Of a stretch of 64,000 nt of DNA, positions 1 through 64,000 are shown one piece after another. This DNA comes from an uncultured Desulfovibrio sp. (GTDB lineage Bacteria; Desulfobacterota; Desulfovibrionia; Desulfovibrionales; Desulfovibrionaceae), in the NCBI GenBank assembly GCA_944327285.1, contig CALVHG010000004.1, positions 1-64,000 of the forward strand, given 5' to 3'. Under the pieces are notes generated by a model. The model did no database searches. It saw only the letters and a program-made list of their open reading frames with translations, and was not told where the DNA came from. How positions within the stretch are numbered: the first letter of the stretch is position 1; every line of letters starts with the position of its first letter. Both the position numbers and the translations under genes were made by a program.

Positions 1-97
1 CCCATCCCTCCCCCGAAAACTTTTATTCGGGTCATTCGACAACGCGGGGCTTCGAGCGAGTTTCCTCTGCCGCGCGTCCCCCGGTTGCGCGAACAGC

Positions 98-127
98 AGA
101 AACAGCCCCGCAACGGGGCTGTTTCTG
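98..127. terminator. Bidirectional intrinsic terminator-like hairpin
   Basis: An inverted repeat, AGAAACAGCCCCG, a CAA loop and CGGGGCTGTTTCT, is followed by GTCTTC. The A/T ends of the stem give a U-rich tract on either strand. It probably ends a gene lying left of the window. Bases 1-97 hold no gene I can support; 1-40 resembles a fragment of the G-rich repeat (family B). Confidence 0.5.
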
Positions 128-135
128 TCTTCATG

Positions 136-251
136 GCGAGGCGGCGGCGCAGTGTCCCCTGGCAAAAACAGGGTGGAAAAACCGCGCTTTTTCCGCGGAA
201 CGACAGGCCGTATGGTTTGAGACGCGCAGCGTTTTCAAACTGAAAATACTC
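136..251 (+). repeat. Family A TA-MITE, 5'-truncated copy
   Basis: It matches the family from the GCGAGGCGGCGGC block to the right terminal repeat (TCAAACTGAAAATACTC). The left terminal repeat is missing and the central GGCCCAAAG block has diverged. The right end runs directly into the inverted repeat at 248-300. See the copy at 28069-28212 for the full description. Confidence 0.8.
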
Positions 252-300
252 ATAAGAAACGGCTCCGCATGCAGGGCATACGGAGCCGTTTCTTATGAGT
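248..300. terminator. 20-bp perfect inverted repeat, terminator-like
   Basis: ACTCATAAGAAACGGCTCCG (248-267) and its exact reverse complement (281-300) flank a 13-nt loop. The AAGAAA/TTTCTT ends give U-rich tracts on both strands, so it could terminate in both directions. Its outer bases overlap the right end of the truncated MITE. Confidence 0.5.
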
Positions 301-410
301 TCGGGGCCTTCCCCAGTAGAGATTCCAGAAAGGAGGTGTATTTTTATTCTTCGGGAGACGGCTGTCGCGGGGAAAGCGACGGCGCCGCCGTAACGCTTCA
401 TTATTCTGAA

Positions 411-534
411 TAAAGCGCGCTGGGGGGGGGGGGGGGGGGGGGGGGGAAGGGCCCAGCCTTTTCGCAGCGAAGCGAGAAAAGGCGTTCTCGTAGTCCTCTC
501 GCGCGAGCAGAGGGGGTTCCCCTCCCCCAACTAT
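411..534. repeat. Family B G-rich hairpin repeat with a 25-nt poly(G) tract
   Basis: It starts with the AAAGCGCGCTGGGG signature shared by other family B copies and ends with the GGGGGTTCCCC hairpin arm near 508-528. An uninterrupted run of 25 G (422-446) replaces the mixed GGGGAAGGGATGGGGGG block seen at 14387. It lies directly downstream of the thiC stop codon. The stretch 301-410 is weakly similar to the leader of the copy at 7113 and holds no gene. Confidence 0.7.
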
Positions 535-1809
535 CTACTTCCCTTGCAGCATCTTGACGGCGCAGAACTTGCCGCACATGGCGCAAACGTCCTCGTGCTT
601 GTGTTCTTCCCGGCGGGCGTCGAGCTGGGCGGGATCGAGGGCTGCTTTGCGCATGCCGTCCCAGTCGAGGGCCTTGCGGGCGGCGTTCATAGCGGCTTCC
701 CGCGCCAGAGCGCGGGGGCGGCCGAGCGCCACTTCCCCGGCCTGCGCGGCCACGCGGGAGGCGAGCGCGCCGGCGCGCACGTCGGCTTCATTGGGCAGGG
801 TCAGGTGCTCGGCGGGCGTCAGGTAGCAGAGGAAATCCACGCCAGCTTCCACGGCCAGAGCGCCGCCGATGGCCCCGGCGATGTGGTCATAGCCGGGCGC
901 GCTGTCGATGGTCAGAGGTCCGAGGACGTAGAGGGGAGCGTTATTGGTCAGGCGCTTGATACCCTGAATCTGAGTGCGGACCTGATGCAGCGGCACGTGT
1001 CCGGGACCTTCAATCATGCACTGCACGCCGCGCTCCAGCGCGTAGACCGCAAGGCGGCCAAGGTTGATGACTTCTTCCCACTGGGCGGCGTCGCCCGCGT
1101 CCACGCCCGCGCCCGGACGCAGACCGTCGCCCAGAGAAAGGGTGACGTTGTATTCGCGGCAGACGTCAAGCAGACGATCAAAGTATTCCAGCAGGGGATT
1201 TTCCCGGTTGTTTTCCAGCATCCAGCGGGCCAGCATGGAGCCGCCGCGCGAGACGATGCCCATGACGCGCTTTTGTTTTACGGCCATTTCAGCGCCGCGC
1301 AGGGACAGGCCGCAATGCACGGTCATGAAGTCCACGCCCTGCCGGGCCTGCCGGGCGATTTCTTCAAAAAGTTCGTCCGGCTGCATGGATGCCACGTCGC
1401 GATCGGCGTCCAGCAGACGCTGGCCCACGGCATACATGGGCACGGTGCCGAGCGGCAGGGGGCAGGCCTTGAGCATGCCCTGACGGATGGCGTCGAGGTC
1501 TCCGGCAATGGACAGGTCCATAACGGTGTCCGCGCCGCTGTCAATGGCGGCCTGAACCTTGCGCAGCTCGGTAGCCACGCAGTTGCAGAGCGGGGACGTG
1601 CCGATATTGGCGTTGACCTTGACGCGCGAGGGTTGGCCCACGAGCAGCGGCCGCAGACCGGCATGCGCGGGATTGCCCAGCAGAACCATGCTGCCAGCTT
1701 CGATGGCTTCGAGAATGAGGGAAGGGGAGAGCTGTTCTTCTTCGGCGAGGGAAGAAAGATGTGCGCCCAGAAGGGCATTCAGGGCGGCATTCTGAGAACG
1801 GAGTGACAT
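535..1809 (-). CDS. thiC: Phosphomethylpyrimidine synthase ThiC
   Basis: ThiC makes HMP-phosphate, the pyrimidine half of thiamine, from aminoimidazole ribotide by radical-SAM chemistry in the cytosol. The product is 424 residues from the ATG at 1809; an in-frame extension upstream would run into the riboswitch, so the later start is chosen. Family blocks are visible: VKVNANIGTS near residue 63, TVHCG, RGGSM, SLGDGLRPG and EGPGHVPL. The C-terminal iron-sulfur ligands CAMCGKFC (about residues 409-416) have C-x2-C-x3-C spacing, one residue tighter than the commonly quoted C-x2-C-x4-C. The length fits the short ThiC form of anaerobes. It is preceded by a TPP riboswitch on the same strand. The TAG stop touches a family B repeat. 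Confidence 0.96.
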   Translation of the reverse strand: MSLRSQNAALNALLGAHLSSLAEEEQLSPSLILEAIEAGSMVLLGNPAHAGLRPLLVGQPSRVKVNANIGTSPLCNCVATELRKVQAAIDSGADTVMDLSIAGDLDAIRQGMLKACPLPLGTVPMYAVGQRLLDADRDVASMQPDELFEEIARQARQGVDFMTVHCGLSLRGAEMAVKQKRVMGIVSRGGSMLARWMLENNRENPLLEYFDRLLDVCREYNVTLSLGDGLRPGAGVDAGDAAQWEEVINLGRLAVYALERGVQCMIEGPGHVPLHQVRTQIQGIKRLTNNAPLYVLGPLTIDSAPGYDHIAGAIGGALAVEAGVDFLCYLTPAEHLTLPNEADVRAGALASRVAAQAGEVALGRPRALAREAAMNAARKALDWDGMRKAALDPAQLDARREEHKHEDVCAMCGKFCAVKMLQGK

Positions 1810-1903
1810 GAAGACGAGCCTCGCGGCCGTGCGCCATCGGGCGCGCGGCAGGTTGCGACGCGTGCCCGTGACCGTGGGGAGGGGATGCGAAGGCCCCGGC
1901 AAG

Positions 1904-1990
1904 CTTCCCTACGGCAGTACGAACTGCGTCAGGTTCATGGGGTCTGGGCGCGCTGCCAACTCTCAGCCGTCCCGCCGGAGTGCGTTTCAG
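1904..1990 (-). promoter_or_regulatory. TPP riboswitch (THI element) upstream of thiC
   Basis: Read on the minus strand, the conserved core elements are all present in order: GGCTGAGAG, then ACCC, ATGAACCTGA, a short CAGTTCGTACTG stem in place of the usual variable stem, and CGTAGGGAAGC. It ends about 95 nt before the thiC start. Established family: the thiamine-pyrophosphate aptamer, which usually shuts off thiC expression when thiamine is plentiful. The 5' boundary is approximate. Confidence 0.93.
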
Positions 1991-2159
1991 CAATTGAAAC
2001 GGCTCCGGGCCCGGCTCCCCCAGCTTTGCATGCGTCGCCCGCGCAGTATGCGCTTCGCGGGCGTACCGCGTTCAGAGGAAAAAGCGTAGCAACCCTTTCC
2101 CCTCCTGTAAAGCCCGGAGGGTTTGCATTCCCCGGCGTATTGGCCTACAGCATGTAGCC

Positions 2160-3524
2160 ATGCGACAGCACCGCATTTTCAGCCCTCTTACCTGGCCCGT
2201 CTATTCCTTTCTTGCCGTCATTCTGCTGGGCGCGTGCGCCCTGCGGCTGCCCGCAAGCCTCATGCCGGGGCAGAGTCTGCCCTGGATAGACGCCTTTTTT
2301 ATTGCCACGTCCGCCGTCTGCGTGACGGGGCTTTCCACCGTTGACGTCAGCAGCGTCCTTTCGCCGATCGGGCAGGGGATTCTGCTGTTTCTGATTCAGA
2401 CCGGCGGCCTGGGCGTCATGACGTACACCAGCCTGATTTTTCTGCTCTGGCGTCGGGCTGTGCCCTTTACCAGCCGGGAGGCGGTCAGTCAGGCGCTGCT
2501 GGGCGACACCTTCGATTTGCGTCGTTTCATCCGCGAAGTTGTCGCTATTACCGCGGGCATCGAACTTCTGACAGCCGTGCTGCTGTATTGCTGCGATCCG
2601 GCTTTTTTTACGCCCTTCAAGGCGTTGTTTCATGCCGTATCCGCCTTCTGCAACGCGGGCTTCGCTCTGAAGCCGGATAATCTTATGAGTTACCGGGATC
2701 ATGCGGGGGTCAATGCGGTTATCTGCATGGCCGTCATCCTGGGGGGGCTGGGCTTTGCGGTGCTGCGGGAAACGCTGGGTATTCTTACCCGCGGCCGCGT
2801 CGGCGCGGAAACCGCCCGCTACAGTCGTTTCAGCAAGCTTGTGATCAAAACGTCCGCCATGCTGATTGTGGCGGGGGCCGTGCTGCTCTTTCTCATCGAG
2901 TGGCGCAGGCCGGGCAACGAGCTGAGCGTTGGCGAGGGCTTGTCGCTGGGCATGGCGGCTGTTTTTCACTCCGTCATTGCCCGCACGGCGGGTTTCAATA
3001 CCATCGACATGACGGCGTGCAGCGAAGCCAGCCTGCTGATTCTTTGCGTGCTGATGTTCATTGGCGGCAGTTCCGGCTCCTGCGCCGGCGGTATCAAGGT
3101 CGTCACCTTCCGCGTGCTGGTGGGCTACATTGTCGCCCAGTGCCGCAACGAGCGCCAGGTTGTCCTTGAGGGGCGCGGCGTTCCCTCGGAAAACCTGACG
3201 CGGGCCCTGACCATCTTCTTTCTCTACTGCCTGCTGATTATGACGTCCACGCTGCTGCTCAGCCTCAGCGAGGGCGGGATTCTCGACCGCAGCGGCGGCG
3301 GGGATGTGCCCCTGCTGCGTCTTTTGTTCGAGGTGGTTTCCGCGCTGGGAACCGTGGGCCTGTCCCTCAATTTTACCAGCGAGCTGACAGATTTCGGCAA
3401 GGGGATCATTATCGCCAATATGTTTGCCGGCCGCGTGGGCCTGCTGGCGTTGATCATGGCCGTGCGCAGCCTTCAGCGATCACGCCGCTACGACTACGCC
3501 GAGGCGCAGCTGCCTATAGGCTAG
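2160..3524 (+). CDS. TrkH/KtrB-family potassium uptake membrane subunit
   Basis: Potassium-translocating subunit of a Ktr/Trk uptake system in the inner membrane. It is 454 residues, the usual KtrB size. The four pore-loop filter segments of this superfamily can be read in order: TSAVCVTGLS (about residues 50-59), SAFCNAGFAL, ARTAGFNTI and SALGTVGLSL, each with the central glycine and separated by hydrophobic membrane spans. Established knowledge: these channels need a cytosolic RCK/TrkA-type partner. None is adjacent here, so it must be encoded elsewhere. There is no clear Shine-Dalgarno before the chosen ATG, and the start is the least certain part. KtrB is more likely than TrkH by length. 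Confidence 0.9.
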   Translation: MRQHRIFSPLTWPVYSFLAVILLGACALRLPASLMPGQSLPWIDAFFIATSAVCVTGLSTVDVSSVLSPIGQGILLFLIQTGGLGVMTYTSLIFLLWRRAVPFTSREAVSQALLGDTFDLRRFIREVVAITAGIELLTAVLLYCCDPAFFTPFKALFHAVSAFCNAGFALKPDNLMSYRDHAGVNAVICMAVILGGLGFAVLRETLGILTRGRVGAETARYSRFSKLVIKTSAMLIVAGAVLLFLIEWRRPGNELSVGEGLSLGMAAVFHSVIARTAGFNTIDMTACSEASLLILCVLMFIGGSSGSCAGGIKVVTFRVLVGYIVAQCRNERQVVLEGRGVPSENLTRALTIFFLYCLLIMTSTLLLSLSEGGILDRSGGGDVPLLRLLFEVVSALGTVGLSLNFTSELTDFGKGIIIANMFAGRVGLLALIMAVRSLQRSRRYDYAEAQLPIG

Positions 3525-3635
3525 GCTGGCCGGGGCTGTCCGGCTGACGTATTTTTGCGCTTGTACTTCGTCACGCCTTCTGCTACTTTTTACCACCACC
3601 CCTTACCGGGGCAGATTATTTGGAGGCATGGCAGC

Positions 3636-5351
3636 ATGGCAGACAATGCAACCGGGCACGATAACGATATTTCTTTCGAAAGTGCCCTTGAAAACTACCT
3701 CAACCCCGACTTTGGCGACCTCGAAGAAGGCTCCATCGTCAAAGGTGAAATCGTCCGCGTCAATGACGACAATGTCCTTGTGGACGTGAACTTCAAGTCC
3801 GAAGGGCAGATTCCCGCCGCCGAATTCCGCGACGCCGCCGGCAACATCAACGTGAAGGTGGGCGACAAGGTTGACGTGTACGTGGTGCGCAAGAATGAAA
3901 ACGAGGGCACCATCACTCTCTCCTTTGAAAAAGCCAAGCGCATGCAGGTCTTCGATCAGCTGGAAGACGTGCAGGAGAACAATCGGGTCATCAAGGGCCA
4001 CATCGTGCGCCGCATCAAGGGCGGCTACACGGTGGATATCGGCGGCGTCGAGGCGTTTTTGCCCGGTTCGCACGTGGATCTGCGTCCCGTGCCGGATATG
4101 GACGCCCTGGTCAATCAGGAATTCGAATTCCGCGTGCTCAAGATCAACCGCCGTCGCAGCAACGTTATCGTTTCGCGCCGCGTGCTGCTTGAGGAGGAAC
4201 GCGATTCCAAGCGTCAGGATCTGCTGCGCACCCTCGAAGAGGGCCAGATTGTGCACGGCAAGGCCAAGAACATCACCGAATACGGCGTGTTCGTGGACCT
4301 CGGCGGCCTCGACGGTCTCCTGCACATCACCGACATGAGCTGGAAGCGCATCCGTCATCCCAAGGAAATGATCACCATGGGTCAGGATCTGACCCTGAAG
4401 GTGCTTTCCTTCGACCGCGAAAACAACAAGGTTTCTCTCGGTCTGAAGCAGCTCGTGCCCGATCCGTGGCAGGATATTTCCGCCCGCTTCCCCGAAGGCA
4501 AGAAGGTGACCGGCAAGGTGACCAATCTTGTGGATTACGGCGCCTTTGTGGAACTGGAGCCCGGCGTGGAAGGTCTGGTGCACATTTCTGAAATGTCCTG
4601 GACCCGCAAGCTGCGTCATCCTTCCCAGATGGTGCACACCGGCGACGAGGTTGAAGTGGTCATCCTCGGCGTGGACGGCGAAAAGAAGCGCATCAGCCTC
4701 GGCATGAAGCAGGTGCGTCCCAATCCCTGGGAACTGGTGGCCGAAAAGTATCCTGAAGGCACCGTGCTTGAAGGCGTCATCAAGAACATCACCGAATTCG
4801 GTATGTTCATCGGTATCGAAGACGGTATCGACGGCCTCATCCACGTGTCCGACATTTCCTGGACCAAGAAGGTTCGTCATCCCAACGAAATCTACAAGGT
4901 CGGCGACACCGTGCAGGCCAAGGTGCTGACCGTGGATCAGGAAAACGAAAAGTTCACCCTCGGCATCAAGCAGCTGGTGGACGATCCGTGGGGCCATGTG
5001 CCCGCCACCTATCCCGTGGGCTGCACCGTCAAGGGCATCGTGACCAACATCACGGACTTCGGTCTGTTTGTTGAAGTGGAAGAAGGCATCGAAGGCCTTG
5101 TGCATGTGTCCGAACTTTCCAGCAAGAAGGTGAAGACGCCTGCCGAAATGTACAAGGAAGGCCAGGAAATCGAAGCCAAGGTCATCCACGTCAGCGCCGA
5201 AGAACGCCGCCTTGGTCTTTCCATCAAGCAGATCAAGAGCGAAGACGACGACCGCCGCAAGCCGAAGGAATTCCATGCCGGTCCTCAGGAAGCCGGTCAG
5301 AGCCTTGGCGATCTGCTGAAGCAGAAGTTCGAAGAAAGCGAAAACGCCTAG
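3636..5351 (+). CDS. rpsA: 30S ribosomal protein S1
   Basis: Ribosomal protein S1 binds mRNA leaders and helps initiation on the 30S subunit. It is 571 residues with six consecutive S1/OB repeats. The repeated signature is a G-x-V-x-x-I-x-x-[FY]-G-x-F-V strand followed by GLVHIS-type strands, for example [20 protein letters not shown] and later [20 protein letters not shown]. The ATG at 3636 follows a TGGAGG ribosome-binding site at 3621-3626; another ATG at 3628 is out of frame. Codon use is strongly biased toward C/G-ending codons, as expected for a highly expressed gene. A strong intrinsic terminator follows 25 nt after the stop, so the gene is probably monocistronic. Confidence 0.97.
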
Positions 5352-5376
5352 GCTTTGCCGCAGGCGAGATGATGGA

Positions 5377-5405
5377 CGGGACGCCCTTCGGGGCGTCCCG
5401 TTTTC
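5377..5405 (+). terminator. Rho-independent terminator of rpsA
   Basis: A perfect 10-bp stem, CGGGACGCCC / GGGCGTCCCG, has a TTCG tetraloop and is followed by TTTTCATTT. It lies 25 nt after the rpsA stop. Confidence 0.9.
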
Positions 5406-5497
5406 ATTTGTGTCACAGGCCTGTGCCTTGCCTTGACGCAATGACATCCGCCGTCTAGAACTAGAAACGCCGTGCACATGCGGCAAGAAACGCTTTA

Positions 5498-5640
5498 AAG
5501 CGTGTTGCCTTTGAAAAAGGCAGAACGCGAGGCGGCGACACCGCGCCGCCCGGCCTGACGCGAGCGGAAAAGGCGCGCTTTTTCCGCGAAACAACAGGCC
5601 GTATGGTTTGAACCGCAAGCGATTCAAACTGAAAATGCTT
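5498..5640 (+). repeat. Family A TA-MITE
   Basis: Near-full copy flanked by TA (5496-5497 and 5641-5642). The left end has diverged to AAGCGTGTTGCC; the right end ATTCAAACTGAAAATGCT is typical. It lies between rpsA and the carboxynorspermidine dehydrogenase gene. The rest of 5406-5714 holds no gene. Confidence 0.85.
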
Positions 5641-5714
5641 TAGCGGCCCCGTCGGCGTTGCCGCACGGCGCGCCGCGCCTTCCGGAACATGCAAGACAAC
5701 AAGGAGTGCACGCC

Positions 5715-6929
5715 ATGTCCAAGGATATTCTGATTATCGGCGCGGGCGGCGTCGGTAGCGTCGTGGCCCACAAGATGGCGCAGGCCGCCAGGGATGAAGG
5801 GGCTTTCGGCAAAATCACCCTTGCCAGCCGCACCCTGAAACGCTGCGAAGACATCGCCGCGAGCGTGAAGAGCCGCTACGGCGTGGAGATTGCCACGGCG
5901 CAGGTGGATGCTGATAATGTGCCTGAACTGTGCGAGCTTATCCGCAATGTCAAACCTGCTATGGTGGCTAATATTGCCCTGCCCTATCAGGATTTGCATA
6001 TCATGGATGCATGCCTTGAATGCGGCGTGCATTATCTTGATACGGCCAATTATGAGCCGCTGGATACTGCCAAGTTTGAATACAAGTGGCAGTGGGCCTA
6101 TCAGGATCGCTTCCGCGAGGCCGGTCTGACCGCGTTGCTTGGTTCCGGTTTCGATCCCGGCGTGACGAATGTCTTTGCCGCGTGGGTTCTCAAGCACGAG
6201 CTGGATGAAGTGCATGTGCTGGATATCATCGACTGCAACGCGGGCGATCACGGCCAGCCCTTTGCCACGAATTTTAACCCGGAAATCAATATCCGCGAAG
6301 TGACCGCGCGCGGCCGCTACTGGGAACGCGGCGAATGGGTGGAAACCGATCCGCTGTCGTGGTCCATGAATTATTCTTTCCCCGATGGCATCGGCGAAAA
6401 GAAATGCTTCCTTATGTATCATGAGGAGCTGGAGTCGCTGGTGCGCAATCTCAAGGGCATCCGGCGCGCGCGTTTCTGGATGACGTTCTCCGAGAATTAT
6501 CTCAATCACCTGAAAGTGCTCGGCAACGTGGGCATGACCCGCATTGATCCTGTGGACTATCAGGGCCAGAAGATTGTGCCCATTCAGTTCCTCAGGGCTC
6601 TGCTGCCTGATCCTGCTTCCCTCGGTCCTTTGACCAAGGGCAAGACCTGCATCGGCAACGTCATGCAGGGCGTCAAGGACGGCAAGGAAAAGACCGTTTA
6701 CATCTATAATGTCTGCGATCACGAGGCCTGCTATGCCGAAGTGGGGTCGCAGGCCATTTCCTATACGACCGGCGTTCCGGCCATGATCGGCGCAAAAATG
6801 ATGCTTTCCGGCCAGTGGCTGCAGGCGGGCGTCTGGAACATGGAACAGATGGACCCCGATCCCTTCATGGCCGATCTCAATCGCTACGGCCTGCCCTGGC
6901 AGTGCGTTTACTCTCCTAAGAAGCCGTAG
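5715..6929 (+). CDS. Carboxynorspermidine dehydrogenase (saccharopine-dehydrogenase family)
   Basis: NADPH-dependent enzyme that condenses aspartate semialdehyde with a diamine to give carboxy(nor)spermidine, the first step of the alternative polyamine route. The product is 404 residues. The N-terminal Rossmann motif IIGAGGVGSVVAHK is at residues 7-20, and LGSGFDPGVTNVFAAW in the middle is typical of this branch of the saccharopine-dehydrogenase family. The ATG at 5715 is preceded by AAGGAG (5701-5706); upstream in-frame codons fall in the MITE flank. The next gene encodes the matching decarboxylase, which is the main reason for choosing this substrate over lysine metabolism. Confidence 0.9.
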   Translation: MSKDILIIGAGGVGSVVAHKMAQAARDEGAFGKITLASRTLKRCEDIAASVKSRYGVEIATAQVDADNVPELCELIRNVKPAMVANIALPYQDLHIMDACLECGVHYLDTANYEPLDTAKFEYKWQWAYQDRFREAGLTALLGSGFDPGVTNVFAAWVLKHELDEVHVLDIIDCNAGDHGQPFATNFNPEINIREVTARGRYWERGEWVETDPLSWSMNYSFPDGIGEKKCFLMYHEELESLVRNLKGIRRARFWMTFSENYLNHLKVLGNVGMTRIDPVDYQGQKIVPIQFLRALLPDPASLGPLTKGKTCIGNVMQGVKDGKEKTVYIYNVCDHEACYAEVGSQAISYTTGVPAMIGAKMMLSGQWLQAGVWNMEQMDPDPFMADLNRYGLPWQCVYSPKKP

Positions 6930-6949
6930 CATCTGTTTCTGACAGCAGC

Positions 6950-6970
6950 GGGGGAGGGACCGCCTCCCCC
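6950..6970. terminator. Short GC-rich hairpin after carboxynorspermidine dehydrogenase
   Basis: GGGGGAGG, a GACCG loop and CCTCCCCC start 20 nt after the stop codon. No U-tract follows, so it may act as a pausing or mRNA-end hairpin rather than a full terminator. Confidence 0.35.
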
Positions 6971-7112
6971 CTGTCTCCGCCCCTTTTCCGGCGTGCTTTG
7001 TTCAGGCGAAAGAAGCGGAAGCGACGCGATTTTCCCTTGTCGGGCGTTCCCATTTTGATTTCGGGGGACGGCTGCCGCAGGGAAAATTTTTGCGTCTCCG
7101 CATTGTTCATTT

Positions 7113-7198
7113 TCCCGATAAAAGCGCGTTGGGGAAGGATGGGGGCTTGGGGGAAGGAAACCCCTTGCGCGCTAGCCAAGGGGTTTCCTTCCCCCAGA
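7113..7198. repeat. Family B G-rich hairpin repeat
   Basis: The CGATAAAAGCGCG signature is followed by G-tracts (GGGGAAGGATGGGGG) and a 19-bp perfect inverted repeat: GGGGGAAGGAAACCCCTTG at 7149-7167 and its complement at 7177-7195, with loop CGCGCTAGC. It lies about 55 nt before nspC and may act as an attenuator or a boundary between the two polyamine genes. The rest of 6971-7253 holds no gene. Confidence 0.75.
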
Positions 7199-7253
7199 AA
7201 TCCGCCTATTCAAACTGCCTGCGGCGCAGCTTCGGGCACAACCGCATAGAACT

Positions 7254-8510
7254 ATGGACTATCTGCAACTGCTTCAGGACGCCGCGCGCGTTCCCTCGCC
7301 CTGTTTTGTCATTGACGCGCCGCGTCTTGCCGCCAATGCCGCCATCCTGCGGGATGTGCAGGAGCGCAGCGGAGCGCGTATTCTGCTGGCCCTCAAGGGC
7401 TTTGCCGCCTGGGGGATTTTTCCCCGGCTGACGCGGGACCCCGCTCACGGCGGGCAGGGGCCGCTGTACGGCACCTGCGCCAGCTCCGTGGATGAAGCCC
7501 GCCTCGGCCGCGAATGCTTCGGCGGCGAGGTGCACGCCTTTGCCGCGGCGTGGAGCGACGAGGAAATGTCCGAATTGCTGCAGCTGGCGGATCACATCAC
7601 CTTTAACTCCGTCGCCCAGTGGCGGCGCTTTGCGCCGACCATTGCGGCCCATAATGCCGCCGCGCAGGCTGCCGGGACGCCTGAAAAAATGCTGACCTGC
7701 GGGTTGCGCATCAATCCCGAACATTCGGAAGGGGCCGTTGCCATTTATAATCCCTGTTCGCCGGGGTCTCGTCTGGGCATCCGTTTGCGTCATATGCCGG
7801 AGCGGCTGCCCGACGGTATTACGGGGTTGCACTGGCATACGTTGTGCGAGCAGAACGCCGACGCCGCAGCCCGCACCGTGGAAGCCGTGGAACGGAATTT
7901 TGCGCCGTACCTGCGGGATTGCCGCTGGCTGAACCTGGGCGGCGGACATCATATCACCAGACCCGACTACGACATTGACCTGCTGTGCCGCACGGTGTCC
8001 CGCCTGCGCGAGACCTGGGCCGATCGCCTCTATCTGGAGCCCGGCGAAGCCGTGGCCCTCAATGCGGGCTGGCTTGTGGCTACCGTGCTGGATGTGGTGG
8101 AAGCCGATATGCCCGTTGTCATTCTGGACACTTCCGCCGCCTGCCATATGCCGGACGTGCTGGAAATGCCTTACCGTCCCAATGTGATGGCGCAGGAAAA
8201 CGGCGGCTGGCAGACAGCGGGGCAGCCCGGAGAAAAGGCGTGGACCTGCCGTCTCGCCGGGAAGTCCTGCCTTGCGGGGGATGTTATCGGGGAATACGCC
8301 TTTGCCGCGCCGTTGCAACCCGGCCAGCGCCTTGTCTTTGCCGACATGGCCATTTACAGCATGGTCAAGACAACGACGTTCAACGGTTTGCGCCTGCCTT
8401 CCATCGGCGTGCTGGATGCCGCGGCCGACGCTGAAGACCCCCTGTCCACAGCTTCTTTTCAGCTCCTGAAGCGTTTCGGCTACGAAGACTTCAAGTGTCG
8501 TCTTTCCTAA
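7254..8510 (+). CDS. nspC: Carboxynorspermidine decarboxylase
   Basis: PLP-dependent decarboxylase turning carboxy(nor)spermidine into (nor)spermidine, of the alanine-racemase fold (group IV decarboxylases). It is 418 residues. The PLP-lysine segment LALKGFAAWG has K48; the glycine-rich phosphate-binding segment LNLGGGHHIT and the C-terminal FADMAIYSMVKTTTFNG block are typical of NspC. It follows carboxynorspermidine dehydrogenase, but 324 nt and a family B hairpin lie between them, so co-transcription is uncertain. No good Shine-Dalgarno precedes the ATG (CATAGAACTATG). Confidence 0.93.
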   Translation: MDYLQLLQDAARVPSPCFVIDAPRLAANAAILRDVQERSGARILLALKGFAAWGIFPRLTRDPAHGGQGPLYGTCASSVDEARLGRECFGGEVHAFAAAWSDEEMSELLQLADHITFNSVAQWRRFAPTIAAHNAAAQAAGTPEKMLTCGLRINPEHSEGAVAIYNPCSPGSRLGIRLRHMPERLPDGITGLHWHTLCEQNADAAARTVEAVERNFAPYLRDCRWLNLGGGHHITRPDYDIDLLCRTVSRLRETWADRLYLEPGEAVALNAGWLVATVLDVVEADMPVVILDTSAACHMPDVLEMPYRPNVMAQENGGWQTAGQPGEKAWTCRLAGKSCLAGDVIGEYAFAAPLQPGQRLVFADMAIYSMVKTTTFNGLRLPSIGVLDAAADAEDPLSTASFQLLKRFGYEDFKCRLS

Positions 8511-8744
8511 GAAACTGACGCCTGTTCCCAGATATTTCTTTGTGCTCCTGCTGTCGCTTCCCGCGAGGTTTTCGCCTTGCGGGGGGCGGCTTTTTTTCGC
8601 GTTCCCTGCCGCGCGGGGCACGGTTTTTTGCGACGCCGCGATTCCTGATTTCTCTTGTTGCTATCTTTTTAAAAATCGTGTTACGTATGCCCTGCATATG
8701 CACCGCCGGGCCCGTGGCCCGTCACGATTCACCCGCAACCGTTA

Positions 8745-8880
8745 GAGCATTTTCAGTTTGAAATGCTTCGCATTTCAAATCATACGGCCTGCCGTTTCGC
8801 GGAAAAAGCACGGTTTTTCCGCTCACTTTGGGCCGGGCGGCGCTGTGCCGCCGCCTCGCGTTTTAAGCTGAAAATGCTCC
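8745..8880 (-). repeat. Family A TA-MITE, reverse orientation
   Basis: TA at 8743-8744 precedes GAGCATTTTCAGTTTGAAA; the other end has decayed to AAGCTGAAAATGCTCC. The element end is directly followed by AGGAGGA, the ribosome-binding site of the next gene, so the repeat forms its 5' leader. The stretch 8511-8744 has no gene; I see only a GC-rich stretch followed by an AT-rich, promoter-like segment near 8660-8690. Confidence 0.88.
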
Positions 8881-8894
8881 AGGAGGACAGGATT

Positions 8895-9665
8895 ATGTGG
8901 AAAACGTGCTGCGCGGGGCTGGCCCTGCTGCTCTGCTTCGCCACGCAGGCCGAGGCGCATTTTGGAATGGTCATTCCTTCTTCGTCCACAGTCATGGAAA
9001 AAAAGGACGCCGCCCTGAAGCTGGAAGTTTCCTTCTCGCATCCTATGGAAATGCAGGGAATGGACATGGCCGCGCCCAAGGCTTTCAGCGTCACCGTGGA
9101 CGGCAGGAAGGAGGATCTTGTAAAGCTGCTCACGCCGGCAAAGGTCATGGGCCATCAGGCCTGGCAGGCCGCCTATACGCTGAAGAAGCCCGGCGTTTAT
9201 CAGTTTGCGCTGGAGCCGACGCCCTATTTTGAGCCTGCCGAGGACTGCTTCATCATCCACTATACCAAGACGATTGTGGCGGCCTTCGGCGAAGAGGAAG
9301 GCTGGGATGAGCCTCTGGGCTTGAAGACGGAAATCGAACCGCTGACCCGTCCCTTCGGCAACTATGCCGGAAATGTCTTTCAGGGGCGCGTGCTGCTGGA
9401 CGGCAAGCCTGTTCCCGGCGCGCTCGTCGAAGTGGAATGCTACAACAAGGGGCAGCGCCATACGCCGCCCAATGCCTATTTTGTAACGCAGACGGTCAAG
9501 GCCGACGAAAACGGCGTGTTCTCCTACAGCGTGCCGTGGGCCGGGTGGTGGGGCTTTGCGGCCCTGAATACCGCCGCCGAAAAGATGGATTACAAAGGCA
9601 GCCCTAAGGATGTGGAACTCGGCGCTGTCCTTTGGATGGAATTTGTCGCTCCGCGCGGCAAGTAG
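8895..9665 (+). CDS. DUF4198 periplasmic component of Ni/Co ECF transporter (NikK-like)
   Basis: Exported accessory protein of the Ni/Co uptake system encoded just downstream. It is 256 residues, beginning with a signal peptide ([21 protein letters not shown]). The mature protein starts HFGMVIPSS, a histidine-first motif often seen in this DUF4198/nickel-transport family, and has beta-rich carboxypeptidase-regulatory-like repeats. A methionine/histidine stretch, [11 protein letters not shown] (about residues 53-63), could bind metal (inference). ATG 8895 has AGGAGGA 8 nt upstream; longer in-frame starts lie inside the MITE and are rejected. It is first in the operon before cbiM. Confidence 0.82.
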
Positions 9666-9738
9666 AGCAACATGCGGGGCCCGGTCGTACCGGCCGGGCC
9701 TCATGCTGGTGCGGATTCAAAATTGATACGGGGACATC

Positions 9739-10368
9739 ATGCATATTGCGGAAGGCGTTCTTTCTCCCGCCGTTCTTGGAGCGGGAGCCGTGCTGGCCGT
9801 TGCCGGTACGGCGCTGGGGCTGCGCAGGCTGGAATATGATCGGCTGATTGGCGTGGGCATTCTTTCGGCGGCCTTTTTTGTGGGATCGCTCATCCATGTT
9901 CCCATCGGGCTTGCCAGCGCGCACCTTGTGCTCAACGGACTGGTGGGCGTTCTGCTGGGCTGGGCGGCTTTTCCTTCCATTCTTGCGGCGCTGCTGTTGC
10001 AGGCGCTGCTGTTTCAGTTCGGCGGCATTACGGTGCTGGGCGTCAATACCTTTACCATGGGCTTTGCCGGGGTCCTTTCCTGGTATGTGTATCGCGGTAT
10101 CCGGCGGCTCGTTCCCGGAACGACCGGTCTGCGCGTCGCGGCCTTTTGCGGCGGGGCGCTCGGCGTGGCGCTGGCGGCGGTGCTGACGGCGCTGGCGCTG
10201 GCTTTTACGGATGAAGGCTTTCAGACGGCGGCAGGGCTGCTGCTGGGAGCGCACGCGCCGATCATGGTGGTGGAAGGGCTGATTACCATGTTTACCGTAT
10301 CTTTTATTGCGCGCGTCCGCCCGGAAATGCTGCGCATGACGCACGCGGATACGCCCCGGAGTTGCTAA
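9739..10368 (+). CDS. Ni/Co ECF transporter substrate-binding subunit CbiM/NikM
   Basis: Membrane S-component that captures Ni2+ or Co2+. It is 209 residues with about six hydrophobic spans. The N-terminus MHIAEG is the hallmark: in the known NikM structure the amino group, His2 and further histidines coordinate the metal. SAHLVLNGLVGVLLGWAAFPS and VNTFTMGFAG are typical CbiM blocks. It lies between the NikK-like and NikL-like accessory genes, in a run that continues to cbiQ and cbiO with short gaps or overlaps, so it is one operon. Sequence alone does not decide Ni versus Co; no cobalamin genes are adjacent, and hydrogenase-rich sulfate reducers need nickel. Confidence 0.92.
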   Translation: MHIAEGVLSPAVLGAGAVLAVAGTALGLRRLEYDRLIGVGILSAAFFVGSLIHVPIGLASAHLVLNGLVGVLLGWAAFPSILAALLLQALLFQFGGITVLGVNTFTMGFAGVLSWYVYRGIRRLVPGTTGLRVAAFCGGALGVALAAVLTALALAFTDEGFQTAAGLLLGAHAPIMVVEGLITMFTVSFIARVRPEMLRMTHADTPRSC

Positions 10369-10371
10369 CGT

Positions 10372-11001
10372 ATGACGACCATTTCTTTTCTGTCCCGACG
10401 CGCTTGCCGCGCTGTTGCGCTGTCCGTTGCCCTGTTGCTGTTCTGTGCTGATGTGGCCCTGGCGCATCGCGTCAATATCTTTGCCTGGCTGGAAGGGGAT
10501 TCTGTGGCGGTGGAGTGCAGCTTTCGCCGCAATGCTCCGGTCAAGGGCGGCACTATTACGGTTTTTGACGATACCGGGGCGGAAGTGCTGCGAGGTACGA
10601 CCGATGCCGACGGCAGGTTTTCCTTTCCTGTGTCGCAGGTTGTCCGCAAGGGCCACGGTCTGCGTATCCGTATCAATGCCGGAGAAGGGCATCAGAACGA
10701 ATGGCGCATGGATGCCGCCGAATTTGCGGGCCTTGCCCCCGCTGTCGTAACCGCTCCGACAGCTGCGGCGGCTCCTGTTCCGGCGCGGACGGACGCGCAG
10801 CCGGAACAGCTTGTTTCTCTGACGCGGGAAGAATTGGCCGCTATTGTCAACGGCGCTCTGGAGCGGCAGCTTGCCCCTCTGCGCCGGGAACTGGCGGCGC
10901 GCAGCGAGGAAGGGCCGCGTTTGCAGGATATTGTCGGCGGTCTGGGCTGGATTATGGGGCTGGTGGGCATGGGGCTGTACTTTGCGCGCCGTCGTCCGTA
11001 A
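10372..11001 (+). CDS. NikL/CbiL-like membrane-anchored accessory protein of the Ni/Co transporter
   Basis: 209-residue protein with a signal peptide ending near ADVALA, a mature N-terminus HRVNIFAW, a carboxypeptidase-regulatory-like beta domain (GGTITVFDDTGAEVLRGTTD), an Ala/Pro-rich linker, a short helical segment and one C-terminal membrane span (IVGGLGWIMGLVGMGLYF) ending in RRRP. This matches the NikL/CbiL class that replaces CbiN/NikN in some ECF metal transporters. It starts 3 nt after the cbiM stop and ends 9 nt before cbiQ. Confidence 0.8.
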   Translation: MTTISFLSRRACRAVALSVALLLFCADVALAHRVNIFAWLEGDSVAVECSFRRNAPVKGGTITVFDDTGAEVLRGTTDADGRFSFPVSQVVRKGHGLRIRINAGEGHQNEWRMDAAEFAGLAPAVVTAPTAAAAPVPARTDAQPEQLVSLTREELAAIVNGALERQLAPLRRELAARSEEGPRLQDIVGGLGWIMGLVGMGLYFARRRP

Positions 11002-11010
11002 CATGCGCGC

Positions 11011-11769
11011 ATGTTTGATCAGCCCTTTGTACGTCCTTCTTTTCTCCGTCACCGGGACCCGCGTCTGCGGCTGCTGCTGGCGGCGGCGCTGGCCGTCGCT
11101 CTGGCGCCGTTGCAGCATCTGACTTCCGCCGCGCTGGGGCTGGGACTGGGCTGCGCGTTGCTGGCGCTTGCCCGTCCGCCTATCCGGCCCCTGCTGCGGC
11201 GTCTGGCCGCGGTCAATGTCTTTATTCTCTTTCTCTGGCTGGTGACGCCCTGGACTACGCCGGGAGCCCCCCTCTGGCAGTGGCATTTTTTATGCGCCAC
11301 TGTGGAGGGGGTGCGCCTTTCCCTGCTGGTAACGCTCAAGTCCAATGCCGTTGTCTGCGCTTTTCTGGCCCTGCTTGCCACCATGCCTCCTTCGGAGCTC
11401 GGACATGCGCTCGAACGTCTGCGCTGTCCGGACAAGCTTGTTTTCCTTTTTTTATTTACCGGCCGCTACATTCATCTGCTGGCGGAGGAGTGGCATACGC
11501 TCATGACGGCGGCGCGTCTGCGCGGTTTTCGGCCGCGCAGCTCCATGCATACCTATCGGACGCTGGCCTCGCTGCTGGGGCTGCTGTTGGTGCGCAGCTA
11601 TGAGCGGGCCCAGCGCACGCGCGAGGCTATGCTGTTGCGCGGCTTTGCGGGGCGCTTTCATTCCGTGGCCCGTTTTTCCGTTGGCGCGTCCGATCTTGCG
11701 CTTGCGCTGGGACTTCTTCTCTGTCTGGCGGGCATTCTTTGGACAGAATACGCGGGAGTTGGTTTATGA
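11011..11769 (+). CDS. Ni/Co ECF transporter T component CbiQ/NikQ
   Basis: Integral membrane coupling subunit that links the S component to the ATPase. It is 252 residues with several hydrophobic spans. The coupling helix region contains ARLRGF, one of the two A-R-G-type motifs of T components, followed by EAMLLRGFAGRF as the second. Its stop overlaps the cbiO start (ATGA at 11766-11769), indicating translational coupling. Confidence 0.9.
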   Translation: MFDQPFVRPSFLRHRDPRLRLLLAAALAVALAPLQHLTSAALGLGLGCALLALARPPIRPLLRRLAAVNVFILFLWLVTPWTTPGAPLWQWHFLCATVEGVRLSLLVTLKSNAVVCAFLALLATMPPSELGHALERLRCPDKLVFLFLFTGRYIHLLAEEWHTLMTAARLRGFRPRSSMHTYRTLASLLGLLLVRSYERAQRTREAMLLRGFAGRFHSVARFSVGASDLALALGLLLCLAGILWTEYAGVGL

Positions 11770-12521
11770 TGTCGTCGCAGGACTCCGCCGTGTTTCGCCT
11801 TGAGCATATTTCTGTGGCTTATAGCCATGAAGGCGGCTTGCGCGCCGTGCTGGAGGATGTCGATTTCTCCCTGGAGCCCAGACAGCATGTCGGCCTGTAC
11901 GGTCCTAACGGCAGCGGCAAGACGACGCTTTTTCGCTGCATTACCGGTCTGCTGCAACCCCGGCAGGGGCTTGTCCGTTTCCACGGGCAGGCCGTGCGCA
12001 CAGGGAGCGATTTCCACGCGCTGCGCTGCAAGGTTGGTTTTGTTTTGCAGCATGCCGAGGATCAGCTTTTCTTTCCCACGGTTCTGGAAGATGTGGCTTT
12101 CGGTCCGCTCAATCTGGGCTATACGCCTGAGGAAGCGCGGGAAACGGCTCTGCGGACGCTGCGCGATCTGGGTCTTGCCGGTTTTGAGGATCGGCAGACG
12201 CATCGTCTGTCGGGCGGCGAAAAGAAACTTGTTTCGCTGGCGACCGTGCTTGCCATGCAGCCGGAAGCCCTGCTGCTGGACGAGCCCACCAACGGGCTGG
12301 ATATGGAGGCGCGGCAGCGCCTTACCGACATCCTGTGCGGTCTGGAGACGGCGCGTATCGTCATTTCTCACGACTGGGACTTTCTTTCCCGCGTCTGCGA
12401 CAGCTATATGACTATCAGGGAAGGCCGCCTGATGGCCTGCGCCCCGGATTTTCGTCACAGCCATACCCACATTCACCCGCGCGGCAACGAACCCCACTGG
12501 CATCCTGACAGCCCGGAATAA
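11766..12521 (+). CDS. Ni/Co ECF transporter ATPase CbiO/NikO with histidine-rich tail
   Basis: ABC ATPase energising the CbiM-CbiQ complex. It is 251 residues. Walker A GPNGSGKTT is near residue 45; the Q-loop is FVLQHAEDQLF; the signature is LSGGEKK, Walker B ALLLDEPTNG and the switch histidine VISHDWDF. The C-terminus is unusual: HSHTHIHPRGNEPHWHPD carries six histidines in 18 residues, a plausible metal-sensing or buffering tail (inference). ATG 11766 overlaps the cbiQ stop; an in-frame ATG follows at 11769. It is the last gene of the operon, followed by a family B hairpin. Confidence 0.93.
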   Translation: MMSSQDSAVFRLEHISVAYSHEGGLRAVLEDVDFSLEPRQHVGLYGPNGSGKTTLFRCITGLLQPRQGLVRFHGQAVRTGSDFHALRCKVGFVLQHAEDQLFFPTVLEDVAFGPLNLGYTPEEARETALRTLRDLGLAGFEDRQTHRLSGGEKKLVSLATVLAMQPEALLLDEPTNGLDMEARQRLTDILCGLETARIVISHDWDFLSRVCDSYMTIREGRLMACAPDFRHSHTHIHPRGNEPHWHPDSPE

Positions 12522-12536
12522 TACTACTTTTTTGGA

Positions 12537-12580
12537 GGGGGAAGAACCCCTTTTTGCTCGCGGCAAAAAGGGGTTCCCCC
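12537..12580. terminator. Family B-type hairpin after the ECF operon
   Basis: GGGGGAAGAACCCCTTTTTGC pairs with GCAAAAAGGGGTTCCCCC around a short loop, 15 nt after the cbiO stop. Its position suggests an mRNA 3' end or terminator. It resembles the hairpins at 35194 and 57609. Confidence 0.6.
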
Positions 12581-12618
12581 TCAAACTCCCCCATCTTCCC
12601 CAAAACTTGCGCACTCCA

Positions 12619-12651
12619 GAGCGTTTTGCCTTTGAAAACGGCAGAACGCTC
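12619..12651. repeat. 33-bp minimal family A element (two terminal repeats only)
   Basis: GAGCGTTTTGCC begins and GGCAGAACGCTC ends a 33-bp near-palindrome with almost no interior, followed by TA and TTTTT. It looks like a MITE reduced to its two terminal repeats; as RNA it would be a hairpin with a U-tract. Confidence 0.6.
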
Positions 12652-12716
12652 TATTTTTCTGTTCGTCGGCTGTCTGCGATAGCTTTGAGCAGATTTTTTA
12701 CTTTTTCGGCATGTTA

Positions 12717-12749
12717 GATCATTTCACTTTTGAAAAAGTTGAAACGCTC
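12717..12749. repeat. 33-bp minimal family A element, first of a three-element array
   Basis: GATCATTTCACTTTTGAAA begins and AAGTTGAAACGCTC ends a 33-bp unit flanked by TA at 12715-12716 and 12750-12751. The right TA is shared with the next element. Confidence 0.65.
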
Positions 12750-12751
12750 TA

Positions 12752-12885
12752 GAGCGTTTCAGCTTTGAAATGAGAGGAAGTTCCCGATTCATATGCCGCA
12801 ATCGTTGCCGTTCGCATTTCCCTGCGTACCATTTTCATAGCGGTAGATAAGGATATTCTTTTTACATCTCAAAGTTAAATTACTC
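12752..12885 (+). mobile_element. 134-bp non-autonomous IS630 derivative with a different interior
   Basis: The left end GAGCGTTTCAGCTTTGAAAT and right end TTTACATCTCAAAG...ACTC match the true ends of the IS630 copy at 36761-37749 more closely than those of the 144-bp family; the CATCTCAAAGTT block is shared only with the IS. The interior is unrelated to the 144-bp family. It is flanked by TA shared with its neighbours on both sides. Confidence 0.75.
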
Positions 12886-12887
12886 TA

Positions 12888-13031
12888 GAGCGTTTCAACT
12901 TTGAAAAAGGAGAAACGCGAGGCGGCGGCACAGCGCCGCCCTGCCCAAAGTGAGCGGAAAAACCGCGTTTTTTCCGCGAAACGACAGGCCGTATGGTTTG
13001 AAATGCACAGCATTTCAAACTGAAAATGCTC
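12888..13031 (+). repeat. Family A TA-MITE, third element of the array
   Basis: Full 144-bp copy flanked by TA (12886-12887 and 13032-13033). It is the last of three elements at 12715-13033 joined at shared TA dinucleotides. A short repeat of its right end (TATTTCAAACTGAAAA) follows at 13035-13050. The rest of 12581-13164 holds no gene. Confidence 0.92.
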
Positions 13032-13164
13032 TAGTATTTCAAACTGAAAAAAGCCCTAAAAGACACGATAATATAAAAAAGCGTGACTTTCAGGGCGAAA
13101 ATCGCTACGTTGAATTTACCCACAGCGGGGCGTCCGCCTGCGATTCAACCAGGGAGGGATTTTC

Positions 13165-14040
13165 ATGCTGTTTCCCGTCTCCGGCGTCGAATGTTCGCCC
13201 TTTTTGCCTTTTGCCGCTGCCCTGTGTATCTCCTTTGCCACCTCTATGGCGGGGATTTCCGGCGCTTTTCTGCTGCTGCCCTTTCAGATGAGTATTCTTG
13301 GCTATACGTCGCCGGGGGCAAGCGCCACTAATCATCTTTTCAATGTCATTGCCTGCCCTGGCGGGGTCTGGCGCTTCTGGCGGGAAGGACGGCTTCTCTG
13401 GCCGCTGGCCCGGATTGTGCTGACGGGCACGCTGCCGGGGGCCCTGCTCGGCGCTGTGCTGCGCGTATACTGGCTGCCTGATCCGCGCAGTTTCAAGCTG
13501 TTTGCGGGTCTGCTGCTGCTTGCCGTCGGCTGGCGTTTTCTGCGCGGCCTTCTGCGCGGCGGCTCCCGGAGCGGAAGAAAGCCCTCTGGAGAAGTGCGCG
13601 TGCTGGAAGATTCGCCGCGGCAGCTGCGTTTTGCCTACGATGGGCAGGAATACGGCGTATCCCGGCGGGCCCTGTGGCTGCTCTGTCTGATTATCGGGCT
13701 GGCGGGCGGCATGTACGGCGTGGGCGGCGGCTCGCTGCTGTCTCCCTTCCTCGTGGCTTTTTTCCATCTTCCTGTGCATGCCGTGGCGGGCGCGGTGCTG
13801 CTCGGCACGCTGGGCACATCTCTTTTCGGCGTGCTGGGCTTTGTGCTGTTGTCGGGGCTGGTCGATGCCGCGGCTCCCGACTGGCTGCTGGGGCTGAGTT
13901 TCGGTCTGGGGGGGCTGTGCGGTATGTATCTGGGCGCGCGGTGTCAGAAGCATGTCTCCGGGAGGGCCATCGGCTGGGGGCTGGTCGCTATTTTGTTCTT
14001 TACAGCCGTCCGTTATTTGGGCCAAGGTCTGTGGACCTGA
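13165..14040 (+). CDS. TauE/SafE (TSUP) family membrane permease
   Basis: Probable anion or sulfur-compound exporter of the TSUP family in the inner membrane. It is 291 residues with two homologous halves, each starting with a glycine-rich span: FATSMAGISGAFLLLPFQ (first half) and LAGGMYGVGGGSLLSPFLVAF (second half, near residue 185). A soluble loop of about 50 residues separates the halves. AGGGAGGGATT lies upstream of the ATG. In sulfate reducers such proteins are often proposed to move sulfite, sulfonates or sulfoacetate, but nothing nearby fixes the substrate. It appears monocistronic between repeat clusters. Confidence 0.85.
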   Translation: MLFPVSGVECSPFLPFAAALCISFATSMAGISGAFLLLPFQMSILGYTSPGASATNHLFNVIACPGGVWRFWREGRLLWPLARIVLTGTLPGALLGAVLRVYWLPDPRSFKLFAGLLLLAVGWRFLRGLLRGGSRSGRKPSGEVRVLEDSPRQLRFAYDGQEYGVSRRALWLLCLIIGLAGGMYGVGGGSLLSPFLVAFFHLPVHAVAGAVLLGTLGTSLFGVLGFVLLSGLVDAAAPDWLLGLSFGLGGLCGMYLGARCQKHVSGRAIGWGLVAILFFTAVRYLGQGLWT

Positions 14041-14107
14041 GGAAGATCCGCGCCGGCGGAATATTTCGGTGACGCGGCGTGCGCGGTGTTCCTGACGGAA
14101 GCCTTGC

Positions 14108-14251
14108 GAGCATTTTGCTTTTGAAAACGGCAAAATGCGCGGCGGCGTGACAACGCCGCCCGGCCCGAAGTTGGCGGAAAGCCGCGCTTTTTCCGCGAAA
14201 CGACAGGCCGTATGGTTTGAAACGCGCAGCGTTTCAAACTAAAAATGTTCC
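14108..14251 (+). repeat. Family A TA-MITE
   Basis: Left end GAGCATTTTGCTTTTGAAAA, right end TTTCAAACTAAAAATGTTC. The flanking TA on both sides has been lost. It abuts the family B copy that starts at 14254. Confidence 0.85.
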
Positions 14252-14253
14252 AG

Positions 14254-14581
14254 GGCCTGCTAACACAAAATTTACAAATAATTTCAATATGTAAAAAACA
14301 GACTGTACGCACGCCACTTGTCTTTTGTGGCGGGGTCGCCTCGTATTCCTGACTCTTCCCCCGATAAAAGCGCGCTGGGGAAGGGATGGGGGGCTTGGGG
14401 GGAAGGGCCCAGCCTTTTCGCAGCGAAGCGAGGAAAGGCGTTCTCATAGTCCTCTCGCGCGAGCAGCGACCGGATGGCGGCCGCAGGCCGTACCCGTTGC
14501 GTCGAAGGAATGGGCATCGACAGCAGAGCAGAGGGGTTTCCCTTCCCCCCAAACAACTTACGAATAGTGTTAACACGCCCT
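14254..14581 (+). repeat. Family B repeat, long form (328 bp)
   Basis: It begins GGCCTGCTAACAC and ends GTGTTAACACGCCCTA, giving imperfect terminal inverted repeats around GTTAAC. In order it holds an AT-rich leader, the palindrome CCACTTGTCTTTTGTGG, the GATAAAAGCGCGCTGGGG signature, a run of G-tracts (14387-14407), a hairpin region with CCAGCCTTTTCGC, a segment with GCGGCCGCAGGCC, and the closing GGGTTTCCCTTCCCCCC arm. Copies at 20964 (inverted), 25921 and 18731 share this order. The right end is fused to the murI ribosome-binding site. Confidence 0.85.
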
Positions 14582-14593
14582 AAAGGAGCCTTC

Positions 14594-15418
14594 ATGAGTC
14601 TCGACGCTCATATGCCCATAGGCCTGTTCGATTCCGGCATCGGCGGACTGACGGTGCTGCACGCCCTGCGCCGCCGCCTGCCGCAGGAGAATCTGATCTA
14701 TCTTGGCGATACGGCCCGCCTGCCTTACGGCACCAAGGGAAAAGAAACCATTATCCGTTATTCGCAGCGGGCCACGCAGAAGCTGGTGGATTCGGGCATC
14801 AAGATGCTTGTCATTGCCTGCAATACGGCCACGTCGGCGGCTCTGCCCACGTTGCGGGAGCAGTTTGCGCCCCTGCCCGTCATGGGCGTGGTGGAACCGG
14901 GGGCGGCGGCGGCCGTCGCCGCCAGTCGCAACAAGCGCATCGTCATTACCGCCACGGAAGCGACCATTGCGGGAGGGGCCTATCAGGAGGCTATTCGCCG
15001 CCGCTGTCCTGAGGCGGTCGTTATCGGGCGGGCCTGCACCCTTTTTGTTTCGCTGGCGGAGGAGGGCTGGACTGACGGGCCTATTGCCGAGGGGGTTGCC
15101 GCGCGTTACCTTGAGGGGATCTTTGGCGACGGGCCGGAAAGGCCCGATACCCTGTTGCTGGGCTGCACGCATTTTCCGCTGTTTACGGACGCCCTGCGCC
15201 ATGTGGTGGGCCCGGATGTGCGGATAGTCGATTCCGCCGCCACCACCGCCCAGGCCGTGGAGGAAGAGTTGCGTCGCCGTAATTTGCTGTGCGAATCCGG
15301 AACGCAGGGAACGTCCCGTTTCCTTGTGACGGACAATATTGCGCGCTTCATGCGGGCCTGCGGTTATTTTCTTGGCGAGGAGATTCGCCAGGACGACGTG
15401 GCGCTGGTGGATCTCTAA
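14594..15418 (+). CDS. murI: Glutamate racemase
   Basis: Converts L- to D-glutamate for peptidoglycan. It is 274 residues. The N-terminal GLFDSGIGGLTVLHAL carries the catalytic-site Asp/Ser region; the two catalytic cysteines are in VIACNTATSAA and LLGCTHFPL. ATG 14594 has AAAGGAG 6 nt upstream; longer in-frame starts lie inside the family B repeat and are rejected. A terminator-like hairpin follows, so it is likely monocistronic. Confidence 0.95.
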   Translation: MSLDAHMPIGLFDSGIGGLTVLHALRRRLPQENLIYLGDTARLPYGTKGKETIIRYSQRATQKLVDSGIKMLVIACNTATSAALPTLREQFAPLPVMGVVEPGAAAAVAASRNKRIVITATEATIAGGAYQEAIRRRCPEAVVIGRACTLFVSLAEEGWTDGPIAEGVAARYLEGIFGDGPERPDTLLLGCTHFPLFTDALRHVVGPDVRIVDSAATTAQAVEEELRRRNLLCESGTQGTSRFLVTDNIARFMRACGYFLGEEIRQDDVALVDL

Positions 15419-15433
15419 TCGCAAATGGTTCGA

Positions 15434-15470
15434 CCCCGGAGCGCTTTTTTTGCTGCCGGGGCTTTTTTTT
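15434..15470 (+). terminator. Intrinsic terminator of murI
   Basis: CCCCGG and CCGGGG enclose a T-rich loop and are followed by eight T. It starts 16 nt after the murI stop. Confidence 0.7.
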
Positions 15471-15599
15471 CCCTGCAAAATCCTTTATTTCCAGACCTGT
15501 TGTTCGCGTCGGCGTCGATGGTCCCCGTCTGTTGCGGGCCAGGGCAGAGCCGGGTCTTTTCTGGGGAACGGCGCGGGGCGGGCAATGCCGACGCAAGCA

Positions 15600-15628
15600 T
15601 TGACATGCCCGCCGTGCTTACATAAGTA
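15600..15628 (+). promoter_or_regulatory. Candidate sigma-70 promoter for the HU gene
   Basis: A perfect TTGACA (-35) is followed after 17 nt by TAAGTA, a poor -10; CATAAG two bases earlier fits better but shortens the spacer to 15. It lies about 65 nt before the HU start codon. Confidence 0.4.
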
Positions 15629-15691
15629 AACGTGATGCCAGTCATTCAGGCGGTCGCAAGACCTCCTGAAAAATTTAGACGGAGACTTATC

Positions 15692-15967
15692 ATGACGAAA
15701 GCTGAGCTTGTTGAACAAATTTACGTCAAAGCTGGTCTTCCCACCAAGGCCAAGGCCGAAGAAGCCCTGGACGCCATGATCGCGGCCCTGCGCGATGCTC
15801 TGGCTGCCGGCGAGACCGTAACCTTCACCGGCTTCGGCAGCTTTAAGGTCGTGGAGCGCGCCGCCCGCAAGGGTCGCAATCCTCGTTCTGGAGAAGAAAT
15901 CACCATTCCTGCGGGGAAGATCGCCAAGTTCACCCCCGGCAAGGGCTTGAAAGACGCCATCAAGTAA
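15692..15967 (+). CDS. HU-family DNA-binding protein
   Basis: Small histone-like architectural protein, a dimer bending DNA. It is 91 residues, the standard length. The block GETVTFTGFGSFKVVERAARKGRNPRSG and the PAGKIAKFTPGKGLKDAIK end are the DNA-binding arm and C-terminal helix of HU. ATG 15692 has GACGGAGAC upstream. It is transcribed alone, followed by a serine tRNA. HU and IHF subunits are close relatives; the GRNP motif and length favour HU. Confidence 0.93.
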   Translation: MTKAELVEQIYVKAGLPTKAKAEEALDAMIAALRDALAAGETVTFTGFGSFKVVERAARKGRNPRSGEEITIPAGKIAKFTPGKGLKDAIK

Positions 15968-16003
15968 GTGGTGCCCATATCTCCCGCTGCCGCTGCGGGA
16001 TAC

Positions 16004-16093
16004 GGAAGGGTGGCAGAGCGGTTGATTGCGGCGGTCTTGAAAACCGTTGAAGGTTCGCGCCTTCCGGGGGTTCAAATCCCTCCCCTTCCGCCA
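16004..16093 (+). tRNA. tRNA-Ser (anticodon UGA)
   Basis: 90-nt class II tRNA. Acceptor GGAAGGG pairs with CCCTTCC, then discriminator G and encoded CCA (16091-16093). The D-arm begins TGGCAGAGCGGTTGATTG; the anticodon loop CTTGAAA contains TGA; a long variable arm follows (GTTGAAGGTTCGCGCCTTC); the T-loop is GGTTCAAATCC. Decodes UCA and other UCN codons. Confidence 0.95.
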
Positions 16094-16100
16094 AGGCTTA

Positions 16101-16130
16101 CGGCTCTCGACTTCGAGAGCCGTTTTTTTT
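16101..16130 (+). terminator. Intrinsic terminator of tRNA-Ser
   Basis: A perfect 10-bp stem, CGGCTCTCGA / TCGAGAGCCG, with a 2-nt loop is followed by eight T, starting 7 nt after the CCA end. Confidence 0.92.
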
Positions 16131-16137
16131 GATGCCA

Positions 16138-16270
16138 GAGCGTTTTGCCTTTTTGAAGGAAAAACGCGAGGCGCTGCCGCCCGGCCCGAAGTGAGCGGAA
16201 AAACCGCGTTTTTCCCGCGAAACGATAGGCCGTATGGTTTGAACGCACAGCGTTTCAAACTGAAATGCTC
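16138..16270 (+). repeat. Family A TA-MITE
   Basis: 133-bp copy with a shortened GGCGCTGCCGCC block. CA precedes the left end where most copies have TA; TA follows the right end (16271-16272). Confidence 0.88.
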
Positions 16271-16324
16271 TAACAGGGTCGCGGAAAAGGCTGCTTTGGC
16301 AGTGACCGCGAAACGGAAGTGTCC

Positions 16325-17704
16325 ATGAGTGTCTGCCGGGAACATCGCTGGTTGCTGCTTGCCGTATGCGCCGCCCAGTTTTTCATGCCGTTTATGATGG
16401 CCGGGGTTAATGCCGTATTGCCCTCCATCAGTCTTTCGCTCGACGCCAGCGCGCGCGAACTGGGGCTCATCGGCGCTTTTTATGCGCTCGGATTGGCGAT
16501 CTTTCAGCTGGCAGGCGGACTTTGGGGCGACATCTGGGGGCGTCGGCGCATTTTTCTTGTGGGGTTGGCCATCTTTTCCCTGTCCGGCGCGTTGCTGGGT
16601 TTTGTGGAAAATATGACGCTCTTTCTTTTTCTGCGCCTTGTGCAGGGGCTTGGGGGGGCGCTCTACAGCGCTTCCAGTCTTGCGTTGCTGGCCTCGGCCG
16701 CGCCGCCGTCCATGCGGGCGTCCTACATCGGCCTTAGCAGTTCCGCCGTCTATTCGGGCATTGCCTGCGGGCCGCCGGTTGCGGGCTTTGTGGCGGACTG
16801 GTTCGGCTGGCGCTGGCTCTTCTGGGGCAATGCCATTGCCGGAGCGCTTGCCCTGTGCGTCATGCTGCTGCGCGTCCGGCTGGAGTGGCGCACCGCCGAA
16901 GGAACGGCCTTTGACTGGAGCGGCTGCGTCCTCTATGCCCTGGCCATGACGTGCCTGACGTTCGGGGCGTCGCATATCGGGGATGCTCCCGTGTGGGGCA
17001 TGCTTTTGCTGGCGGGTTTTCTGGCGCTTCTGGGGCTGTTCTGTTTCAAGGAGCTGCGTACGGCCACGCCCATGCTGGATTTGAAGATGCTGCGCCGCTG
17101 CCGCGTGATTTCGCTGTCGCTGCTGGCGGCCTTCATCAATTATGCCTCGTTCTTTGGCCTGTTGTTTTTCGTCAGTATCTATCTTCAGACCGGACGCGGT
17201 TTTTCCGCGCGGGAGGCCGGGCTGTTTCTCGCCCTGCAATCACTGGTGCAGGCGGCGGCGACGCCTCTGACGGCGCGTTTGTGTCGCCGCTGGCCGCTGG
17301 GGCGCATTGCGGCGGCGGGCATTCTGCTCTGCGGCATGGGCCTGCTGATAACGGCCTTTTTGACGCTTGAAACCCCTCTCTGGCTGCTGGCGCTGGCGCA
17401 GGCGCTGGTCGGGGCGGGCGTTGCCGTGTTCGTGCTGCCCAATACGGCTATTATTCTGGAAAAGGCCGGGGATGCCGCCGTCGGCAGGGCTTCCGGCCTT
17501 ATCGGCGCGGTACGCACCGGGGGCCAGCTCAGCAATATGGTTATCATCACCGTGACGCTGGCGCTGGTGCTGGGGCATCAGCCCGTCAGCCGGGAAACGC
17601 TGGACGGTTTCATGACGGCGCTGCGCTGGGATTTGCTGCTGTTCGGCCTGTTCAACCTTGCGGCTATGGGTTGTGCCCTGTGCCGCGATCGAGCGGGAGA
17701 GTAG
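16325..17704 (+). CDS. MFS drug/multidrug efflux transporter (DHA-type)
   Basis: Proton-coupled exporter of the major facilitator superfamily, about 460 residues with 12-14 predicted membrane spans. The motif A loop GGLWGDIWGRRRIF lies between spans 2 and 3, and the motif C-like stretch SSAVYSGIACGPPVAG is in span 5, typical of drug:H+ antiporters. ATG 16325 follows GGAAG; an in-frame GTG at 16319 is an alternative start. No regulator is adjacent and the substrate cannot be inferred. Confidence 0.87.
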   Translation: MSVCREHRWLLLAVCAAQFFMPFMMAGVNAVLPSISLSLDASARELGLIGAFYALGLAIFQLAGGLWGDIWGRRRIFLVGLAIFSLSGALLGFVENMTLFLFLRLVQGLGGALYSASSLALLASAAPPSMRASYIGLSSSAVYSGIACGPPVAGFVADWFGWRWLFWGNAIAGALALCVMLLRVRLEWRTAEGTAFDWSGCVLYALAMTCLTFGASHIGDAPVWGMLLLAGFLALLGLFCFKELRTATPMLDLKMLRRCRVISLSLLAAFINYASFFGLLFFVSIYLQTGRGFSAREAGLFLALQSLVQAAATPLTARLCRRWPLGRIAAAGILLCGMGLLITAFLTLETPLWLLALAQALVGAGVAVFVLPNTAIILEKAGDAAVGRASGLIGAVRTGGQLSNMVIITVTLALVLGHQPVSRETLDGFMTALRWDLLLFGLFNLAAMGCALCRDRAGE

Positions 17705-17774
17705 TTAACTTCCCCTTCTTTCTCAAAAAACGCCAGTTATTTGTGGTTGTATATTCGGCGTCGGAACGTTCGCC

Positions 17775-17810
17775 AAAAAAGAGAGCCCCCTTCACATGAA
17801 GGGGGCTCTC
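17775..17810 (-). terminator. Intrinsic terminator (minus strand)
   Basis: GAGAGCCCCC and GGGGGCTCTC form a 10-bp stem around TTCACATGAA, which itself pairs partly. On the minus strand the stem is followed by TTTTTT. It lies 42 nt after the stop of the YbjQ-like gene. Confidence 0.88.
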
Positions 17811-17851
17811 ACCGTCAGGAATCAGCCGGGACGAGCCCGGCAGAAGTGGGT

Positions 17852-18268
17852 TTACATATAGGGGACGACGTCCTTCTGCGGCAGGCGGCCCACGCGCTGC
17901 TGGAGCATGAGCGGCATGGCGTCGGGGTCGTTGGGATCATATTCAAACATGACGGCAGTGCCGTAGCAGGAGAAATATTTGCTGCCGTCAGGATGGAAGG
18001 CCACGTTTTCCTGATAGCCCACAATGGCCTGAGCACCTTTGCTCATAGCGCGGCCGGCCATGCCGAAAAATGCCTCGTCGGAGTCAAAGCCGCGGCAGGC
18101 CACCAGTCCGAGAACCTTGGCGATCTTGCGATCTTCCATGTGGGATGTCGTCACGACAGGGAAACGACCGGCCAGAAAAATTTCGCGCGCCTGGGCGCTG
18201 ATGTCCGACAGCTTGCCTTGCTTATCCTGCTTGCGGGTCTTCTTGTCGCCACCGAGTAAAAACAGCAT
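17852..18268 (-). CDS. YbjQ/UPF0145-like putative heavy-metal-binding protein
   Basis: 138-residue cytosolic protein. The core VVTTSHMEDRKIAKVLGLVAC, GAQAIVGYQENV and SCYGTAVMFEY blocks follow the YbjQ/UPF0145 pattern (G-A-x-A-[IV]-V-G then YGTAV), a family named after a presumed metal-binding function with little direct evidence. ATG 18268 has GGAGGTTGG just upstream on the minus strand; longer starts lack one. Monocistronic with its own terminator. Family assignment is by eye only. Confidence 0.6.
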   Translation of the reverse strand: MLFLLGGDKKTRKQDKQGKLSDISAQAREIFLAGRFPVVTTSHMEDRKIAKVLGLVACRGFDSDEAFFGMAGRAMSKGAQAIVGYQENVAFHPDGSKYFSCYGTAVMFEYDPNDPDAMPLMLQQRVGRLPQKDVVPYM

Positions 18269-18519
18269 GACCAACCTCCATACAACCCGCATATGCGGGA
18301 CAAATCCTTTTGAATGCCCTTCATAATGCAAACGGCTTGCCAAAATAAATTATACATTAAAAATCAATGTTTTATATTTATATGCTTGTCCACTTGCCGT
18401 TTTTTTGACGTCAGCGGATGTCGTTTCTCCGGCGGCAGGACGACAGAAAAAGTTTTTTGCGGCGGCGCGTTGTTTGTTGCGTCTGCGGCGTGTCACAGGG
18501 ATGACAGACGCGCCTTCTA

Positions 18520-18728
18520 GAGCATTTTCAGTTTGAAACGCTGTACGTTTCAAACCATACGGCCTGTCGTTTCGCGGAAAAAACGCGGTTTTTCCGCTCA
18601 CTTTGGGCCGGGCGGCGCGTCGGCAGATGCGGGAGAAGAGGGCGGAGGCTGTAAAAAATTCTGTCCCCGCTGTTCAGGGGGCGGCTGGCTGGCGGAGACG
18701 GGAGAGAACGTAATAAGGTAAAACGCTC
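18520..18728 (-). repeat. Family A MITE, enlarged variant with a foreign interior
   Basis: TA at 18518-18519 is followed by a normal left half (GAGCATTTTCAGTTTGAAA through GGGCCGGGCGGCG). About 100 bp of unrelated sequence (TCGGCAGATGCGGG onward) then replaces the rest before a terminal GGTAAAACGCTC and TA at 18729-18730. Total length is 209 bp. The stretch 18269-18517 is AT-rich and holds only the divergent leaders; no gene is seen. Confidence 0.75.
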
Positions 18729-18730
18729 TA

Positions 18731-19018
18731 ACGCGAAGTTAGAAGTAATTTCCCATAAATAGAACAAGCAGGCTACACGAGCTATTAAAGGAAGCTCTCC
18801 GCCTGCTTCTGCATCCGTCTGAAAAAGCGCGCTGGGGAAGGGGGGAGGGATCGGGAGGAAGGATTTCGGGAAGCCTTTCCGGCGGAAAGGCTGGCCCTCT
18901 CGCGCTGGCAGCGACCGGATGGCGGCCGCAGGCCGTGCCGCTGCGACGCAGGGATGGCATCGCCAGCGCGGAGACGGGCCCTTCCCCCCGACATTCTACG
19001 AGAGTGGTAACAGGCCTC
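18731..19018 (+). repeat. Family B repeat, long form
   Basis: It contains the AAAGCGCGCTGGGG signature, G-tracts (GGGGAAGGGGGGAGGG), the CCTTTCCGGCGGAAAGG hairpin, the GATGGCGGCCGCAGGCC segment, the CCCTTCCCCCC arm and a GGTAACAGGCCT right end, in the same order as the copy at 14254. The left end is poorly defined. Confidence 0.7.
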
Positions 19019-19029
19019 AGGAGAGGCTG

Positions 19030-19503
19030 TTAGCGGACTTCGGGAGTGACAGGGAAAACGCGAACCATGAGAGGTTGCGGATTGCCATTCTTCATGGCCG
19101 ACACCACATAATGATAGGTGCTTTCCCGCCCTGCCTGCGGGCAGGGGCCCTGATAATGCTGGGTCAGGGCGCCTTCCGGTATGATGCCCGAACCGTCGTT
19201 GCGCCAGTTGCCGCCGCCGCAGAAGCGTTCCTGCGCATCGACTTCAATGAGACGGACCATGAATGTGTCCGTGCCATCTGGAATATTCTGCACGTTTATT
19301 TCGGGGGATACCCGCGAGCAGCGGTGCATGTTGTCGCTATATTTGACTTCGATGCTCATGCTGTTCTGCTCGTTGTCAGCAGTCGCAGCGTCGCTCCCGG
19401 AGTCCAGCAGGGAGCAGCCGCCAGTCAGCGTGGCGCCTGTGACGCACAGGGACAGAAGAAGGAGCGCGTGCCGACAGGGCGGGAACGACGAACGATACTG
19501 CAT
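19030..19503 (-). CDS. PEBP/YbhB-like lipoprotein
   Basis: 157-residue lipoprotein: a signal peptide with lipobox LTGGC (Cys near residue 30). The mature part resembles the phosphatidylethanolamine-binding-protein (YbhB/YbcL) fold: CSRVSPEINVQNIPDGTDTFMV, later HYQGPCPQAGRESTYHYVVSAM, corresponding to the PEBP GP-C-P-P-G-x-H-x-Y segment. The canonical Asp/His ligand-binding residues are not all visible, so ligand binding is uncertain. The gene stands alone between a family B repeat and the divergent aminotransferase gene. Confidence 0.6.
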   Translation of the reverse strand: MQYRSSFPPCRHALLLLSLCVTGATLTGGCSLLDSGSDAATADNEQNSMSIEVKYSDNMHRCSRVSPEINVQNIPDGTDTFMVRLIEVDAQERFCGGGNWRNDGSGIIPEGALTQHYQGPCPQAGRESTYHYVVSAMKNGNPQPLMVRVFPVTPEVR

Positions 19504-19714
19504 GGAGTGCCTCCAAAGCTATTTGCAATTTGTATCCTTCCCAAGCTATAGACGAGAGTCACAGGTAAGACAACACCCGTGGGCGACTGTCGAGCGTTCC
19601 CGCTGCGGGAAAAGCGGCTGTCGTTCATGTCGTGCGCCGCGCACGGGCGTCCCTTCCGGCATGGGCCGCGGGGCGCGATATGTCTGCCAACACGCAGAAG
19701 GAGTCAGAGTCACT

Positions 19715-20905
19715 ATGTCCATTCTTGCCGACAGCGTTGCCGGATATTTGCAAAACGCGTCATGGATTCGGCGCATGTTTGAAGCCGGAGGGCAGCTTAA
19801 GGCCCGTTACGGCGCAGACAAGGTCTATGATTTCAGCATCGGCAATCCCGATCTTCCGGCGCCTCCGGCTGTCGGCGAAGGGCTGCGCGCCTTTGCGGAG
19901 CATGCCGGAGAGCCCTTTGCTTTCGGCTACATGCCCAACAGCGGTTTCCCGTGGGCGCGGGAAAAACTGGCGGCCCATCTGAGCAAGGAACAGGGCGTGA
20001 ACATCGGCGCGGGCGAAGTGCTGCTTTCCTGCGGGGCCGCGGGCGGCTTCAATGCCTTTTTGCGGGCGGTGCTCAATCCGGGTGAAGAGGTGCTGACCTT
20101 TGCGCCGTATTTTGTGGAATACGGTTTTTACGTTGCCAATCATGGCGGCACATTCCGGGCCATTATGAGCCATCCCGACACCTTTGAGCCGGATCTGGCG
20201 GCGCTGGAAAGCGCTATCAGCGCAAAGACTCGCGTGGTCCTGTACAATTCGCCCCACAATCCCACCGGGGTCATTTACAGCCGCGAAACCGTCGAAGCCC
20301 TTGCCGCTCTGCTGGAGCGCAAGAGCCGCGAATTTGGCAAGCCCATCTGGCTGGTTGCCGACGAGCCCTATCGTTTTCTGGCGTATGACGGCGCGGAAGT
20401 GCCTTCCGTGCTGGGCATTTATCCCTACGGCGTTGTCGTGAGTTCCTTCTCCAAAAATATGTCGCTGCCGGGCGAGCGTGTCGGCTACGTGGTCGTTTCG
20501 CCCATGCTGGCGGAAAAGGAAGAGCTCATGGCGGCCCTGACGCTGACCAACCGTATTCTGGGCTTCGTCAATCCCCCGGTCATCGGACAGCATATCATGG
20601 TCGCCGCGCTGGGAAGCCAGGTCGATCTCGGCGTCTATGCGGCCCGGCGCAAGGCCATGGCCGAGGTGCTGGACGCGGGCGGCTACGAGTACCTGATGCC
20701 GCGCGGGGCGTTCTACTTCTTCCCGAAGGCTCCCGGCGGCGACGACGTGCGTTTTGTCAACGAACTGCTCAAGGAGCGCGTGCTGGCCGTTCCCGGTTCT
20801 GGCTTCGGCTGCCCCGGCTATTTCCGTCTGGCCTTCTGCGTGGATGAAAGCGTCATCCGCAATGCCGCCGAAGGCTTCGCAAAGGCGCGCAAGGCCTTTG
20901 CATAA
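19715..20905 (+). CDS. PLP-dependent aminotransferase, class I/II (aspartate-type)
   Basis: Fold-type I aminotransferase of 396 residues. Family features: YDFSIGNPDLPAPP near residue 38, NSPHNPTGVIYS, the aspartate pairing with PLP in VADEPYRFL, and the Schiff-base lysine in SSFSKNMSLPGERVGY; a conserved Arg lies in YFRLAFC. ATG 19715 follows GAAGGAG. The substrate is undetermined; the sequence resembles the aspartate/aromatic group found in many Desulfovibrio. A terminator-like hairpin follows at 20934. Confidence 0.9.
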   Translation: MSILADSVAGYLQNASWIRRMFEAGGQLKARYGADKVYDFSIGNPDLPAPPAVGEGLRAFAEHAGEPFAFGYMPNSGFPWAREKLAAHLSKEQGVNIGAGEVLLSCGAAGGFNAFLRAVLNPGEEVLTFAPYFVEYGFYVANHGGTFRAIMSHPDTFEPDLAALESAISAKTRVVLYNSPHNPTGVIYSRETVEALAALLERKSREFGKPIWLVADEPYRFLAYDGAEVPSVLGIYPYGVVVSSFSKNMSLPGERVGYVVVSPMLAEKEELMAALTLTNRILGFVNPPVIGQHIMVAALGSQVDLGVYAARRKAMAEVLDAGGYEYLMPRGAFYFFPKAPGGDDVRFVNELLKERVLAVPGSGFGCPGYFRLAFCVDESVIRNAAEGFAKARKAFA

Positions 20906-20933
20906 CCTTTTGACGGCGTTTTCGTCTGGCAAT

Positions 20934-20970
20934 AAACAGCCCCCCGCGCATAGCACGCAGGGGGCTGTTA
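20934..20970 (+). terminator. Terminator-like hairpin after the aminotransferase gene
   Basis: AACAGCCCCC and GGGGGCTGTT pair around a 15-nt loop, 30 nt after the stop. Its right arm merges with the family B end that starts at 20964. Confidence 0.6.
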
Positions 20971-21292
20971 ACACTATTCGTAAGTTGTTTGGGGGGAAGG
21001 GAAACCCCTCATTCTGCTGTCGATGCCATTCCTTCGTCGCAACGGGCACGGCCTGCGGCCGACATTCGGTCGCTGCTCGCGCGAGAGGGCCCAGCCTTTC
21101 CGAAGGAAAGGCGTTCTTGTAGTCCTTCCCCCCAAGCCCCCCATCCCTTCCCCAGCGCGCTTTTATCGGGGAAAGTCAGGAATACGAGGCGATCCCGCCA
21201 CCAAAGACAAGTGGCGCGTGTACAGTCTGTTTATTTTATCTATTGAAATTATTTGTAAAATTTGTATTAACAGGCCCTAGCGTAAACACGCC
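20964..21292 (-). repeat. Family B repeat, long form, inverted
   Basis: Inverted counterpart of the copy at 14254: it starts CTGTTAACACTATTCG, contains the hairpin arms, the C-tracts complementary to the G-tract run (about 21129-21160), CGCGCTTTTATCGGGG and the CACTTGTCTTTGG palindrome, and ends TTAACAGGCCCTAG near 21280. A second short end-like copy (TAAACACGCCC) then runs into the TAG stop of ruvB. Confidence 0.85.
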
Positions 21293-22300
21293 CTAGCGCA
21301 AGGTCAGACCAAGATGCTTGTAGGCCTTGGCTGTGGCCATGCGCCCGCGCGGCGTCCGTTTGAGAAAGCCGCACTGGATCAGATAGGGTTCGTAAATGTC
21401 TTCCAGGGTGCGGACTTCTTCGCCGCAGGCCACGGCCAGCGTGCGCACGCCCACGGGGCCGCCGTCGTAGTGCTCGATCAGCACGCCGAGGATTTTCCGG
21501 TCCATGAGATCCAGGCCGGAGGTGTCCACGTCCATGCGTTGCAGGGCTGCCGCGGCCTGTTCTTCGCAGATTTCGCCGTTGCCGTGTACGAGAGCGAAGT
21601 CGCGGACGCGGCGCAGAAGGCGGTTGGCAATACGCGGCGTTCCCCGGGAACGGCGGCCGATTTCCAGCGCCCCGGCGGGACTGATGGGCACGCCGAGAAT
21701 CCGGGCCGTGCGTTCGACGATGCGGGCCAGATCTTCCGGCTCGTAATACTCCAGCCGGGCCACAATACCGAAGCGATCGCGCAGCGGGGAGGAAATAAGC
21801 CCCATGCGCGTGGTGGCCCCCACCAGCGTGAAGGGCTCGATATCTATTTTGACCGTTCGCGCGGCTGGCCCCTGGCCGATGACAAGATCGAGCTTGAAGT
21901 CCTCCATGGCGGGATAAAGGACTTCCTCCACCACAATGGGCATGCGGTGAATTTCATCGACAAACAGAAGATCATGCCGCGAAAGGTTGGTCAGAATAGC
22001 CGCCAGATCCCCGCTGCGTTCCAGAACGGGTCCCGAAGTGCACACCAGATTGACGCCCAGTTCCGCCGCCATGATCTGGGCCAGGGTTGTCTTGCCCAGT
22101 CCTGGATTGCCGTAGAACAGGGTGTGATCCAGCGCCTTGCCGCGCTCTTTGGCCGCTTCGAGATAGACGCGCAGATTGGCGCGCAGTTCGTCCTGCCCTA
22201 TGAAGTCGTCGAGACGCCGCGGGCGGACGCTGTCGTCTCCGGCGGCGCAGGCGTCGGCCTGGGGCGGAAACATTTCTTCCGCAGTCGGGAAATCCGGCAT
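21293..22300 (-). CDS. ruvB: Holliday junction branch-migration helicase RuvB
   Basis: AAA+ motor of the RuvABC complex that drives branch migration. It is 335 residues. [11 protein letters not shown] at the N-terminus, Walker [10 protein letters not shown], Walker [10 protein letters not shown], sensor [11 protein letters not shown], arginine-finger region and the C-terminal winged helix ([13 protein letters not shown]) are all present. The start codon overlaps the ruvA stop by one base (TAATG), indicating translational coupling. The TAG stop abuts repeat sequence. Confidence 0.98.
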
Positions 22301-22905
22301 TACATCCTCCCCTTGCCCAGTGTTTTGAGTGCCGCGCGCAGCACTTCGCTGACATCAAGATCCGGGCTTTCCTGCAACAGCTCGTGCACCAGCGCCGCGC
22401 ATTCTTCTTCGGGATAGCCAAGATTGAGCAGCCCGTCCACGGCGTCGCGAAAGACTGCCGAAGGCCGCGTTGCCGCCGTCGGGGACGCGGGCAGACCCGC
22501 GGCCTTGAGTTTGTATTTCAATTCCAGAAGGATATGCTGCGCCGTTTTTTTGCCGATGCCCGGCACGCGCGTCAGGGCTGTTATGTCTTCGTCCGCCGCC
22601 ACGCGCCGCAGTTCGTCGGGGCGGTACAGAGACAGAATGGACAGGGCCGTGCGCGCTCCCACCTTTGAGATGGACAGCAGCGTCCGAAAGGTCTGCCGCT
22701 CCTCAAACGTCGCAAAGCCGTATAGCTCCTGCGCGTCTTCGCGGATAACGTGGCAGATGTAAAAGGCGGCGTGCTGCCCCCGTTCAGGCAGTGCCGCGCA
22801 GGTATGCGTGGGGAGCCCGACTTCATAGCCCACGCCGCTTTCCGTCACCAGCAGGCAGGCATCGTCCCATGTTTCCGCAAGCCGCCCTTCAAGATATGCA
22901 ATCAT
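22300..22905 (-). CDS. ruvA: Holliday junction DNA-binding protein RuvA
   Basis: Tetrameric junction-binding partner of RuvB. It is 201 residues. The N-terminal OB domain begins [11 protein letters not shown]; helix-hairpin-helix segments include [15 protein letters not shown] and [20 protein letters not shown]; the C-terminal domain III ([19 protein letters not shown]) contacts RuvB. The start MIAYLEG is chosen because it is the family N-terminus. First gene of a ruvAB pair; ruvC is not in the window. Confidence 0.97.
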
Positions 22906-23262
22906 AGGCACCAGAGAGTTTAAAGATGAATTGCGCGCTTTGCCGTCGCGGGGCGGATGAAGGCCGTTTCCTGCGCGCGTTCCCGAAAACTGTGCCGCCC
23001 CCGCATGGCGCGGCCTCCAGGTGAAGCGGACGGCCGCCGGAAGCAATGTAACGGCGAATGCGCGAAAAGCCTACCCCCTACGCCAAAGAGCCCTGGGCAT
23101 GATACCCAGGGCTCGGCGTTATGTCGGCGTCGCCGCGGCGCGGCGCGAAATGTCGGGAGAGGGAGGGGCGAGGGAATCTCGGCGAGGCCCGGAGGGCGTG
23201 GGCCTGCGACACATCTCTCTTGTGGAACCGGCACTCCCTCTTCCCGACAGGAAAGGCTGAAA
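22906..23262. other. Gene-free interval between rubrerythrin and ruvA
   Basis: No gene is supported here. The only structure is a hairpin, GAGCCCTGGG - CATGATA - CCCAGGGCTC at 23088-23114, extended by CGCC/GGCG outside. It sits downstream of the rubrerythrin gene on the minus strand and may terminate it, though no U-tract follows. Confidence 0.5.
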
Positions 23263-23838
23263 CTAGAAGCTGTAGTTCAGTTCTTCAAAGTGCGCCTTGG
23301 GATGGGCGCAGGCGGGGCAGAGATCGGGAGCGTGGGTGCCTTCCACCAGACAGCCGCAGTTACGGCAACGCCAGATGACGGGCTTTTCGCGCAGGAACAT
23401 GCGGCCTTCCTTGATGTCCTTGGCCAGAGCCAGGAAGCGACGCTCGTGGTAGGCTTCGGCGATGGCGATATTGCGCATGACGGCAGCGATTTCAGCAAAG
23501 CCTTCCTTTTCGGCGGTAGCCGCAAAGGAGGGGTACATTTCCGTATGCTCGTGATTTTCGCCGGCGGCGGAGGCAATCAGGTTGGTGTGGCTGTCGGCAA
23601 TGACGCCGGCAGGGAACGCGGCGGCAATTTCCACTTCGCCGCCTTCAAGGAACTTGAACAGGCGCTTAGCGTGTTCTTTTTCCTGCAGGGCCGTCTCGGT
23701 AAAGATGTCGCTCACCAGAACGAAGCCATCTTTCTTGGCGGCGCCGGCAAAGAAGTCGTAGCGGTTGCGAGCCTGGGATTCACCGGCAAAGGCGGTGAGA
23801 ATATTCTTTTCGGTCTGCGTGCCTTTCAGAGATTTCAT
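23263..23838 (-). CDS. rbr: Rubrerythrin
   Basis: Non-haem iron peroxidase that detoxifies hydrogen peroxide in anaerobes. It is 191 residues. The N-terminal four-helix diiron domain has E-x-x-Y/E-x-x-H ligands: FAGESQARNRY, TALQEKEHAKRLF, TAEKEGFAEIA and IAEAYHERRFL. The C-terminal rubredoxin-like domain has CRNCG and CPACAHPKAHF for the Fe(Cys)4 site. An AT-rich promoter-like segment precedes it. Confidence 0.97.
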   Translation of the reverse strand: MKSLKGTQTEKNILTAFAGESQARNRYDFFAGAAKKDGFVLVSDIFTETALQEKEHAKRLFKFLEGGEVEIAAAFPAGVIADSHTNLIASAAGENHEHTEMYPSFAATAEKEGFAEIAAVMRNIAIAEAYHERRFLALAKDIKEGRMFLREKPVIWRCRNCGCLVEGTHAPDLCPACAHPKAHFEELNYSF

Positions 23839-23887
23839 GAGTCATCCTTTGGCATGATGCCGGTTGAAGTTCTTATCGCTGAAATTG

Positions 23888-23915
23888 ATAGTAATGATTC
23901 CTAATAAAAAGTCAA
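23888..23915 (-). promoter_or_regulatory. Candidate promoter of rubrerythrin
   Basis: On the minus strand, TTGACT is followed after 16 nt by TACTAT. The spacer TTTATTAGGAATCATT is AT-rich and weakly dyad, a place where a PerR or Fur-type regulator could bind (inference; no consensus match good enough to name one). Confidence 0.4.
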
Positions 23916-23941
23916 GCGTTTTTTGGTGCTATTTCTTTTCA

Positions 23942-24065
23942 GAACGTTTTGCCTTTGAAAAAAGTGAAACGCGAGGCGGCCCCAACGGTGCGGAAAATTG
24001 TGTTTTTCCCGCACTGCTGGGGCCGTATGGTTTGAAATGCAAACAATCGCAAACTGAGAAGGCTT
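23942..24065 (+). repeat. Family A MITE, degenerate copy
   Basis: It begins GAACGTTTTGCCTTTGAAAA, keeps GTGAAACGCGAGGCGG and GGCCGTATGGTTTGAAAT, but has a replaced centre (CCCCAACGGTGCGG) that now pairs with a later CCGCACTGCTGGGG. The right end is decayed. An older copy. Confidence 0.7.
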
Positions 24066-24124
24066 CGGAAAAGCCGGTTTGGCCGCAAGGGTGGACCGCG
24101 GGCATCCGGACGTTTTTTCGGAAT

Positions 24125-24157
24125 AAAAAGAGGCGCGCCACGGCAAAGGCGCGCCTC
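24125..24157 (-). terminator. Intrinsic terminator (minus strand)
   Basis: GAGGCGCGCC and GGCGCGCCTC pair around ACGGCAAA; on the minus strand TTTTT follows. It lies about 155 nt beyond the stop of the FlxA-like gene, with no gene in between. Confidence 0.7.
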
Positions 24158-24314
24158 TGTGGGGAGGGGAGGAAAACACCGCCACGGCAACAGCGGTGTC
24201 TCCCGATGGAAAGTATGTGAACAGCGAATGTCGAAAAGTTCCGGGATCAGGGCAGCTATCCCGGCGCGCCGGTCCTCCCTCGCGCGGCGCGTCTTTCCGG
24301 CACGGTCCGGACGA

Positions 24315-24692
24315 CTAGCTCAGCTGCGCCTTCAGAGAGGCGATCTGGGCCTGCAGGGCGGCAATTTCGCCGCTGCTGCTGTCGCCGGAAGACTGCAGGG
24401 CGGCAAGCTGACCCTGCAGGTTCTGAATCTGGCTTTCAATCTGGCTGTCGTTGCTGTCTTCGCTGTCGCTGCTGCCGGACGCGGAGCCGCCGCCCTGCGC
24501 CGCAGGCGCAGAGGCTTCGCCGGAAGCGCTCTGCTGCGCGTACAGCTGACGAGCTTCATCGGAAATGGTCACACTGTCGCCGTCCGAACCGAACAGCGTC
24601 GTGCTGGACTGTTCTTCCTCAGTCTTGTTGGCAGAAGTGGATTCCGTAGCGAACAGGTCAAGCGTCGAAGCGTAGTCATTGGTAATCTGCAT
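24315..24692 (-). CDS. FlxA-like coiled-coil protein
   Basis: 125-residue acidic, Ser/Gln-rich protein without signal peptide. The first part has DGDSVTISDEARQLYAQQ, a motif shared with several flagella-associated small proteins; then a low-complexity Ser/Gly/Ala linker; the last 45 residues form a heptad coiled coil (QIESQIQNLQGQLAALQ ... QIASLKAQLS) like the FlxA family. The start MQITNDY is chosen because it follows AGAGGACAC and longer forms overlap the divergent gene. Function unknown; the flagellar link is inference. Confidence 0.6.
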   Translation of the reverse strand: MQITNDYASTLDLFATESTSANKTEEEQSSTTLFGSDGDSVTISDEARQLYAQQSASGEASAPAAQGGGSASGSSDSEDSNDSQIESQIQNLQGQLAALQSSGDSSSGEIAALQAQIASLKAQLS

Positions 24693-24835
24693 TGCTGTGT
24701 CCTCTGAGGTTGAAGGCGCAAAAAGGATTTTTGCGGCTCCACGAAAAAATTTCCGTGATCTCTCGTCGCGCCCTCTTTTGCAAAAAGGGATCCAAACCTG
24801 TCGGCTTGACGACGGCAAAGGGATATTTTTATGAC

Positions 24836-25723
24836 ATGCCCATGTCTGCCGCCCCGTGCCATACGCTTTGCTTCACAGGACAACATGCTGTTTTCATTCT
24901 GGAAGACGGCACGCGACTCACAGCGTCAGTGCGCGTGTCTCCCAGAGCGCGGCGTCTGCGCCTCGTACTGACGCCGGAAGGCGCGCTGCGGCTGACCCTG
25001 CCGCCGGGGGAGACGGCAAACGTGGAAGACGTTTTGCGTAATATGCTGCCCTGGTTGGAAAAGGCATGGCGGCGACACTGTTTGCGGCGTCCGGTGCCGG
25101 TATTGCCGACGCAAATTTCCCTTCCGTTGCTTGCGGCAAATTTTGCCGTGCGGCATGCCGGGACGCTGGCCGAGGGGCGCAAGGCGGCAAGCCTTGCCCC
25201 GCGCGGGCGGCTGACAGGAACCGGTCCTTTGCTGCTTGGCGCAGGCCCGCGGCGTTTGCTGTTGCTGGAGCGGGAACAGGAGCTGCTTTTTTATGGAGAT
25301 GTCGGCGAGGCAGACCTGCCTGCGGTGGCGGCCCTTTTGCGGCGCTGGGGGCGGCATGCGGCGGATGTGCTGCTGCCTCCGCTGCTGCTGGAGCTGGCGG
25401 CGACGCTGGGACTTGCTGTGGACGCGGTGCAGTGCCGGGATCAGCGCACGCTCTGGGGAAGCTGCCGCTGTATCCGCCCCGCAGGACGGCAGGGCGGACA
25501 ACTCCGTGCGCGCATCAGTCTTAACTGGCGGGCGGTGCTGCTCCCGGCGGAGCTGGCGCGGCATCTTTGCCTGCATGAGCTCTGCCATATAGGGCGCCGG
25601 GGGCACTCTCCCGCCTATCGCGCGGCGCTGGAAGCCTGTTCGCCGGGCAGCGAAAAAAAGGAACGCGCCCTGACCGAAGCCTGGGGCGCGTTGCCGTGGT
25701 GGGCCCGTCACGAGGCCCGGTAG
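24836..25723 (+). CDS. YgjP/DUF45-type zinc metallopeptidase-like protein
   Basis: 295-residue cytosolic protein ending in the YgjP-like metallopeptidase domain. It has LWGSC in the core, then ISLNWRAVLLPAELARHLCLHELCHIGRRGHSP, where HELCH provides the HExxH zinc site and the later His a third ligand. The N-terminal half has RVSPRARRLRLVLTPEGALRLTLPPG, the beta-sheet start of this family. ATG 24836 is chosen; a second in-frame ATG follows at 24842. The natural substrate is unknown. Confidence 0.78.
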   Translation: MPMSAAPCHTLCFTGQHAVFILEDGTRLTASVRVSPRARRLRLVLTPEGALRLTLPPGETANVEDVLRNMLPWLEKAWRRHCLRRPVPVLPTQISLPLLAANFAVRHAGTLAEGRKAASLAPRGRLTGTGPLLLGAGPRRLLLLEREQELLFYGDVGEADLPAVAALLRRWGRHAADVLLPPLLLELAATLGLAVDAVQCRDQRTLWGSCRCIRPAGRQGGQLRARISLNWRAVLLPAELARHLCLHELCHIGRRGHSPAYRAALEACSPGSEKKERALTEAWGALPWWARHEAR

Positions 25724-25811
25724 AGGAGACATCGGCCGGACGGCCGTTTGGGGATGCCTCCGTACGCTCACAATCTTTTCCTTCTCCCGATCCCGTTCTC
25801 CCCGGCGCGTT

Positions 25812-25918
25812 GGCGGCACAGCGCCGCCCGGCCCAAAGCGAGCGGAAAAGCCGCGTTTTTTCGCGAAACGACAGACCGTATGGTTTGAAACGCACAGCGT
25901 TTCAAACTGAAAATGCTC
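25812..25918 (+). repeat. Family A MITE, 5'-truncated
   Basis: It matches the family from GGCGGCACAGCGCCGCCC to the right end (TTTCAAACTGAAAATGCTC). The left terminal repeat is absent. It is followed immediately by a family B copy. Confidence 0.85.
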
Positions 25919-25920
25919 CA

Positions 25921-26127
25921 GTGCCTGTTAACGTAGATTTTACAAATAATTTCAATAGATAAAATAAATAGACTGTACACGCGCCACTTGTCTTTCGTGG
26001 CGGGGTCACCTCGTATTCCTGACTCTTCCCCGATAAAAGCGCGCTGGGGAAGGGAAACACCTCTCGCGCGAGTAGAGGGGGTTCCCTTCCCCCCCAAACA
26101 ACTTACGAATAGTGTTAACAGCCCCTA
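25921..26127 (+). repeat. Family B repeat, internally deleted form (about 207 bp)
   Basis: It begins GTGCCTGTTAAC and ends GTGTTAACAGCCCCTAG. Both halves match the copy at 14254 but the central hairpin and GCGGCCGC segment are missing, leaving GGGAAACACCTCTCGCGCGAGTAGAGGGGG. Its outermost CTAGGGGCTGTT is identical to the end of the IS5-family element at 59841. The rest of 25724-26194 holds no gene. Confidence 0.8.
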
Positions 26128-26194
26128 GAGATATATTCGCAATAGTTCTGCCGCCGTAGCGCGGGGAAAAGGTCTTTCCCCAGGCGGAGGCGGA

Positions 26195-26650
26195 TCAGCG
26201 CAGGGCGCAGTTGCCGTCCTTGCAGTCGGTGGACGGCACGACGGGGGTCGCCTGGAACAGGACGACCTGCTGCCGTCCGTCATTATCTCCCAGCACCAGA
26301 GTGTAGCGCATCAGCCCTTCCGGCAGCGGCGGTTCGCTGGTGCCCTGCATGATGCCGTTTCCTGTGACCACAATGGTCTTGCCGACCATAGAGGCGCGGA
26401 CATTGCGGATATGCAGCGTCTTGATGACCATTTTGCCGCCCTTGATGGCGGCGATAAAGTGTTCCTTGTCCTGAATGTGCCCGTTGGCGCTGATATGCCA
26501 GTAATTGGGCGCAAGCAGGCGGTTCAGTTCGTCGGCGTCGGCCGTGCGCACGGCTTCGGCGTACAGTTCCACCAGATCCGGCCGGGCCTGGGCGCCGCTT
26601 CCCGCCGTCAGCAGCAGGGCGCAGCATACCGCGGCAATCAATAGTCTCAT
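26195..26650 (-). CDS. Secreted SnoaL/DUF4440-like protein
   Basis: 151 residues with a signal peptide (MRLLIAAVCCALLLTAGSGAQA). The mature part is a cystatin/NTF2-like fold: LVELYAEAVRTADADELNRLLAPNYWHISANGHIQDKEHFIAAIKGG is a typical DUF4440 opening, followed by beta strands VRASMVGKTIVVTGNGIMQGT. The C-terminus has two cysteines, TDCKDGNCALR, which could form a disulfide. ATG 26650 has GGAGGGGAAT upstream. The ligand or role is unknown. Confidence 0.7.
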   Translation of the reverse strand: MRLLIAAVCCALLLTAGSGAQARPDLVELYAEAVRTADADELNRLLAPNYWHISANGHIQDKEHFIAAIKGGKMVIKTLHIRNVRASMVGKTIVVTGNGIMQGTSEPPLPEGLMRYTLVLGDNDGRQQVVLFQATPVVPSTDCKDGNCALR

Positions 26651-26863
26651 ATTCCCCTCCTTGCGGACAGTAATGCTCTTTCCTGCATGCACTGCAGCCG
26701 AAACTTCGTCAAGCGCTTGTGACAAAAGTGGCCGGGATTGCCAACAAGGGGAAAATCACCTAACTATTGCCTATCCCGCTTCCTCGCGCCCCTGCATATG
26801 GCGCACATGCGCATTGCAGCATGCCGTGGCGCATTCCCCCATTAACGATATTGCGAGGGAACC

Positions 26864-27784
26864 ATGCTCACGACTTTACTTCAAAGCATCGGACGCACGC
26901 CTTTGCTGCGTCTTTCCCGTCTTGCAGCCGGTTTGCCGGGTATGCTGCTGCTTAAACTTGAAAATCAGAATCCCGGAGGCTCCATCAAGGATCGCGCGGC
27001 CTTCCATATTCTGGATCGCGCCATGCAGCGCGGCGAGCTGGCTCCCGGCGGCACAGTCGTAGAGGCCACCAGCGGCAATATGGGCATCGGCCTGGCCATG
27101 ACCTGCGCCGTCCGCGGCCTGCGCTGCGTGCTCGCCATGCCCGAATCCATGAGCGTTGAGCGGCGTCAGCTGCTTGCCTCGCTGGGGGCGGAACTGATAC
27201 TTACTCCGGCAGACAAGGGCATGGGCGGCGCCGTGGAGATGGCCGAAAACATCGCCGTCGAGCGCAGGGCCTTTCGTCCCCGCCAGTTCGATAATGCCGA
27301 CGCCATCGAGGCCCACTACACGACCACCGGGCCGGAGATTCTGCACGACAGCAACGGCGCCGTGGATGCGCTGGTGTCCGGCGTCGGTTCCGGGGCGACG
27401 TTGTCCGGCACCGGCTTGTATCTCAAGGGGCTTGTGCCCGACTGCCGGATCATTGCCGTGGAGCCTGCCGAATCGCCTGTGCTGTCCGGCGGCAAGGCCG
27501 GTCCGCACGGCATTCAGGGCATCGGCGCGGGTTTTATCCCCCGGAATCTGAATCGGAATATTGTGGATGAAGTCGTGACGGTGACCACGGACGAGGCCCG
27601 CGAAACCGCGCGCAGGCTCATGTCCGCGGAAGGCGTCTGCGCGGGTATTTCCACAGGGGCCAACCTTGCGGCGGCCCTGCGCATTGCGGCCCGGCCGGAA
27701 ATGAGCGGCAAGAATATTGTCACTTTTGCCTGCGATACCGGAGAGCGCTATCTGTCCACGGGGCTGTTTTCCGAGGGGCGCTAG
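26864..27784 (+). CDS. Cysteine synthase (O-acetylserine sulfhydrylase)
   Basis: PLP enzyme that makes cysteine from O-acetylserine and sulfide, an obvious sink for sulfide in a sulfate reducer. It is 306 residues. The PLP lysine is in GGSIKDRAAF; the substrate loop EATSGNMGIGLAMTCAVRG, the phosphate-binding GVGSGATLSGTG and the C-terminal SAEGVCAGISTGAN are all present. The TSGNMG form (Met rather than Thr) is seen in some CysK/CysM variants. The TAG stop is formed by the TA flank plus the first base of the MITE that follows. Confidence 0.93.
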   Translation: MLTTLLQSIGRTPLLRLSRLAAGLPGMLLLKLENQNPGGSIKDRAAFHILDRAMQRGELAPGGTVVEATSGNMGIGLAMTCAVRGLRCVLAMPESMSVERRQLLASLGAELILTPADKGMGGAVEMAENIAVERRAFRPRQFDNADAIEAHYTTTGPEILHDSNGAVDALVSGVGSGATLSGTGLYLKGLVPDCRIIAVEPAESPVLSGGKAGPHGIQGIGAGFIPRNLNRNIVDEVVTVTTDEARETARRLMSAEGVCAGISTGANLAAALRIAARPEMSGKNIVTFACDTGERYLSTGLFSEGR

Positions 27785-27926
27785 AGCGTTTTACCTTTGA
27801 AAAAGATGAAACGCGAGGCGGCGGCACAGCGCCGTCCGGCCCAAAGTGAGCGGAAAAACTCGGTTTTTCCGCGAAACGACAGGCCGTATGGTTTGAAATG
27901 CGAAGCATTTTAAACTGAAAATGCTC
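27784..27926 (+). repeat. Family A TA-MITE inserted at the cysteine synthase stop codon
   Basis: 143-bp copy flanked by TA (27782-27783 and 27927-27928). The first base of the element (G) completes the TAG stop of the upstream gene, so the coding sequence is intact. Confidence 0.92.
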
Positions 27927-28068
27927 TAAAGGCCGCTGCGCGCGGGCCGCATGCCGCGCCTGCGCTAAACATTTTGCGTTTCCGGCCGAAAAGACTATAT
28001 CCGGGTTTCAGTGGCTGAAGCCCGAATTGCAGTTACAATGACGCAACACGTTGTTTTATTTTTGCTTA

Positions 28069-28212
28069 GAGCGTTTCAACTTTGAAAAAGGTGAAGCGCG
28101 AGGCGGCGGCACAGCGCCGCCCGGCCCAAAGTGAGCGGAAAAACTGCGCTTTTTCCGCGAAACGACAGGCCGTATGGTTTGAAACGCACAGCGTTTCAAA
28201 CTGAAAATGCTC
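28069..28212 (+). repeat. Family A TA-MITE, reference copy
   Basis: 144 bp between TA dinucleotides (28067-28068, 28213-28214). Left end GAGCGTTTCAACTTTGAAA; right end, reverse complemented, GAGCATTTTCAGTTTGAAA: 15 of 19 positions agree. Inside are three short palindromic blocks: GGCGGC-ACA-GCGCCGCC; GCGG-AAAAA...TTTTT-CCGC; and GTTTGAAACGC-ACA-GCGTTTCAAAC. Between them are near-invariant strings GGCCCAAAGTGAG and GAAACGACAGGCCGTATGG. It has no coding capacity. IS630 elements insert at TA, and the ends match the IS at 36761-37749. Confidence 0.93.
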
Positions 28213-28488
28213 TAGAGAGACGCTGCGCTTCTTTCCCGTGGCTGAGAGGCGCGCCTGATGTTTCTTTATTTTTAACAGATAAGGCTCCAGAGCGCATCGA
28301 CGTGAAAAAGATTCTCCCCTGAAGCGGAACCTTGTTCCTCCGCAGATGCTCTCCTCCGGGAAGACGTCGGGAAACCACGGCAACAGGAGACAGTATGCCC
28401 CCCGGAAACCGGCGTCATTGCATCGGAGAGCTGCTCTGGAAATACGCCCGGCGTGCTCTTGCCGCCATCGGCCATGTTTGGAGACAGT
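28213..28488. other. Leader region of cheV
   Basis: No gene is supported. A GGAGACAGTATG string occurs at 28386-28397 and again at the real cheV start (28480-28491), and GGAAACCGGC recurs downstream of each; it looks like a degenerate local duplication or a decoy start. No confident promoter is seen. Confidence 0.4.
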
Positions 28489-29520
28489 ATGTCGCAAACG
28501 AATATTCTGCTGGAAACCGGCACAAACGAGCTGGAGATTGTGGAATTCTACGTCAATCAGGACGGATACGAAGGCCACTACGGGCTCAATGTGGCCAAGG
28601 TAGTGGAAATTATCCGTCGCCAGTCCATTACGGCCATGCCGGAAATGCGACATCCGGCCGTGCTCGGCGCTTTTTCCCATCGCAACGGGCGTATCGTTCC
28701 GATGATTGACATGGCGAAATATCTCGGCAGCACTCCCATTGCCAATGAAGACGCCAAGGTCATTGTCACGGAATTTAACACTGTCTACACCGGCTTTCTT
28801 GTTTCCGGCGTCAACCGCATCTATCGTCTGAGCTGGACGGATGTGGAAGCCCCCGGCAACTTCCTGCAGAATATCAGCAAGAGTTCCATTACCGGCGTGG
28901 TGCGGCTGGAGGATCGCGTCATCTTCCTGCTGGATCTGGAAGCCATTGTGGCGGAGCTTAATCCGAGCATGGCCATCCGCTATCCTGAGGAAGATCAGCA
29001 TTTCCTCAAGGAAGGCAGCCCGCAGGAAGTGCTGCACGTGGACGACTCCTCCAGTATTCGCGGCCTGGTGGCGCATCTGCTCGCCAAGGAAGGGCGCTTT
29101 ACCTTGACTCAGAAGGTCAACGGCGAGGAAGCGTGGCACTACCTGCTGGAACTGAAGCAGCACTGCGAGGAAAGCGGAGAGCCCATCGCCAAGTACTGCG
29201 CGGGTATTATTTCCGATATTGAAATGCCGTCCATGGACGGTCTGGCCCTGTGCAAGCATATCAAGGAAGACCCGATCCTCAAGCGTATTCCCGTGGCTAT
29301 TTTCTCATCCATGATTAATGAGCCGCTGGCGCGCAAGTGCGCTTCCGTGGGGGCGGACGCCCAGTTTACCAAGCCGGACCTGAAAGCGCTGTCCGACAAG
29401 CTGGATATGCTGATTAAGGAAACCTGGATTCAGCCCAAGCCCGCGCCTGTGGAACAGAAGAATCGCACGGCCAGCCCCTTTGCCTCCAGTCCCTTTACCG
29501 CGAGCCCGTTTTCTTCGTAG
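28489..29520 (+). CDS. cheV: Chemotaxis adaptor protein CheV (CheW-receiver fusion)
   Basis: Cytoplasmic chemotaxis coupling protein, 343 residues. An N-terminal CheW-like domain (residues about 10-170; YGLNVAKVVEIIRRQSI, GRIVPMIDMAKYLG, SSITGVVRLEDRVIFLLDLE) joins a C-terminal response-regulator receiver domain (about 185-310; LHVDDSSSIRGLV with the acidic pair, SDIEMPSMDG with the phospho-acceptor Asp, VAIFSSM, TKPD). The tail is a short repeat of the SPF tripeptide (ASPFASSPFTASPFSS). ATG 28489 follows GGAGAC. No other chemotaxis genes are adjacent. Confidence 0.95.
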   Translation: MSQTNILLETGTNELEIVEFYVNQDGYEGHYGLNVAKVVEIIRRQSITAMPEMRHPAVLGAFSHRNGRIVPMIDMAKYLGSTPIANEDAKVIVTEFNTVYTGFLVSGVNRIYRLSWTDVEAPGNFLQNISKSSITGVVRLEDRVIFLLDLEAIVAELNPSMAIRYPEEDQHFLKEGSPQEVLHVDDSSSIRGLVAHLLAKEGRFTLTQKVNGEEAWHYLLELKQHCEESGEPIAKYCAGIISDIEMPSMDGLALCKHIKEDPILKRIPVAIFSSMINEPLARKCASVGADAQFTKPDLKALSDKLDMLIKETWIQPKPAPVEQKNRTASPFASSPFTASPFSS

Positions 29521-29552
29521 GCGCGCCTTTTTTGCAGAGTTTTCAAACGCAT

Positions 29553-29587
29553 CACGCCGTCTTTCCGCAGTGCGGAAAGACGGCGTG
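29553..29587. terminator. 17-bp perfect inverted repeat between convergent cheV and hemW
   Basis: CACGCCGTCTTTCCGCA and TGCGGAAAGACGGCGTG flank a single base, between two convergent genes. There is no long U-tract, but the position and symmetry suggest a bidirectional terminator. Confidence 0.65.
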
Positions 29588-29652
29588 TTCCGTTCATGCT
29601 CCGGGGCCTCCCCGCACCCGAAGCACTCGCGATGCCGCAGGCGGAGCCCGCG

Positions 29653-30930
29653 CTACGCGCTCGGAAATACGGCAGCCCGTACCAGGGTGCGATCCAGATC
29701 GGCCAGATCCTCCTCGTCAAAGTCCGCCGCCGACGGCATGGTCAGCGGCTGGGTCTGGGGCAGCGCCAGCATCTTGTCCGTATTCTCGAACAGATTGCGC
29801 AGAATGGCATTGGAAACCAGCATGCCCTTGCGCGTCAGGCGCAGGTAGCCCTCGCGCATGCGCACGAGCCCGTTGTCATACAGGGCCTGAATCATGCGCT
29901 GATTGTCTTTGACGAAGTCCCGGCCGGTCAGAGTTTTGTAAGCCTTGAGCCGCAGGCCGCGCGCCGTGCGCAGACGCAGCATGATCAGCTCAAGCACGCG
30001 CACGCGGGGGGTCAGCACTTCCGGGTCCTGCCCCAGCGTGCCGCCGCGCACCTGCGCGTCCCATGCCCGCTGGCTGGCGGGATTGGTCCAGCGGGTATGG
30101 AGCATGGTCGACGTGGCCGAAGGCCCCAGACCAATATAGTCGCGGCCTTCCCAGTAGCCCAGATTGTGATGGCACTGAAAGCCCATGCGCGCATAATTGG
30201 AAATTTCGTAGTGCATATACCCCTGCGACTCCAGCAGGGCCGAGCCTTCCATGTACATCAGATTCTGATCCCGTTCCGGCGGCAGGGCAAGCCGCCCTTC
30301 GGAGCATTCCAGTTCCAGCGGCGTGCCCGGCTCCAGAGTCAGGCCGTAGGCCGAAATGTGATCGGGGCCTATCCGGCAGATGTCCTTGAGCGTCTGCAAC
30401 CACTGGCGCATGCTCTGGCCGGGAAGCCCCCACATCAGATCCACGCTGACGTTGGTGCAGCCGGCTTCGCGGGCATTGAACACCGTGTGCAGGCTGTCCG
30501 ACGCTTTGTGCGCGCGCCCCAGCATGCGCAGCGTGTTTTCGTCCAGGCTTTGCAGGCCGATGGAGAGACGGTTCACCCCGGCAGCCAGAAAGTCCGCCAC
30601 ATCCTGCTGCGTGCGCAGGGATTCGGGATTGGCTTCCAGCGTTATTTCCGCCTTGGGATGCAGCGAAAAATAGCGCCCGATGCGGTCAAGGACAGCGTGA
30701 ATAAAGGAGGGCGACAGCAGGCTCGGCGTGCCGCCGCCAAAAAAGACGGATTCCACCGGCGTGCCGCCGAAGCGATCCCCCCAGTGGGCCAGCTCCATGA
30801 GCAGCGTATCGGCATAGGCCTGCAGGCGCTCGGACGTGCGCGGATTGATGCCGCGGCCAAGGGCCGTGGAATGGAAGGCGCAGTAACTGCACCGGATGCG
30901 ACAGAAGGGGACATGAATATAAATCAGCAT
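29653..30930 (-). CDS. hemW: HemW-like radical SAM protein (haem chaperone / coproporphyrinogen-oxidase family)
   Basis: Radical SAM protein of the HemN/HemW family, 425 residues. The N-terminus LIYIHVPFCRIRCSYCAF carries the C-x3-C-x2-C cluster site; SVFFGGGTPSLL, EITLEANPESL, RLSIGLQSL and VSVDLMWGLPGQ are the usual blocks; the C-terminal HemN domain is present. True HemN oxidases have an N-terminal extension and a fourth cysteine that are missing here, which favours HemW (family knowledge). ATG 30930 is chosen because it opens the conserved N-terminus. Divergent from pepA. Confidence 0.9.
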   Translation of the reverse strand: MLIYIHVPFCRIRCSYCAFHSTALGRGINPRTSERLQAYADTLLMELAHWGDRFGGTPVESVFFGGGTPSLLSPSFIHAVLDRIGRYFSLHPKAEITLEANPESLRTQQDVADFLAAGVNRLSIGLQSLDENTLRMLGRAHKASDSLHTVFNAREAGCTNVSVDLMWGLPGQSMRQWLQTLKDICRIGPDHISAYGLTLEPGTPLELECSEGRLALPPERDQNLMYMEGSALLESQGYMHYEISNYARMGFQCHHNLGYWEGRDYIGLGPSATSTMLHTRWTNPASQRAWDAQVRGGTLGQDPEVLTPRVRVLELIMLRLRTARGLRLKAYKTLTGRDFVKDNQRMIQALYDNGLVRMREGYLRLTRKGMLVSNAILRNLFENTDKMLALPQTQPLTMPSAADFDEEDLADLDRTLVRAAVFPSA

Positions 30931-31193
30931 GGCGAACCTTGATGACAGGAAAATGACTCTCTGGCCAGCGCTCCTCATTATGCAAAAAGAGAACCAAAGA
31001 CAATATCTTCCGGGGCCTTTCTCCCGAAAACGCGCGTTCTCTCGCTGGTTCGAGACTGTCCGGGCCGGCGCAGCAAGCGCCCGTTTTCCGCCGCGGCGGC
31101 GCATGCCGGGGCCCGGAGCCGCCTTGGCAAAGAAGGACGCCTTGCGTATATTGCACTTCTCACGAGCATTTTTCTCTCAGACAGGAGAAGTCC

Positions 31194-32696
31194 ATGGATA
31201 TACGTTTTCAGTGCAACGGCCCTGCCCAGTGGAAGGCCGATGTCATGGTGGTTCTGTTCTGCAAGGGGGAACGACTGCCCGATGTCGCCCCCTGCGTGGA
31301 TGCCGCCGCTCCCTGGCTGGCCATTGCTCCGGCCCTGCGCGATGCCCGCGGCGACAAGGACGAGCTGACCATGCTGCACGGGCATCCCGAACTCAATATT
31401 CCCCGCGTGCTGGCCGTTGGCCTCGGCGCGCGCGAAGATATTGATGTGTCCGCTGTCCGCAAGGCTCTCGGCTCCGCCCTGCGCCGCTGCCGGGCCGCCG
31501 GTATCGGCAGCGTGCTCATCCCCGAACCCATGCTGGCCGCTCTGCCCGGCGGGCGGGAACGCCTTGTGGAAGAGGCGGTGTACGCCTCCCTGCTGGGCCT
31601 CTACCGTTTTTCCGGTCTGAAAAAAGCGGACAAGGAAGAACACAAGGATCCTGAATGGCTGGCCATCGGCTTTGAGGGGGATTTCGTGCCGGACGGCGGA
31701 CAGGCCGCGGCGCGGCGCGGCGAGCGCGCCGCCGAGGCTGTGGCGCTTGCCCGCACGCTGGCCAATACCCCGGCCAATCTGCTTGGTCCCGCCGATCTGG
31801 CCGAAAAGGCCCGCGCGCTGGCTGCAGAACGCGGCCTGTCCTGCACCGTGATGGAAGAAGACGATCTGCGCGAACAGGGCATGCACTGCCTGCTGGCCGT
31901 GGGGCAGGGCTCCGTCCGTCCGCCGCGTCTTGTGGTGCTGGAACACGCTCCGGAAGGCCATGAGCAGGAAAAGCCCCTGATCCTTGTGGGTAAGGGCATA
32001 ACCTTTGACAGCGGCGGCATCAGCCTCAAGCCCGGCGCCAACATGCACGCCATGAAGTGCGACATGACAGGCGCGGCCATTGTTCTTTCCGTGCTGGCCG
32101 CTGTTGCGGAAGAACAGCTGCCCCGCCGCGTTGTCGGCATCATGGCCTGCGCCGATAACATGCCCGACGGACGCGCCACGCGCCCCGGCGACGTGGTCAT
32201 TGCCGCCAACGGCGACAGTGTGGAAATTCAGAATACCGACGCCGAGGGCCGTCTTGCCCTGTGTGACGCTCTCGCCTATGCCCAGAAAGAGTGGACGCCT
32301 GCCGCCATTGTGGATATTGCCACGCTGACCGGCGCCTGCGCGGTGGCCCTCGGTTCGGAAGTGGCCGGTCTTTTCTGCGATGACGACGCCCTGCGCGAAC
32401 GTCTGCAAGCCTCCGCCACCCTGGGCGGAGAGGCCCTCTGGCCCCTGCCTCTCTGGAAGGGTTACAAGGAAAATCTGAAAAGCGAAGTGGCCGACATCTG
32501 CCACATCGGCCCGCGCGAGGGCGGCGCCATTCATGCGGCCCTGTTCCTCCAGCATTTTATTCAGGACGGCGTGCGCTGGGCCCATCTGGATATTGCCGGC
32601 GTGGACTGGGCGTCCAAGCCCGGCCCCCTGACCGTCATCGGCGGAACCGCCTTTGGCGCGCGAACCCTGCTGGAACTGGCTCGAGGAGGCGTGTAA
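31194..32696 (+). CDS. pepA: Leucyl aminopeptidase (M17)
   Basis: Hexameric di-metal aminopeptidase releasing N-terminal residues from peptides. It is 500 residues. The C-terminal catalytic domain shows GKGITFDSGGISLK (Lys and Asp), CDMTGAA, ADNMPDGRATRPGD and the M17 signature NTDAEGRLALCDAL. The N-terminal domain is the macro-like DNA-binding half. ATG 31194 follows ACAGGAGAAG. The stop overlaps nothing but is immediately followed by the next start (TAAATG), so it is co-transcribed with cobA-hemD. Confidence 0.95.
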   Translation: MDIRFQCNGPAQWKADVMVVLFCKGERLPDVAPCVDAAAPWLAIAPALRDARGDKDELTMLHGHPELNIPRVLAVGLGAREDIDVSAVRKALGSALRRCRAAGIGSVLIPEPMLAALPGGRERLVEEAVYASLLGLYRFSGLKKADKEEHKDPEWLAIGFEGDFVPDGGQAAARRGERAAEAVALARTLANTPANLLGPADLAEKARALAAERGLSCTVMEEDDLREQGMHCLLAVGQGSVRPPRLVVLEHAPEGHEQEKPLILVGKGITFDSGGISLKPGANMHAMKCDMTGAAIVLSVLAAVAEEQLPRRVVGIMACADNMPDGRATRPGDVVIAANGDSVEIQNTDAEGRLALCDALAYAQKEWTPAAIVDIATLTGACAVALGSEVAGLFCDDDALRERLQASATLGGEALWPLPLWKGYKENLKSEVADICHIGPREGGAIHAALFLQHFIQDGVRWAHLDIAGVDWASKPGPLTVIGGTAFGARTLLELARGGV

Positions 32697-34208
32697 ATGA
32701 AAGTGTATCTTATCGGCGCAGGTCCCGGCGACGCCGGTCTGCTGACCATCAAAGGCCGTGACATGCTGGCTTCCGCCGATGTCGTGGTCTATGACGCGCT
32801 GGCCAACGAGGACCTGCTTGCATACGCCCGCCCCGATGCCGAGTGCATCTATGTGGGCAAGGTGGCGGGCAATCATGCCCTGCCGCAGCAGGAAATCAAT
32901 GCGCTGCTGATCCGCAAGGCGAAGGAAGGCAAGGTCGTTGCCCGCCTTAAGGGCGGCGATCCTTACATCTTTGGCCGCGGCGGCGAAGAAGCCGAAGAAC
33001 TGCGGGCCGCTGGGGTTCCTTTTGAGGAAGTTCCCGGCATCAGCTCCACCATTGCCGCGCCCGCCTATGCGGGGATTCCGCTCACGCATCGGGACTACGC
33101 CTCGTCCGTGACCATTATCGCCGGCCACGAAAACCCCGACAAGCCCGGTTCCGTGCACAACTGGAAGGCTCTTGCCGCCAGCGCGTCCACGCTGGTCTTT
33201 GTCATGGGCATGAAGAATCTGCCGGATATCGCCCGCAATCTTATGGATGCGGGCATGGACCCGGCCACGCCCGCGGCGCTCGTCTATCGCGGCACCACGC
33301 CGCGGCAGCGCAGCCTTGTCGCGCCGCTGGGCCAGTTGCCGCAGGCCGCCGTCGATGCCGGATTCACCAATCCTTCCGTTATTGTCGTGGGCAAGGTCTG
33401 CGCCCTGCGCGAGACGCTTGGCTGGTTTGAGCAGCGCCCCCTGTACGGAAAAACCGTGGTCGTTACCCGCGCTCGCGAGCAGGCCAGCGGTCTTGCCGCG
33501 CAGCTGGCGGAGCTCGGCGCGCGCGTCATCCAGTGCCCCACCATTGAAATCAAGCCTCTGGACGACTATGCGCCTCTGGATCGGGCCATTGCCGCCCTTG
33601 GCGAGTATCAGTGGCTGATTTTCACGTCCGTCAACGGCGTGAAATACTTCTGGCAGCGGCTGGAGCTGGCCGGGCGCGACGCCCGCGCTCTGGGCTCCTG
33701 CAAGGTGGCGGCCATCGGCCCGGCCACGGCGGAAGCTCTGCGCATCCGCGGTATCGTTCCCGATCTCGTGCCCGAAAAATACATGGCCGAGGGCGTTATT
33801 GCCGGTTTGCAGGCGCAGGGCCCCGTAAGCGGCATGCGCATGCTGTTGCCCCGCGCCGCTAAGGCCCGCGAAATCCTGCCCGAAGAACTCCGCAAGGCCG
33901 GCGCTACCGTGGATGTCATTTCCGCCTATGAAACGGTGCCTGCCGCTGTGCTCAAAGATGAAGTGCTGGCCGGTCTGCGCGACAGGAGCATCGATTGCGT
34001 GACCTTCGGCTCCTCGTCCACCGTGGAGAACTTCCTGTCCATCTTCCCCGCGGAAACGCTGGCCACATCCGGCGCGCGCATTGCCGCCATCGGCCCCATC
34101 ACGGCCGCAACCCTGGCCCGGCGGGGGCTTCCCTGCCACATCCAGCCGTCGGAATTCACCATTCCGGCGCTTGTGGCCGCCGTTGCCGAAGCCTTTGCAA
34201 AAGACTAG
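32697..34208 (+). CDS. cobA: Uroporphyrinogen-III C-methyltransferase / uroporphyrinogen-III synthase fusion (CobA-HemD)
   Basis: Bifunctional tetrapyrrole enzyme of 503 residues. Residues 1-245 are SUMT: LIGAGPGDAGLLTIKG, VARLKGGDPYIFGRGGEEAEEL, VPGISSTIAAPAYAGIPLTHR. Residues about 250-500 are uroporphyrinogen-III synthase: GKTVVVTRAREQASGLAAQL, WLIFTSVNGVKYF, CVTFGSSSTVENF. Together they take hydroxymethylbilane to precorrin-2, feeding sirohaem (for sulfite reductase), haem d1/alternative haem and B12. The fusion is common in Desulfovibrio and clostridia. It starts at the base after the pepA stop. The TAG stop coincides with the left edge of a family B repeat. Confidence 0.94.
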   Translation: MKVYLIGAGPGDAGLLTIKGRDMLASADVVVYDALANEDLLAYARPDAECIYVGKVAGNHALPQQEINALLIRKAKEGKVVARLKGGDPYIFGRGGEEAEELRAAGVPFEEVPGISSTIAAPAYAGIPLTHRDYASSVTIIAGHENPDKPGSVHNWKALAASASTLVFVMGMKNLPDIARNLMDAGMDPATPAALVYRGTTPRQRSLVAPLGQLPQAAVDAGFTNPSVIVVGKVCALRETLGWFEQRPLYGKTVVVTRAREQASGLAAQLAELGARVIQCPTIEIKPLDDYAPLDRAIAALGEYQWLIFTSVNGVKYFWQRLELAGRDARALGSCKVAAIGPATAEALRIRGIVPDLVPEKYMAEGVIAGLQAQGPVSGMRMLLPRAAKAREILPEELRKAGATVDVISAYETVPAAVLKDEVLAGLRDRSIDCVTFGSSSTVENFLSIFPAETLATSGARIAAIGPITAATLARRGLPCHIQPSEFTIPALVAAVAEAFAKD

Positions 34209-34320
34209 GGGGTAACGTTAAATCGTTCTTCTGGGGGGAAGGAAACCCCCTTGGCTAGCGCGCAAGGTGGTTTCCTTCCCCCCAGGCCCCCCATCCTTCC
34301 CCCAACGCGCTTTTTCAAAG
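34206..34320. repeat. Family B G-rich hairpin repeat after cobA-hemD
   Basis: TAGGGGGTAACG, then TTCTTCTGGGGGGAAGGAAACCCCCTTGG pairs with CAAGGTGGTTTCCTTCCCCCCAG around a GCTAGCGCG loop, followed by C-tracts (CCCCCCATCCTTCCCCC) and CGCGCTTTTT. The copy at 46103 is nearly identical. It could terminate cobA-hemD mRNA. Confidence 0.75.
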
Positions 34321-34400
34321 GGGACACAGGCCATGTGGCAAGTAGCTTTCAAAGGTCATGTGTAGTCTTCATTTTCTGTTTATTTGAAATAAATAGAAAT

Positions 34401-34445
34401 ATCTTTGAAAAAGGTAAAACGCGAGGCGGCGGGACTGCGCCTCCC
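34401..34445 (+). repeat. Family A MITE fragment
   Basis: Only the left internal part remains: ATCTTTGAAAAAGGTAAAACGCGAGGCGGCGGGACTGCGCC, with no right half. It ends about 60 nt before purN. Confidence 0.6.
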
Positions 34446-34503
34446 GTTCCCGGCCCTCCGAGAACGTCTTTTCCCCTTCAGCCCTTGACGGAGAGAGTCT
34501 ACC

Positions 34504-35184
34504 ATGCCTTTGAATATCGCCATTCTTGCTTCCGGCAGCGGCACCAACGCCCAGTCCATGATCGACAAGGCCGCCGCCGGGCTTCTGGATGTGGACATCC
34601 GCCTTATTGCCGGCAACAGACCCGGGGCGAAGGTTTTTGACAGAGCCCGCGCCGCGGGCATCCCCTATCTGGAGCTTGATCACAAGGCCTTTGAAAGCCG
34701 CGAAGCCTTTGATGCCGAAATGGTCGCCGCCATTCGTCAGTCCGGCGCGGAATATGTCGTGCTGGCGGGTTATATGCGTTTGCTTTCGCGGGTTTTCCTC
34801 TCCGCCTTTGCCGGAAAAATCATCAATATTCATCCCGCCATCCTGCCGAGCTTTCCCGGTATTCACGGCGGCGCGGACGCGTTGGCCTATGGCGTTAAGC
34901 TCACGGGCTGCACCGTGCATTTTGTGGAAGAAGTCATGGACAGCGGTCCCGTCATCATTCAGGCTGCCGTGCCCGTCAATGCCGGCGAGCCCGAAGACGA
35001 CCTCATGAACCGCATTCATCCGCTGGAGCATCGCATCTACCCGCAGGCGCTCCAGTGGCTCGCTCAGGGACGCATCCGCGTTGAGGGGCGGCAGGTCTTT
35101 CTCGCGCCTTCCGACACCCCCCGCGCCCGGCGCGCTCCCGATGACGACTGGTTCGTCTGGCCGCCGCTGGAAGAAGGGTTTTAG
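34504..35184 (+). CDS. purN: Phosphoribosylglycinamide formyltransferase
   Basis: Folate-dependent transformylase of purine synthesis (GAR to FGAR). It is 226 residues. LASGSGTNAQSMID near the N-terminus binds GAR; LAGYMRLLS; the catalytic NIHPAILPSFPGIHG (Asn-His) and TVHFVEEVMDSGPVIIQ (Asp) are present. ATG 34504 follows GGAGAGAG. The C-terminus is slightly longer than in E. coli. It is followed by a long hairpin and appears monocistronic. Confidence 0.95.
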   Translation: MPLNIAILASGSGTNAQSMIDKAAAGLLDVDIRLIAGNRPGAKVFDRARAAGIPYLELDHKAFESREAFDAEMVAAIRQSGAEYVVLAGYMRLLSRVFLSAFAGKIINIHPAILPSFPGIHGGADALAYGVKLTGCTVHFVEEVMDSGPVIIQAAVPVNAGEPEDDLMNRIHPLEHRIYPQALQWLAQGRIRVEGRQVFLAPSDTPRARRAPDDDWFVWPPLEEGF

Positions 35185-35193
35185 AGGGTATAT

Positions 35194-35252
35194 GTTGAGG
35201 GGGAGAGGGAAACTTTTTCTTGCGAAAAAAAGTTTCCCTCTCCCCCTCAAAC
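35194..35252. terminator. Long near-perfect hairpin after purN
   Basis: GTTGAGGGGGAGAGGGAAAC (35194-35213) and its complement (35233-35252) enclose an inner CTTTTTCT/AAAAAAAG stem and a TGCG loop, starting 9 nt after the stop codon. It resembles the hairpin at 57609 (same GAGGGGGAGAGGGAAAC arm) and probably ends the mRNA. Confidence 0.7.
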
Positions 35253-35396
35253 TCCCCCTCTCCCTTCAAAAATCGCTCGTCTGATTGTTCGCGGTCATCC
35301 GGCCGCAAGCTTCGTCTCCTGTGTCGCCGTCCCCCGGTTGCGCGCATGTTCTGCCGCTGCCGGGGGCTGCTTTTGAGGGCGTGCGTTTTGGTGACA

Positions 35397-35539
35397 GAGC
35401 GTTTCACCTTTGAAAATGGCAAAACGCGAGGCGGGCGCAGCGCCGCCCGGCCCAAAGAGAGAGAGGAAAAATCGTGTTTTTCCACGAAGCGACAAGCCGT
35501 ATGGTTTGAAATGCGAAGCATTTCAAACTGAAATTGCTC
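35397..35539 (+). repeat. Family A TA-MITE in duplication unit 1
   Basis: 143-bp copy; CA precedes and TG follows instead of TA. The GGCGGGCGCAGCGCCGCCC block is shortened relative to the reference. Confidence 0.9.
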
Positions 35540-35655
35540 TGGGTTGCTCGCGGTCATCCGGCCGCAAGCTTCGTCCCCTGTGTCGCCGTCCCCCGATTGT
35601 GCGCATGTTCTGCCGCTGCCGGGGGCTGCTTTTGAGGGCGTGCGTTTTGGTGACA

Positions 35656-35793
35656 GCGCGTTTCACCTTTGAAAAAGGCAAAACGCGAGGCTGGCGCAGC
35701 GCCGCCCGGCCCAAAGAGAGAAAAATCGAGTTTTTCCGCGAAGCGACAAACCGTATGGCTTGAAATGCGAAGCATTTCAAACTGAAATTGCTC
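35656..35793 (+). repeat. Family A TA-MITE in duplication unit 2
   Basis: 138-bp copy sharing the shortened GC block and GAAATTGCTC right end with unit 1. Its right end is 5 nt from the GGGAGG ribosome-binding site of the Fic gene. Confidence 0.9.
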
Positions 35794-35808
35794 TGGCTGG
35801 GAGGAAGC

Positions 35809-36802
35809 ATGCGTAAAGAGGTAACGCTAACTTTTCATCTCGATGCTGATTTGAAAAAACAATTCATAGCTGCTGCAAAAAATAAAAATATGTCTGCCTC
35901 AGACGTATTGCGTATGCTTATACAAGACTTTGTTCATCATAATCAAAAGAAGTCTGGCGTACAGATTTTGCCAGAGGAGCAGGAAAAAAGAAGGGAGGCT
36001 GTCGAATTTGGACATGCTTCTGTCGTTCTTGAAGGCTTGCAGATCCCGGATCAGGAAAAACAGCATGCGGAACGTTTTATATCTGGTGAAATAACTCTGG
36101 AAGAGTTTATAACTGCTCCTTGTAAAACTGAAATTAACGCAACAGTTCTGTCTCGCAGGATTGTTGAACTTGAATTTTGTCCGGTACAAGGAAAATTTGA
36201 CGCTGACCATTTAAAAGAAATTCATCGAAGAATATTCCAGAATTTGCCTTTCAAATGTGAAGACTTTTCCCCCGGAGAATTTAGACATCCTTCAGGAAAA
36301 AATCTTGACTGGGTAAAAACGCGCCAGCTTGAAAGTGTTAATGCTATTTCAAATGTCGCATATTCAAGCATGTCTTGTGATGTTCAAAATAGATTGAACA
36401 AAATTCTTTCTGCAATTGATATACAAAAGATTTCGATGCTGGATGAAAAAAACATTTTCAAAATATATGGCAGAATTATATATTGAACTTGACTATATAC
36501 ATCCTTTTATGGATGGAAACAGCAGGGCGTTAAGAAGTTTTACGCGACAGATAACAAAAGAGGCTGGATATATGTTGCACTGGGAAGTTTTTAACAGCAA
36601 TCCTGCAGGGAGATGCATCCTCTATATCGCAAGGGATATAAGCGTGAACAGAATTGCGCTCCCGCTTGCGAAAGCAGACGGGACAAAAAGAGATATTACT
36701 TTTACGCTGGATCAGCTGGGAAATAATAGAGATATGTATACGCTAATGAAAGATATTTTAGAGCGTTTCACCTTTGAAATGATTTGTATCCACAAGAAAT
36801 AA
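35809..36802 (+). pseudogene. RHH-VbhA-Fic single-chain toxin-antitoxin protein, frameshifted and truncated by IS630
   Basis: Residues 1-48 (MRKEVTLTFHLDADLKKQF...MSASDVLRMLIQDF) look like a ribbon-helix-helix DNA-binding domain. Residues about 60-105 resemble a VbhA-type antitoxin with the inhibitory motif S-x3-E-G as SVVLEG (71-76), then ERFISGEITLEEFI. A Fic (AMPylation) domain follows, with FSPGEFRHPSGK and, in the next frame, HPFMDGNSRALR (36500-36535); the consensus is HxFxxGNGRxxR, so GNSR is a variant. The frame changes at a run of seven A (36446-36452); removing one A restores DEKTFSKYMAELY. The 3' end reads into the IS630 terminal repeat from 36761, replacing the C-terminus with ERFTFEMICIHKK. 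Base composition is clearly AT-richer than the neighbours, pointing to transfer. Start: ATG after GGGAGG. Confidence 0.8.
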
Positions 36803-37749
36803 ACCAGCCTTGAGCGTCGCGAGCCGACACGGCGCTCAAGGCTCTTTTTATTCCTGAATATATTTCTTCGATAGTCTTTGCCCTGATTCCTCGAATGAGC
36901 TGTTTCACCTTGCTCCACATCTTTTCTATAGGATTCAAATCCGGGCTGTACGCTGGAAGGAATAACACTTTTGCCTTCCTGCTGCGAATCGCTTCTTCCG
37001 CTACCTGTGACTTGTGAGAAGAGAGATTATCCATGATGACAATATCTCCTTCACGCAGAGATGGCGCCAGAATTTTTTGGACGTACACTTCAAAAATGCT
37101 TTTTGTGAGCGCTCCTTCAAAAACAAAACTCTCTGTTGTCCCATCAAGACGAATGGAAGACACGATTGTTATTGAAAGGACACGGCCAGCTATGACAGCA
37201 TCACAACAGCGGGAACCTCCGCGGGCTCGTCCATAACGACGTGTCATGTTGTTTCTTACGCCGGACTCGTCAAGAAAGACGAGATGTTTCATATCTTTAT
37301 TTTGCTGAAAGATTTTCCATCGTTGTCGTGTGCGTACGATGTCCGCGCGATCCTGTTCCTTCGCTCTGAGAGTTTTTTTAAACACAAAACCAAGAGCTTT
37401 GACAATCTTGTGAACAGCATTCAGAGAGCATTGCTTGCCGAAGTGCGTACGGATTTCATCCAGAGTTATATCTGGTCTTTTCTCAAGTAGTTCAACAAGC
37501 TGTTTTCGTTCTTCTGCCGAAAACATGGAAATTCTGTGACCACGGGGAAGCTCTTCGACTCTTCCCTCCGTCTGATAAGCACGAAGCCATCTGTTGATAG
37601 TATTGAGATGATACCCAAGAGTCTCAGCAATCTGCTGAGGGGAAACGCCTGAGTCATATGCCTTAATCGCTAGTGTTCGTATTTCTTGGCTCGCTATTTT
37701 CATGACGGCATAATAACATATTTTTTTACATCTCAAAGTTGAATTGCTC
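36761..37749 (-). mobile_element. IS630-family insertion sequence (989 bp), intact
   Basis: Flanked by TA (36759-36760 and 37750-37751), the usual IS630 target. Terminal repeats GAGCGTTTCACCTTTGAAAT and, reverse complemented from the right, GAGCAATTCAACTTTGAGAT agree at 16 of 20 positions. It contains one full transposase gene. The left end interrupts the Fic gene; the right TA is shared with a family A MITE. Confidence 0.93.
36768..37703 (-). CDS. IS630-family DDE transposase
   Basis: 311 residues. The N-terminal helix-turn-helix is like winged-helix 'homeodomain' transposases (AYDSGVSPQQIAETLGYHLNTINRWLRAYQ); a second HTH-like region is LLEKRPDITLDEIRTHFG. The DDE catalytic triad can be read: LVFLDESGV, VIMDNLSSHKS and the YSPDLNPIEKMWSKVK box with the final Glu. 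ATG 37703; the TGA stop lies within the left terminal repeat, 7 bp from the element edge. It appears complete, so it could act in trans on family A elements (inference). Confidence 0.95.
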   Translation of the reverse strand: MKIASQEIRTLAIKAYDSGVSPQQIAETLGYHLNTINRWLRAYQTEGRVEELPRGHRISMFSAEERKQLVELLEKRPDITLDEIRTHFGKQCSLNAVHKIVKALGFVFKKTLRAKEQDRADIVRTRQRWKIFQQNKDMKHLVFLDESGVRNNMTRRYGRARGGSRCCDAVIAGRVLSITIVSSIRLDGTTESFVFEGALTKSIFEVYVQKILAPSLREGDIVIMDNLSSHKSQVAEEAIRSRKAKVLFLPAYSPDLNPIEKMWSKVKQLIRGIRAKTIEEIYSGIKRALSAVSARDAQGWFISCGYKSFQR

Positions 37750-37751
37750 TA

Positions 37752-37892
37752 GAACATTTTCAGTTTGAAATGCTTCGCATTCCAACCATACGGCCTGTCG
37801 TTTCGCGGAAAAACACAATTTTCCGCTCAATTCGGGCCGGGCGGCGCTGTGCCGCCGCCTCGCGTTTCACCTTTTTCAAAGTTGAAATGCTC
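37752..37892 (-). repeat. Family A TA-MITE, reverse orientation, abutting IS630
   Basis: 141-bp copy flanked by TA (37750-37751 shared with the IS; 37893-37894). The left end has GAACATTTTCAG in place of GAGCATTTTCAG. Confidence 0.9.
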
Positions 37893-37893
37893 T

Positions 37894-37929
37894 AAAAAAG
37901 CCCCTGAGCCAGAATCCGGCACAGGGGCT
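37894..37929 (-). terminator. Intrinsic terminator (minus strand) downstream of uvrC
   Basis: AGCCCCTG and CAGGGGCT pair around a 15-nt loop; on the minus strand TTTTTT follows. It lies beyond the family B copy that follows uvrC. Confidence 0.7.
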
Positions 37930-38052
37930 CTTGTTACTTCTTTTTGCTTTGTTCGGTCGAGAAGAAAGAGCTGACGACAAAGCACCCCGCATAACCGGGG
38001 GACGGCGAGTCTCGGCATGCCGTCCGCGTTTCCGTTTTCGCTCATTCTCCAG

Positions 38053-38151
38053 AATAAAGCGCGTTTGGGGAGGGGTTGGGGGTCTGGGGGAAGGGGAACC
38101 CCTTTGCGCGCGAGCCAAAGGGGTTCCCCTTCCCCCAGAAAAATTACGCTA
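38053..38151. repeat. Family B G-rich hairpin repeat after uvrC
   Basis: AATAAAGCGCG signature, G-tracts (GGGGAGGGGTTGGGGG), and a hairpin CTGGGGGAAGGGGAACCCCTTT / AAAGGGGTTCCCCTTCCCCCAG (38084-38138) with a GCGCGCGAGCC loop. Its edge coincides with the uvrC TAG stop. The rest of 37930-38052 has no gene. Confidence 0.75.
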
Positions 38152-40005
38152 CAATGCCTGAAGCCGGGCGCGCAGCAGCGCCGCCTTTGCCTTGCCGATA
38201 CCAGGCAGGGACTGCAATTCCTTTTCATCCGCGGCGCGCATGGCCTCGATGCTGCCGAAGTGCTCCCAGAGCATGCGCGCCGTTGCAGGGCCGATGCCCG
38301 GCAGACGCATAAGCTCGCCGGAAAGGGCCGCGCCGCCGCGCGCCTTGCGATGCCGCCCGATGGCAAAACGATGCGTGGTATCGCGCACGTGCTGCAAAAA
38401 GAGCAACTCCGGGCAGCCTTCCCGCAACGGCAACGGATTGCTGCGATTGGGAAGAAAAATGCGGTCCGCCACATTACCGGCGCGGCGGTCGGCATGCCCC
38501 TGCTCATCGCGCGCCTTGGCAATGCCGGCAATGGCGAACAAATCCTTCTGCCCCGCTTCCTCCAACGCCCTGCCAATGGCGGCCAGCTGGCCGCGCCCGC
38601 CATCCACCAGCAGCAAATCCGGCCACGGCGGGCCGCTTTCCAGACGCCGCAGCATCCAGTCGTGCAGGGTGCCGTAATCGTCGCCGCCGTCGGGCATGGC
38701 ATAACTGCGATAGGCAGGAGGCAGAGGACGGGCATCCTCAAAGACAACCACGCCCGCCCGCGTCTGCCTGCCGCCGGTATGAGAAATGTCCACGCACTCG
38801 ATACGGCGCGGCGGTCCGGGCAAATGCAGGGCACGGGCGAGACGTTCCAGCAAAGGCGTCTCCTCCCGACTTTCCCGACGCCGGGCTTCTTCCCTGGCGT
38901 TGGACTGGGCCACATCCACCAGCTGATTGTCGGCGGCATGCTGCGGCGCGACAATACGCACAGCGCCGTTGCGCCGCTCGCTCAACGTCTGCTCCAGCAG
39001 AAGACGCTCTCCCGGTTCAGACGCGCTGTCTTCTGCCGCTTCTTCGTCGCCGCCGTCAGGCGGCAGCCACGGCAGGAGAATACGCGGCGGCGGCATGGCC
39101 TGCGCATAATACTGTCCCAGAAACGACCAGAGCAGCTCCGGCGCATCCTCAAAAGCCAGCCCCGGCCAGTAAAAGGCGCGCCCGTCCGTCACTGCGCCGC
39201 CGCGCACAAAGATGATGCCCAGAGCAAGACCGCGTTCGGCAGGGAAAATACCGAGAGCATCCATGTCGCCGCCGCCGGGCAGGACTGCCGCCTGCCGCTC
39301 CACCGTGCGCTCCACGGCGCGAATCTGATCGCGCAGCCGGGCGGCGGTTTCAAACTCCAGCGCTTCCGCGGCCTGCTCCATTTCGGCATGCAGACGCGCC
39401 GTCAGAGCATCGGATTTGCCTTCCAGCAGCTCAATAATTTTTTTGACGGATTCGTGATAGCCTTCGGGCGTGATCAGCCCCATGCAGGGCGCGGGACATT
39501 GCCCCATGTGATGATACAGACAGGGACGCACGCGGTTGCGCATGGCCTTGTCGGAACAACGCCGCAGAGCAAAGGCGCGATGCAACAGCTTCCATGTTTC
39601 CCTGGCGGAAAGCGCCGAAGTAAAGGGGCCGAAGTAACGCGCGCCGTCCTTGCGGGCCTGCCGCACCACCTCCAGACGCGGGAAGGAATGCCGGATATTG
39701 ATGCGGAACAGCGCATACTGCTTGTCGTCGCGCAGCACAATATTGTAGTGCGGACGGTAGCGTTTGATCAGCCCCGCTTCCAGCAGCAGAGCTTCCTTTT
39801 CCGTGGTCGTGGTCAGATAGTCCAGCGACACGGCATGCGCCAGCATGGCGCGAGTCTTGGCGGGCAGCCCCTCAGGGCGAAAATAGGAAAGGACGCGGCG
39901 GCGAAGAATACGGGCCTTGCCCACGTAGATGACCTGCCCGCGGGCATCCTTGTAAAGATAGACTCCCGGCGAAAGAGGAATGGAGGAAGGCTCCGGGCGT
40001 TCCAT
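38149..40005 (-). CDS. uvrC: Excinuclease ABC subunit C
   Basis: Dual-incision nuclease of nucleotide-excision repair. It is 618 residues. The N-terminal GIY-YIG nuclease is GVYLYKDARGQVIYVGKARILRRRVLSYF; the UVR motif LEFETAARLRDQIRAV binds UvrB; the RNase H-like 5' nuclease contains ECVDISHTGG and LLLVDGGRGQL; the C-terminal HhH2 pair is LPGIGPATARMLWEHFGS and LQSLPGIGKAKAALL. A Pro/Glu-rich insertion (DGGDEEAAEDSASEPGE) sits in the middle. Start MERPEPSS lies 1 nt after the upstream gene's stop, so the two are co-transcribed. Confidence 0.96.
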   Translation of the reverse strand: MERPEPSSIPLSPGVYLYKDARGQVIYVGKARILRRRVLSYFRPEGLPAKTRAMLAHAVSLDYLTTTTEKEALLLEAGLIKRYRPHYNIVLRDDKQYALFRINIRHSFPRLEVVRQARKDGARYFGPFTSALSARETWKLLHRAFALRRCSDKAMRNRVRPCLYHHMGQCPAPCMGLITPEGYHESVKKIIELLEGKSDALTARLHAEMEQAAEALEFETAARLRDQIRAVERTVERQAAVLPGGGDMDALGIFPAERGLALGIIFVRGGAVTDGRAFYWPGLAFEDAPELLWSFLGQYYAQAMPPPRILLPWLPPDGGDEEAAEDSASEPGERLLLEQTLSERRNGAVRIVAPQHAADNQLVDVAQSNAREEARRRESREETPLLERLARALHLPGPPRRIECVDISHTGGRQTRAGVVVFEDARPLPPAYRSYAMPDGGDDYGTLHDWMLRRLESGPPWPDLLLVDGGRGQLAAIGRALEEAGQKDLFAIAGIAKARDEQGHADRRAGNVADRIFLPNRSNPLPLREGCPELLFLQHVRDTTHRFAIGRHRKARGGAALSGELMRLPGIGPATARMLWEHFGSIEAMRAADEKELQSLPGIGKAKAALLRARLQAL

Positions 40006-40006
40006 G

Positions 40007-40396
40007 CTACTTCCTGAGGGCGTCGCGCTCGGCAATGGCCTCTTGCAGTTCTTCCCTGGCTTCCCGGAGCTTGCGTTCCCGCTTGGCGATCTTGTCCGCC
40101 TTGCCGGTCGCCTGCGCTTCCCGGAGTTCCAGTTCCTGTTCGGCCACTTCGGCCCGCTTTTCCTGCACGCGCATTTCCGCCTTGCCGAGCAGCGAGTCAT
40201 CCCGGCACCAGCGCCGAACCTCGCTCAGAGCCGTTTCCAGCCCCGCAAGGGCCGCGTCGTTGTCCTGCTGCTTGGCGGCGGCTATCTTGGCCTGAATATG
40301 CGCTTCCTTGGACGCACAACCGGAAGCGGCTTCGGCGCTGACAGCAGGTGTAAGAACGAGAAGACCGGCAAGAGTAAGAAGAACTGAACGCTGCAT
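40007..40396 (-). CDS. DUF1090 secreted protein (YqjC-like)
   Basis: 129 residues with a signal peptide (MQRSVLLTLAGLLVLTPAVSAEA). The mature protein is largely coiled coil, with SGCASKEAHIQAKIAAAKQQDNDAALAGLETALSEVRRWC near its start, the DUF1090 pattern with two conserved cysteines, and a long Arg/Glu-rich helix at the end. Role unknown; the family occurs in the periplasm of proteobacteria. ATG 40396 follows AGGAGG. First gene of a two-gene unit with uvrC. Confidence 0.78.
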   Translation of the reverse strand: MQRSVLLTLAGLLVLTPAVSAEAASGCASKEAHIQAKIAAAKQQDNDAALAGLETALSEVRRWCRDDSLLGKAEMRVQEKRAEVAEQELELREAQATGKADKIAKRERKLREAREELQEAIAERDALRK

Positions 40397-40528
40397 GATG
40401 CCTCCTGAAGATGGTTGAAGCGTTTTCATCTAGGCTTAACGCCGGGATACGCCTCCCGCCCCCGGCGGCGTCGCACACATATGACCGGAGTATCTTCCCC
40501 CTCAAAAAAGCGATACTTTCCGCTTCCT

Positions 40529-40670
40529 GAGCTTTTTTAGTTTGAACCGCGTTGCAGTTCAAACCATACGGCCTGTCGTTTCGCGAAAAAAGAGTGTTGT
40601 TCCGCTCGCTTCAGGCCGGACGGCGCTGGGCCGCACCTCGCGTTGTACCTTTGTCAAAGATAAAACGCTC
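40529..40670 (-). repeat. Family A TA-MITE at the porin stop codon, reverse orientation
   Basis: 142-bp copy with a decayed left end (GAGCTTTTTTAGTTTGAA). The right end AAAACGCTC is followed by TA (40671-40672). Read on the minus strand, that TA plus the element's first G make the TAG stop of the porin gene. The stretch 40397-40528 has no gene. Confidence 0.88.
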
Positions 40671-42169
40671 TAAAAATTATACGCATAGAAGAAATTGATA
40701 TTCCAGGCGTCGCGCACATCATCACGGTAGCCGTTCATGCGGCTGTTCCCCCAGACGCTGTTGCTCTTGTCCAGCCACAGGGCCATATAGGCGGCCTCTA
40801 TGCCGACGGTCATATTTTCATAAATCTTCGTGTAGCTGGACAAGCCCACTTCCAGAGCCACGTCCCGTGTGGTGAGATACAGGCCTTCCATACCGGGAAC
40901 GCCGAACGAGCCGCTATTGGCGGCCAGCCCTTCGCTGCTCAGCCAGCGGGCCATTCGGGGGCTGTTGGTGCCGCCGATGACATTGACGCGCAGACTCTGC
41001 TTCACGTCCTCAATAACGGAAATATCCTTAAGGCGCAGCCCCACGCCCCATGTTCCGGCCATGCTCCAGCCCACGGCGCATTCCCGGCCGATATTCGGAT
41101 TCCCGGAAAAGGCAAAATGGGAAAAGTCGTTGTCGCTGCCGCTCAGGGAAAGCACGGGCAGACGCTCCGAGCCGTCGCCCCGGTTACCGTTATCGCCGGA
41201 GGCATACCAGCCGTAAATGCCGGGCGTCACCCAGTCCAGCTTGTATTCGGCCAGCAGCGAGGCTATCCAGCCGCGACGGGAGGCCGAAGCATCGTCATGC
41301 CGCACGCTGCCATAGACGGCATCCCACGCCAGACGGAACGGGTCCCAGAGAACGATCTCGCCTGTCAGACCGGCCCACCAGACACTCCCCCAGGACGTAA
41401 GGCTTTCACGGTGCGACGCGCCGCCAACGGGCAGCATGCCGCCCCGGTACATGTCGAAGGACGCGCCGTAACGGTCGAAATCTCCCGCGCTGCGGAAGGT
41501 ATTGGGGCCGATCATGCCGTACACGCCCCACGGCGTGAGGTTCACCCCCTCAAAACGCAGGGGCAGCGCCAGACCGAACAGATCCATGTTATCCAGCAGG
41601 GACGCCCTGACGCCGTTGCGGCTCCCCTGCGTGGTTCCGGCAAAGTTGTCGTTGTAGGGACGCGCCCAGAAGGCGGTGAGATCGGCAGACTCGGCAAGAT
41701 GCGCCGTCAGACTGACAGCCGCCACATCATCGGCCAGCACCTGCGAACCGGCAGTCATGCCCGGCAGCTCCAGCGGCTGAATCCCCATGCGAACCCGAAT
41801 ATCCGTCGCGGGAATCATCCAGTCGAGATAGGCATGCTTGACTTCAACAACAGTGCCGTCCGCCCCCATGGCCGCGCCGTCAGTTCCGCGCCCCCAGAGC
41901 TGATCGCCGATTTCCAGCGCCAGCGTGCCGGAAAGCGATTCGGAGGCCACGGCCTCCAGCTGCAGACGCAGGCGCTGACGCGCCTCGAAGTTATCTTCCT
42001 GCTGCACGCCGTATCCATAGGAACCGGAACCGCCGGTAAAGGCGCCGTGCTGCCCGTAATCAAAATTCATCAGCCATTGCCCCCTGGCCTTGAAATCGAC
42101 GGCGGCGGCAGGGGCGGAAGCGGACAGCAGCAGGGCGGCGGTCAGAAGGAGAAGGGACAGATGTTTCAT
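40670..42169 (-). CDS. Outer-membrane homotrimeric porin (Desulfovibrio type)
   Basis: Beta-barrel porin, 499 residues, with a signal peptide (MKHLSLLLLTAALLLSASAPAAA) and mature start VDFKARGQWLMNFDYGQHG, the usual opening of the abundant porin family of Desulfovibrio. It shows alternating aromatic/hydrophobic strands throughout and ends in FFYAYNF with a terminal Phe, the BAM recognition signal. ATG 42169. The gene follows the epimerase gene after a hairpin, so it probably has its own promoter. The stop codon is made by a MITE edge. Confidence 0.85.
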   Translation of the reverse strand: MKHLSLLLLTAALLLSASAPAAAVDFKARGQWLMNFDYGQHGAFTGGSGSYGYGVQQEDNFEARQRLRLQLEAVASESLSGTLALEIGDQLWGRGTDGAAMGADGTVVEVKHAYLDWMIPATDIRVRMGIQPLELPGMTAGSQVLADDVAAVSLTAHLAESADLTAFWARPYNDNFAGTTQGSRNGVRASLLDNMDLFGLALPLRFEGVNLTPWGVYGMIGPNTFRSAGDFDRYGASFDMYRGGMLPVGGASHRESLTSWGSVWWAGLTGEIVLWDPFRLAWDAVYGSVRHDDASASRRGWIASLLAEYKLDWVTPGIYGWYASGDNGNRGDGSERLPVLSLSGSDNDFSHFAFSGNPNIGRECAVGWSMAGTWGVGLRLKDISVIEDVKQSLRVNVIGGTNSPRMARWLSSEGLAANSGSFGVPGMEGLYLTTRDVALEVGLSSYTKIYENMTVGIEAAYMALWLDKSNSVWGNSRMNGYRDDVRDAWNINFFYAYNF

Positions 42170-42182
42170 GACGGCTCCGGAA

Positions 42183-42210
42183 ACAGGGGAGCGCCCTTGC
42201 GCTCCCCTGT
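42183..42210. terminator. Hairpin between the epimerase and porin genes
   Basis: ACAGGGGAGCG and CGCTCCCCTGT flank CCCTTG, in the 52-nt gap. On the minus strand only TTT follows, so termination may be partial. Confidence 0.55.
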
Positions 42211-42221
42211 CCAAAAAAGAA

Positions 42222-43244
42222 TTACAGATTGGCCGCGTACCAGTCGCCAGCCAGTCTCAGCCCCTGACGCACGTCAAAGGCAGGCTCGTAGCCCAGCAGG
42301 GTGCGGGCGCGGGTGATATCCGCCAGCGAATGGCGCACATCCCCGGCGCGGAAGTCGCGGTGCGTGGCCGTGGCCGACGCGGCTTCCGGCTTGTGCCGAA
42401 CGACTTCTTCCTTAATCAAATCAAACAGCTCGTTCAGCGTGGTGCGCTGGCCAAAAGCCACATTGTAGATTTTGTTGCGGGCATTGTCGGCGGCAAAGCT
42501 GGCCAGCAGATTAGCCTGCACCACATTGTCGATATAGCAGAAGTCCCGGCTGGTTTCGCCGTCGCCGTTGACAAAGACGGTTTCGCCCTTGATCAGGCTG
42601 GCAAACCACTGAGGGATAACGGCGGCATAGGCGCCGTAGGGGTCCTGCCGCTGCCCGAAGACGTTGAAGTAGCGCAGGCCGACGGTAGTGAAGCCGTAGC
42701 AGCGGGCAAAGACATCGGCATAGAGCTCGTTGACGTACTTGGTGACGGCATAGGGCGAAAGCGGGCTGCCGATCTTGTCTTCCACCTTGGGCAGTTCAGG
42801 CGAATCGCCATACGTGGAGGAAGAAGCAGCGTAGACGAAACTCTCAACCTTGGCGTCGCGGGCCGCGACCAGCATATTGACGAAGCCGTCGATATTGCAA
42901 CTGTTGGAAAGCAGCGGATCGTCGATGGAACGGGGGACCGAGCCCAGCGCGGCCTCATGCAGCACGTGCTGCGCGCCGTCGCACGCCTTGCGGCAGGTTT
43001 CCAGATCGCGAATGTCGCCTTCAATGAAGGTAAAGCGCTGCCATGCTTCTTCGCCCACGATGGCCCGCACCATATCGAGGTTTTTCTGATAGCCGGTCAG
43101 GAAGTTGTCAAGGCCGACCACCGTCTGACCGAGGGTCAGCAGGCGCTCCAGCAGATTGGAGCCGATAAAGCCGGCAACGCCCGTCACAAGCCAGCGGGAA
43201 GGCGCGGCCTGCATGGTGGCGCAGAGATCGGAATAGGCGCTCAT
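42222..43244 (-). CDS. NAD-dependent UDP-sugar 4-epimerase (WbpP-like)
   Basis: Extended short-chain dehydrogenase of 340 residues that probably interconverts UDP-GlcNAc and UDP-GalNAc (or their uronic acids) for surface polysaccharide. The N-terminal Rossmann motif is [17 protein letters not shown]; catalytic YAVTK (Tyr-x3-Lys) follows [32 protein letters not shown] is the conserved block of the WbpP group. ATG 43244 follows GGAGAA on the minus strand. It is divergent from the glycosyltransferase gene. Confidence 0.87.
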
Positions 43245-43549
43245 AGCGTTCTCCGTCAAAGTTTGCGGTTGGGTGACACGGAAGCCGTGTTCCGCGTTTT
43301 TACGTCAGGGAGGGGCGTCTGTCAAAAGCCGGCGCGCCCAGAGGAAAAAGGGACTTTTCAGGCGTGCGCCTACCTGCTATAGCCATGACAAGACAGGAAG
43401 AGCGTCACCCGCGGACGGCGGAAACGCTACCGTCGCGCCGTTCCTGTCCCCGCGCCGAAAACGGCTGTCTCTCCTGCAATCCCGCATCCCAACATGAATG
43501 AACCCGTTCCGGGGCCGCAGTACGTTTCCCGGAAGGAGGCCTTGTCACA
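43245..43549. other. Divergent intergenic region of polysaccharide genes
   Basis: No gene is supported. It contains only the Shine-Dalgarno sequences of the two divergent genes (GGAGAA on the minus strand, GGAAGGAGG at 43531-43539 on the plus) and a possible plus-strand -10 (CTATAG near 43378). No repeats of either family are present here. Confidence 0.4.
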
Positions 43550-44728
43550 GTGAAAGTCCTTGTTCTCGGCAATCAGGGCCGCTCTACGGCCAATTTCTGG
43601 ACAGTGCTGGCACGTCGGATGCTGCGGGACGGACATGACGTCGTCTTTGCCGTGCCGCCCGGCGATCCGCAGGCGGACGCCGCCCTGCGCAGCGTGGGGC
43701 ATGACCTCGTGGTCACCGGCGCGCCGCGCGTCGTGCACTATCCTCTGGAACGCAAAGGGCTGAATCCGCTGGAGGATGCCCGCAGTCTGCTCGCCCTTGT
43801 GCGGCTGATGCGCACGGAGCGCCCCGACTACCTGTTTGCGACCACTATCAAGCCCGTCATTTATGGCTGTCTGGCCGCGCGCCGCGCCTGCGTGCCCCAT
43901 GCCTACGCCACCATTACCGGCCTGGGCTACGCTTTTGAAACCGACACCCTGTTCAAACGCTGCATCAATAAACTGAGCGTCTTTCTCTATTCTCAGGCGC
44001 TGGCAAAGGTGGAAGGCGTCTTCTTTCAGAATCACGACGACGCCGCCCTCTTCCGGCAATGCGGCATTCTGGCCTCCGACGCCCGCGTCCTGATGGCCCG
44101 CGGCACCGGCGTGGACGTAAGCCGCTTTGCGCCCCGCCCCCTGCCGCCGCTGCCTGCCGACGACGCCGCTCCGGGAGAAAAGCGCATCGTCTTTCTGCTG
44201 GTGGCGCGTCTGCTGGAAGCCAAGGGACTCGAAGAATACGCCGAAGCCGCCCGCCTGCTGCGGGAACAGTATCCGGCGGCGGTTTTCCGTCTGCTGGGGC
44301 CCGCGGAAACCGGTTTGGGCGGCGTTCCCGCGGAAACCGTGACGCGCTGGCAGGAACAGGGGCTGATCGAATACCTCGGCGAAACCCGCGACGTGCGCCC
44401 CCATGTGGCCGATGCCCATGTGCTCGTGCTGCCGTCATGGCGGGAAGGCACGCCGACGGCCATCATGGAAGGCATGAGCATGGGGCGCCCCGCCGTGGTT
44501 ACCGACGTGCCGGGCTGCCGCGAGGTGGTGCGCGACGGCGATAACGGCCTGCTGTGCCGCGTGCGCGATCCCCGATCTCTGGCCGATGCGCTGGAGCATT
44601 TTTTGAAGCGTCCTTCGGAAGTCGCCCGCATGGGCGCGGCCGGGCGACGTCTGGCGCTGGAAGAGTTCGACGCCGAGGTGGTGGCCTCCGGCATTATCCG
44701 CGACATGGGGCTGAAACCCCGCTGTTGA
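43550..44728 (+). CDS. Family 4 glycosyltransferase (PglA/CapM-like)
   Basis: GT-B retaining glycosyltransferase of 392 residues. The N-terminal part has ITGLGYAFETD, a block seen in PglA-type GalNAc transferases acting on lipid-linked sugars; the C-terminal GT1/GT4 domain has VARLLEAKGLEEYAEAARLL, LPSWREGTPTAIMEGMSMGRPAVVTDVPGCREVV with the E-x7-E nucleotide-binding pair. GTG start at 43550 with GGAAGGAGG upstream. With the sugar-phosphate transferase downstream (28-nt gap) and the epimerase upstream it forms a small glycan-assembly set. Confidence 0.88.
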   Translation: MKVLVLGNQGRSTANFWTVLARRMLRDGHDVVFAVPPGDPQADAALRSVGHDLVVTGAPRVVHYPLERKGLNPLEDARSLLALVRLMRTERPDYLFATTIKPVIYGCLAARRACVPHAYATITGLGYAFETDTLFKRCINKLSVFLYSQALAKVEGVFFQNHDDAALFRQCGILASDARVLMARGTGVDVSRFAPRPLPPLPADDAAPGEKRIVFLLVARLLEAKGLEEYAEAARLLREQYPAAVFRLLGPAETGLGGVPAETVTRWQEQGLIEYLGETRDVRPHVADAHVLVLPSWREGTPTAIMEGMSMGRPAVVTDVPGCREVVRDGDNGLLCRVRDPRSLADALEHFLKRPSEVARMGAAGRRLALEEFDAEVVASGIIRDMGLKPRC

Positions 44729-44755
44729 TCCCTCGTCCCGCTCCAAGGAGCTTGT

Positions 44756-46105
44756 ATGATCAGTTTCTACCGCATGGCCCTCTTGCAGGTACTGGACATT
44801 CTCTGTCTGGTGGTTGCCCTGACTATATCGGGGCTGACCACTATCGAACCCGGCCTGAACGTCTTTGACGACTACACCGGGGCCTCGCTGTTTACCGTTT
44901 TCTTCTACCTGCTGTTCTTCTACATTCTCGACGCCTACAGCGTCGGTATGGAAGACTTCAAGGAAACCTGCGGCCGCGTGCTGGTGGCCTGCGTGCTGGC
45001 CATCATCAGTTCCGCAACGGCGTCCTATTCCTTTGATCACTGGCGCTTCGACAGAGAAACGGCCCTGCTGCTCTTCTGCCTGTCCATGCTCTTCTGTCTG
45101 GGATGGCGCTTCCTCTACTACCTTAACGCCGACAAGGTAACGCATCCGCTGCGCGTCCTGTTCATCGGCGTCGACAGGGCGGGCAAGGTGCGTCAGATGC
45201 TAGCGGAAAGCCTGCCCAAGGCAACCATTCTCGGCTATGTGGGCGAGCCCGGTCAGGCCCCGGACGCCGGCCCCTGCCTCGGCGCCCCCTTTCAGGCCCT
45301 GTCCATTGCGCGGGAAAAGGGCGCGACCATCATCGTGCTTCTCCCCGACGCGCCCATTGACGACGACATTGCCCGCGATCTCCTCGACGCCAAGCTGCGC
45401 GGCGCCATGATTGTGGACATTCGCGCCTTCTATGAACACGTGGCGCACCGTCTGCCCATAGGGCTCATCACCGACGAATGGCTGCTGCAGTCCGAAGGCT
45501 TCTCCCTCAATACGCGGGGTTCCCTGCGCCGCCTCAAGCGCGCGCTCGACGTGATGATTTCCCTGCTGCTGCTCATTCCCGCCGGGCCGGTCATGCTGAT
45601 CACCGCCCTGCTGATCCGGCTGGAATCGCCGGGGCCGGTCATCTACACCCAGAGTCGCGTCGGCCTGTTCGAAAAGGAATTCACGGTTTACAAATTCCGC
45701 TCCATGCGGACCGATGCGGAAAAGAACGGCGCCGTCTGGGCCAAGGCGCATGACGACCGCGTAACGCGCGTGGGCCGTATCATCCGCAAGGTGCGCATCG
45801 ACGAGCTGCCTCAAATCTGGAACATCCTCAAGGGCGATATGAGTTTCATCGGGCCCCGTCCCGAACGCATGACCTTTGTGCGCCAGCTCAAGGAAAGCAT
45901 CCCCTACTACGGCATGCGCCACATGGTGAAGCCGGGTCTCACCGGCTGGGCGCAGGTCTGCTACCCCTACGGGGCTTCGGAAGACGACGCCCGCCGCAAG
46001 CTGGAGTACGATCTCTACTACATCAAGAACATGTCCATCCTGCTGGACATCCACATCATCTTCAAGACCGTGGGCGTGGTGCTCTTCCCCAAGGGCGCAC
46101 GCTAG
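44756..46105 (+). CDS. Polyprenyl-phosphate sugar-1-phosphate transferase (WcaJ/EpsB-like)
   Basis: Membrane enzyme that starts a glycan on undecaprenyl phosphate. It is 449 residues. Several N-terminal membrane spans (to about residue 110) are followed by a CoA-binding-like region, a further hydrophobic hairpin (VMISLLLLIPAGPVMLITALL) and the C-terminal bacterial sugar transferase domain with SRVGLFEKEFTVYKFRSMRTDAE, RKVRIDELPQIWNILKGDMSFIGPRPER and KPGLTGWAQV. ATG 44756 follows AAGGAG. Its TAG stop coincides with the edge of a family B repeat. Confidence 0.93.
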   Translation: MISFYRMALLQVLDILCLVVALTISGLTTIEPGLNVFDDYTGASLFTVFFYLLFFYILDAYSVGMEDFKETCGRVLVACVLAIISSATASYSFDHWRFDRETALLLFCLSMLFCLGWRFLYYLNADKVTHPLRVLFIGVDRAGKVRQMLAESLPKATILGYVGEPGQAPDAGPCLGAPFQALSIAREKGATIIVLLPDAPIDDDIARDLLDAKLRGAMIVDIRAFYEHVAHRLPIGLITDEWLLQSEGFSLNTRGSLRRLKRALDVMISLLLLIPAGPVMLITALLIRLESPGPVIYTQSRVGLFEKEFTVYKFRSMRTDAEKNGAVWAKAHDDRVTRVGRIIRKVRIDELPQIWNILKGDMSFIGPRPERMTFVRQLKESIPYYGMRHMVKPGLTGWAQVCYPYGASEDDARRKLEYDLYYIKNMSILLDIHIIFKTVGVVLFPKGAR

Positions 46106-46220
46106 AGCGTGTTACCACGAAATTGTTCTTCTGGGGGGAAGGAAACCCCCTTGGCTAGCGCGCAAGGGCTGTTTCCTTCCCCCCAGGCCCCCATCCTTCC
46201 CCCAACGCGCTTTTACCAGA
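46103..46220. repeat. Family B G-rich hairpin repeat
   Basis: TAGAGCGTGTTACC, then TTCTTCTGGGGGGAAGGAAACCCCC paired with GTTTCCTTCCCCCCAG around a loop containing CTAG, then C-tracts and CGCGCTTTT. Nearly identical to the copy at 34206. Confidence 0.75.
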
Positions 46221-46240
46221 CGACGCAGCGTTTAAAACTA

Positions 46241-46384
46241 GAGCGTTTCACCTTTGAAAATGGTAAAAAGCGAGGCGGCGGCACAACGCCGCCCGGCCCG
46301 AATTGAGCGGAAAAACCACACTTTTTCCGCGAAACGACAGGCCGTATGGTTTGAAATGCGAAACAGTTCAAACTTAAAATGCTC
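46241..46384 (+). repeat. Family A TA-MITE
   Basis: Full 144-bp copy, TA at 46239-46240 and 46385-46386; left end GAGCGTTTCACCTTTGAAAA is identical over 18 nt to the IS630 left end. Confidence 0.92.
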
Positions 46385-46432
46385 TAAAAAAGGCCGGAAG
46401 CGCTTCCGGCGCACAAAAGCGGCCATTCCTTG

Positions 46433-46461
46433 CCCTCCTTCCTCGGAAGGAGGGCTTTTTT
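46433..46461 (+). terminator. Intrinsic terminator
   Basis: CCCTCCTTCC and GGAAGGAGGG with a 2-nt loop, followed by CTTTTTTG. A perfect palindrome GCCGGAAGCGCTTCCGGC lies just before it (46393-46410). It probably ends the polysaccharide operon. Confidence 0.85.
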
Positions 46462-46576
46462 GTGTCCGACCGGGAAAATTTGTCCTGGGGGGCTGCGGGC
46501 ATCCATGTATGAAACACATTCTATAAATTTAATAATTATAGCATATTAAAGAAAAAAATCGAGACAGATGCCCCTC

Positions 46577-46592
46577 TGGCACAGCTTGTGCT
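46577..46592 (+). promoter_or_regulatory. Sigma-54 promoter of flgE
   Basis: TGGCACAGCTTGTGCT: the -24 GG and -12 GC are exactly 10 nt apart as sigma-54 requires, and TGGCAC is the consensus -24 box. It lies 84 nt before the flgE start. An enhancer site for a flagellar activator was not identified. Confidence 0.7.
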
Positions 46593-46675
46593 TTGTTGAG
46601 GGCAGGCCTGGCAGAACTTGCCGGGGCTTTTCGCCTTCGTGGGGAGGGCGACATTCTTTTCGGCGAGGAGCATAT

Positions 46676-48157
46676 ATGAATTCTTCTCTTTTTATCGGCG
46701 CTACGGGCCTGAAGGGCCTTTCGCAAGGGATGGGCGTCATCGGCAACAACCTTGCGAACGTGAGCACCTACGGCTTCAAGCAGCAGAATATTCAGTATTC
46801 GGACCTTATTTATTCTTCCCAGGGCAATCTCGGCAGCGGCTGGGGCTCGCAGGAAGACTCCTTCGTAACGACCGGCGAAATCGGCCACGGCATGGCCGTT
46901 GACTCGGTACGGAGTTTCTTCCTTCAGGGAAGCATTGAAAGCACCAATACGGTGTCGGACCTGGCGCTCAACGGCAAGGGCTTCTTCCAGGTCACGGACG
47001 AATTCGGCGAAGAGTTTTATACGCGCACCGGCGATTTCATTCTGGATGAGGAAGGCTTCATGACCACGCCCACGGGCATGAATCTCATGGGCTACCAGTA
47101 CGACACAGAAGGCAACCTCGGCGGCCTGACAAAGATTCAGCTGGATCGCTTCGGCACGATGCCGGCAAAGGCCACGTCTTCCATCAACTTCCAGATGAAC
47201 CTCGGCAGCGTCGAGGACAATACCGTTGACGGCGACAACCCCTATTTTTCTCTGCTGACAACGTATAATGCCACAGCCAAGCCGCCTCTGGCCGGCAATG
47301 CCTCCAGCTATCAGCAGAGCGTGACCGTCTACGACGCCGAAGGCAACAAGCACACCCTGACGGCCTATTTCGACGGCGCGCCCTCTTCCGACAATTCCAA
47401 GCGGCAGGTGGAATTCCTGCTTGCGCTGGATCAGGAAACCGCGAGCGAAAATCCCGGCGACGGTCTGGTGATGAGCGGCGTTCTTACGTTCGATGCCGCG
47501 GGCAAGCTGCAGGGCATGTCGGCCTTTGTGCCCGGCGAAGCCGGAAGCCAGGATCTTTCGCAATGGCAGGCGGCCACGGCAGTCGGCGGCGGCTTCCAGT
47601 GCGAAATTAACGGCTCGCCGGTGACGATTGACTTCGGTCTCGGCAATCCCACCGCCGCGGGCGGCGCGGCGACAGCCGCCGAAGTGGGCACCGATGCGAC
47701 GCTGCTCGGCGGCCTTACCGGAGAGGCGCTGCCCTCCTCCTCGACGGCCTTTGCCGGCAACCCCACCGGCAAGGTTTCTCAGGACGGCTACGCCGAAGGC
47801 CAAATGAGCTCTTACGATATTGACGAAAACGGCGATATCATCGGCTACTACAGCAACGGCCAGAACCAGAAGCTCTGGCAGATTCCGGTGTGCCGCTTCA
47901 CCAGCGAAGACGGACTTTATCGCCAGGGCGGCAACCTTTACAGCGCCACCGAAGACAGCGGCAATATGACAATGGGCGTTGCCGGCACGGAAAACTTCGG
48001 CACCATCAATTCCTACAGCCTCGAAATGTCCAATGTGGACATGGCGACGGAAATGGTTAATCTGATTATCACGCAGCGCGGCTTCCAGTCCAACAGCAAG
48101 GTTATCACTACTGCGGACGAAATGCTGCGCAAGGCGATGGAGATCAAGCGGACATAG
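46676..48157 (+). CDS. flgE: Flagellar hook protein FlgE
   Basis: Structural subunit of the flagellar hook, 493 residues. The N-terminal block SLFIGATGLKGLSQGMGVIGNNLANVSTYGFK is the conserved rod/hook D0 helix; DLALNGKGFFQVTDEFGEEFYTRTGDF follows; the C-terminal MSNVDMATEMVNLIITQRGFQSNSKVITTADEMLRKAMEIKR is the matching D0 helix. The variable middle domains are Gly/Ala/Ser-rich. ATG 46676 follows GAGGAG. It stands alone, away from other flagellar genes, under a sigma-54 promoter and its own terminator. Confidence 0.95.
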   Translation: MNSSLFIGATGLKGLSQGMGVIGNNLANVSTYGFKQQNIQYSDLIYSSQGNLGSGWGSQEDSFVTTGEIGHGMAVDSVRSFFLQGSIESTNTVSDLALNGKGFFQVTDEFGEEFYTRTGDFILDEEGFMTTPTGMNLMGYQYDTEGNLGGLTKIQLDRFGTMPAKATSSINFQMNLGSVEDNTVDGDNPYFSLLTTYNATAKPPLAGNASSYQQSVTVYDAEGNKHTLTAYFDGAPSSDNSKRQVEFLLALDQETASENPGDGLVMSGVLTFDAAGKLQGMSAFVPGEAGSQDLSQWQAATAVGGGFQCEINGSPVTIDFGLGNPTAAGGAATAAEVGTDATLLGGLTGEALPSSSTAFAGNPTGKVSQDGYAEGQMSSYDIDENGDIIGYYSNGQNQKLWQIPVCRFTSEDGLYRQGGNLYSATEDSGNMTMGVAGTENFGTINSYSLEMSNVDMATEMVNLIITQRGFQSNSKVITTADEMLRKAMEIKRT

Positions 48158-48201
48158 TTGCTCTTGCGACAGAGCGCCGCTTGCGTGCGCGCCAGGGAGG
48201 A

Positions 48202-48270
48202 GAGGAAAGCCCTTTACAGGGGCACGAAGGCGTTCGCCTTCTCGTGCTGCCGGGCTTTCCTCTTTTTTTT
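48202..48270 (+). terminator. Large intrinsic terminator of flgE
   Basis: GAGGAAAGCCC and GGGCTTTCCTC enclose an inner hairpin GCACGAAGGCG-TTC-GCCTTCTCGTGC; TTTTTTTT follows. Confidence 0.92.
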
Positions 48271-48332
48271 CGGCAGGCGCTCGGCCGCGCCGGTCTTCCC
48301 CGCGCCCGCGCCTCTGCCCCGTCAACGCATTA

Positions 48333-48476
48333 GAGCGTTTCAACTTTGAAAAAGGTGAAACGCGAAGGCGGCAGCACAGCGCCGCCCGGCCCAAAGTGAG
48401 CGGAAAACCGCGTTTTTTCCGCGAAACGGCAGGCCGTATGGTTTGAAATGCACAGCATTTCAAACTGAAAATGCTC
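48333..48476 (+). repeat. Family A TA-MITE fused to the aroE ribosome-binding site
   Basis: Full 144-bp copy between TA dinucleotides (48331-48332, 48477-48478). The right TA is part of TAGGAGA, the Shine-Dalgarno of aroE, so the element lies immediately upstream of the translation start. Confidence 0.92.
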
Positions 48477-48489
48477 TAGGAGATATGCC

Positions 48490-49326
48490 GTGTCCGTTCC
48501 CTTTATGCCCCAGGATATTTACGGGGTCATCGGCTGGCCGCTGGCTCAGAGTCTGAGCCCGCTCATTCACAACACCGGCTTCCAGACCCTCAATCTGCCC
48601 GGCGTCTATCTGCGCTGGGAAGTGGCTCCCGACAATCTGCCGCGCTTTCTGGACGCCGTGCGCGCCTTGCCCATACGCGGCCTGAGCGTGACTATTCCTC
48701 ACAAGGTCGCCGTCATGCCGCTGCTGGACGGTCTCACGCGGGAAGCCGAAGCCGTGGGCGCGGTCAACACCCTGTTCTGGGAAGACGGCAAACTCCGGGG
48801 CGACAATACGGACGTGACGGGCTTCATGGCGCCGCTGAAGGCACTGGCTCTTCCGACAGATCTGCCGATTCTGCTGCTGGGAGCGGGAGGCGCGGCGCGC
48901 GCCGTGGCCGCGGGGCTCACGCTGGCGGGCTTCCGGCAGATTCGTATTGCGACGCCTTCGGACAAATCGCATCAGCCGCTGGCCGAGCGCTTCGGACTGG
49001 AAGCCGTGCCCTGGAATACCCGCCATGACGCGCCCGCAGGACTGGTGATCAATACTACGCCGCTGGGCATGCGCGGCAAGCACGAGGGAGAAAACCCCTG
49101 CGACTTCTCCCTGCTGCGCCCGACGGAAAACTGTCCGGCGCTGGCCTACGATATCGTCTATAATCCCCTGAAGACCGCCTTTCTGGCCGACGCCGAAGCG
49201 CACGGACATCGCTGCATCTCCGGCGACGAAATGTTCTTCGGTCAGGGCGACGCCCAGTTCCTGCACTGGACAGGACAGCATCTGCCTCCGGCCGCACGCG
49301 CGGCGCTGCATGCCGCTCTGCAATAG
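48490..49326 (+). CDS. aroE: Shikimate dehydrogenase
   Basis: NADPH-dependent reduction of 3-dehydroshikimate in aromatic amino-acid synthesis. It is 278 residues. GVIGWPLAQSLSPLIHN binds shikimate; GLSVTIPHKVAV carries the catalytic Lys; LLLGAGGAARAVAAGL is the Rossmann loop; the C-terminal SGDEMFFGQGDAQFLHWTG is conserved. GTG start at 48490 with GGAGA 6-7 nt upstream. aroQ, the preceding pathway step, follows 575 nt later, separated by repeats, so the two may not share a transcript. The TAG stop coincides with a family B edge. Confidence 0.95.
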   Translation: MSVPFMPQDIYGVIGWPLAQSLSPLIHNTGFQTLNLPGVYLRWEVAPDNLPRFLDAVRALPIRGLSVTIPHKVAVMPLLDGLTREAEAVGAVNTLFWEDGKLRGDNTDVTGFMAPLKALALPTDLPILLLGAGGAARAVAAGLTLAGFRQIRIATPSDKSHQPLAERFGLEAVPWNTRHDAPAGLVINTTPLGMRGKHEGENPCDFSLLRPTENCPALAYDIVYNPLKTAFLADAEAHGHRCISGDEMFFGQGDAQFLHWTGQHLPPAARAALHAALQ

Positions 49327-49440
49327 AGTTTTTCGTAAGTTGGTTGGGGGGAAGGGAAACCCCTCTACTAGCGCAAGAGGTGTTTCCCTTCCCCCAAGCC
49401 CCCCATCCCTTCCCCAGTGCGCTTTTTCAGACGGATGCAG
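49324..49440. repeat. Family B G-rich hairpin repeat after aroE
   Basis: TAGAGTTTTTCGTAAGTTGG, then GGGGGGAAGGGAAACCCCTCT pairs with AGAGGTGTTTCCCTTCCCCC around a loop with CTAGCGCA, then C-tracts and GTGCGCTTTTTC. Confidence 0.75.
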
Positions 49441-49527
49441 AAACATGCAATAGTCCTTTTCAATGGATGTGCGGAGCTGACGCAGCCTATTTATTTGAAA
49501 AAAATTGTAAAGTTGTCTTTAAAAGGT

Positions 49528-49612
49528 TTTACCATTGAAAAAAGGCAGAACACAAAGCAGTGGAACAGGCCGTGAGGTTTAAACGCACAGCCTTTCAAGC
49601 TAAAAAGGTTTC
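49528..49612 (+). repeat. Family A MITE, heavily decayed
   Basis: GGTTTTACCATTGAAAAAAGG, AACAGGCCGTGAGGTTTAAACGCACAGC and TTTCAAGCTAAAAAGG keep the family order, but the GC-rich centre is deleted (about 85 bp total). Confidence 0.6.
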
Positions 49613-49615
49613 AAA

Positions 49616-49853
49616 GCCCATTAACACAAATTTTTCAAATAAATACAGTACACATGGCGTGTATCCCCTCTGAATAAGCGCGTTGGGGGAAGGATGGGGG
49701 GCACGGGGGGAAGGAAACACCCTTGTGCGCCAGCCGCGACCGAAGGCGGCCGCAGGCCGTGCCCGTTGCGACGAAGGAAGCTACGGGCATCGACAGCAGA
49801 GATAAGGGGGTTCCCTTCCCCCCGGAAAAACGCTTTAAACCTAACACACGCCC
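49616..49853 (+). repeat. Family B repeat, long form
   Basis: From GCCCATTAACAC to CTAACACACGCCC: AT-rich leader, GCGCGTTGGGGGAAGG, G-tracts (GGGGGGCACGGGGGGAAGG), GGCGGCCGCAGGCC segment and GGGGGTTCCCTTCCCCCC arm, as in the copy at 14254. It ends about 50 nt before aroQ. No gene is seen in 49327-49901. Confidence 0.75.
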
Positions 49854-49901
49854 TGTCACGCGAACGGTATTTTCGCCAATCTTTTTCCACAAGGCACAAC
49901 C

Positions 49902-50351
49902 ATGCACGATTATCTGATATTGCACGGCGTCAATCTCAACATGTTCGGACGACGCGATCCGGCACAGTACGGCCACGAAAGTCTGGCGCAAATCAACGCG
50001 CGTCTGGAATCGCTGGCGACGGAACTGGGCGTGCGCCTCGACATCTTCCAGACCAATCACGAAGGGGAAATGGTGGAGCGCATTCATGCTGCCCTGGACG
50101 ACGGCACGCGGGCTATCGTCATCAATGCGGGCGCATGGACGCATTACAGTTATGCCATTATGGATGCGCTGGCCATGCTGCATATGCCGATTATTGAGGT
50201 GCACATGTCCAATGTGCACGCGCGCGAAGCCTTCCGACATCACTCCGTCCTGTCTTCGGTATGCACGGGCAGCATTGCGGGATTCGGTCCCTTGAGCTAC
50301 GAACTGGGCCTGCGGGCGGCGCATGAACTGGCCGGTGCAGCCGAATTGTAG
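49902..50351 (+). CDS. aroQ: 3-dehydroquinate dehydratase, type II
   Basis: Dodecameric type II dehydroquinase, 149 residues. ILHGVNLNMFGRRDP with the catalytic-loop Arg, FQTNHEGEMVERIH, VINAGAWTHYSYAIMDAL and IEVHMSNVHAREAFRHHS with the catalytic His are all present. ATG 49902 has little Shine-Dalgarno (AAGG 8 nt upstream). It precedes the hdr-flx operon, which has its own candidate promoter. Confidence 0.96.
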   Translation: MHDYLILHGVNLNMFGRRDPAQYGHESLAQINARLESLATELGVRLDIFQTNHEGEMVERIHAALDDGTRAIVINAGAWTHYSYAIMDALAMLHMPIIEVHMSNVHAREAFRHHSVLSSVCTGSIAGFGPLSYELGLRAAHELAGAAEL

Positions 50352-50366
50352 CTTCTACTCTGGCGT

Positions 50367-50395
50367 TTGACAGGGCAATGTGCTAGCTTGAATAG
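50367..50395 (+). promoter_or_regulatory. Candidate promoter of the hdr-flx operon
   Basis: Perfect TTGACA at 50367, 17-nt spacer, then GAATAG, a weak -10. A short dyad, TGCTA-N7-TAGCA, overlaps the -10 region and could be an operator (inference). Confidence 0.4.
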
Positions 50396-50446
50396 CATTC
50401 CATCGGGCGCAGCCCGTTCTTGCAGACCTCAACCCTGTGAGTTTCC

Positions 50447-51031
50447 ATGAACAATGCCATTGATATCAGCAGGATGCGCGACCCGTCCTTTACGGCGGAG
50501 GTAGAGGCGCAGAGCGGACAGAAAGTCTCCACCTGCTACCAATGCGGCAACTGTACGGCGGGCTGCCCCGCCAGCTTCGTGTATGACAGACAGGTCAACC
50601 AGATAATGAGGGGCGTGCAGCTTGGTCTGAAGGATCAGGTTCTGAATTCGCGTTCCCTCTGGATGTGCCTCTCCTGTTCCACCTGCAGCCTGCGCTGCCC
50701 CAACGATATAGACGTGGCGGCAGTGATGGAGACCTTGCGGCACATGGCGCGCAAGGAGGGACGCGTGACTGTTCCCAAGGTGGAAAAGTTCTGGTTCTCC
50801 TTCCTCGATACCGTGCGCCGCTTTGGCCGCACCTATGAAATCGGCACCATGGCCCTGTACATGCTGCGCAGCATGCGCGTCTTCACCGACGTGGATCTTG
50901 CGCCTACGGCGCTGGCCAAGCAGAAGCTGGGCTTCAAGCCGCATGTGACGCCCAACGGCGGGGCTGAGGCTGTGGGCCGCATTCTGAAGCGCTACGAAGA
51001 ACGCGCCAAGCGCGAGGGGGTGCGTCCATGA
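50447..51031 (+). CDS. hdrC: HdrC-like heterodisulfide reductase subunit C
   Basis: Small 4Fe-4S electron-transfer subunit, 194 residues, with two cubane motifs: CYQCGNCTAGCP (near residue 30) and CLSCSTCSLRCP (near residue 70). It passes electrons from HdrA to HdrB. Its 3' end overlaps hdrB by 4 nt (ATGA). First gene of a six-gene operon (hdrC-hdrB-hdrA-flxDC-flxB-flxA). Confidence 0.93.
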   Translation: MNNAIDISRMRDPSFTAEVEAQSGQKVSTCYQCGNCTAGCPASFVYDRQVNQIMRGVQLGLKDQVLNSRSLWMCLSCSTCSLRCPNDIDVAAVMETLRHMARKEGRVTVPKVEKFWFSFLDTVRRFGRTYEIGTMALYMLRSMRVFTDVDLAPTALAKQKLGFKPHVTPNGGAEAVGRILKRYEERAKREGVRP

Positions 51032-51957
51032 ATTTCGCCTATTATCCCGGCTGTTCCGCGGCGGGCTCTTCCGCCGACTATGAAATGTCCACGCGCGCCG
51101 TCTGCCGCGCGCTGAAAATCGGCCTGCAGGAAATCCCCGACTGGAACTGCTGCGGCTCGACTCCGGCCCATGCCGTGGATACGGAACTTTCGGCCGCCCT
51201 GTGCGTGCGCAATCTCGATCTTGCCGCGCGCATGGACGCCGCGACGGTAGTGACGCCCTGCCCCAGCTGCCTTTCCAATCTGAAGCACGCGGGCAAACGG
51301 ATGGAAAATCCTGACTTCCGCGCGCGGGTGAACGAGCTGCTGGATAATCCCGCGGCGGAAACGCTGCCTGAAGTGACCTCCGTCATGCAGGGGATCGCGT
51401 CCTGTCGCTCGGCGGCGGATATTGCCGCCAATGTCTGCAAGCCGCTCAAAGGGCTGAAAATCGCCGCCTATTACGGCTGCCTCATGAGCCGCCCCGCCGG
51501 GCTGATGCAGTTCGGCGACCCGGAAAATCCGACCCTGATGGAAAGCCTGCTGGCCGCCTGCGGCGCGGAAATGGTGGACTTCCCGCTCAAGACGGAATGC
51601 TGCGGCGCGTCGTTCGGCATCCCCGAACGCCCCATGACGGCCATCAACTCCGGCCGCATTCTGGAAGTGGCTTCCAACATGGGCGTGGACGCCATCGCCG
51701 TGGCCTGCCCGCTGTGCCAGATGAATCTTGACCTGCGGCAGAAGCAGGCCAGCAAGGCGGTCAACGTCTTCTTCAACATGCCCGTGCTGTATTACACCCA
51801 GCTCATGGGCCTGGCCTTCGGTTTTGATCCCAGGGAGCTCGGTTTGCACAAGCTGTGCGTCAGCGCCGATCCGCTGCTGCAGAAACTTGATGGCCTGCGT
51901 CGGGAAGAAGCTCTTGCCGAGGCTAAGGCCAAGGCCGCCGAAGGAGGCAACGCATGA
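51028..51957 (+). CDS. hdrB: HdrB-like heterodisulfide reductase subunit B
   Basis: Catalytic subunit expected to reduce a disulfide at a noncubane cluster. It is 309 residues. Both CCG domains are present: DWNCCGSTPAHA with TPCPSC downstream, and KTECCGASFGIP with ACPLCQMNLDLRQ. YYPGCSAAGSSADYE is the HdrB N-terminus. Overlaps hdrC and hdrA by 4 nt each. The physiological disulfide in Desulfovibrio is debated (DsrC trisulfide is the leading proposal). Confidence 0.93.
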   Translation: MNFAYYPGCSAAGSSADYEMSTRAVCRALKIGLQEIPDWNCCGSTPAHAVDTELSAALCVRNLDLAARMDAATVVTPCPSCLSNLKHAGKRMENPDFRARVNELLDNPAAETLPEVTSVMQGIASCRSAADIAANVCKPLKGLKIAAYYGCLMSRPAGLMQFGDPENPTLMESLLAACGAEMVDFPLKTECCGASFGIPERPMTAINSGRILEVASNMGVDAIAVACPLCQMNLDLRQKQASKAVNVFFNMPVLYYTQLMGLAFGFDPRELGLHKLCVSADPLLQKLDGLRREEALAEAKAKAAEGGNA

Positions 51958-53915
51958 GAATAGGCGTCTTTATCTGCCATTGCGGCAGCAATATCGCCGG
52001 CACCGTGGACTGCGCCAAGGTGGCGGAGCTGGCCCGCGCCTTCCCCGACGTGGCCTATGCGACCGACCTGATGTATTCCTGCGCCGAGCCGGGGCAGGCC
52101 GCCATCGAGGCCGCCATTCACGAACACAAACTCGACGGCGTGGTGGTGGCGTCCTGTACGCCGCGCATGCACGAGCCGACCTTCCGCCGCACGGTGGAAC
52201 GCGCGGGCCTGAACCGCTACATGTTCGAAATGGCCAACATCCGCGAGCATGTGTCGTGGATCGGCAAGGACAAGGAGGCCAACACCAACAAGGCCGCCGA
52301 GCTGGTGCAGATTGCCGTGGAAAAGCTGCGCCGCGACAAACCGCTGTCCGCCAAATCCTTTGACATCAACAAGCGCGTGCTGATTATCGGCGGCGGCGTG
52401 GCGGGCATTCAGGCCGCTCTGGACTGCGCCGACGGCGGCGTGCCCGTGGTGCTGGTGGAACGCGAGGCCACCATCGGCGGCAAAATGGCGAAGCTCGACA
52501 AGACCTTCCCCACCGTGGACTGCTCGGCCTGTATCCTCGGCCCCAAGATGGTGGACGTGGCCCAGCATCCCAACATCACGCTCTATGCCTATTCCGAAGT
52601 GGAAGACATCTCCGGCTACGTGGGCAACTTCACGGTGAAAATCCGCAAGCGTCCCACCTATGTGGACTGGAGCAAGTGCACGGGCTGCGGCGCGTGCACC
52701 GAAAAGTGCCCCAGCAAGAAGACGCCGGACGCCTTCAACGAATTCACCGGCCCCACCACGGCCATCAACATCGCTTTCCCGCAGGCCATTCCCAAGAAGG
52801 CCGTGATCAATCCCGAACACTGCCGCCAGCTGGTCAAGGGCAAGTGCGGCGTCTGCGCCAAGGTGTGCCCCACCGGGGCCATCAATTACGAAATGCAGGA
52901 AGAGATCGTGACCGAGGAAGTGGGCTGCATCGTGGCCGCCACGGGCTATGATCTCATGGACTGGACCGTTTACGAGGAATACGGCGGCGGCAAATACCCC
53001 GACGTAATCACCTCGCTTCAGTACGAGCGCCTGCTGTCCGCCTCCGGCCCCACCGAAGGGCACATTCTGCGTCCCTCCGACGGTAAGGAACCGCGCAACG
53101 TGGTCTTCATCCAGTGCGTGGGCTCGCGCGACCGCTCCATCGGGCGGCCCTACTGTTCGGGCTTCTGCTGCATGTACACCGCCAAGCAGGCCGTTCTGAC
53201 CAAGGACCACATCCCGGATTCGCAGTCTTACGTCTTCTACATGGACGTGCGCGCGCCGGGCAAGATGTACGACGAGTTCACCCGCCGGGCCATCGAGGAA
53301 TACGGCACGGAATACATCCGCGGCCGCGTTTCCAAGATTTACCCCGACGGCAACGGGCATCTGGTGGTGCGCGGAGCCGACACGCTCATGGGCGAGCAGG
53401 TGGAAATCCTCGCCGACCTCGTGGTGCTGGCCGTGGGCGTGGAAGCCAGCAAGGGTTCGCCGCAGCTGGCCGAAAAACTGCGCATTTCCTATGACAGCTA
53501 TGGTTTCTTCATGGAAAGCCACGTCAAGCTGAAGCCCGTGGAAACCAATACCGCCGGCGTCTTCCTTGCCGGCGTGTGTCAGGGCGTGAAGGACATCCCC
53601 GCTTCGGTGGCGCAGGGTTCGGCCGCCGCCGCCAAGGTGCTGGCCCTCTTTGCCCGCGACAAGCTCGAAAATGATCCGCAGATCGCCGCCGTGGACGTCA
53701 AGCGCTGCGTGGCCTGCGGCAAGTGCATCCGCTGCTGCCCGTTCGGCGCCATCAAGGAAGTGGAATTCCGGGGCGAGGTCAAGGCGCAGGTCATTGAAAC
53801 CGTGTGTCAGGGCTGCGGCGTCTGCACGTCCACCTGTCCGCAGGGGGCCATCCAGCTTGCGCATGCGACCGACAATCAGATTCTCGCGGAGGTGAACGCG
53901 TTATGCCAGTGCTGA
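51954..53915 (+). CDS. hdrA: HdrA-like FAD/iron-sulfur subunit (electron bifurcation)
   Basis: Flavoprotein core of the complex, 653 residues. The FAD Rossmann motif is IGGGVAGIQAALDCAD near residue 143; the cysteine region VDCSACILGPKMVDVAQHPNI, then ferredoxin motifs CTGCGACTEKCP and CGVCAKVCPTGAI, and C-terminal CVACGKCIRCCPFGAI and CQGCGVCTSTCPQGAI. FAD here is thought to bifurcate electrons between ferredoxin and HdrB. The stop overlaps the next gene's start region by 13 nt (start at 53903). Confidence 0.94.
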   Translation: MRIGVFICHCGSNIAGTVDCAKVAELARAFPDVAYATDLMYSCAEPGQAAIEAAIHEHKLDGVVVASCTPRMHEPTFRRTVERAGLNRYMFEMANIREHVSWIGKDKEANTNKAAELVQIAVEKLRRDKPLSAKSFDINKRVLIIGGGVAGIQAALDCADGGVPVVLVEREATIGGKMAKLDKTFPTVDCSACILGPKMVDVAQHPNITLYAYSEVEDISGYVGNFTVKIRKRPTYVDWSKCTGCGACTEKCPSKKTPDAFNEFTGPTTAINIAFPQAIPKKAVINPEHCRQLVKGKCGVCAKVCPTGAINYEMQEEIVTEEVGCIVAATGYDLMDWTVYEEYGGGKYPDVITSLQYERLLSASGPTEGHILRPSDGKEPRNVVFIQCVGSRDRSIGRPYCSGFCCMYTAKQAVLTKDHIPDSQSYVFYMDVRAPGKMYDEFTRRAIEEYGTEYIRGRVSKIYPDGNGHLVVRGADTLMGEQVEILADLVVLAVGVEASKGSPQLAEKLRISYDSYGFFMESHVKLKPVETNTAGVFLAGVCQGVKDIPASVAQGSAAAAKVLALFARDKLENDPQIAAVDVKRCVACGKCIRCCPFGAIKEVEFRGEVKAQVIETVCQGCGVCTSTCPQGAIQLAHATDNQILAEVNALCQC

Positions 53916-55351
53916 ACGGCAAAGAACTGCGGATCGTAGGCTTTCTCTGTAACTGGTGCTCCTACGGGGGCGCGGACACGGCGGGCGTGGCCCGCGCCGG
54001 TCAGCCTACCGACCTGCGCATCATCCGCGTGCCCTGTTCGGGGCGCATTGACCCGCTTTTCATCGTAAAAGCGCTGCTCAACGGCGCCGACGGCGTGCTC
54101 GTGTCCGGCTGTCACCCGCGCGACTGCCACTATTCGGCGGGCAACTACTATGCCCGTCGCCGCCTGGAAGTGCTCAAACAGTTCCTTCCCGTGCTGGGCA
54201 TCGACGACCGCCGCTTCGAGTACACCTGGGTGTCGGCCTCCGAAGGCCAGCGCTGGCAGCATGTGGTCACGACCTTTACGGATCGCATCCATAAGCTGGG
54301 CCCCGCGCCCCGTCTGGAAGACGCCGAACCGCTGCTCAAGATCGCGGACATGGCCCTGACCTCCCTGCGTCCGCTGGGCACGGGACAGAACGCCGCTCTG
54401 GACGATCTCAAGGCCGCCATCAAGGCCAAGCTGCCGGAACTGGACTGCGTCATCGGCTGGCAGCAGGGCTACGACGCCGCCCATACCGTGCCGCTCTTCA
54501 TGCGCACGCCCGAAGACGTGGACAAGCTGGTCTGGGGCCCCTTCAACGTCAACAATCCCGCGACCTACCTCCCCTCCTTCAAGGGCAAGAAGGTAGGCAT
54601 CGTGGTCAAGGGCTGCGATTCCCGCTCCGTGGTGGAACTGCTTCAGGAAAACCTGATCAAACGCGAAGACGTGACCATCTTTGCCATGCCCTGTCAGGGC
54701 ACGCTGGATATGGCCCGCGTCAATCAGGAACTGGGCCGCTATTCCGCCATCGACAGCGTGAGCTATGACGAAGCGGGCGTGACCATCGTTGCCGACGGCA
54801 AAGAGCACCGCTTCTGCATGAACGACTACGCGCAGGGCAAGTGCTACGGCTGCACCACGCCCTCCGCCGTGCTGGCGGACACCCGCCTCGGCACGCCCGA
54901 AGCCGTGCAGCCCGGCGCGTACACGCCGCCGGAACTGGCCATGCTCGACGCCATGACGCTGGAAGAACGCCTCAGCTTCTGGAAAGGCCAGATGGAACGC
55001 TGCCTGCGCTGCTACGCCTGCCGCAACGCCTGCCCCATGTGCGTCTGCCGCGACTACTGCATTGCCGAAAGCCGCGAACCGCAGTGGATGACGCAGGAAG
55101 CCACGGCCAAGGAAAAGCTCTTCTTCCAGACCATACACGCCATGCACCTTGCCGGACGCTGCACGGGCTGCGGCGAGTGTCAGCGGGCCTGCCCCGTGGG
55201 CATTCCGATTCTGGCCCTGCGGCAGCAGATTGCCCGCGCCGTGGCGCAGCTCTTTGACGGCTACAAGCCCGGTCTTGATCCTGAAGCCGTGCCGCCCCTG
55301 CTGGGCTACGAGCTTGAGGAAAAGAACATCCATGAGAGGGAGTGGAAATGA
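53903..55351 (+). CDS. Fused MvhD/FlxD-type and FlxC-type iron-sulfur protein
   Basis: 482-residue fusion. Residues about 1-135 are an MvhD domain (FLCNWCSYGGADTAGVAR ... VPCSGRIDPLFIVKALLNGADGVLVSGCHPRDCHY), the [2Fe-2S] electron carrier next to HdrA. Residues about 160-340 resemble FrhB/hydrogenase-beta proteins (VGIVVKGCDSRSVVELLQE, AMPCQGTLD). The C-terminus has two 4Fe-4S motifs, CLRCYACRNACP and CTGCGECQRACP. In Desulfovibrio vulgaris the FlxC and FlxD parts are described as separate proteins, so this is a fused version (from memory; not checked). Start at 53903 overlaps hdrA; stop overlaps flxB (ATGA). Confidence 0.85.
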   Translation: MPVLNGKELRIVGFLCNWCSYGGADTAGVARAGQPTDLRIIRVPCSGRIDPLFIVKALLNGADGVLVSGCHPRDCHYSAGNYYARRRLEVLKQFLPVLGIDDRRFEYTWVSASEGQRWQHVVTTFTDRIHKLGPAPRLEDAEPLLKIADMALTSLRPLGTGQNAALDDLKAAIKAKLPELDCVIGWQQGYDAAHTVPLFMRTPEDVDKLVWGPFNVNNPATYLPSFKGKKVGIVVKGCDSRSVVELLQENLIKREDVTIFAMPCQGTLDMARVNQELGRYSAIDSVSYDEAGVTIVADGKEHRFCMNDYAQGKCYGCTTPSAVLADTRLGTPEAVQPGAYTPPELAMLDAMTLEERLSFWKGQMERCLRCYACRNACPMCVCRDYCIAESREPQWMTQEATAKEKLFFQTIHAMHLAGRCTGCGECQRACPVGIPILALRQQIARAVAQLFDGYKPGLDPEAVPPLLGYELEEKNIHEREWK

Positions 55352-56400
55352 GCATCATCCGTTTCGTCAATACCGACGGCCTGCCCGCCTTTCTGGCGTA
55401 CCTCTCCAAGGATGCGCGCGTGCTTGCGCCGGTGGAAAAGCCCGCCGACAAGAAGTCCGTGGTCTTCGAGGAGTGGACGCAGGGCAAGCCCTTTACGCTG
55501 GAAAAGGCCACCGTGCCCGCCAAGGAAGCCGTGCTGCCCCAGTGCGAGACCCTGCTGACCTACAAACGCGACAAGGACCCCGAAGATCCGTCGCGCGTCA
55601 GCCTGAAGCTGGACGACATCCCGCAGGCCGTGCCCACGGTGGTCTTTGCCTGCCGCCCCTGCGACGCCCGCGGTTATGTGACGCTGGATCGCCCCTATCT
55701 TCAGGGACCTATGGTCGATCCCTACTACAAGGCCCGCCGCGAGCAGCTGACCGTGCTGACGCTGACCTGTCCGCGCGGCTGCTCCACCTGCTTCTGTCAC
55801 TGGGTCGGCGGCGGTCCTTCCTCGCCGGAGGGCTCCGACGTTCTGATGACCGAAGTGGAAGGCGGCATTGTCCTGCAGGGCCTGACGCCTCGCGGCGACG
55901 CCCTGCTGGAAGGCTCCGGCCTTGAAGACGGCGCGGCCCGCTTCCCCGATGCCGAAGCCGCCCGCAAGGCGGCCTGGGCCACGCTGAACAAGGCTCCCGA
56001 TCTCAAGGAAGCTCCCGCAAAGGTGGCCGCCCGTTTCACCGATGTGGACTTCTGGGAAAAGGAAACGGATCGCTGCCTTTCCTGCGGGGCCTGCACCTAC
56101 TTCTGCCCCACCTGCTACTGCTTCAATATCACGGATGAGGGCGACGGCTACCTGAAGCCCGGCCGCCGTCTGCGGACCTGGGACAACTGCATGTCCCCCC
56201 TCTTCACCCGTGAAGCCAGCGGGCACAATCCGCGCACGGCCAAGGCGTTGCGCATGCGCAACCGGGTGTCGCACAAGTTCGCCACCTATCCCGAAAACTG
56301 GGGGGCCTTCTCCTGCAACGGCTGCGGCCGCTGCATCAGTAATTGCCCCGTATGCCTTGATATCCGCGCCATCGTGCTGGATGCCGTCAACGCAGAGTAG
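55348..56400 (+). CDS. FlxB/AsrA-like 4Fe-4S dicluster protein
   Basis: 350-residue iron-sulfur subunit resembling AsrA/hydrogenase beta subunits. FACRPCDARGYVTLDRPYL and LTCPRGCSTCFCHW lie in the first half. Two 4Fe-4S motifs are in the second half, CLSCGACTYFCPTCYC and CNGCGRCISNCP. It would shuttle electrons between the NAD(P)H-binding FlxA and the MvhD-type carrier. ATG 55348 overlaps the upstream stop; an in-frame GTG lies at 55342. Confidence 0.88.
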   Translation: MSIIRFVNTDGLPAFLAYLSKDARVLAPVEKPADKKSVVFEEWTQGKPFTLEKATVPAKEAVLPQCETLLTYKRDKDPEDPSRVSLKLDDIPQAVPTVVFACRPCDARGYVTLDRPYLQGPMVDPYYKARREQLTVLTLTCPRGCSTCFCHWVGGGPSSPEGSDVLMTEVEGGIVLQGLTPRGDALLEGSGLEDGAARFPDAEAARKAAWATLNKAPDLKEAPAKVAARFTDVDFWEKETDRCLSCGACTYFCPTCYCFNITDEGDGYLKPGRRLRTWDNCMSPLFTREASGHNPRTAKALRMRNRVSHKFATYPENWGAFSCNGCGRCISNCPVCLDIRAIVLDAVNAE

Positions 56401-56414
56401 AGAGGAACTGACAC

Positions 56415-57569
56415 ATGGCAACGAAGAAAACCGCAAGCAAGCCCAGAACCGCCAAGCCTGCCGCCGCCAAGGAAGCCACGGAAGAAAAGACCAGAAAGGT
56501 TGCCTCCAAAGCCGCCAAGGCTCAGGATGCGGCCCCTGCGGCTCCCGAAGCCAGCGCTCCGGCGGCTGCGCCCGCGGCGGCTCCCGTGACGGAAGCCGCT
56601 CCGGCCGCGCCTGCGCCGGAAGCCGCGCCCAAGGCTCCGGCCAAGGCTCCGGCCAAGGCTGCCGCTCCCAAGGCCGCGGCCCCCATGAAGCCCAAAGCGG
56701 GCGGCGGCATGCTCCGCGAGCTGACGGCCCGTCCGCAGCCCCAGGGCAACCCCTATGCCCCCATGCCCGCAACCGTGCTGGAAGTGATTCAGGAAACCGG
56801 CAATATCCGGACCCTGCGCGTCGTGCTTGACGATGCCGAGACCATGAAAAACTTCCGTTACGAACCGGGTCAGGTCGGTCAGCTCTCCGTGTTCGGCGCG
56901 GGGGAATCCACGTTCGTCATCAATTCCCCGCCGTCCTGCAAGGATTACCTCCAGTTCTCCGTCATGCAGGCCGGGGAAGTGACAGCCGCCATCCATCGCC
57001 TTAATCCCGGCGACAAGGTGGGCGTGCGCGCCCCTCTCGGCAACTACTTCCCCTATGAGCAGTGGAAGGGCAAGAACGTCTTCTTTGTGGGCGGCGGCAT
57101 CGGCATGGCTCCCATCCGCACCATCATGCTGCATCTGCTGGAAAACAAAAAGGACTACGGCAAGATCAGCCTGCTCTACGGCGCCCGCAGCCCCCGCGAT
57201 ATGGCGTATAGCTATGAATTGCAGGGCTGGCTGGACAATCCCGATCTGGACTGCACCCTGTGCATCGACAACCCCTTTGAGGGCTGGCAGCACAAGGTCG
57301 GCCTGATCCCCAATGTGCTGACGGAGCTGCAACCCAGCCCCGACAATACCGTGGCCGTCCTCTGCGGCCCGCCGATCATGATCAAGTTCACCCTGCAGGC
57401 CCTCGAAAAGCTGGGCTTTGCGCCGGAGAACATCGTGACCACGCTGGAAAAACGCATGAAGTGCGGCATCGGTATCTGCGGCCGCTGCAATATCGGCAGC
57501 CATTACGTCTGCGTCGATGGCCCGGTCTTCACCCTGGCCCAGTTGCAGGAGCTGCCGCCGGAACTCTAG
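56415..57569 (+). CDS. FlxA/AsrB-like FAD/NAD(P)-binding oxidoreductase with histone-like N-terminal tail
   Basis: 384 residues. Residues about 1-100 are a Lys/Ala/Pro-rich low-complexity tail made of KxA, APA and PAKAP repeats, looking like histone H1 or a flexible linker. Residues 110-384 are a ferredoxin-reductase-like FAD/NAD(P) module: FRYEPGQVGQLSVFG for flavin, VFFVGGGIGMAPIRTIMLHLL for NAD(P)H, and a C-terminal [2Fe-2S] motif CGIGICGRCNIGSHYVC. It is the entry point for electrons from NADH in the Flx-Hdr complex (family knowledge). 14 nt after flxB. Nothing in the family requires the N-terminal tail. Confidence 0.9.
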   Translation: MATKKTASKPRTAKPAAAKEATEEKTRKVASKAAKAQDAAPAAPEASAPAAAPAAAPVTEAAPAAPAPEAAPKAPAKAPAKAAAPKAAAPMKPKAGGGMLRELTARPQPQGNPYAPMPATVLEVIQETGNIRTLRVVLDDAETMKNFRYEPGQVGQLSVFGAGESTFVINSPPSCKDYLQFSVMQAGEVTAAIHRLNPGDKVGVRAPLGNYFPYEQWKGKNVFFVGGGIGMAPIRTIMLHLLENKKDYGKISLLYGARSPRDMAYSYELQGWLDNPDLDCTLCIDNPFEGWQHKVGLIPNVLTELQPSPDNTVAVLCGPPIMIKFTLQALEKLGFAPENIVTTLEKRMKCGIGICGRCNIGSHYVCVDGPVFTLAQLQELPPEL

Positions 57570-57608
57570 ACGACTTCCGTCCGCTCCGCGTGTGCTGAGC
57601 GTGTATTA

Positions 57609-57661
57609 TTGAGGGGGAGAGGGAAACCCTTTTGAAAAAGGGTTCTCCCTCTCCCCCTCAA
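57609..57661. terminator. Long hairpin after the hdr-flx operon
   Basis: TTGAGGGGGAGAGGGAAACC pairs with GGTTCTCCCTCTCCCCCTCAA around a short A-rich loop; related to the hairpin at 35194. Likely end of the operon's transcript. Confidence 0.7.
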
Positions 57662-57791
57662 GCTCCCCCTCTCCCTTCCTCAAACTTTCGATTCGGTCGC
57701 TCCGCGCTGTCACGGCACGCAGGTTTTCCTCCGGGTCATCGTCTCCCGGCGGGACCGTACCAGAGCGGCTGTCTGGAGTCAGGCCGGACAT

Positions 57792-58814
57792 ATGAAAGCC
57801 ATTGCCTTCTATCTGCCCCAGTTTCACGTTATCCCCGAAAACGAGGCCGTCTACGGCCCCGGCTTTACGGAATGGGACAATGTGCGCAATGCGCGTCCCC
57901 TCTTTCCCGGCCACCGCCAGCCCCGTGTCCCGCACAAAATGTTGGGGTACTACTCTCTGGAGAACAAGCGTACTCTCCTGTTGCAGCATCAGCTGGCCCG
58001 CGACTACGGCGTCAGCGCCTTCTGCTATTACTATTATAACTTCGGCGGGCGTCGGCTGCTGGAAAAGCCGCTGGACATCATCTGCCGCACTTCCGCCATC
58101 GAAAACGAGTTCTGCCTCTGCTGGCCTCATGTAAGCTGGTGCGACAATCGCCGAAAAGAGCGGCCGGTCTTTCTGGAGCAGGATTATTCCGAAGACGCGG
58201 CCCGGCTGCTGGCGCGCGATCTGCTGCGTTACTTCAAGCATCCCCGCTATATCCGCATCGAAGGCAAGCCATTCTTCCTGATCTTTGCCCCGGAACGACA
58301 TCCTAATATCGTTGCCTGCACCGCCATCCTGCGGGAAGAGGCCGCCCGCGCCGGACTGTCCCTCTGTCTCGCCGGAGTGGAAGCCTACGGCCCCAGCGCG
58401 CCCCAGCGCTGGGGGCTGGATTTCATGGTGGAATTCGCGCCGAGCTGGGTCCCTCAAAGCATGCTCTCCGCCCCCGGCGAACAGCCCCGCCGCTACGACT
58501 ATCAGTCCACAATCCGCTTTATGCTCTCTAAGCCGGTGCCCCCCTATACCCGTCTGCGCTGCGTCTTTCCCGGATGGGACAATACCCCCCGACGCGGCGA
58601 ATACGGTCTCGCCTGCACCGGAGAAAGCCCCGCTCTCTTCCGTCTGGCCCTCGAAGCCATGTCCCTCTATACCCGCAAGGTACTCCCTCCCTCCCTGCAC
58701 TACGTGTTCATCAACGCCTGGAACGAATGGGGCGAAGGCTGCTGCCTCGAACCCGATACCCACTACGGCCTGCGCTACCTCGAAGCCGTCCGCGACGTCA
58801 TGGGCAAAGCCTGA
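57792..58814 (+). CDS. WbsX-like glycan-modifying protein (GH99-like)
   Basis: 340-residue protein of the WbsX/GH99-like family found in lipopolysaccharide and rhamnan loci. FYLPQFHVIPENE, GFTEWDNVRNARPLFPGH, FCYYYYNFGGRRLLEKPLD, and the C-terminal FINAWNEWGEGCCLEPD are family blocks. Most members have unproven activity (glycosidase-fold or glycosyltransferase-associated). No other glycan genes are adjacent; the polysaccharide genes lie about 12 kb away. Confidence 0.85.
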   Translation: MKAIAFYLPQFHVIPENEAVYGPGFTEWDNVRNARPLFPGHRQPRVPHKMLGYYSLENKRTLLLQHQLARDYGVSAFCYYYYNFGGRRLLEKPLDIICRTSAIENEFCLCWPHVSWCDNRRKERPVFLEQDYSEDAARLLARDLLRYFKHPRYIRIEGKPFFLIFAPERHPNIVACTAILREEAARAGLSLCLAGVEAYGPSAPQRWGLDFMVEFAPSWVPQSMLSAPGEQPRRYDYQSTIRFMLSKPVPPYTRLRCVFPGWDNTPRRGEYGLACTGESPALFRLALEAMSLYTRKVLPPSLHYVFINAWNEWGEGCCLEPDTHYGLRYLEAVRDVMGKA

Positions 58815-58834
58815 TTAAGGGCATGTGAATATTG

Positions 58835-58861
58835 TTTGAGGGGGGAAGGGCCCTCCTCTGC
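58835..58861. repeat. Left arm of a family B hairpin, split by insertions
   Basis: TTTGAGGGGGGAAGGGCCCTCCTCTGC; the matching right arm is at 59844-59868. Joined across CTAG they would form the usual family B hairpin. A MITE and an IS5-type element now lie in the loop. Confidence 0.8.
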
Positions 58862-58863
58862 TA

Positions 58864-59009
58864 GAGCATTTTCAGTTTGAAACGCTGTGCGTTTCAAACC
58901 ATACGGCCTGTCGTTTCGCGGAAAAAACGCGGTTTTTCCGCTCACTTTGGGCCGAACGGCGCTGTGCCGCGCCGCCTCGCGTTTCATCTTTTTCAAAGTT
59001 GAAACGCTC
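58864..59009 (-). repeat. Family A TA-MITE inserted in a family B loop
   Basis: 146-bp copy flanked by TA (58862-58863, 59010-59011), within CTAG on both sides. The left neighbour is the hairpin arm; the right neighbour is the IS5-type element. Confidence 0.92.
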
Positions 59010-59043
59010 TAGGGGTTGTTTCTAAAAAAGCTGGACATCTTGA

Positions 59044-59439
59044 ATGACTCCTGCTTTCCTGTTTGTCATGAGCAGACATGACATTTCAGATAAAAAGTGG
59101 GCGGTCATCTGTCCTATGCTGGAAAAGAAAAAGACTGAAACCAGAGGACGAAAGCGCAAAGATGATCGCCTCATGTTCAATGGTATTTTGTGGATTCTGA
59201 AAACCGGGGCTCCCTGGAGGGATTTACCTGCGGAATTCGGACCATGGAATACCGTCCATAAACGTTTTCTCGAATGGACACGACTCGAAGTTTGGGATGA
59301 TATCCTGCGCATGCTGTCCATAAAAGCGGATCGGGATGCCCTTATTATTGATGCAACCTTTGTCAGAGTGCATCAGCACGCCACCGGCGCAAAAGGGAGC
59401 ACTTTCGACAGGAAATCGGACGTACAAGAGGTGGGCTGA
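59044..59439 (+). CDS. IS5-family transposase, first reading frame
   Basis: 131 residues: the DUF4096-like N-terminal domain (ISDKKWAVICPMLE...KDDRLMFNGILWILKTGAPWRDLPAEFGPWNTVHKRFLEW) and the first catalytic Asp in ALIIDATFVRVHQHATG. It ends in DRKSDVQEVG after leaving the frame that continues the protein. The second half follows in the -1 frame, so a full transposase needs a frameshift near AAAAGGG (59391-59397). Confidence 0.9.
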   Translation: MTPAFLFVMSRHDISDKKWAVICPMLEKKKTETRGRKRKDDRLMFNGILWILKTGAPWRDLPAEFGPWNTVHKRFLEWTRLEVWDDILRMLSIKADRDALIIDATFVRVHQHATGAKGSTFDRKSDVQEVG

Positions 59440-59822
59440 CAAGCAAAATTCATGCGGTTGTTGACGCTCTTGGAAATCCCTTGCGTATATTTCTCACGGC
59501 GGGCAACGTAAACGATACGGTACCCGCCGGAGAATTGCTTGCGGATTTGTCCGCGGACAAGCTCCTTGCAGATCGTGCCTATGATAGTGATGCAGTGCTG
59601 GAACAGGCACGACAACAAAAGATGGAAGTGGTTATTCCCTCCCGCAAATGCAGACGGCATCAGCGGGAGTATGATGCCCATGTGTACAAGGAGCGTCATC
59701 TGGTCGAATGCTTTTTTGCAAAGCTCAAGTCATTTCGACGCATTGCAACTCGCTATGATAAACTGGCCGTGACATTTCGGGCAAACGTCATATTAGCGGC
59801 CTGTCTGATTTGGCCGCAATAA
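59391..59822 (+). CDS. IS5-family transposase, second reading frame
   Basis: Continuation in the -1 frame: EIGRTRGGLTSKIHAVVDALGNPLRIFLTAGNVND, then LLADRAYDSD (second Asp) and ERHLVECFFAKLKSFRRIATRYDK (catalytic Glu). The first internal ATG is at 59481, but homology to the family starts earlier, supporting translation as a frameshift fusion. I give the shared region from the possible slip site. Confidence 0.85.
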   Translation, partial: KREHFRQEIGRTRGGLTSKIHAVVDALGNPLRIFLTAGNVNDTVPAGELLADLSADKLLADRAYDSDAVLEQARQQKMEVVIPSRKCRRHQREYDAHVYKERHLVECFFAKLKSFRRIATRYDKLAVTFRANVILAACLIWPQ

Positions 59823-59843
59823 ACTTTTTAGAAACAGCCCCTA

Positions 59844-59870
59844 GCAGAGGGGTTCCCTCTCCCCCAAACA
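59844..59870. repeat. Right arm of the split family B hairpin
   Basis: GCAGAGGGGTTCCCTCTCCCCCAAACA, complement of the arm at 58835-58861. It ends next to the stop of the dehydratase-like gene. Confidence 0.8.
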
Positions 59871-59871
59871 G

Positions 59872-60324
59872 TCATCTAACTGAGTGTGCGTACAATTGCC
59901 GGAAAAGCGCGCGATAGCGTTCCTGCAACTTGTCCCGTCGAAAGGTGTCGTCATAGGGCCTCAGCCCCACATGGACGGGCAGGGAGAGGGCGAGGGTGTC
60001 CGGCAGACTGAGCTGGACATCATAGGCGGCGGCTCCGGCGGTCTGCCCCAGAAGGCGGGCCCGCAGCTCCATGCGGCCTGTCAGGGGCTGCTCTGACCAG
60101 CGGCAGGTCCCTAGCGAGAGTAGAAAGGCATGCGCGTCAAAATCCGTCAGCCAGCGCTGATGCAGGGCCGCGGCCTGCGCGGCGGCTTCCAGAGCCAGCC
60201 AGAAAGGCTGCTCCGAGAAGTGCCGCCAGCCGACAAGATCGGTTTCCGTTACGTGAGCGATGCCGTCCAGCAGGGCAAAGGGTACGGGGGCCTCCCGCAC
60301 CACATCTACGGGAGCAGGACTCAT
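59872..60324 (-). CDS. Hotdog-fold 3-hydroxyacyl-ACP dehydratase-like protein
   Basis: 150 residues, a single hotdog domain. LLDGIAHVTETDLVGWRHFSEQPFWLALEAAAQAAALHQRWL matches the FabZ/ApeP layout (histidine followed by the Glu-x-x-AQ helix), but the usual HFPGxPVMPG loop is replaced by HFSEQPFW, so activity needs checking. It overlaps the ketosynthase gene by 4 nt (ATGA). Last gene of a minus-strand group: secreted protein, reductase, ACP, ketosynthase, dehydratase. Confidence 0.72.
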   Translation of the reverse strand: MSPAPVDVVREAPVPFALLDGIAHVTETDLVGWRHFSEQPFWLALEAAAQAAALHQRWLTDFDAHAFLLSLGTCRWSEQPLTGRMELRARLLGQTAGAAAYDVQLSLPDTLALSLPVHVGLRPYDDTFRRDKLQERYRALFRQLYAHSVR

Positions 60325-61601
60325 TCTTTCGGATCTCCCAGGCGCAGAACCAGGGCGGCATTCTGGCCGCCGAAACCGAAACTTTCCACCAGCCCCACAG
60401 GACCGGGAAAGGGCGCGGCTGTTCGTACAAAGCGCACGTCCGAGCGCAGAAAGGAGACCGCGTCGCGAATTGGCGGCATATATCCGGCTTCCCGGCAGGC
60501 CAGCACGCAGGCCAGTTCCAGCGCGCCGCAGGCGGCGGAGGTGTGCCCCAGCCAGGACTTGAGCGCCAGAACCGCCGGACCGTTGCCGAAGAGACGCGCC
60601 AGCAGCGCGGCCTCTACGGGGTCATTCAGGGGCGTGCCCGTCCCGTGCGCGGCAATCCAGTCGATGGCGTCCGGCGTCAGCGTTGCCTGTTTCAGGGCCG
60701 CGCGTACGGCGGCTTCCGCATAGCGTCCCGACGGATCCGGGGCCGTCAGCGAACCGCCGTCGCAGCTGGCGCCGTAGCCCAGCACTTCCGCCAGAATGAG
60801 AGCGCCGCGAGCCCGCGCCGCCGCAAGGGATTCCAGAACAAAGGCCGCGCCGCCCTCGCCGGGGGCAAAGCCGTCGCCGTCGAGAGCAAAGGGGCGCGGA
60901 CCCCGGCTCGCCGCAGCGGCGTCTCGGCGGCACAGGGCGCGGGCCTTGGCATAGCCCAGCAGCCCGTGGGCGGATAAACGGGAATCCCCGGCCATGACCA
61001 GCAGGCGTTCCGCTTCGCCTGTAGCAATGCGGCGAAAAGCCAGCCCCAGCGCTTGCGTTGCCGAAGCGCAGGCGGCATTGACGGTCAGGGCCTCGCCATG
61101 CAGGCCCAGAAGCTGATTCAGGGCGGCGCAGGCCGTATTCGGCAACCAGCGCAGCAGCCACAGGGCCGCAAGACCTGGCGCGGCATCGTCGGCGGGTTCC
61201 CCGACGCTGTGTGCGTCTGCCTGTTGAAGTGGAAACAGGCCGGGTTCGCCCGCCGCATCCAGCATGGGGCCTAGCGCCGCCAGCACGGGGGTTTCCGGCG
61301 GCAGCGGGCAGGAAGGAGAAAATCCGGCATGGCTTACGGCGCGTAAGGCCGCCGCCAGAGCAAAACGTCCGCCGCGCTGGACGCAGGCCCGGCGACGCCA
61401 TGCCCGCAGACGCGCGGCGACTTCATCCGCGCCCAGTCCGTCCGCGTCGGGAGGGGCTGCGGGGCACACGGCATAGCCCGGCAGGCCAAATGCGTCTGAA
61501 GGCTCAAAGGGGGAGCTGTTCCCCCCAAGAAAGGCCGCGACCTCGGCAAAGTTGTGTCCCGCGGCGGAGCAGATGCCCGCGCCTGTCAGCACAACGCGCA
61601 T
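60321..61601 (-). CDS. Beta-ketoacyl-ACP synthase (FabF/KAS-like)
   Basis: Condensing enzyme of 426 residues. The thiolase-fold active site is complete: Cys in VNAACASATQAL, His in AAHGTGTPLND, then Lys/His in LALKSWLGHTSAACG; VESFGFGGQNAALVL closes the domain. It is more divergent and Ala-rich than housekeeping FabF and has a PCPAAPPDADG-type insertion near the N-terminus. ATG 61601. Translation is coupled to the dehydratase gene and lies 4 nt after the ACP gene, so they are co-transcribed. Probable role: a dedicated fatty acid- or polyene-like chain. Confidence 0.88.
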   Translation of the reverse strand: MRVVLTGAGICSAAGHNFAEVAAFLGGNSSPFEPSDAFGLPGYAVCPAAPPDADGLGADEVAARLRAWRRRACVQRGGRFALAAALRAVSHAGFSPSCPLPPETPVLAALGPMLDAAGEPGLFPLQQADAHSVGEPADDAAPGLAALWLLRWLPNTACAALNQLLGLHGEALTVNAACASATQALGLAFRRIATGEAERLLVMAGDSRLSAHGLLGYAKARALCRRDAAAASRGPRPFALDGDGFAPGEGGAAFVLESLAAARARGALILAEVLGYGASCDGGSLTAPDPSGRYAEAAVRAALKQATLTPDAIDWIAAHGTGTPLNDPVEAALLARLFGNGPAVLALKSWLGHTSAACGALELACVLACREAGYMPPIRDAVSFLRSDVRFVRTAAPFPGPVGLVESFGFGGQNAALVLRLGDPKE

Positions 61602-61605
61602 CGCC

Positions 61606-62001
61606 TTAGCCCTGCCTCCGCACAGCTGCCGCCACATAGGCGGCGATATCGCCGGCGCACAGCAGGGGCATGACCTGCGGTTGCGCGGCCTCCCGCGCCA
61701 GCGTCTCCCGCCGTTCCGGCGTCAGATAGGGATAGGTTTCCCGCAGAGCGACCTCCGGCTGACGTCCTGCGGCGCGGCTTTCGGCCAGCAGATAGCGGAG
61801 ACTTTTCAGAAATACCGTATCTTCGTCTACTGGGATACCGAAGTCCGCATTAAGGCGAACCGCAATTTCCAGCAGATCTACGGATTCGCCGCCCAGATCA
61901 GCCATAATTCGCGTCCCCGGCGCAATATCTTCCGGGTCACGATCAAAAATGTCGGCAATAATGGTCTGCACGCGCGACCAGACTGCTTGTTCCGTCTCCA
62001 T
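61606..62001 (-). CDS. Acyl carrier protein with internal extension
   Basis: 131 residues, longer than the usual 75-85. The phosphopantetheine site is DLGGESVDLLEIAVRLNADFGI with Ser near residue 40. After helix 3 there is an insertion of about 45 residues (LAESRAAGRQPEVALRETYPYLTPERRETLAREAAQ) before CAGDIAAYVAAAV, which resembles the final ACP helix. ATG 62001 follows AGGAGC. It is adjacent to the ketosynthase gene and separated from the reductase by a MITE. Confidence 0.85.
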   Translation of the reverse strand: METEQAVWSRVQTIIADIFDRDPEDIAPGTRIMADLGGESVDLLEIAVRLNADFGIPVDEDTVFLKSLRYLLAESRAAGRQPEVALRETYPYLTPERRETLAREAAQPQVMPLLCAGDIAAYVAAAVRRQG

Positions 62002-62126
62002 ACTGCTCCTTTTTCGGGGGGACAACTACTTGATACAGAGGGAAGGGGATTTCCAGACCGGCGCACAGGGGCCCCGACCTTTCCGATAAAAAGACGCTCA
62101 CGCATTTTCTTAACGGGCTGTTACCA

Positions 62127-62271
62127 GAGCGTTTCACCTTTGAAAAAAGGTGAAACGCGAGGCGGCGGCACAGCGCAGCCCGGCCCAAAGTGAGCGGAAA
62201 AACAGCGCTTTTTCCGCGAAACGACAGACCGTATGGTTTGAAACGCGCAGCGTTTCAAACTGAAAATGCTC
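62127..62271 (+). repeat. Family A TA-MITE inside an operon
   Basis: 145-bp copy between the reductase (62294) and ACP (62001) genes, both on the minus strand; CA precedes and TG follows. It would be transcribed as part of the operon mRNA and could separate expression of the two halves. Confidence 0.92.
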
Positions 62272-62293
62272 TGGACGTTCGCAAAGCGTCGCG

Positions 62294-63031
62294 TCAGGAG
62301 CCCGCCTTGCGGGAGGACAGGCCGCCGTCCAGCGGAACGACGGCCGCGTTGATGACTGCGGCCTCCGCCGAGATAAGCCAGCACAGGGCCCGCACGACGG
62401 CATCGGTATCGGCCAGTTTGCCTGCGGGCATGGCGCGTTGCGCCTCCGCTTCGTGAGCTTCCAGAAAGAGGCGTCCGCGCCCCAGGGGGAGCCAGGGCAG
62501 GCGGGCGGCGCAGGTCGTGATGCCCTTGCCCGCGAGCTCGATGCCGACCCCGCGAAACAGGGCTTCGCCAGCGGCTTTGGCGGCGGCGTAGAGGGTCTGT
62601 CCCGGCGCGGGGCGTTCCGTTGCGGCCGAGGAGACAAAGACGCAGCGTCCGAAACGCTTCCCCAGCATGGCGCGCGTCACGGCTCGCAGCGTGCGCGCCC
62701 GATCGGCCATGTCTTCAGCGGCCCAGCGGTCCAGTTCTTCCGGCGCGGCTCCAGCCAGCAGGGCTTCCCGGCGCGAATGGCGCAAATCCACAAAGTGAGC
62801 GGGGTACGCGCCGCAGACGGCCCGGCAGCGTTCCGGCAGGCGTTCCGGCGTCATGTCCGAATCTGGCGGCAGCGTAACAAGCCCTTCGGCCTCGCAGGCG
62901 GCGCGCCCCTCCTCGCTCCGGCAGTCGGAGCAGGTTTGCGCGCCTTCCGCCCGCAGGGCCGCCGCCAGCAGACGCCCCAGTTCGCAGCCGCCGCCGCTCA
63001 GCAGCACCGGCCCCCTGAACGTCAGGCGCAT
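62294..63031 (-). CDS. Short-chain dehydrogenase/reductase (FabG-like)
   Basis: 245-residue SDR, probably a 3-ketoacyl-ACP reductase. The N-terminus VLLSGGGCELGRLLAAAL is a degenerate TGxxxGxG cofactor loop; catalytic Ser in VFVSSAATERP and Tyr-x3-Lys in LYAAAKAAGEAL; C-terminal INAAVVPLDGGLSSRKAGS. The cofactor loop SGGGCELG deviates from the standard TGASRGIG, so NADPH use is an inference. 6 nt after the secreted-protein gene. Confidence 0.85.
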   Translation of the reverse strand: MRLTFRGPVLLSGGGCELGRLLAAALRAEGAQTCSDCRSEEGRAACEAEGLVTLPPDSDMTPERLPERCRAVCGAYPAHFVDLRHSRREALLAGAAPEELDRWAAEDMADRARTLRAVTRAMLGKRFGRCVFVSSAATERPAPGQTLYAAAKAAGEALFRGVGIELAGKGITTCAARLPWLPLGRGRLFLEAHEAEAQRAMPAGKLADTDAVVRALCWLISAEAAVINAAVVPLDGGLSSRKAGS

Positions 63032-63037
63032 GGGCGT

Positions 63038-63505
63038 TTACTTCCAGAGATTGCGATACTTGACGGCGATGCCGTCGGAGCGTTCCACAATCTTGTCGGC
63101 CAGCGCGTCCACGTCTTCATAGTTGACGGTGCCCAGTTCGCGCGCCAGCAGGAAGCTCAGCAGATCGTCGCGTTCGGTAAAGACCCAGCAGACGGAGTAG
63201 ACCGACCCCACGTTGGGGCGTTCGGGGAATTCGGAACGGGTGCTCACGAGAACGCGCATTTTGCGCTCGTTGGCTTCCATAAGCCGGAACAGATTGCTCT
63301 GGTTGAAGCGTTCTTTCAGGCGCATGCCAAGACGCGCGCCGATGCTGTCTGTTCCTTCCAGCTCCACGTTGATGGGCGTCACCAGCGCGTCGCTCTTGGC
63401 CGGCTTGTCCGGGATCGCGGTCTGACGCGCGGCTTCGGCCGCGACGACAGGCGTGGACAGGCTCGCCAGCAGGGCAGCCACAGCCGCAATACGCAGTATT
63501 TTCAT
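63038..63505 (-). CDS. Secreted protein of unknown function, first gene of the fatty-acid-like group
   Basis: 155 residues with a signal peptide (MKILRIAAVAALLASLSTPVVA). The mature protein has VELEGTDSIGARLGMRLKERFNQSNLFRLMEANERKMRVLVSTR, an alpha/beta pattern seen in some periplasmic or lipoprotein families, but I do not recognise it. It has one cysteine. It sits directly upstream of the reductase gene and downstream of a candidate promoter, so it probably belongs to the same transcript. A trafficking or envelope role linked to the acyl product is a guess. Confidence 0.7.
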   Translation of the reverse strand: MKILRIAAVAALLASLSTPVVAAEAARQTAIPDKPAKSDALVTPINVELEGTDSIGARLGMRLKERFNQSNLFRLMEANERKMRVLVSTRSEFPERPNVGSVYSVCWVFTERDDLLSFLLARELGTVNYEDVDALADKIVERSDGIAVKYRNLWK

Positions 63506-63615
63506 GGCAGTTCTCCTTATGCTGTGTAAAAGAACAGAATGAGTCTTCAGCCCGGAGGCTGTTCTCGCGGATTTTTATCTATGAGGGTAGAAAAATCTAA
63601 TTGTATTTTTTGAGT

Positions 63616-63644
63616 TGTTTACGATATTAAAAAAATATTGTCAA
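63616..63644 (-). promoter_or_regulatory. Candidate promoter for the fatty-acid-like operon
   Basis: On the minus strand, TTGACA (63639-63644), 17-nt AT-rich spacer, TAAACA (63616-63621). It lies about 110 nt before the secreted-protein gene and directly after the stop of the small ORF. The surrounding 100 bp are very AT-rich compared with the rest of the window. Confidence 0.45.
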
Positions 63645-63654
63645 ACTAATATAT

Positions 63655-63942
63655 TTATTGTTTTTCAAAATTGTTAAGTATATATGCTGCCTTTTGTTTT
63701 GTGTTGTTGTTTATTTTTTTTGATTGATAGATTATATAGTTTAGGCATTCTTTTAATAGGCTTGGGTTGTTAAGAATCTGTTCCGCATATCCACCTCGGA
63801 TGCGGGCGCCAGCTATGTCTGATATGCCGTTGCTTATGCAAAATTCAATTATATTACTTTTTGTTTTTAATTTTGCAAAAGACTCAAAGTTTGTAATAAA
63901 AACATTTATGCCTACGCCTTTCAGTGCTCTCGGTGCGCCCAT
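63655..63942 (-). CDS. Small AT-rich gene of unknown function
   Basis: 95 residues, no signal peptide or membrane span: begins MGAPRALKGVGINVFITNFESFAKLKTKSNIIEF and ends in Asn/Lys-rich IIYQSKKINNNTKQKAAYILNNFEKQ. ATG 63942 follows AAAGGAG on the minus strand, so it is likely translated. The composition (Asn, Lys, Ile rich; AT-rich codons) is unlike every neighbour, pointing to recent transfer; the first 12 codons are GC-richer, as if fused to foreign sequence. The stretch from 63943 to the window end shows only its leader. Confidence 0.55.
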   Translation of the reverse strand: MGAPRALKGVGINVFITNFESFAKLKTKSNIIEFCISNGISDIAGARIRGGYAEQILNNPSLLKECLNYIIYQSKKINNNTKQKAAYILNNFEKQ

Positions 63943-64000
63943 GATAAACTCCTTTGCTTAAGAATAGATAAAATTTATATTTTAGGCAAGGATTAGTTTG

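What the first reader, a model, noticed from the sequence alone, without database searches (positions are those of the whole stretch)
36761..37749. IS630 element and a ~144-bp MITE family share terminal repeats: a trans-mobilised repeat system
Seen: the IS630 ends (GAGCGTTTCACCTTTGAAAT and its partner) match the ends of about 20 short non-coding elements spread over 64 kb, and IS and MITEs alike sit between TA dinucleotides, often within CTAG. The MITE at 46241 is identical to the IS left end over 18 nt. Established: IS630/Tc1-mariner transposases target TA, and short non-autonomous relatives such as RUP and Correia elements are known elsewhere. Inference: the intact transposase here can move the MITEs; if this density holds genome-wide the family is unusually abundant. 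I do not know a named family with this sequence.
Basis: partly seen in the sequence, partly recalled or inferred. Interest (0 to 1): 0.85.

Follow-up and report, generated by a model that had tools for sequence, protein, structure and literature searches.

The report
Stop-codon-friendly IS630 mini-transposon swarm
A gut Desulfovibrio genome carries an estimated 870 copies of a 149-letter non-coding DNA element that likely spread by borrowing the enzyme of a matching jumping gene; many copies sit right at gene stop signals, which the element's own end then supplies, and its conserved folded core is predicted to have a job of its own.

Summary
The window has one intact IS630 (36761-37749; 312-aa DD34E transposase) and 20 copies or fragments of a 149-nt element whose ends begin TAGAGC like the IS. 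A 400-kb sample gives 105 copies: about 870 genome-wide, 3.3% of the sample. Sisters G022 and G020 are also rich in it.

Insertion is at YTAR (34 of 39). At four orthologous sites the empty sister shows one TA; at six it does not, so TA duplication is supported, not proven. Trans-mobilisation is inferred; an IS630 internal-deletion derivative (12750-12887) and abutments sharing one TA support it.

New beyond the finding: (1) 23 of 80 full copies abut a predicted stop codon; in 22 the element's end supplies the stop, and four sister orthologues without the copy end at the same codon (2 TAA, 2 TGA). (2) The interior shows no IS similarity, folds into four hairpins, shows compensatory change within and between species, and in old copies is less diverged than the ends. 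(3) Copies are co-oriented with flanking same-strand genes (50:16). (4) The core was found only in this genus.

Closest precedent: pneumococcal RUP with IS630-Spn1. New variant of a known kind.

The parts
36759..37751 (-). IS630-type insertion sequence with its flanking TAs; ends TAGAGCGTTTCACC... and TAGAGCAATTCAAC...
   Evidence: Sequence and end comparison
36771..37706 (-). IS630 transposase, 312 aa, DDE_3 and HTH domains, DD34E triad
   Evidence: Sleeping Beauty match 8e-8
12750..12887 (-). IS630 internal-deletion derivative, 138 nt: 24 nt of the IS left end (96%) joined to about 117 nt of the IS right end (74%)
12617..12653 (.). 37-nt palindrome made of two left-end-like sequences
12715..12751 (.). 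37-nt palindrome made of two left-end-like sequences; shares a TA with the deletion derivative
37749..37894 (-). Near-full MITE copy abutting the IS630 and sharing one TA with it
5496..5643 (+). MITE copy, near full length; site also filled in G022 and G020
12886..13034 (+). MITE copy, full length; abuts the IS630 deletion derivative
14106..14253 (+). MITE copy, near full length
16136..16273 (+). MITE copy, near full length
23940..24068 (+). MITE copy, decayed (64.6 bits)
27782..27929 (+). MITE copy, near full length; supplies the TAG stop of the predicted gene 26942-27784 (G022 gene ends in TGA at that codon)
28067..28215 (+). MITE copy, full length, 99% to the consensus
35395..35542 (+). MITE copy, near full length
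35654..35796 (+). MITE copy, near full length
40526..40672 (-). MITE copy, near full length; supplies the TAG stop of the predicted gene 40670-42169; site also filled in G022 and G020
46239..46387 (+). MITE copy, near full length; G022 has only a short double-end remnant at the site
48331..48479 (+). MITE copy, full length; absent in G020, where the site reads CG, not TA
58861..59011 (-). MITE copy, full length
62125..62274 (+). MITE copy, near full length
129..254 (+). MITE fragment (model 31-146)
8742..8881 (-). MITE fragment (model 26-148)
18517..18630 (-). MITE fragment (model 47-149)
25803..25921 (+). MITE fragment (model 32-148)
34394..34477 (+). MITE fragment (model 11-67)

Best explanation
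The ~149-nt elements are a non-autonomous transposon (MITE) family with IS630-type ends that sits at YTAR sites, almost always outside predicted genes, and was likely spread in trans by the transposase of IS630 elements like the one in this window. Counting the flanking TA, both ends read TAG, so a copy that lands in the TA of a TAA or TAG stop codon restores termination at that codon in either orientation. That copies now supply stops at native gene ends is shown at orthologous genes; that such insertions are nearly neutral, and so help one genome tolerate about 870 copies, is inferred. Between the ends lies a core without IS similarity: a string of hairpins and an unpaired GAAACGACA motif, maintained with compensatory changes within and between species. 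I infer that the core is selected as a structured RNA in mRNA 3' regions (3'-end stability or transcription end), because copies lie mostly downstream of genes and mostly in the sense orientation. Shown: shared ends, copy number in the sample, YTAR sites, element-supplied stops, covariation, orientation bias. Inferred: mobilisation by this transposase, and any RNA function.
For: Ends: 29 and 26 matches against 0 reversed, left end 18-19 of 20. Copies: 105 in 400 kb. Target YTAR 34 of 39. Single TA in the empty sister at four loci. IS630 deletion derivative and abutments sharing a TA. Transposase with DD34E and no stop. Stops: 23 of 80 full copies abut a predicted stop, 22 supply it, against 17% of non-coding YTAR sites being stop codons (77 of 451); four sister genes without the copy stop at the same codon; 6 of 10 scanned proteins reach within 5 positions of the end of a curated model. 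Core: z -6.8 RNA; 68 two-sided cells against 26.2 shuffled in own copies; 79 against 27.4 across seven genomes; old copies 7.8% diverged in the core, 18.2% at the ends. Position: 50 sense, 16 antisense, p 3.3e-5, within contigs p 0.008; 7 of 106 between divergent genes against 47 of 324 gene pairs.
Against: No transposition was observed. Six orthologous empty sites lack TA. G020 is rich in MITEs without a detectable transposase of this group. The right end matches the IS at only 14 of 20. In ZJ369, A70_62 and STD2_94 MITE ends do not consistently favour the own IS. No intrinsic-terminator excess and no Rfam family. Orientation bias in the 21 youngest same-strand copies alone is 14:7, p 0.19. 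Outer helix of the core pairs in only 67% of cells across species.
Confidence: 0.72

Rival explanations
1. A plain parasitic MITE: the core has no cellular role; covariation comes from palindrome-driven template switching or from a need of the structure in transposition, and the 3' location only reflects where insertions are tolerated.
For: BOX, RUP, SPRITE and IS elements of pneumococcus are also enriched between convergent genes, read there as tolerance (PMC3049150, passages). Six double-end palindromes of 37-51 nt in the sample suggest palindrome-driven rearrangement of these ends (0 of 29 control hits as palindromic). DNA fold is as strong as RNA fold (z -7.7).
Against: ISY100 needs only its 24-bp ends (PMC2170065, passage), so a core more conserved than the ends in old copies is unexpected. 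Sense orientation 50:16 is not explained by stop codons, which either end would supply. Core kept in G007/G004 copies that lack intact ends on both sides.
Confidence: 0.4
2. The MITEs were spread by a different IS630-group transposase, since lost or not assembled, and the single IS in the window is a bystander with similar ends.
For: Only one IS copy against about 870 MITEs; G020 has none detected; the right ends match poorly; related MITEs live in genomes with diverged IS630s.
Against: Left ends 18-19 of 20 identical to own and G022 IS ends; deletion derivative with the same ends; multi-copy IS elements often collapse in fragmented assemblies (inference).
Confidence: 0.3
3. The repeats are host REP-like or structured-RNA elements that are not transposon-derived, and the match to the IS ends is convergence on TA-flanked palindromes.
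For: Strong structure and intergenic location.
Against: End match with reversed control of 0, TA at both ends in 39 of 52 anchored copies, presence/absence at orthologous sites.
Confidence: 0.04

Closest known systems
RUP of Streptococcus pneumoniae with IS630-Spn1
   Same: Short (107 bp), intergenic, TA sites, ends like an IS630 of the same genome, proposed to be moved in trans, convergent-gene enrichment (PMC2229807 and PMC3049150, passages).
   Different: About 108-110 copies there, about 870 estimated here; 149 nt; no stop-codon pattern or cross-species covarying core was mentioned for RUP in the passages I saw.
BOX elements of pneumococcus
   Same: BOX supplies the stop codon of 36 genes without clear truncation (PMC3049150, passage).
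   Different: Modular A/B/C repeats linked to ISSpn2, not IS630.
Correia/NEMIS, ERIC
   Same: TA at the termini, stable RNA folds, intergenic, high copy (PMC2229807, PMC10969869, passages).
   Different: No IS630-type match was stated for their ends in those passages; sequence unrelated as far as Rfam and my searches show (ERIC 711 copies in Photorhabdus is the highest count cited).
ISY100 and Tc1/mariner/IS630 transposons
   Same: DDE transposase, TA target duplicated (34 of 39 products in vitro), 24-bp ends sufficient (PMC2170065, passages).
   Different: The window IS has no biochemistry; YTAR is inferred from its MITEs.

Membership tests
MITE (non-autonomous DNA transposon) | Short, non-coding, terminal inverted repeats, many copies | tested here: met
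   149 nt, TAGAGC ends, 105 hits in 400 kb; 1 of 117 copies overlaps a predicted gene
MITE (non-autonomous DNA transposon) | Presence/absence at orthologous sites | tested here: met
   Filled in one genome, absent in a sister at ten readable sites
MITE (non-autonomous DNA transposon) | Target-site duplication shown by empty sites | tested here: inconclusive
   Single TA at four orthologous and three paralogous sites; not TA at six orthologous and one paralogous
MITE (non-autonomous DNA transposon) | Movement by a partner transposase | not testable with these tools
   Needs an experiment
IS630/Tc1-mariner (the IS) | DDE_3-type transposase with DD34E and N-terminal HTH | tested here: met
   Pfam DDE_3 1.4e-33, HTH_23 3e-12; D-D-E with 34 residues between
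IS630/Tc1-mariner (the IS) | Inverted terminal repeats flanked by TA | tested here: met
   19 of 26 identical including TA
RUP | Same sequence family | not tested
   No RUP sequence was compared; likeness is of kind, not of membership
Known Rfam RNA family | Score above a family's gathering cut-off | tested here: not met
   Window: only TPP and tRNA; five loci at E<=1: one hit, 27.9 bits against a cut-off of 54, only partly overlapping the element

The most novel reading that the evidence does not exclude
A bacterial SINE-like parasite turned 3'-UTR toolkit: a genus-specific structured RNA module has been packaged between IS630 ends, spreads to hundreds of sites, many of them stop codons where it leaves the protein unchanged, and gives those genes a shared folded mRNA tail that selection keeps after mobility is lost.
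Probability: 0.22. Interest if true: 0.8.

Novelty: new variant of a known kind. Interest (0 to 1): 0.6.

Why it matters
By my estimate it exceeds the highest bacterial MITE count cited in the review I saw (711 ERIC copies, passage), and it offers a concrete, testable route to such loads: ends that rebuild the stop codon they interrupt. Cross-species covariation gives a defined structure to test for a role at mRNA 3' ends, and the sister genomes provide filled/empty pairs.

Tried and rejected
Tracking of MITE ends by each genome's own IS630 looked promising, but the direct table shows it only for own/G022; not used. Recent activity between genomes: nearest-neighbour identity falls own > G022 > G020, but one search used loci chosen by similarity, and fragmented assemblies lose young repeats; not used. 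Identical young-copy consensus in own and G022 is biased by its 0.95 filter, and unfiltered consensuses differ at a few positions; not used. Intrinsic terminators: 25 found, 23.7 expected in 19 kb. Rfam: nothing convincing. Gene truncation instead of native stops: disfavoured where there are data, but 4 of 10 scanned proteins are not decided (one no model, one domain-only, two models ending 34-46 positions short with 24-30 residues left in the protein). Corrected on re-check: the copy at L192:16269 is not at a stop codon (its upstream frame is not open), so it is no longer counted there; one search had listed it by hand.

Rows dropped before counts: L197:12536 (75% identity, TGA in the match) as too distant; 12 of its 24 entries had any sister sequence; 57 copies above 140 bits, 52 anchored, 39 with TA at both ends. 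Empty sites: of 120 queries 24 gave spanning alignments, many of them abutting copies or self; L007, L024, L400 and the copies L315:5018 and L317:5346 could not be read at the site. A1 holds 74 of the 78 copies listed plus L001; four shorter or decayed ones were left out. A2 holds 31 of the cores found (chance pattern matches and some true cores left out by eye); A3 drops three more (window:5550, L359, L118).

Full report
Setting. The window is contig C4 of a 3.33-Mb, 179-contig genome, GC 0.60. Its nearest held relatives are G022 and G020; orthologous stretches are mostly 88-96% identical. G022 is very probably Candidatus Desulfovibrio intestinigallinarum: two of its contigs, 18,504 and 5,484 bases, have the lengths of DXFI01000071.1 and DXFI01000057.1, which carry the matching transposase pieces.

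The IS. One IS630-type element lies at 36761-37749 between TA dinucleotides. Its 312-aa transposase has DDE_3 and HTH domains, a D-D-E triad with 34 residues between the second D and the E, no internal stop, and one PDB match, Sleeping Beauty at 8e-8. It is the only match in the own genome (1 match, 5 candidates). In the relatives set 18 of 61 genomes, own included, have some match, many of them partial. Several related IS630 elements outside Desulfovibrio also begin TAGAGC, though not all.

The MITE. A profile from ten copies finds 20 hits above 30 bits in the window, 15 near full length, and 105 in 400 kb from 20 other contigs, 1 to 9 per 20 kb. Scaled, that is about 870 copies, fragments included, and 3.3% of sampled bases. 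The sampled contigs are among the largest and some stretches were chosen where one search had shown a copy, so this is an estimate. First-look candidates were 815 in the own genome, 741 in G022 and 675 in G020. The review seen in passages cites 711 ERIC copies in Photorhabdus; I looked for higher counts only, by listings.

Ends. The MITE left end is 18 of 20 identical to the own IS end and 19 of 20 to the G022 IS end; the right end 14 and 15 of 20. The IS ends hit the window 29 and 26 times, reversed controls 0. At 12750-12887 lies an IS630 internal-deletion derivative with 24 nt of the left end and about 117 nt of the right end; it abuts a 37-nt double-end palindrome on one side and a full MITE on the other, each junction with a single TA. 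The window IS likewise shares a TA with the MITE at 37749-37894.

Target. In 39 full copies with TA at both ends (of 52 anchored, of 57 above 140 bits) the inferred target is YTAR in 34, against 149 of 1472 TA sites in the window.

Empty sites. At four orthologous loci the sister without the copy has a single TA at the site: L192:8980 against G020, L181:11683 against G020, a G022 copy (L322:5187) against own and G020, and L192:16269 against G022, where the right flank aligns only from its 50th base. At six it does not: L189:13117 (TG), window:48331 (CG), window:27782 (TG, a TGA stop), a G020 copy against own (CG), L181:8454 (CTC, poor alignment) and a G022 copy against own (CC). Three copies inserted in other repeats have paralogous empty copies with one TA; one has CGG. 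Intergenic DNA looks more diverged than coding DNA, so decay of the TA is a likely part of this, but I cannot show it.

Stop codons. A simple dicodon gene finder gave 345 genes in 464 kb. Of 80 full copies with genes on both sides, 23 abut a predicted stop codon within 5 nt; in 22 the stop is the element's own end, 21 TAG and one TAA. One more case lies at a stretch edge (L180:18280). Outside elements, YTAR occurs at 77 stop codons and 374 intergenic sites, so 17% would be expected and 29% is seen. Six of ten such proteins reach within 5 positions of the end of a curated model, for example HisD 393/393; the other four are undecided. Where a sister lacks the copy, its gene ends at the same codon: TAA for L180:18280 (G022 and G020) and L192:6724 (G020, while G022 is filled); TGA for L193:13100 (G020) and window:26942 (G022). 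At two further stops the sister holds another repeat that also begins TAG.

Position. Of 117 copies above 40 bits one lies in a predicted gene, 66 between same-strand genes, 33 convergent, 7 divergent, 10 at stretch edges; adjacent gene pairs number 224, 53 and 47. Between same-strand genes 50 are co-oriented with transcription and 16 opposed, p 3.3e-5; stratified by contig p 0.008. The bias runs in the same direction in all score classes (14:6, 16:3, 20:7), but the 21 youngest alone give 14:7, p 0.19. Either end supplies TAG, so the stop codon does not explain it.

Core. A consensus-like copy folds at -70.6 kcal/mol, z -6.8 as RNA and z -7.7 as DNA, into four hairpins; in RNA the two ends also pair. 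In 74 distinct copies 68 cells change on both sides of a pair, 26.2 expected from shuffles, 8 to 17 with slid partners. Across 28 cores from seven genomes the figures are 79, 27.4 and 3 to 18, with 14 of 27 pairs changed on both sides; one pair is A-U in 14 and U-A in 14. There, further pair types did not exceed shuffles (137 of 500), and the outer helix fits only 67% of cells. In 31 old copies the ends differ from the reference at 18.2% and the core at 7.8%; the loops of hairpins 3 and 4 differ at 35% and 47%, those of hairpins 1 and 2 at 13% and 18%. Subfamily differences are mixed into these numbers and copies are not independent. None of the G007 and G004 copies shown has intact TAGAGC ends on both sides, yet the core is recognisable. 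A covariance model finds the core in 13 of 61 genomes, own included, all of one genus, and in 3 of 297 genomes spread over the phylum, all of that genus; both searches used strict filters.

Reading. Shared ends, TA sites and the deletion derivative make trans-mobilisation by an IS630-group transposase the best account, as proposed for RUP (PMC2229807, passages). That the window's own IS does it is inferred. The core is the unexpected part: ISY100 needs only its 24-bp ends (PMC2170065, passage), so a core conserved with compensatory change suggests a second role, most simply in the mRNA tail. Palindrome-driven template switching could mimic covariation and is the main alternative.

Literature. 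Ten searches listed no title or abstract on this family or on MITEs in Desulfovibrio. Passages were seen in PMC10969869, PMC4853749, PMC2229807, PMC3049150, PMC2170065 and PMC7325037; the last names Desulfovibrio only in a possible horizontal transfer. Stop codons supplied by BOX elements are a precedent. That IS630 prefers CTAG is recalled, from no call.

Noticed in passing
window 34220-34314, 46103-46214, 49333-49427, 14251-14582 and others: A second abundant repeat family (GGGGGGAAGGaaacccc...CTAGCGCGC...; one end begins TAGGGCCTGTTAACA, another TAAAAGCGCGCTGGGG). In 464 kb 19 left-end-like and 44 right-end-like matches, 3 of the 19 at predicted stop codons; in sisters it sits at stops that hold the MITE in the own genome.
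   Followed up: partly
window 12617-12653 and 12715-12751; L185:7409-7458, L193:17691-17741, L194:74-123, L197:4794-4830: Palindromes of 37 nt (two left ends) or 50-51 nt (two right ends) without a core; 6 of 37 pattern hits are at least 70% palindromic, 0 of 29 control hits.
   Followed up: partly
window 35365/58820 and 37780/59849; L173, L174: In G020 the segment between about 37.8 and 58.8 kb is joined in inverted order at places where the own genome has MITEs in opposite orientation: recombination between MITEs, or an assembly error.
   Followed up: no
L181:10298-10591; G022:C194, C262, C257, C272, C182, C90: Head-to-tail MITE pairs that share one TA are common.
   Followed up: no
window 36416-36802: The IS630 ends an open frame with HPFMDGNSR, which I recall as Fic-like (motif from memory); the frame runs on into the IS for 13 codons.
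   Followed up: no
window 412-450: A long G run inside a copy of the second repeat family.
   Followed up: no
window 1889-2031 (-) and 16004-16090 (+): TPP riboswitch and a tRNA gene.
   Followed up: no
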